This document shows positions 1 through 13,584 of a stretch of 13,584 nucleotides of DNA, piece by piece; the first letter of the stretch is position 1; each line of letters begins with the position of its first letter. The translations under genes were made by a program, and so were the position numbers. Below the pieces are notes generated by a model. That model was not told the DNA's origin, ran no database searches, and saw only the letters and a program-made list of their open reading frames with translations. The stretch is from Fibrobacter sp. (lineage in GTDB: Bacteria; Fibrobacterota; Fibrobacteria; Fibrobacterales; Fibrobacteraceae): the NCBI GenBank assembly GCA_021443065.1, contig JABUUR010000217.1:1-13584 (forward strand), written 5' to 3'.

Positions 1-1604
1 GCGTCTATCATCCTAAAATCGAGAATGGCCTTTTCGTAGTCGGGGGCGCGATTTTCGGCCTTGGCCATTTCTTCTTCGGCGCGTAGTTTTCGCTCTATGG
101 CGGGCACCAGGGCTGTTTTTATCAGGCTTTGCACAAGGCTTGCGTCGGTATAGTAGCTGCCGCTAAGTTTGCGGGCATTCCCCTTGGTGCTGCCGTCTTC
201 CACAATGCCGTTTTCGTCGCCCACGCCCACAAAGCTGAATGTCTTTGTTTCGGTGTTCACGTTGGGCACAAGTTCCAAAAGGCTTTCGTAAACGGAGCCA
301 AATTCTTCGGTGCCCATGTTGCGGTAGTCGGTAAAGGTCTTTACACCATCGATGTCGTTCCAGCGGAGCTGCTTGATGGCTTTCATCAGGTGTTCGTTGT
401 CCAGGTTGCAGGCATCCAAGAGGGGGCACTGGTCCTCCTTGAACAGGCCTCCCAGGGGCATAAGGTCCAGTTTTTCGTTGCCCTGCTGCAAAGCCTTGTA
501 CACCACCTTGATTCCCTGCCAAAGGTCGGTGTAGCTGTCGGTACGTATGGCCTTGCGGGCGCGTTCGGCCAGGCGGTGGATGCTGTAGCCTTCAAAATAG
601 AGTTTGTGGGCGGTGCGGTACCTTGGTTCCAGTTCCACGTCGGTGCCGCTTGGGCTTGGGTGTGCAAATATCAGGCCCCGTTCTTCAAGGGTGCTGAGGA
701 ACAAAAAACGGTAAACTTCCCGGAGCAGGGCCTTGTAGAAGGTCTGCTTGGTGTAGGGGCTGCCGTTTTCTACATCCAGGCGCTTGCCTGCATTGAGGGA
801 GTTGATAAGAACGTTGTTCCCCTCCCCCTTTGTTTTTAAAAATCCGGCACCCAGGTAGAGCAATGCGTTGGTCACTCCGGTACGGAGCCCTTCGCGAACA
901 CGGGTCCCCATGCGGATTCCATCGTTTCGCCACTTTTCCCAGATTTCTACACGGCTTGCGTGCATAAAGCACCACAGGGCCACAAAGTCGGGGTAACGGT
1001 CGTTGGAGAGAATGTCTTCGAGATTGAAGGATAGGTAGCTGGGGCGCACCAGGCTTTCGCTATCGCGCAAGAGCCGCAGTTCCTTGCCGTTGGAGGCAAT
1101 GGCCCAGGTGCATTCCACGCTTGCGTTCAAGAACATCTGTGCAAGGGCAAAGGCGCTTTTTTTGTGAATGGTAACGCCTTCGATATTGAATCGGGAGTCC
1201 GCCACGTCCAAAGGTAAGCTCGCGGGTGCAATGACTACGGGAACATCTTTTGCCACGTAGGTGGTCACAGGGTATTTTACATTGTTTATACTGGCTGCAG
1301 TAGTGGTGTGGGCTGGTCCATAATCCAGGGCGCTTTCAAAAAGGGCAAGAACAAACTTGCGGATGGACTCGTAGGAGGCTCCGTCAAGCCTGCCGCCGTT
1401 GGCCTTGGCGCACTCCGCATACAGTGCCTTTGCAATGCTGAAGGCGCGGCTCGTCTGGTCGCTGAACTTGATTCCGGGGAGCAGTTTGTAGTCGGATTCG
1501 CTCTGGTTAAAATACTTACGCTGGGTAATCTGCGCAATACTGTCGCTCACAAAGAGGGAACCCACAAGGTTCACTGTCGAAAATTCAATCTGGTGCTTCT
1601 TCAT
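1..1604 (-). CDS. N-terminal part of a large Eco57I/PglX/DrmMI-type adenine-specific DNA methyltransferase (truncated by window edge)
   Basis: This frame is open from an ATG at 1604 to the window edge, giving 534 complete residues. The N-terminal region matches what I know of the large Eco57I-class methylases: a helical block around residues 290-306 (YRFLFLSTLEERG), a YSIHRL-like segment, a GGLF segment, FGSVYESLLELVP, then RKLSGSYYT at about 478-486. In this family that last motif sits shortly before SAM-binding motif I. The visible protein ends in ILDFRMIDA, exactly where D-P/A-A-C-G-S-G would begin, so the catalytic NPPY-type motif IV must lie outside the window. The expected role is N6-adenine methylation of host DNA, as in DISARM DrmMI, BREX PglX or type IIG enzymes. 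It starts 26 bases after the 168-residue gene and has no strong ribosome binding site, so it is probably co-transcribed and translated by coupling. No nuclease motif is recognisable in the visible part. A stand-alone type IIG restriction enzyme remains possible. Confidence 0.85.
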   Translation of the reverse strand, partial: MKKHQIEFSTVNLVGSLFVSDSIAQITQRKYFNQSESDYKLLPGIKFSDQTSRAFSIAKALYAECAKANGGRLDGASYESIRKFVLALFESALDYGPAHTTTAASINNVKYPVTTYVAKDVPVVIAPASLPLDVADSRFNIEGVTIHKKSAFALAQMFLNASVECTWAIASNGKELRLLRDSESLVRPSYLSFNLEDILSNDRYPDFVALWCFMHASRVEIWEKWRNDGIRMGTRVREGLRTGVTNALLYLGAGFLKTKGEGNNVLINSLNAGKRLDVENGSPYTKQTFYKALLREVYRFLFLSTLEERGLIFAHPSPSGTDVELEPRYRTAHKLYFEGYSIHRLAERARKAIRTDSYTDLWQGIKVVYKALQQGNEKLDLMPLGGLFKEDQCPLLDACNLDNEHLMKAIKQLRWNDIDGVKTFTDYRNMGTEEFGSVYESLLELVPNVNTETKTFSFVGVGDENGIVEDGSTKGNARKLSGSYYTDASLVQSLIKTALVPAIERKLRAEEEMAKAENRAPDYEKAILDFRMID

Positions 1605-1630
1605 TTATATAAACCGCAAATCTTGAAAAC

Positions 1631-2137
1631 CTAGCCAAAAGATTCCTGGATGTAGGCTTCCATGGCATCCAGAACAGGTTTCTTGTTCAAAAAATTCTTA
1701 GGGAACATCAAATAGGAAATTATCCTGATTCCTTCCAGATCAACTGCGGGCAGGGCCACCATGTCGCACACGGAAGTTCCAAAATTCTTGTACCAGGTTC
1801 CAAAGAAAAGTCGTTCGCGCGCCCGTTCCTTGCCATCCACAGAATCCAGCACCACAAAAAGAAGAACTCCATCGTTTTTATCGAAGAATTCGCTTAGGAT
1901 CAATAAAATGGTATTCCGCGTTTTTTCATCGGATTCATTCACCTTGCGGTGGGCGTTTTTCCACTGGTTCTCAATGGATAGGGAATAAAAGCGGGTTCCG
2001 TCTGCAATGATTTTAATTTGGTCGGTGCTATCAAAAAATAAGACCGAAATCCTGTTGCCAGATTCAGTCTCAAATTCATACCCAAATTCGTTGGCCTGCC
2101 AACTATAATGGTTTAACGAGCTTAACTTCTGGGTCAT
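1631..2137 (-). CDS. 168-residue DUF6169-like protein of unknown function
   Basis: This is a soluble protein with no signal peptide or membrane segment. From memory its layout resembles DUF6169, a Bacteroidota-type family of about 150 residues. The matching parts are an N-terminal YEFETESGN strand segment, a central helix leading into LLFVVLDSVDGKERARERLF, an aromatic FGTWYKNF segment, and a C-terminal hydrophobic strand followed by a helix. The assignment is recalled, not searched. No catalytic residues are known for the family and I assign no activity. The ATG at 2137 lies inside the preceding 50-residue gene, in another frame, with a 35-base overlap. This suggests translational coupling and a paired function. 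The gene ends 26 bases before the methyltransferase start, within the helicase-methylase cluster. It could be a toxin, antitoxin, regulator or accessory defence factor. Confidence 0.8.
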   Translation of the reverse strand: MTQKLSSLNHYSWQANEFGYEFETESGNRISVLFFDSTDQIKIIADGTRFYSLSIENQWKNAHRKVNESDEKTRNTILLILSEFFDKNDGVLLFVVLDSVDGKERARERLFFGTWYKNFGTSVCDMVALPAVDLEGIRIISYLMFPKNFLNKKPVLDAMEAYIQESFG

Positions 2138-2255
2138 TGAATCCCTTCAAGGAACCATTTCTCTGAATATATGCGGAAACAGTCTTCTTGTCTCGCAAGA
2201 TTTTGCGAAACATATCGGCCGCGGTAGGCCCCTTTTGAATTGTTTCATTAAGCAT
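2103..2255 (-). CDS. 50-residue small protein, unknown, overlapping the DUF6169-like gene
   Basis: This short ORF begins with ATG at 2255 and ends with TAG at 2103-2105. An AGAGGTG Shine-Dalgarno sequence lies 4 bases upstream (2260-2266) and is among the best ribosome binding sites in the window, which argues that the gene is real. The product is basic and probably helical: TAADMFRKILRDKKTVSAYI is followed by a short RNGSLKGFND segment and a KLVKPL tail. I do not recognise a named family. The gene overlaps the following 168-residue gene by 35 bases in a different frame, the arrangement typical of toxin-antitoxin or otherwise obligately paired small genes. An antitoxin-like or small DNA-binding role is conceivable, but no helix-turn-helix or ribbon-helix-helix can be demonstrated. 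Confidence 0.65.
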   Translation of the reverse strand: MLNETIQKGPTAADMFRKILRDKKTVSAYIQRNGSLKGFNDPEVKLVKPL

Positions 2256-2259
2256 ATTA

Positions 2260-2266
2260 CACCTCT
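2260..2266 (-). promoter_or_regulatory. Strong Shine-Dalgarno site of the 50-residue gene
   Basis: On the minus strand this reads AGAGGTG, 4 bases before the ATG at 2255. It supports the short ORF as a translated gene and fixes its start. Confidence 0.6.
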
Positions 2267-2275
2267 ATCCATAAA

Positions 2276-2304
2276 TATATAAAAAATTCATGGTCAGGGA
2301 ACAA
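2276..2304 (-). promoter_or_regulatory. Candidate internal promoter upstream of the small gene pair and methylase
   Basis: On the minus strand, TTGTTC (2299-2304) is separated by 17 bases from TATATA (2276-2281). The 55-base gap between the DrmD-like stop and the 50-residue gene is markedly AT-rich. Transcription would start near 2269, leaving a leader of about 14 bases that contains the Shine-Dalgarno site. Such a promoter would allow the small genes and the methyltransferase to be expressed separately from the helicases. The match to a sigma-70 consensus is only partial. Confidence 0.3.
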
Positions 2305-2310
2305 CGCTAT

Positions 2311-5193
2311 CTACAATTCCTCGGGCAAAAGTACATAAACACCAATCAAATCGGCTGGTAGGCAGGCTTCCACCGTGGTGGAACCTGTTCGCTGGGCCGA
2401 AGCCGCACGCACCCGGGTGTGGTCATCAGACAAGGAGAGCGCACGTCGGCTGGCCAGTTCCTTGAAAATTTCGCCATTTTCGGCGTAAAAATCCAGGGCC
2501 TTCTGCACACTCTGCCTAATGACGGTTTCATCCATGTTGCCGGCGGGGGTTCCCTGGAGTAATGCCTCCACGCTCTCGCCCTCCATAATGTTTGGCACAC
2601 CTTCCAGATTCACGGCCACGGCAATTGATTCTTCGGCCATCATCAGTTTACGAGTGTTCTTGCCTGTATTTTTGAGTTGATAGCGCACCCTCAGCAAAAA
2701 AATGCCCGTGGTGACGTTCACTGCATCTGTCACATACGCCCCTGCACGGGAGGCTATTGGGTTAGCCCCGGTAAGAGCTCCTTCGAGCAGGTAGTTCGCA
2801 ATGCTTTCTACAACGGGGTTTGTACGGTGAATAAAGGTGAACCCCTGCGCAGGTGGGTATGTAAAGGAAATCTTGAACAGTTTCTTCGTAAGTTCCTGAA
2901 CCTTCTGGGGCAACTGAGATTTGATTTCCCTGGGAAGCGATTTCACATCGAGGGTATATCCGTGTTCGGAGACTTTTTCCCTGGCAATATTCAGGCGCGT
3001 AGTCGCAACTTCAAAAAAGTTCTGCACATCCTCGGAATCGCCAAGAGCCTCCTTGGTTTTGTCCCATTCCGGCATGATTTCGTCGGGCTTGAGGGACTGC
3101 TGACTGAAAATGGTCCTGTTGCGTTTTTCCTTTTCGATGGCGCTAGCCCACTTCTGGTTGGCCACCTTGATTTCGGCATATTCTTCTCCAAAATCCATTT
3201 CTAGCTGGTCGCTTTTGGCATTGGCCATAAAGCCCTTGAGGAGAGCGGCCTTGACGAGTGCCACACGGATGTTGCCGTTGTTCTCGGGAACGGGTACGGA
3301 AATTCCCAGGTCTTCCTTGATTTTTTCGGCCTTGCGTAAAATCACATTGAAAATGAGGCCATCCACGGGATTATCCTCGCCGTAGAACATGGTGCACCAC
3401 ACCTTTTTGCTCTGTTGGCCAAAGCGGTCTACGCGGCCTTCCCGCTGCTCATGGCGTGTGGGATTCCAAGCCAAATCATAATGGACAATGGCATTGAATG
3501 TATCCTGAAGGTTGATACCTTCGGAAAGACAGTCTGTAGCCACAAGAATCGGATTTTCGCTTTCGGCCAGCTCCGCAACCTTTTCGCTGCGTTCTTCATT
3601 GGTGAGTTCACCTGTGACACATGCGATGGTGTGTTTGGGAAAAACATCCTTGAGGCTGTCTGCAAGGTAATGGGCGGTTGCGATGTACTTGCAAAAGATG
3701 ACCGGGCGGTATGTATCGCCAGTTGCGGCAACTTCCTTGTAGCAATCCTTGATATGCTTTACAATGCATCTGAGCTTAGGGTCGTCGGATCGTCCACTGA
3801 GGAGTTCAGCCTTTTCGATAAGCATACGAACAGTCGCCGAATCCTCAAGAATGGGATTGACCAACTGGTCATTGATTTCGGAATCATCAGAACCGTCACA
3901 GGTGTCCTGTATATTTTCTTCGATGTTTGTCTTGAAGTCTTCAAGTTGTGCCCTGTCATCTTCGCTCAGATTACCCGAAAGCATATTCAATCGGGTAGAA
4001 AGAGCGCACTTTGCCGCTGCAGGACTTGAAGAAATACAGCGTAACAGAGCCAATGTAGCATACCACATCATTCGGCCCTTAAAACCTTTCTCCGCTTCGG
4101 CCTTGGAGGCTATGTCAACGCAATATTCGCGAACCTCCTTGAAGAATTCACCCCATTCGCCCGAGAGTTTGTAGGTCACTTCCTTCACCTTGCGTTCGGG
4201 AAAGCTAGCCTTGCCAGGGTAATTAATCACGTCGATGCGACGACGCTGAACAAGATGATGACCAAGGTCTTCGCGGAGTTTACGCTTTTCGGCATCGCTG
4301 TGGTCAACGGACAAGTCATCGAGCCTTGCAAAATCGGGCTTCAGGAGTGACAGAAGATTGTTGAACGCCTGTTCATCGCCAGAATGAGGTGTTGCTGTAA
4401 GAAGAATGATGTCACGTTCAGGCTTGTTGGCCAGTTCCTGCAAAAGATTGAATCGAAGCTGACGACCTCCGCCCACGCAACAGGTGTGTGCCTCGTCCAC
4501 AACCAGCATGGTATCGTCGCCGATGTGGGTCTTGAACCATTCACGGTGATTATCCGTCTTGATGTAGTCGAGACTAATGACGGATGCGGGATAATGGCTA
4601 AAAAACTCCTCTGTGCCACTGACTTCTTTTTCGAGGCCTGCAATAGATTTTGCCGTAACTCCCACGGCATCGATATTAAAATGTTCCTTGAGTTCACAGA
4701 CCCACTGGCTTACGAGATGGGGTGGGCAAAGAACCACGAACTTGGATATTTCGCCACGTTCGTAGAGTTCCTTTACAATGAGGCCAGCCTCAATGGTTTT
4801 ACCGATACCCACATCATCGGCTATCAGGAGGCGCACCACGGGCATTTTAAGTGCCATGAGAAGCGGCACCAACTGATAACTTCGAGGTTCAAAGGCCAAA
4901 TGGCCAAAACTGCGGAACGGTCCTGCTGCGTTTGTAAGCTTTAGCTTGAGGGAATCCCTAAGGAGCTTGGCAGAATCAAATCGGCCAATCTGATCGGCTG
5001 TAGGAGCGGGGAAAACGGCACTTTTCAGCTCAGAATTTTCAATTTCGGGCATGACAATCTGAGTTTCGTCATCAGTACCGCCCAAAGGGCGTAGTTTGAC
5101 GCAATCCTTTATGTCGCAGGGTTCCACGACCCATTCGCGACCGCGGATATTCACAAGCGTTCCTAGGGGATATTTCAGCAATTCTTCCGACAT
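2311..5193 (-). CDS. SNF2/HepA-family SF2 helicase-translocase, DISARM DrmD-like
   Basis: This 960-residue protein is a complete SF2 ATPase of the SNF2/HepA branch. A short N-terminal beta-rich region (about 8-60, including NIRGREWVVEP) resembles the start of DrmD-type proteins. The first RecA lobe carries Walker A DDVGIGKT (126-133), DEAH (233-236) and motif III TATPH (266-270). An acidic linker around 405-450 separates it from the second lobe, which has ATDCLSEGINLQ (552-563) and arginine-finger motif VI QREGRVDRFGQ (583-593). The final third is helical with no recognised nuclease. The likely role is ATP-driven translocation on or remodelling of double-stranded DNA in phage defence, as inferred for DrmD in class 1 DISARM; BREX BrxHII is a related alternative. 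The ATG at 5193 lies 8 bases after the preceding stop, and its Shine-Dalgarno AAGGA (5199-5203) overlaps that stop codon, indicating tight coupling. All core motifs are intact. Confidence 0.9.
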   Translation of the reverse strand: MSEELLKYPLGTLVNIRGREWVVEPCDIKDCVKLRPLGGTDDETQIVMPEIENSELKSAVFPAPTADQIGRFDSAKLLRDSLKLKLTNAAGPFRSFGHLAFEPRSYQLVPLLMALKMPVVRLLIADDVGIGKTIEAGLIVKELYERGEISKFVVLCPPHLVSQWVCELKEHFNIDAVGVTAKSIAGLEKEVSGTEEFFSHYPASVISLDYIKTDNHREWFKTHIGDDTMLVVDEAHTCCVGGGRQLRFNLLQELANKPERDIILLTATPHSGDEQAFNNLLSLLKPDFARLDDLSVDHSDAEKRKLREDLGHHLVQRRRIDVINYPGKASFPERKVKEVTYKLSGEWGEFFKEVREYCVDIASKAEAEKGFKGRMMWYATLALLRCISSSPAAAKCALSTRLNMLSGNLSEDDRAQLEDFKTNIEENIQDTCDGSDDSEINDQLVNPILEDSATVRMLIEKAELLSGRSDDPKLRCIVKHIKDCYKEVAATGDTYRPVIFCKYIATAHYLADSLKDVFPKHTIACVTGELTNEERSEKVAELAESENPILVATDCLSEGINLQDTFNAIVHYDLAWNPTRHEQREGRVDRFGQQSKKVWCTMFYGEDNPVDGLIFNVILRKAEKIKEDLGISVPVPENNGNIRVALVKAALLKGFMANAKSDQLEMDFGEEYAEIKVANQKWASAIEKEKRNRTIFSQQSLKPDEIMPEWDKTKEALGDSEDVQNFFEVATTRLNIAREKVSEHGYTLDVKSLPREIKSQLPQKVQELTKKLFKISFTYPPAQGFTFIHRTNPVVESIANYLLEGALTGANPIASRAGAYVTDAVNVTTGIFLLRVRYQLKNTGKNTRKLMMAEESIAVAVNLEGVPNIMEGESVEALLQGTPAGNMDETVIRQSVQKALDFYAENGEIFKELASRRALSLSDDHTRVRAASAQRTGSTTVEACLPADLIGVYVLLPEEL

Positions 5194-5198
5194 AAATT

Positions 5199-5203
5199 TC
5201 CTT
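5199..5203 (-). promoter_or_regulatory. Shine-Dalgarno overlapping the upstream stop codon (translational coupling of the two helicase genes)
   Basis: On the minus strand AAGGA is followed after 5 bases by the ATG at 5193, and it overlaps the TAA (5202-5204) of the giant helicase gene. Ribosomes ending the first gene would be placed to start the second, which suggests that the two helicases are made in fixed proportion. Confidence 0.55.
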
Positions 5204-8200
5204 AAAGTTCTTCCTCAAGACCAGGGAGTTTTGCCCTGTTCCCATTCAAATTTTTAAACCATTCCTCTGGGGTTTTCCCGATGGCTATAAAGCTATAGCT
5301 TCGGCCAGTAAGATAGCCTTGCATTTCTTCTGATGGTTTTTCATCCAGTAAAACAAGGCGGCCAGCCTTCCATAGGGCAAGAACCTTATAGGCACCGCCG
5401 TTGATTTCCTTATTGTAGGCATCGGGACGAATGCAGCCAATGGAATTGATGATATCGTCCAGGGAACGTGCATCGTCATTTTCTTCTACAGAGGTTTCCA
5501 CTTCTGTAGCAACCTTGTCTACGGTGGCATTTGCCAGATTTATCAAAATTTTTAGAGCATCCTCATCGGTTCTGTCGATGAAACTGTGGAGAGGCTGGTT
5601 AAAATAGCTGAGAAGGCACTTGTAGCAACCGCAAATGCACCCTGCCTCTTTATTTTTAGCAATTTCGGTGTCGGTCAAGGCTTCCACTGAATTCGGAGAA
5701 ATCCCTTCTTCTGCTCCTTCCCAGGTATAATGCATAATGGCCAAGGCGCGGCGGGCAATCTTTGCCATAGACTCAGGATTCTGCACCAAGTCGGTCAAAA
5801 CACCGGCACCGCCTTCGGATGCCTCATAGAACAGCAAACTGTGGCAATCCTCCTCATTAGGGAGTTGCTTTACAGCCAATTCAGACTGTTCAATCTGGTA
5901 TTCTTCCTCAATGGCCCGCTGGAGTGCCGAAGCTACTGTTGCCATGGTGGCCTTGCTGTATGGAGTAGGTTCCACCAAGCCGCGTTTTGGTTCATATACA
6001 AGAACATTTTTTGTATCTTCCACGAAAGGCACAATGCGCTGAGGAGTCACTTTGAAATTGGAGCTATCCTTTTCATCCTCATCGTAATCAGCTTCCCCTG
6101 GATCCGATTCCCATTTTCCAGTCATGGGGTTGATTTCAAAACCCTTTACGGACATATTCTTGCGTTTGCGCCAGCCAAGGTTTAAAACCCAAAGTTTTGC
6201 ATTAGGACCATAGGTCAATTCGCCAACCAAATCGTTATCAAGATTCAGGTTGGTCTTTGTAAAGCAGAGCCGCCCCTTGTCGTTTGCAAAACGGTAGATA
6301 GTCTGCAGGTCATAACCCTTACGAAGACGCTCCTCTTCGTTTGCCGAAATTCGGGTACTGGGTTTGGTTTCCACAGTCTCAATGCGATACAGGGTGTCAA
6401 TCACACTTGCTGTAGCCAAGGGCTGGCCGCATTTCTCACAGCGTTCAACAGTCTTGTTGCCGTCGTGACCGTAACCGCATACATCGCAGACAGCCATAGT
6501 CTGGGTTGCAAGTTTTTCGTTGGCGGTAGCTTGCCCATTGGCGGAATTGAGCTTTGCCTTGTACACCTTGAAACGCCTTCCCTCATGATAGATAATGCTC
6601 TGCGGGCCAAATTCGGAGATAGCAAGGAAACGCGGACGGCTCACCAAGGTGCCTGCGTCATCTTTTTTGCTGGCAAGATTACCCTTCACTGACGGAATCC
6701 AAGCCATCAGAGGAAGCCGCGGAAAATCGTAGCCGGGCAAAAATCCCTGGCTTGCCAAATAACGGTACGGATAGAAATCGCTGTTTTTGCTGTTGGATTT
6801 TCCTAGCAAAACATCGAACTGCTGCTTTGCGTCGCGGTGACGCTGTTCGGCACGAGTGCGGTCAACAGCTGCGGCAGACGGACTCATGGCAACTTTATGT
6901 GCCTCATCCATCTGCATCTGGATAGACCTAAATAGGGTGCGCCATCCATCGAACGCAGCATTGAAATCTTTCTTTACGCGGCTAATCACCTCGTCTACGT
7001 ATTCATCCTGAACCCAGTGTTGTTTGAGTTCGTCATTGGAAAGACTCGACCTTACATTTGCCATGACAGCCTTGGCTTCAATCTTTGCAGCATTCTTGAT
7101 GTCTTCATCGTCAAGAAGCCTTTCTAAATCCGGATTCAGCTCAAGTTTGTTACCCGACATCGGATTCATCACATTCTCGAATATGGAACTACCAAACTCA
7201 TAATGGAGTTCCTGGAGCCAAACGGAATGAATGTGACTGGTAATTAGATCCTTGTTGGTAATATCAAGAGTCGGTGCATTGACAACACCCGAAACCATTT
7301 CTTCGCGCTTTTCGAAATACCACTGGTCATGTGGGCTCATGGAAGAACTGTAGGTCACCACGAGGGCTGGCTGGCCAGAACGACCTGCACGGCCGCTGCG
7401 CTGGGCGTAGTTACTTGCAGTAGGCGGTACGTTGCGCATATACACCGTATTCAAACTAGAAATGTCCACACCAAGTTCCATTGTGGGGGAACAATAAAGA
7501 ACAGGCAAACGCCTAAGTTCCTCGCCGGGGTGTTCCGCATTCCATTCCTTCAAATCCTTTTCTTGATAGCGGAACTGGAATTCTAGGCGTTTACGGTCCT
7601 GTGCATCCACCTGTGCTGTATGCTCGTGGGCAGTGTATTCGTAGATATAGCAATTATCATCATTTCTACAGGCAGCCTTCAAGGCATCCTTGACACCGTT
7701 GTAGACAGAACAGAAAAAAGCATTATCACGGGTTTCTATCTTAGAAACTTCGGTATTCTTGCCCAAGCACCATTCCATCGCATTGGCGTGGAGCTGCCAT
7801 CCATCGGCAGTCTTGTGCACGATATCAGCAGTCTGGGCAATCACCAACATATCGATGACCAGATTACGAATCAGATCCGCATTGCCCTTGCCTCTGATGA
7901 CGCTCTCCATTTCAGTATGTTTCCATACGGAGGCATTCTTGATGGCCTTGGAAATTTGAGAATTCTGAGCAAGGGATACCGTAGCGTAATTTCTTTTACC
8001 TTTACCCTTTGCCAGCTTTTCCCCAGAATCATCAACGTAATTTGCCGAATTCGGCTTTTCATTATAGGCAAAGCCCCATTTTTCAACAAGGTCCAAATAT
8101 GAGGTCGTAATGATCTTATCCTGTTCGCTCTTCTTGAGATAATAAGAGTCTATGCAAAGTTGTTCCTTCATAATGCGGAACAAAACATGGTAAAGTTCCA

Positions 8201-10550
8201 GGCGCTGTGCCGGATTCAGCCTTGCAAGACAAGAGTTCCCCACAAAACGCTCGCCGTCATTGCAAAGATTCTTCAATCCAGAATAGCCTATGTGGATCAT
8301 ACCGAGCATTTCAAGGGATGGGTTATTGTTCTTCCAGCCAGAGGACAGCTCATCCATCAGACGATAACCAAGAACAAACTTCGCCTCACTCTTGACATCG
8401 GCAAGTGCCTTGGGCTGATCGACCTTCGGATTCAGCATATATTCCTTGAGTACGTCCCTGTTTCGGGAGTCAAAGCCGAGAGCCTTGTGTACTTCCTCAG
8501 CCAGCTTGTCGTAGGTCAGAACGCCATCATTATTCTCTAGGGCTCCAAGTAGAGCCCCACGGAGAGTCACGGTAAAAACAAAATCGTTGAAATGGCCAGC
8601 CTGCAAAGCGGCATCCTGACGGTTGTCGGTAAAGCCAAGCATCTTACGGACATCATTATCCCCCACATCATTTTTATAGGGATTTTCCTTGAACAGCTGA
8701 TTCAAAATCGCAAGGGTGAGCACGGTGGTTGCCGAGGAACGGCCCTCACCACTGAGGCCAGAGAGTTTGTTTCGATCACTTCCAAAAGGCTTATACTCGA
8801 AACCGCAGCAGGGGCAAAAACGCACCTTGCCAGGAACGTACCAATAGGCTGTATTGTAGGGTTTCTTCTCAATATTTCGCTCGCCTGTAGCAGACACATA
8901 GTATGGCTGAGGCTGAAAGGGAACAAGATTTTTTCTTACAACAGGAGCACCATTCTTATCAAAGTCCCACCAGCTTTCAGGAAGGTCATCTTGTCCCTGA
9001 TATTTGTAATCGCTGTCAAATTTTCTAGGAACGAGAAAACCATTATATTCATAGTTCTCATCTGTAGGCATTTCGCTGATGTTGCGCGGTTCCCAAACTT
9101 TTGCCTCTTCATTGTAACGTGCCGGGAAAAATTCTTGGCCACATTCACGGCAGAAGTAGGCATTGAAAAGGCGCACCTTCTCGTTCTCGCGCCCAGGTGC
9201 ATACACCTGTGCATCCAGAGTCACCTGACGTTTGCCTTCTTCTTCAAGGGTACAAAGAACATTGCCTGGACCACTGATAAACTGATGCAACTTGAACGCA
9301 AATGGCTTGCGACCATTTTCATCTTCGAGGCTATGTGCCACAAGCAGGTAGTCTTCCAAAACTTTTTGAGCTTGTTCAACGGAAACATTCCCATCGGAGG
9401 CAAGTTTCAAGACGGCATTCTTCAAAGTCATGGGTTTTGCACGTTTTGCTTTTGTAGCCACCGGTTTGTCAATTCCAAGGGTAAGTTCCACCCATACAGA
9501 AAGAGGGTCTTTGCGGAAATCTTCGACCGAAACGTATGCCTTGACACCTTGTTGCAAACGCCGATTCAACAAAGGCTTCACCTTATCAAGATTCAGGTGC
9601 GCATCCGTTGCCTGAGCCAGGGTTTCTGTAATCACATTCACAGGCGCAATGCTGGTACCAAACAGTTTTGAAGCCACCTTTGCCACAGTCTCAATCTGAT
9701 GCTGTTCCGTACCTGTATTATCCATCGTCGCAGACGTTCCAATACAGACAAGTCCTTCAGCCTTCGTCTCACGGCGAAGACGACGCACCAGAAGGGATAC
9801 ATCTGCGCCCTGGCGACCACGGTATGTATGCAGTTCGTCCAAAACAAGGAATCTAAGTCCGCCGCAATGTTCCATTACAGCCTTATCCACATCCGTACCA
9901 CGTGTAAGGATAAGTTCCAACATCATATAGTTGGTAAGGAGAATATCGGGAGGATTTGAGGCTATTTTCTTTCGTTCTTCTTCACTTTCCTGACCCGTGT
10001 AACGTGCCACTGTGAACGGCATCGCATTTGGAGCATAACCACGCAAAAATTTGTTGATTTCTTCAAGCTGGCTATTGGCAAGAGCATTCATCGGGTAGAT
10101 GATGATGGCGGAGGTTTTTGCAGTATTGTCAGTATGTCTGGCTCGGAGAATGGCGTCCACCACAGGAATGAAGAAGGAAAGGCTCTTGCCCGATCCCGTA
10201 CCTGTAGTAACCACATAGCTCTGATTCTGCGCCGCAAGAGAAATAGCTTGAGTCTGATGCTGGTAAAGAGTCATCACTTTACCATTGTTGCCATTTTCAT
10301 CCTTCTTGACCTTAAAAATTTTGGAACATTCGTAATCAAGAGTTCCATTTTGGCATAAATCGTCAATAGTCCCGTTAGTCTGATAGTTGGGATTTATCTG
10401 AATCAGTGGGTCGGGCCAATAGCGGCCGTTGTCATATTCAGCATCCACAACGCTTTTAATGTCGGAAGCTCGAAATTTGGTAAAGCTACGAGAAAAACGT
10501 CTGTACTCTTCTACCACAGCATCGCGATAACCAAATATGTTCTGTGCCAT
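5202..10550 (-). CDS. Giant SF2 helicase with C-terminal DUF1998 module, DruE-like / DISARM-related
   Basis: Numbered from the ATG at 10550, this is a 1782-residue protein. The N-terminal SFTKFRASDIKSVV and WPDPLIQINP segments precede a first RecA lobe with Walker A TTGTGSGKS (115-123), YPMNALANSQ, DELH (238-241) and GTSATM. About 750 residues intervene before the second lobe, with ELGVDIS (about 1025-1031) and QRSGRAGRSG (1050-1059). Cysteine clusters that probably bind zinc lie at 467/470, 579-582 and 1355/1358/1371/1374. The C-terminus is a clear DUF1998 module: GGAG (1580-1583), then Cys 1638/1640/1642/1645, His 1655 and a DR pair. This family helps mediate phage defence in Druantia (DruE, usually about 1800-2100 residues), and DUF1998 occurs in DISARM DrmB. 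The ATG is preferred over a TTG at 10631 because it has a GGAG 10 bases upstream and the conserved family start follows. A related alternative is DpdJ. Confidence 0.9.
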   Translation of the reverse strand: MAQNIFGYRDAVVEEYRRFSRSFTKFRASDIKSVVDAEYDNGRYWPDPLIQINPNYQTNGTIDDLCQNGTLDYECSKIFKVKKDENGNNGKVMTLYQHQTQAISLAAQNQSYVVTTGTGSGKSLSFFIPVVDAILRARHTDNTAKTSAIIIYPMNALANSQLEEINKFLRGYAPNAMPFTVARYTGQESEEERKKIASNPPDILLTNYMMLELILTRGTDVDKAVMEHCGGLRFLVLDELHTYRGRQGADVSLLVRRLRRETKAEGLVCIGTSATMDNTGTEQHQIETVAKVASKLFGTSIAPVNVITETLAQATDAHLNLDKVKPLLNRRLQQGVKAYVSVEDFRKDPLSVWVELTLGIDKPVATKAKRAKPMTLKNAVLKLASDGNVSVEQAQKVLEDYLLVAHSLEDENGRKPFAFKLHQFISGPGNVLCTLEEEGKRQVTLDAQVYAPGRENEKVRLFNAYFCRECGQEFFPARYNEEAKVWEPRNISEMPTDENYEYNGFLVPRKFDSDYKYQGQDDLPESWWDFDKNGAPVVRKNLVPFQPQPYYVSATGERNIEKKPYNTAYWYVPGKVRFCPCCGFEYKPFGSDRNKLSGLSGEGRSSATTVLTLAILNQLFKENPYKNDVGDNDVRKMLGFTDNRQDAALQAGHFNDFVFTVTLRGALLGALENNDGVLTYDKLAEEVHKALGFDSRNRDVLKEYMLNPKVDQPKALADVKSEAKFVLGYRLMDELSSGWKNNNPSLEMLGMIHIGYSGLKNLCNDGERFVGNSCLARLNPAQRLELYHVLFRIMKEQLCIDSYYLKKSEQDKIITTSYLDLVEKWGFAYNEKPNSANYVDDSGEKLAKGKGKRNYATVSLAQNSQISKAIKNASVWKHTEMESVIRGKGNADLIRNLVIDMLVIAQTADIVHKTADGWQLHANAMEWCLGKNTEVSKIETRDNAFFCSVYNGVKDALKAACRNDDNCYIYEYTAHEHTAQVDAQDRKRLEFQFRYQEKDLKEWNAEHPGEELRRLPVLYCSPTMELGVDISSLNTVYMRNVPPTASNYAQRSGRAGRSGQPALVVTYSSSMSPHDQWYFEKREEMVSGVVNAPTLDITNKDLITSHIHSVWLQELHYEFGSSIFENVMNPMSGNKLELNPDLERLLDDEDIKNAAKIEAKAVMANVRSSLSNDELKQHWVQDEYVDEVISRVKKDFNAAFDGWRTLFRSIQMQMDEAHKVAMSPSAAAVDRTRAEQRHRDAKQQFDVLLGKSNSKNSDFYPYRYLASQGFLPGYDFPRLPLMAWIPSVKGNLASKKDDAGTLVSRPRFLAISEFGPQSIIYHEGRRFKVYKAKLNSANGQATANEKLATQTMAVCDVCGYGHDGNKTVERCEKCGQPLATASVIDTLYRIETVETKPSTRISANEEERLRKGYDLQTIYRFANDKGRLCFTKTNLNLDNDLVGELTYGPNAKLWVLNLGWRKRKNMSVKGFEINPMTGKWESDPGEADYDEDEKDSSNFKVTPQRIVPFVEDTKNVLVYEPKRGLVEPTPYSKATMATVASALQRAIEEEYQIEQSELAVKQLPNEEDCHSLLFYEASEGGAGVLTDLVQNPESMAKIARRALAIMHYTWEGAEEGISPNSVEALTDTEIAKNKEAGCICGCYKCLLSYFNQPLHSFIDRTDEDALKILINLANATVDKVATEVETSVEENDDARSLDDIINSIGCIRPDAYNKEINGGAYKVLALWKAGRLVLLDEKPSEEMQGYLTGRSYSFIAIGKTPEEWFKNLNGNRAKLPGLEEEL

Positions 10551-10560
10551 ATAAAAAACG

Positions 10561-10564
10561 CTCC
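10561..10564 (-). promoter_or_regulatory. Shine-Dalgarno (GGAG) deciding the start of the giant helicase
   Basis: GGAG on the minus strand lies 10 bases before the ATG at 10550. No comparable site precedes the TTG at 10631, and the 27 extra residues from that TTG look unlike the family N-terminus. Confidence 0.5.
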
Positions 10565-10568
10565 AATC

Positions 10569-10588
10569 TATCTTGAAAATATAAGATA
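10569..10588. repeat. Perfect 6-bp inverted repeat in the leader of the giant helicase gene
   Basis: TATCTT (10569-10574) and AAGATA (10583-10588) form a perfect inverted repeat around an 8-base AT-rich centre, just upstream of the Shine-Dalgarno site. One arm coincides with a candidate -10 box. It could be an operator for a dimeric repressor, a small leader hairpin, or chance in AT-rich DNA. Confidence 0.35.
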
Positions 10589-10611
10589 AATTCGATGCTG
10601 GGAAAAGGCAA
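10583..10611 (-). promoter_or_regulatory. Candidate promoter of the helicase-methylase cluster
   Basis: On the minus strand TTGCCT (10606-10611) is separated by 17 bases from TATCTT (10583-10588). It lies in the only sizeable gap of the cluster (about 160 bases between the HNH gene and the helicase gene), where a new transcript would be expected. The rest of that gap shows no convincing ORF, terminator or structured RNA. The consensus match is weak. Confidence 0.25.
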
Positions 10612-10711
10612 CAATCAAATCTTGCAAGCAATCTAGCAGATCTTTTCTAAAGTAGAATCAACTTCATCAGAAATGTTCCAATAGCAGCATCCAAGATTCC
10701 CCAAAAAACAA

Positions 10712-11386
10712 TCAACGCAGATGTTTAGCCAACCAATCAATCAATATTCCCACGTATGGTGGCTTTTGCGATTCAGAATTCCATCGCGCTATCGTTTTCC
10801 TAGCATACGAACCTATGTCTGCCTTGCCTCGTTTACTCACAATTTCTATAAGTTTCTTCTTCGCTTCCATCCTCGCTCGAGGCAATTGAATTATCTCGCA
10901 ATTCAGGTTAAGAACATCATTAAGGTCTTTATTGACCCGTTCATCCTCTGAATAGATAATCCCATTATGTTTGTACTTAATAGACACCAGCGTTTGCGGC
11001 AACAAGGGGTTCACCGTCAGGAATGCATTTTGTCTATGAGCATCGCAAGTCAAACGGGATATACCCAGATGATATTGGCTTTGGCTTGTCGGATTCCGAT
11101 TCCCCGAGCAGACTGCAAGCATATTCCTGTAATCCAACGCTTTTGCATTATCAGAAGTGCTTTGCGGGTCTATATGCTCAATACTTGCCGGGGGATTATG
11201 TTTTTGCGGGTTTTGCGGAATACGGCACATACAATAGGCGCACAATCCCCCTTGCTCTTTTATCAGGCTCTCTAAAATAACTTTATGCCGTTCTTTCAAG
11301 CCATCGTAAGTGGGTTCACCGTTTCTGTTGTCAAGCCTATATTCAGTTAATTCGCGAGGTTCCGCACCCTTTTTTATAGGTATCAC
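10712..11386 (-). CDS. ptuB: HNH endonuclease, PtuB / TIGR02646-type Septu effector
   Basis: This 224-residue protein has the features of the TIGR02646 HNH family that partners AAA ATPases in Septu and in retron-Ec78 effectors. The N-terminus KKGAEPRELTEYR is typical. The zinc-binding and catalytic region comprises CAYC (49-52), IEHIDPQS with Glu70-His71, the YRNMLAVCSGN segment (Asn88, Cys93, Asn96) and a second metal-ligand region CDAH (114-117). The expected activity is metal-dependent cleavage of nucleic acid, licensed by the partner ATPase. The start codon is GTG (11384-11386), preceded by a GGGG-containing Shine-Dalgarno-like stretch, and lies 11 bases after the stop of the ATPase gene, so the two form one operon. 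The core is intact with no truncation. The family assignment is from recognition of motifs; membership in Septu proper rather than a retron effector is inferred from the absence of a reverse transcriptase here. Confidence 0.85.
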   Translation of the reverse strand: MIPIKKGAEPRELTEYRLDNRNGEPTYDGLKERHKVILESLIKEQGGLCAYCMCRIPQNPQKHNPPASIEHIDPQSTSDNAKALDYRNMLAVCSGNRNPTSQSQYHLGISRLTCDAHRQNAFLTVNPLLPQTLVSIKYKHNGIIYSEDERVNKDLNDVLNLNCEIIQLPRARMEAKKKLIEIVSKRGKADIGSYARKTIARWNSESQKPPYVGILIDWLAKHLR

Positions 11387-11397
11387 TTACAACCCCA

Positions 11398-12699
11398 CTA
11401 CAAATTCTGTTCCAGGTCAAGTTCCACACGGGCTGCTGCAAGTTCCGGGTCATTCTCCCCAATTTTAGCAGCGATTTCACCAAGAATTTTTTCTGCACCA
11501 GCATAGTCGCTATTGTCCATGGCTGTATGAAAGCCTTCAAACATTTTCAGCACATCGCTGGGGCGAGATGTAGATTCCATTATCGACTGCAAAATGCCAT
11601 TGACATCTCTGCCGTAAACCTCAACTGGAGCAGTCTCTACGCCAACATCCGTCAAGATCCGTATATTCTCCTGTTTAACAGAATTTATGACAGACGGCGC
11701 ATGGGTACTCACAATGAACTGTACCTTCGGGAATATAGAGAGGAGAATACCAAGAATTTTCTGCTGCCAAGATGGATGCAAATGCAAATCCACCTCATCG
11801 ATAAGAACGACACCAGAAGTTTCCGTAATTACATTTTCAAAAAGGTCCGGATTCAAGATTGCCATTCTGTAGGCGATATCGGCAACAAGGCTAATGGAGC
11901 AGCGGTAACCATCGCTCATCAATCTTAAGGGAGCACGAACTTTGCTTCCATTTTCCTCGTAAACAAAATCTATTCCCTGTTCAAAGCGATTGTAAATTAC
12001 CTTAGAATCTTTTTTTCCGGTAATCCGATTAAAGAACTCCCCCATAGCCTTGCGCACGGCATGGTATTCCGGAATGGATTCTTCGCGTTCAAATTCCGTG
12101 CTCGCCATGTTGTAGAACCATCTTTGCAAAAGTTTGTCATTGGCGGTTCCGTCTAGGGCATCCACGTAGCCATCTGTTCTTGTATTTTTCTTTGCGAAGT
12201 CTTTCTTTGTATCGCGATGCAAACTCCAAAGCCTTCCTGTTCCGTAATAGGCAACGATTGGAAGTATTAAGGATTTATCCCCCTTTTTCAAACGATTCAA
12301 ATATTCCTTAGCAATGCCTGTTATTTCCTTCGATTCCGATAAAGATCGAGTGCTATCTTTTGACGTTCTTGAACGGTTCAAAAGGATCTTATTTCCATCA
12401 ATAATTCCACAAACCCTTATTCTTGATGGATATTGTGGTTGAACATCAACAACACTTCCCGTTTCTATCCACTTATTGCGGACATCATCATTTTGAATGC
12501 CATCCAGTCTCTTGTTGTCGATTTTCGTGATTACCTTCATTGCTGCAGTATACGAAGCAACGGCAACTTGCGCAGCTTCCAGTATGGAAGTTTTTCCAGT
12601 CCCGTTCGCACCTACAATAACCGTAAGACGATTATCAAAATCCACATGGCACGTTTCGTAGCAACGGAAATTTTCAATATCAATGGAAGTCAATCGCAT
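11398..12699 (-). CDS. ptuA: AAA/ABC-type ATPase, PtuA-like (COG3950/OLD-related) Septu component
   Basis: This 433-residue cytosolic ATPase has an ABC/SMC-like arrangement. The start MRLTSIDIENFRCYE is typical of RecF/OLD-type proteins. Walker A is GANGTGKT (30-37), a YYGTGRLW segment (151-158) is characteristic of COG3950, an LMSDGYR signature lies at 260-266, Walker B is VVLIDEVDLHLHP (297-309, Asp301/Glu302), and the H-loop is STHAP (331-335). The roughly 100-residue C-terminal extension is mostly helical and acidic, as in PtuA-like partners of HNH nucleases. No TOPRIM domain is present, which argues against an OLD nuclease; the nuclease is supplied by the downstream HNH gene. In Septu and retron-Ec78 the ATPase assembles with PtuB and controls its nuclease. 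A 56-base gap separates it from the upstream MORN gene, so it probably begins a new transcription unit. All motifs are intact. Confidence 0.88.
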   Translation of the reverse strand: MRLTSIDIENFRCYETCHVDFDNRLTVIVGANGTGKTSILEAAQVAVASYTAAMKVITKIDNKRLDGIQNDDVRNKWIETGSVVDVQPQYPSRIRVCGIIDGNKILLNRSRTSKDSTRSLSESKEITGIAKEYLNRLKKGDKSLILPIVAYYGTGRLWSLHRDTKKDFAKKNTRTDGYVDALDGTANDKLLQRWFYNMASTEFEREESIPEYHAVRKAMGEFFNRITGKKDSKVIYNRFEQGIDFVYEENGSKVRAPLRLMSDGYRCSISLVADIAYRMAILNPDLFENVITETSGVVLIDEVDLHLHPSWQQKILGILLSIFPKVQFIVSTHAPSVINSVKQENIRILTDVGVETAPVEVYGRDVNGILQSIMESTSRPSDVLKMFEGFHTAMDNSDYAGAEKILGEIAAKIGENDPELAAARVELDLEQNL

Positions 12700-12724
12700 A
12701 TTGTCGGTTCCAGTAATTTACAAT

Positions 12725-12754
12725 TTTCTAGGTATTCAAATCTACTAACGACAA
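12725..12754 (-). promoter_or_regulatory. Weak candidate promoter of the Septu-like operon
   Basis: In the 56-base gap upstream of the ATPase gene, the minus strand has TTGTCG (12749-12754), an 18-base spacer and TAGAAA (12725-12730). The gap is AT-rich and is the start of a functionally distinct gene set, but the consensus match is poor and read-through from the MORN genes is equally possible because no terminator is visible. Confidence 0.2.
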
Positions 12755-12755
12755 C

Positions 12756-13439
12756 CTACTCCCTATAGGACATTTTCTTTTTCAGCTTGCCGTTTTCGTG
12801 GTATTCGTTCCATTCGCCCACACGGGTGCCCTGAGAATAATTGCCCTGAAGTTTCAGCTTACCATTGGGGTAAAATTCCTCGTACAATCCGTTGGGGCGA
12901 CCTTCATCGAAGACCACATGACTTTCCAGTTTGCCGTTTTGGTGGTAGGTTTCCCAGTTGCCGTACAACGTGTTGTGCTTACAAGAACCCTTGGACTTGA
13001 TGTTGCCGTTTTCGTAGAACGCCTCGGAGACTCCTTCACGAAGGCCGTGAATGTAGGCCAGCTTTTCCTTGGGGTTGCCGTTGGGGTAGAACACTTCGAA
13101 AATTCCTTCCAGGATGCCGTTCACGTAATTTGCCTTGGCGGCAATCTTCCCATTGGAATAGTAGGTTTCCCACAGGCCATCCCGGATGCCGTCGCTCACA
13201 AACTTCTGGACGCGGTCATGATCCGTGGACTTGATAAAGATGGAAGAAGTGGTATCGGCGATGGGCTCCTGATCAATGCCTACGGTATCGGCGGCTTTGG
13301 TGTCAGCTTCTGCGATGCCGGAGACATCCATGGTGGGCATTTGGGGAACGTCGTTGTTCATGATGCCCTGGGTGGATTTCTGGGGGCCGGCGCATGCCAC
13401 CAGAAGGATTGCGGAAAGAGCGAATAAAATCTTTTTCAT
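12756..13439 (-). CDS. MORN-repeat (YwqK-type) lipoprotein
   Basis: From the ATG at 13439 this is a 227-residue predicted lipoprotein. A signal peptide MKKILFALSAILLVAC ends in a lipobox (LVAC, lipidated Cys16). A low-complexity linker of about 65 residues follows. Then come six tandem repeats of about 23-24 residues (roughly 86-227) with the pattern G-x-W-x-x-Y/F-Y-x-NGK-L and a Y-x-x-G connector, the MORN_2 variant. Such proteins are exported to the envelope and their role is unclear; the label 'YwqK antitoxin' often attached to them is not evidence of a toxin-antitoxin system. The chosen ATG has a strong AAGGAAGG Shine-Dalgarno (13446-13453) and begins the signal peptide exactly, whereas an in-frame ATG at 13478 would add 13 polar residues and overlap the upstream gene. 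It probably forms a tandem operon with the upstream MORN gene and is not an obvious part of the defence cluster. Confidence 0.9.
   Translation of the reverse strand: MKKILFALSAILLVACAGPQKSTQGIMNNDVPQMPTMDVSGIAEADTKAADTVGIDQEPIADTTSSIFIKSTDHDRVQKFVSDGIRDGLWETYYSNGKIAAKANYVNGILEGIFEVFYPNGNPKEKLAYIHGLREGVSEAFYENGNIKSKGSCKHNTLYGNWETYHQNGKLESHVVFDEGRPNGLYEEFYPNGKLKLQGNYSQGTRVGEWNEYHENGKLKKKMSYRE
12759..13184 (-). repeat. Six tandem MORN-type coding repeats of about 70 bases
   Basis: Six diverged units encode the MORN_2 motif. They are visible on the plus strand as recurring ccgtt(t/g)-like blocks near 12790, 12860, 12932, 13005, 13077 and 13149, so the period is 69-72 bases. Repeats diverge at third positions, indicating old duplication rather than recent expansion. 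Confidence 0.75.
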
Positions 13440-13445
13440 TGTTGA

Positions 13446-13453
13446 CCTTCCTT
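13446..13453 (-). promoter_or_regulatory. Shine-Dalgarno of the MORN lipoprotein gene
   Basis: AAGGAAGG on the minus strand lies 6 bases before the ATG at 13439 and decides for that start over the in-frame ATG at 13478. Confidence 0.65.
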
Positions 13454-13458
13454 GGCGA

Positions 13459-13584
13459 TTACCTTCTGAATTGGACATTGCCGTAACTCGAAGACTCGGA
13501 ACTGTAAGTGCCCTTGGAGCGCAGCTTCCCGGTACTGTAATAATACTCGAATGCCCCCACCTTCACTCCATTTTTATAAGTGCA
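13459..13584 (-). CDS. C-terminal end of a second MORN-repeat protein (partial)
   Basis: The minus strand is open from the window edge to a TAA at 13459-13461, giving 41 residues. They include one recognisable repeat unit, GVKVGAFEYYYSTGKLRSKG, with the same aromatic and NGK/TGK-L pattern as the complete MORN lipoprotein downstream. A serine-rich tail ending in QFRR follows. The 19-base spacing to the next ATG, which holds only that gene's ribosome binding site, indicates a tandem pair of paralogues in one operon. The N-terminus and any signal peptide lie outside the window. Confidence 0.75.
   Translation of the reverse strand, partial: CTYKNGVKVGAFEYYYSTGKLRSKGTYSSESSSYGNVQFRR

Follow-up and report, generated by a model that had tools for sequence, protein, structure and literature searches.

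What kind of defence system is encoded where a giant helicase with a fused DUF1998 domain is followed by an SNF2-like ATPase and the beginning of an adenine methylase, and which of its proteins, if any, would cut DNA? The window analysed here is the whole of contig C18 (13,584 nt) of a Fibrobacter metagenome-assembled genome that is 70% complete. Its main genes all lie on the minus strand, in the order MORN-repeat protein, PtuA, PtuB, helicase, SNF2-like ATPase, DUF6169 protein and the 5' part of the methylase (Table 1), and Rfam and tRNA scans of the window gave no match. We find here that the window contains the first part of an operon of ARMADA type I, a recently described bacterial defence that is likely directed against phages.

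Table 1. Features of the window, with the evidence for each.
Feature	Position	Strand	Description and evidence
PglX/Eco57I-class adenine methylase (ArmB-equivalent), first 534 aa	3..1604	-	runs off the contig end
DUF6169 protein	1631..2137	-	168 aa; in the slot between SNF2 and methylase; Pfam PF19666
SNF2/RapA-like ATPase (BrxHII/DrmD-like; ArmA-equivalent)	2311..5193	-	960 aa; ORF, profiles, motifs, tree
YprA-like giant helicase (ArmC-equivalent)	5202..10550	-	ATG start, 1,782 aa; fused DUF1998/MZB; ORF, Pfam, PADLOC, motifs, tree
Helicase C-terminal domain, residues 1655-1782	5202..5588	-	corresponds in alignments to the Vsr/DUF559-type nuclease of relatives but lacks its catalytic motifs
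Helicase DUF1998/MZB zinc-binding domain, residues about 1540-1646	5613..5933	-	Pfam MZB, 25.4 bits (cut-off 24.2)
Helicase motif VI QRSGRAGR, residues 1050-1057	7380..7403	-	motif check and alignment
Helicase DExH box DELH, residues 238-241	9828..9839	-	motif check and alignment
Helicase Walker A GTGSGKS, residues 117-123	10182..10202	-	invariant in 20/20 aligned rows
Septu pair PtuA (433 aa) and PtuB (224 aa)	10712-12699	-	PADLOC PtuA 442.6 bits, PtuB 193.9
MORN_2-repeat protein	12756-13478	-	upstream of Septu; lipoprotein-like start by eye

The observations in the preliminary description of this DNA are borne out. It had reported two different SF2 ATPases with intact motifs (confirmed by the motif check and by Pfam), the N-terminal part of an Eco57I-class methylase (79% identical to the N-terminus of the full-length relative in locus L007), tightly spaced genes on one strand (the gaps between the four co-directional ORFs for helicase, SNF2, DUF6169 and methylase are 8, 173 and 26 nt) and a helicase sharing one chain with DUF1998 (Pfam places MZB in the same ORF). 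Missing from it were the DUF6169 gene, the upstream Septu pair and the eroded nuclease domain. Besides MZB/DUF1998, the helicase matches Pfam DEAD (95.8 bits) and Helicase_C (35.6 bits) and has CxxC motifs at residues 467, 579, 1355, 1371 and 1642, with the pairs 467/579 and 1355/1371 invariant in all 20 aligned rows; an alternative in-frame TTG start at 10631 would lengthen it to 1,809 aa. The SNF2 protein bears GIGKT (129-133), DEAH (233-236), TATPH (266-270) and QREGRVDR (583-590) and matches SNF2-rel_dom (63.8 bits) and Helicase_C (67.0 bits) in Pfam. The DUF6169 protein (39.7 bits against a cut-off of 27) has no homolog at 1e-5 in the loci of relatives, among the best 80 of at least 577. 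The final residue of the methylase fragment is the D that opens motif I (DPACGSGHF in most aligned relatives), so that the catalytic half falls outside the window; this missing half was not found in the window's own 70% complete genome. Alone, the fragment has no Pfam match, and a fold search with the methylase N-terminus gave none at E 0.001 or better; the full-length methylase of the Fibrobacter locus L007 (1,391 aa) matches Eco57I at 85 bits.

ARMADA was described by Bell et al. (bioRxiv, September 2025; PMC12458937), whose main text presents it as a 'missing link' between DISARM and Druantia, with a helicase closest to that of Druantia and two further proteins in common with DISARM, and gives the general order of type I as helicase, BrxHII-like ATPase and PglX-like methylase. 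The window belongs to this type: its helicase, with fused DUF1998, falls in the type I group, and it is followed by a BrxHII/RapA-like ATPase and a PglX-like methylase, with DUF6169 inserted and the methylase partial. Traits of the type I helicase are OB-CON-DUF1998 fused in one chain, a BrxA-like helical insert after RecA1, and zinc modules. The preliminary description had seen a distinct defence type linking DISARM and Druantia; trees, co-occurrence and gene order uphold the link, but the type itself is not new, having been published as ARMADA type I (Bell et al., PMC12458937, main text).

A phylogeny and a census of co-occurrence had been suggested as checks on this reading, and neither of the outcomes named as refuting it arose. 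For the census, genome loci were found with a 17-sequence alignment, and among the best 80 of at least 577 confirmed loci, which are thus not a random sample, 77 have the SNF2 gene and 68 the methylase. Eleven of the 12 loci lacking a methylase stop at most 109 bases past the last core match; in the twelfth, L021, the helicase is followed by about 1.4 kb containing an ORF whose product looks DUF1016/YhcG-like by eye. For the phylogeny, 23 type I rows lie on one side of a 33-row helicase tree (SH-aLRT 99) whose outer rows are DISARM, Druantia III, ARMADA II and BRIGADE-like sequences, and 23 type I rows stand apart from DrmD, DpdE and ARMADA II in a 28-row SNF2 tree (support 99); thus both proteins fall outside class 1 DISARM. 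These are quick trees, not bootstrapped, whose outer branches are long, and they include neither the reference sequences of Bell et al. nor Druantia I and II. The type I label follows gene order in 22 of the 23 helicase rows and similarity in L098 (Thermus), where no SNF2 gene is annotated beside the helicase. In a first helicase tree of 39 rows, which included DpdJ and other long rows, the type I rows were split (2 changes) and DISARM attached among them. We take the split as a long-branch effect: with L107, L093, L094 and L088 left out, the type I rows came together as in the 33-row tree. The attachment point of DISARM is nevertheless unsure, since the outcome depends on including the long rows.

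ARMADA type II is marked by the order SNF2-methylase-helicase and a RelE-GajB-like helicase after these. Represented by an E. coli plasmid (L090) and, by gene order, Allomeiothermus (L095), it has the same three families in that order, with a gene annotated as an ATP-dependent helicase (L090) or a 3'-5' exonuclease (L095) coming next, and it lies outside the type I group in both trees; gene order and trees thus rule out type II membership for the window. The type II rows do not form one group in either tree, and for L100 the type II label has a UvrD-type gene next to the helicase as its sole basis.

Of 88 aligned type I helicases, 31 retain the stretches [AP]DF and DGPHH (with SSLE..W), which we take to be Vsr catalytic residues, and 57, among them the window's, have lost them; the 88 are a sample of the window's closest relatives, scored for erosion at three columns. 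The eroded 57 include two cut copies (L041 and L043), and the scoring has borderline cases: L056, which reads DDTHH, was scored as motif-bearing, and both L088, which reads DGSPH, and L076, which still has ADF, were scored as eroded. Pfam found DUF559 above its cut-off in all five motif-bearing tails scanned and no match in the tails of the window and L007. When the motif columns were removed, 52 eroded rows formed one clade with support 100 in an 86-row tree (plain LG+G4), on which the kept/eroded label needs 3 changes and the two nearest sides of the eroded clade are motif-bearing. This clade spans Fibrobacterota, Spirochaetota, Riflebacteria, Verrucomicrobiota, Thermodesulfobacteriota, Bacillota, Myxococcota and Pseudomonadota, and the window's helicase belongs to it. 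D[GDS]xHH does not occur within the last 200 residues of any of the 119 long proteins among the 120 homologs listed from 7,997 scored.

Bell et al. (PMC12458937, main text) predict an active Vsr-type nuclease at the C-terminus of the helicases of both ARMADA types; the window differs from their type I in the erosion of this domain and in its DUF6169 insert, and its relatives differ in a downstream HNH gene. We therefore file the window as an ARMADA I variant, its Vsr motifs being lost. When a model of its tail (pLDDT 70.7) was used in a fold search, nothing matched at E 0.001 or better, and PvuRts1I ranked 6th (E 0.38, not significant), which leaves the alignment and the description by Bell et al. 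as the grounds for Vsr ancestry. While ARMADA I itself is known, its nuclease-eroded branch was not found described in the literature searched. Where the Vsr motifs are lost, as in 57 of the 88 helicases, either another protein does the cutting or no cut is made. As a separate observation, a second, distant ARMADA-I-like cassette is present in another genome of the same genus (L088, genome G030, 5695-17695), with a helicase tail reading DGSPH and not DGPHH.

What else, then, might cut? Downstream of the methylase, relatives carry a gene of the HNH_2 endonuclease family (Pfam PF13391 in both proteins scanned); in PADLOC it comes closest to PDLC04132 (HNH, no description) and to PDLC03546 (HNH, type II restriction enzyme). 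The L070 copy was used to search 32 genomes hand-picked from the 80 loci (L054 left out) and matches 31 of them; in 29 of the 32 the gene follows the methylase on the same strand, between 13 nt and 10.7 kb further downstream. By branch, linkage was found in 17/17 eroded and 12/15 motif-bearing genomes, or in 22/25 overall when the seven eroded loci already known to be positive (L010, L013, L031, L036, L040, L042 and L070) are set aside. The gene is missing beside the cassette in three of the 32: L057, where about 2.7 kb of contig is left, L080 and L081. Matches were tied to the cassette contig by coordinates, with contig size agreeing in 24 of the 29; L010 and L070 have the gene inside the locus. 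The copies of L020, L046 and L048, tied by coordinates alone, have internal stops (3/29) and were left out of the alignment and correlations. An apparent restriction of the gene to the eroded branch (11 eroded and no motif-bearing loci) was rejected as an artefact of short flanks, since the whole-genome search found it in both branches. Because it also adjoins helicases that keep the Vsr motifs, the HNH gene is no simple replacement for Vsr.

The HNH gene is co-inherited with the helicase. Pairwise distances of the two proteins correlate at r 0.92 (27 genomes; 0 of 5,000 permutations reach 0.92), with values of 0.93 in the 17 eroded and 0.83 in the 10 motif-bearing genomes. For the commonest cargo gene, which encodes an AAA protein with weak similarity to LmuB (45 bits), the correlation with the helicase is 0.53 (25 loci), and in the same 11 genomes r is 0.91 for HNH and 0.49 for the cargo AAA gene. 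Residues H170, N188 and D197 of the HNH protein show at most one miss among 29 sequences, of which the 27 used for the correlation have an aligned helicase row. On plasmids, all five records with HNH coverage of at least 80% (2 Acidithiobacillus, 3 Acinetobacter) also have the helicase; HNH_2 is a broad family, with 136 plasmid records matching at 1e-5, 131 of which cover less than 80% of the query. Among 15 reference records, a good match occurs in Acidithiobacillus and Croceicoccus only, both ARMADA I; the match in a Nostoc DISARM record is weak, and nothing matches in the type I records from Nocardioides, Deinococcus, Thermus, Chlorohelix and one Roseomonas. Across the window's genome and 59 relatives, matches fall below 1e-50 in G028, a genome of the same genus, and in G032, and are weak in four others; in the Fibrobacter relative G032 the match is strong and the SNF2 gene was not detected. 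The window's own genome (70% complete) has no match, its contig ending inside the methylase, before any HNH position. The main text of the ARMADA paper mentions HNH once, in a reference title (Bell et al., PMC12458937), and a literature search outside subscription journals and the ARMADA figures and supplements, which listed a single paper treating ARMADA at length, turned up neither the eroded branch nor any mention of HNH as part of ARMADA I. Downstream of HNH in another Fibrobacter locus (L108, from L007, 3490-5333), genes of 372 and 242 aa were seen, the latter resembling, by eye, the Gp37/Gp68 family that also occurs near ARMADA I in Nocardioides.

How might the operon work? We lean towards the explanation that the window holds the front of an ARMADA I operon whose helicase has lost the motifs of its likely nuclease tail and which restricts unmethylated phage DNA, a separate HNH endonuclease being predicted to do the cutting. 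The methylase would mark host DNA at target sites, and the SNF2-like ATPase and giant helicase would engage unmarked or replicating foreign DNA and move along it. The eroded tail might then have no more than a structural or docking role, and the cut would come from the HNH_2 protein that relatives encode beyond the methylase, downstream. This explanation draws on gene content and order, clade membership, motif loss, and the linkage and co-inheritance of HNH in relatives, from which we infer the steps above. ARMADA type II, the only type assayed for anti-phage activity in the main text of Bell et al. (PMC12458937), protects E. coli, requires all four of its genes and causes no growth arrest; the function of type I is accordingly assigned by homology, and by analogy type I may likewise protect without growth arrest.

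Could the cassette instead defend without cutting? The ATPases would then stall or unwind phage DNA, and HNH would be a mere frequent neighbour. We think this unlikely: motif loss throughout a clade is consistent with it, as are the need of ARMADA II for its helicases and its action without growth arrest (Bell et al., PMC12458937, main text), and several other type I records lack HNH, yet every eroded-branch genome searched has HNH linked, the three HNH residues are nearly invariant, and co-inheritance with the helicase is far tighter than for the cargo gene compared.

A nuclease closer at hand in the window is PtuB. The PtuA ATPase and PtuB HNH pair upstream of the helicase is a Septu system, and the pair might supply the missing nuclease, the window and Septu forming one combined system. 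We hold this to be very improbable: although PtuB matches HNH-type profiles and is co-directional with the helicase, ending 161 nt before its start, neither PtuA nor PtuB has a match at 1e-5 in the relatives' loci (best 80 of at least 577), which rules the pair out as an integral partner. PtuA was found at 1e-40 in one of 59 other genomes, one in which no SNF2 gene was found, and the partner that is conserved is a different HNH gene, downstream of the methylase.

There is hardly any chance that the window is a canonical class 1 DISARM system with DrmA and DrmB fused. Like class 1 DISARM (records L105 and L106), it has an SNF2-like protein related to DrmD (NCBIfam's first match, 343.5 bits, under the cut-off of 610) and a large methylase, of which the fragment matches PADLOC DrmMI at 34.3 bits; however, DrmA and the DUF1998 protein are separate genes in DISARM and a single chain here, gene order differs from both records, no DrmC lies within the window (one is annotated in L106), the best profile of the helicase is DruE and not a DISARM model, and the helicase and SNF2 trees, at the sampling used, separate the window from DISARM. 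Membership of a Druantia system is just as remote, since the helicase, though its best PADLOC profile is DruE1 (320.5 bits), stands apart from Druantia III (the only Druantia type in the tree) and has SNF2 and methylase partners in place of Druantia genes, and no DruH-like profile is among the PADLOC matches listed, up to 25 families per protein, for the seven window proteins. Druantia III (L091, L101) shares the giant YprA-like helicase but has an STY4851/ECs_5259 protein next to it, presumably of DruH type, with no SNF2 gene and no methylase directly beside the helicase; tree position and the absence of DruH among the listed profiles rule out type III membership. The SNF2 protein's best PADLOC profile is the DpdE model (582.7 bits), ahead of DrmD (305.3), yet the SNF2 tree sets the DpdE of the Dpd locus (L107) apart from the type I group, and the other Dpd genes are absent from the window; the match to HmaA of Hma (195.5 bits) falls below both scores.

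Returning to the restriction explanation with HNH as the cutter, the wider branch of ARMADA I may be organised around that gene. The genes between methylase and HNH vary, and they include Thoeris and HEC-01. In Fibrobacter succinogenes (L008/L109, 5945-9143) a Thoeris-like set of three TIR genes and ThsA with STALD occupies this interval, and in a Spirochaetota genome assembled from a metagenome (L012/L111, 4911-6760) an HEC-01-like AAA gene with a DUF4276 partner stands directly before HNH. We judge it an even proposition that this branch, which includes the window, is a chassis of four genes and not three, with helicase, SNF2 ATPase and methylase in front, a dedicated HNH endonuclease further along and a swappable cargo bay between methylase and HNH, and that the presence of HNH beforehand let the helicase's Vsr nuclease decay in one large clade. 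If so, Thoeris, HEC-01 and the weakly LmuB-like AAA gene would be swapped in and out of the bay, and HNH would set the boundary for calling complete ARMADA I operons, which appear as carriers of other defence systems. The main text of Bell et al. (PMC12458937) assigns the type I nuclease to the Vsr domain of the helicase; the co-inherited HNH protein is a concrete alternative candidate.

The other slots of the cassette vary as well. Gaps above 300 nt occur between SNF2 and methylase in 12/39 eroded versus 2/26 motif-bearing loci, and between helicase and SNF2 in 1/45 versus 7/27; these counts miss some loci owing to longest-ORF calling, a rule that lost the SNF2 genes of L015 and L050, both found by tblastn. 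The slots contain AAA_14/DUF4143 proteins (PADLOC PDC-S01), AlbA_2/HATPase_c_4 proteins, a YhcG nuclease, an opposite-strand PIN protein, and proteins whose IrrE-like match scores close to the cut-off of Pfam; the opposite-strand ORFs in L030, L049 and L051 may be chance ORFs, except for the PIN match in L030. Further inserts between SNF2 and methylase are the DUF6169 gene of the window and a Phd/VapC pair in the Acidithiobacillus ARMADA I locus L103 (14590-20365), which also has an IS21 element between helicase and SNF2. Lastly, a Nocardioides plasmid (L096/L104/L122) has three neighbouring sets of genes, DISARM drmA/drmB, ARMADA I and an AAA/McrC pair, one after another.
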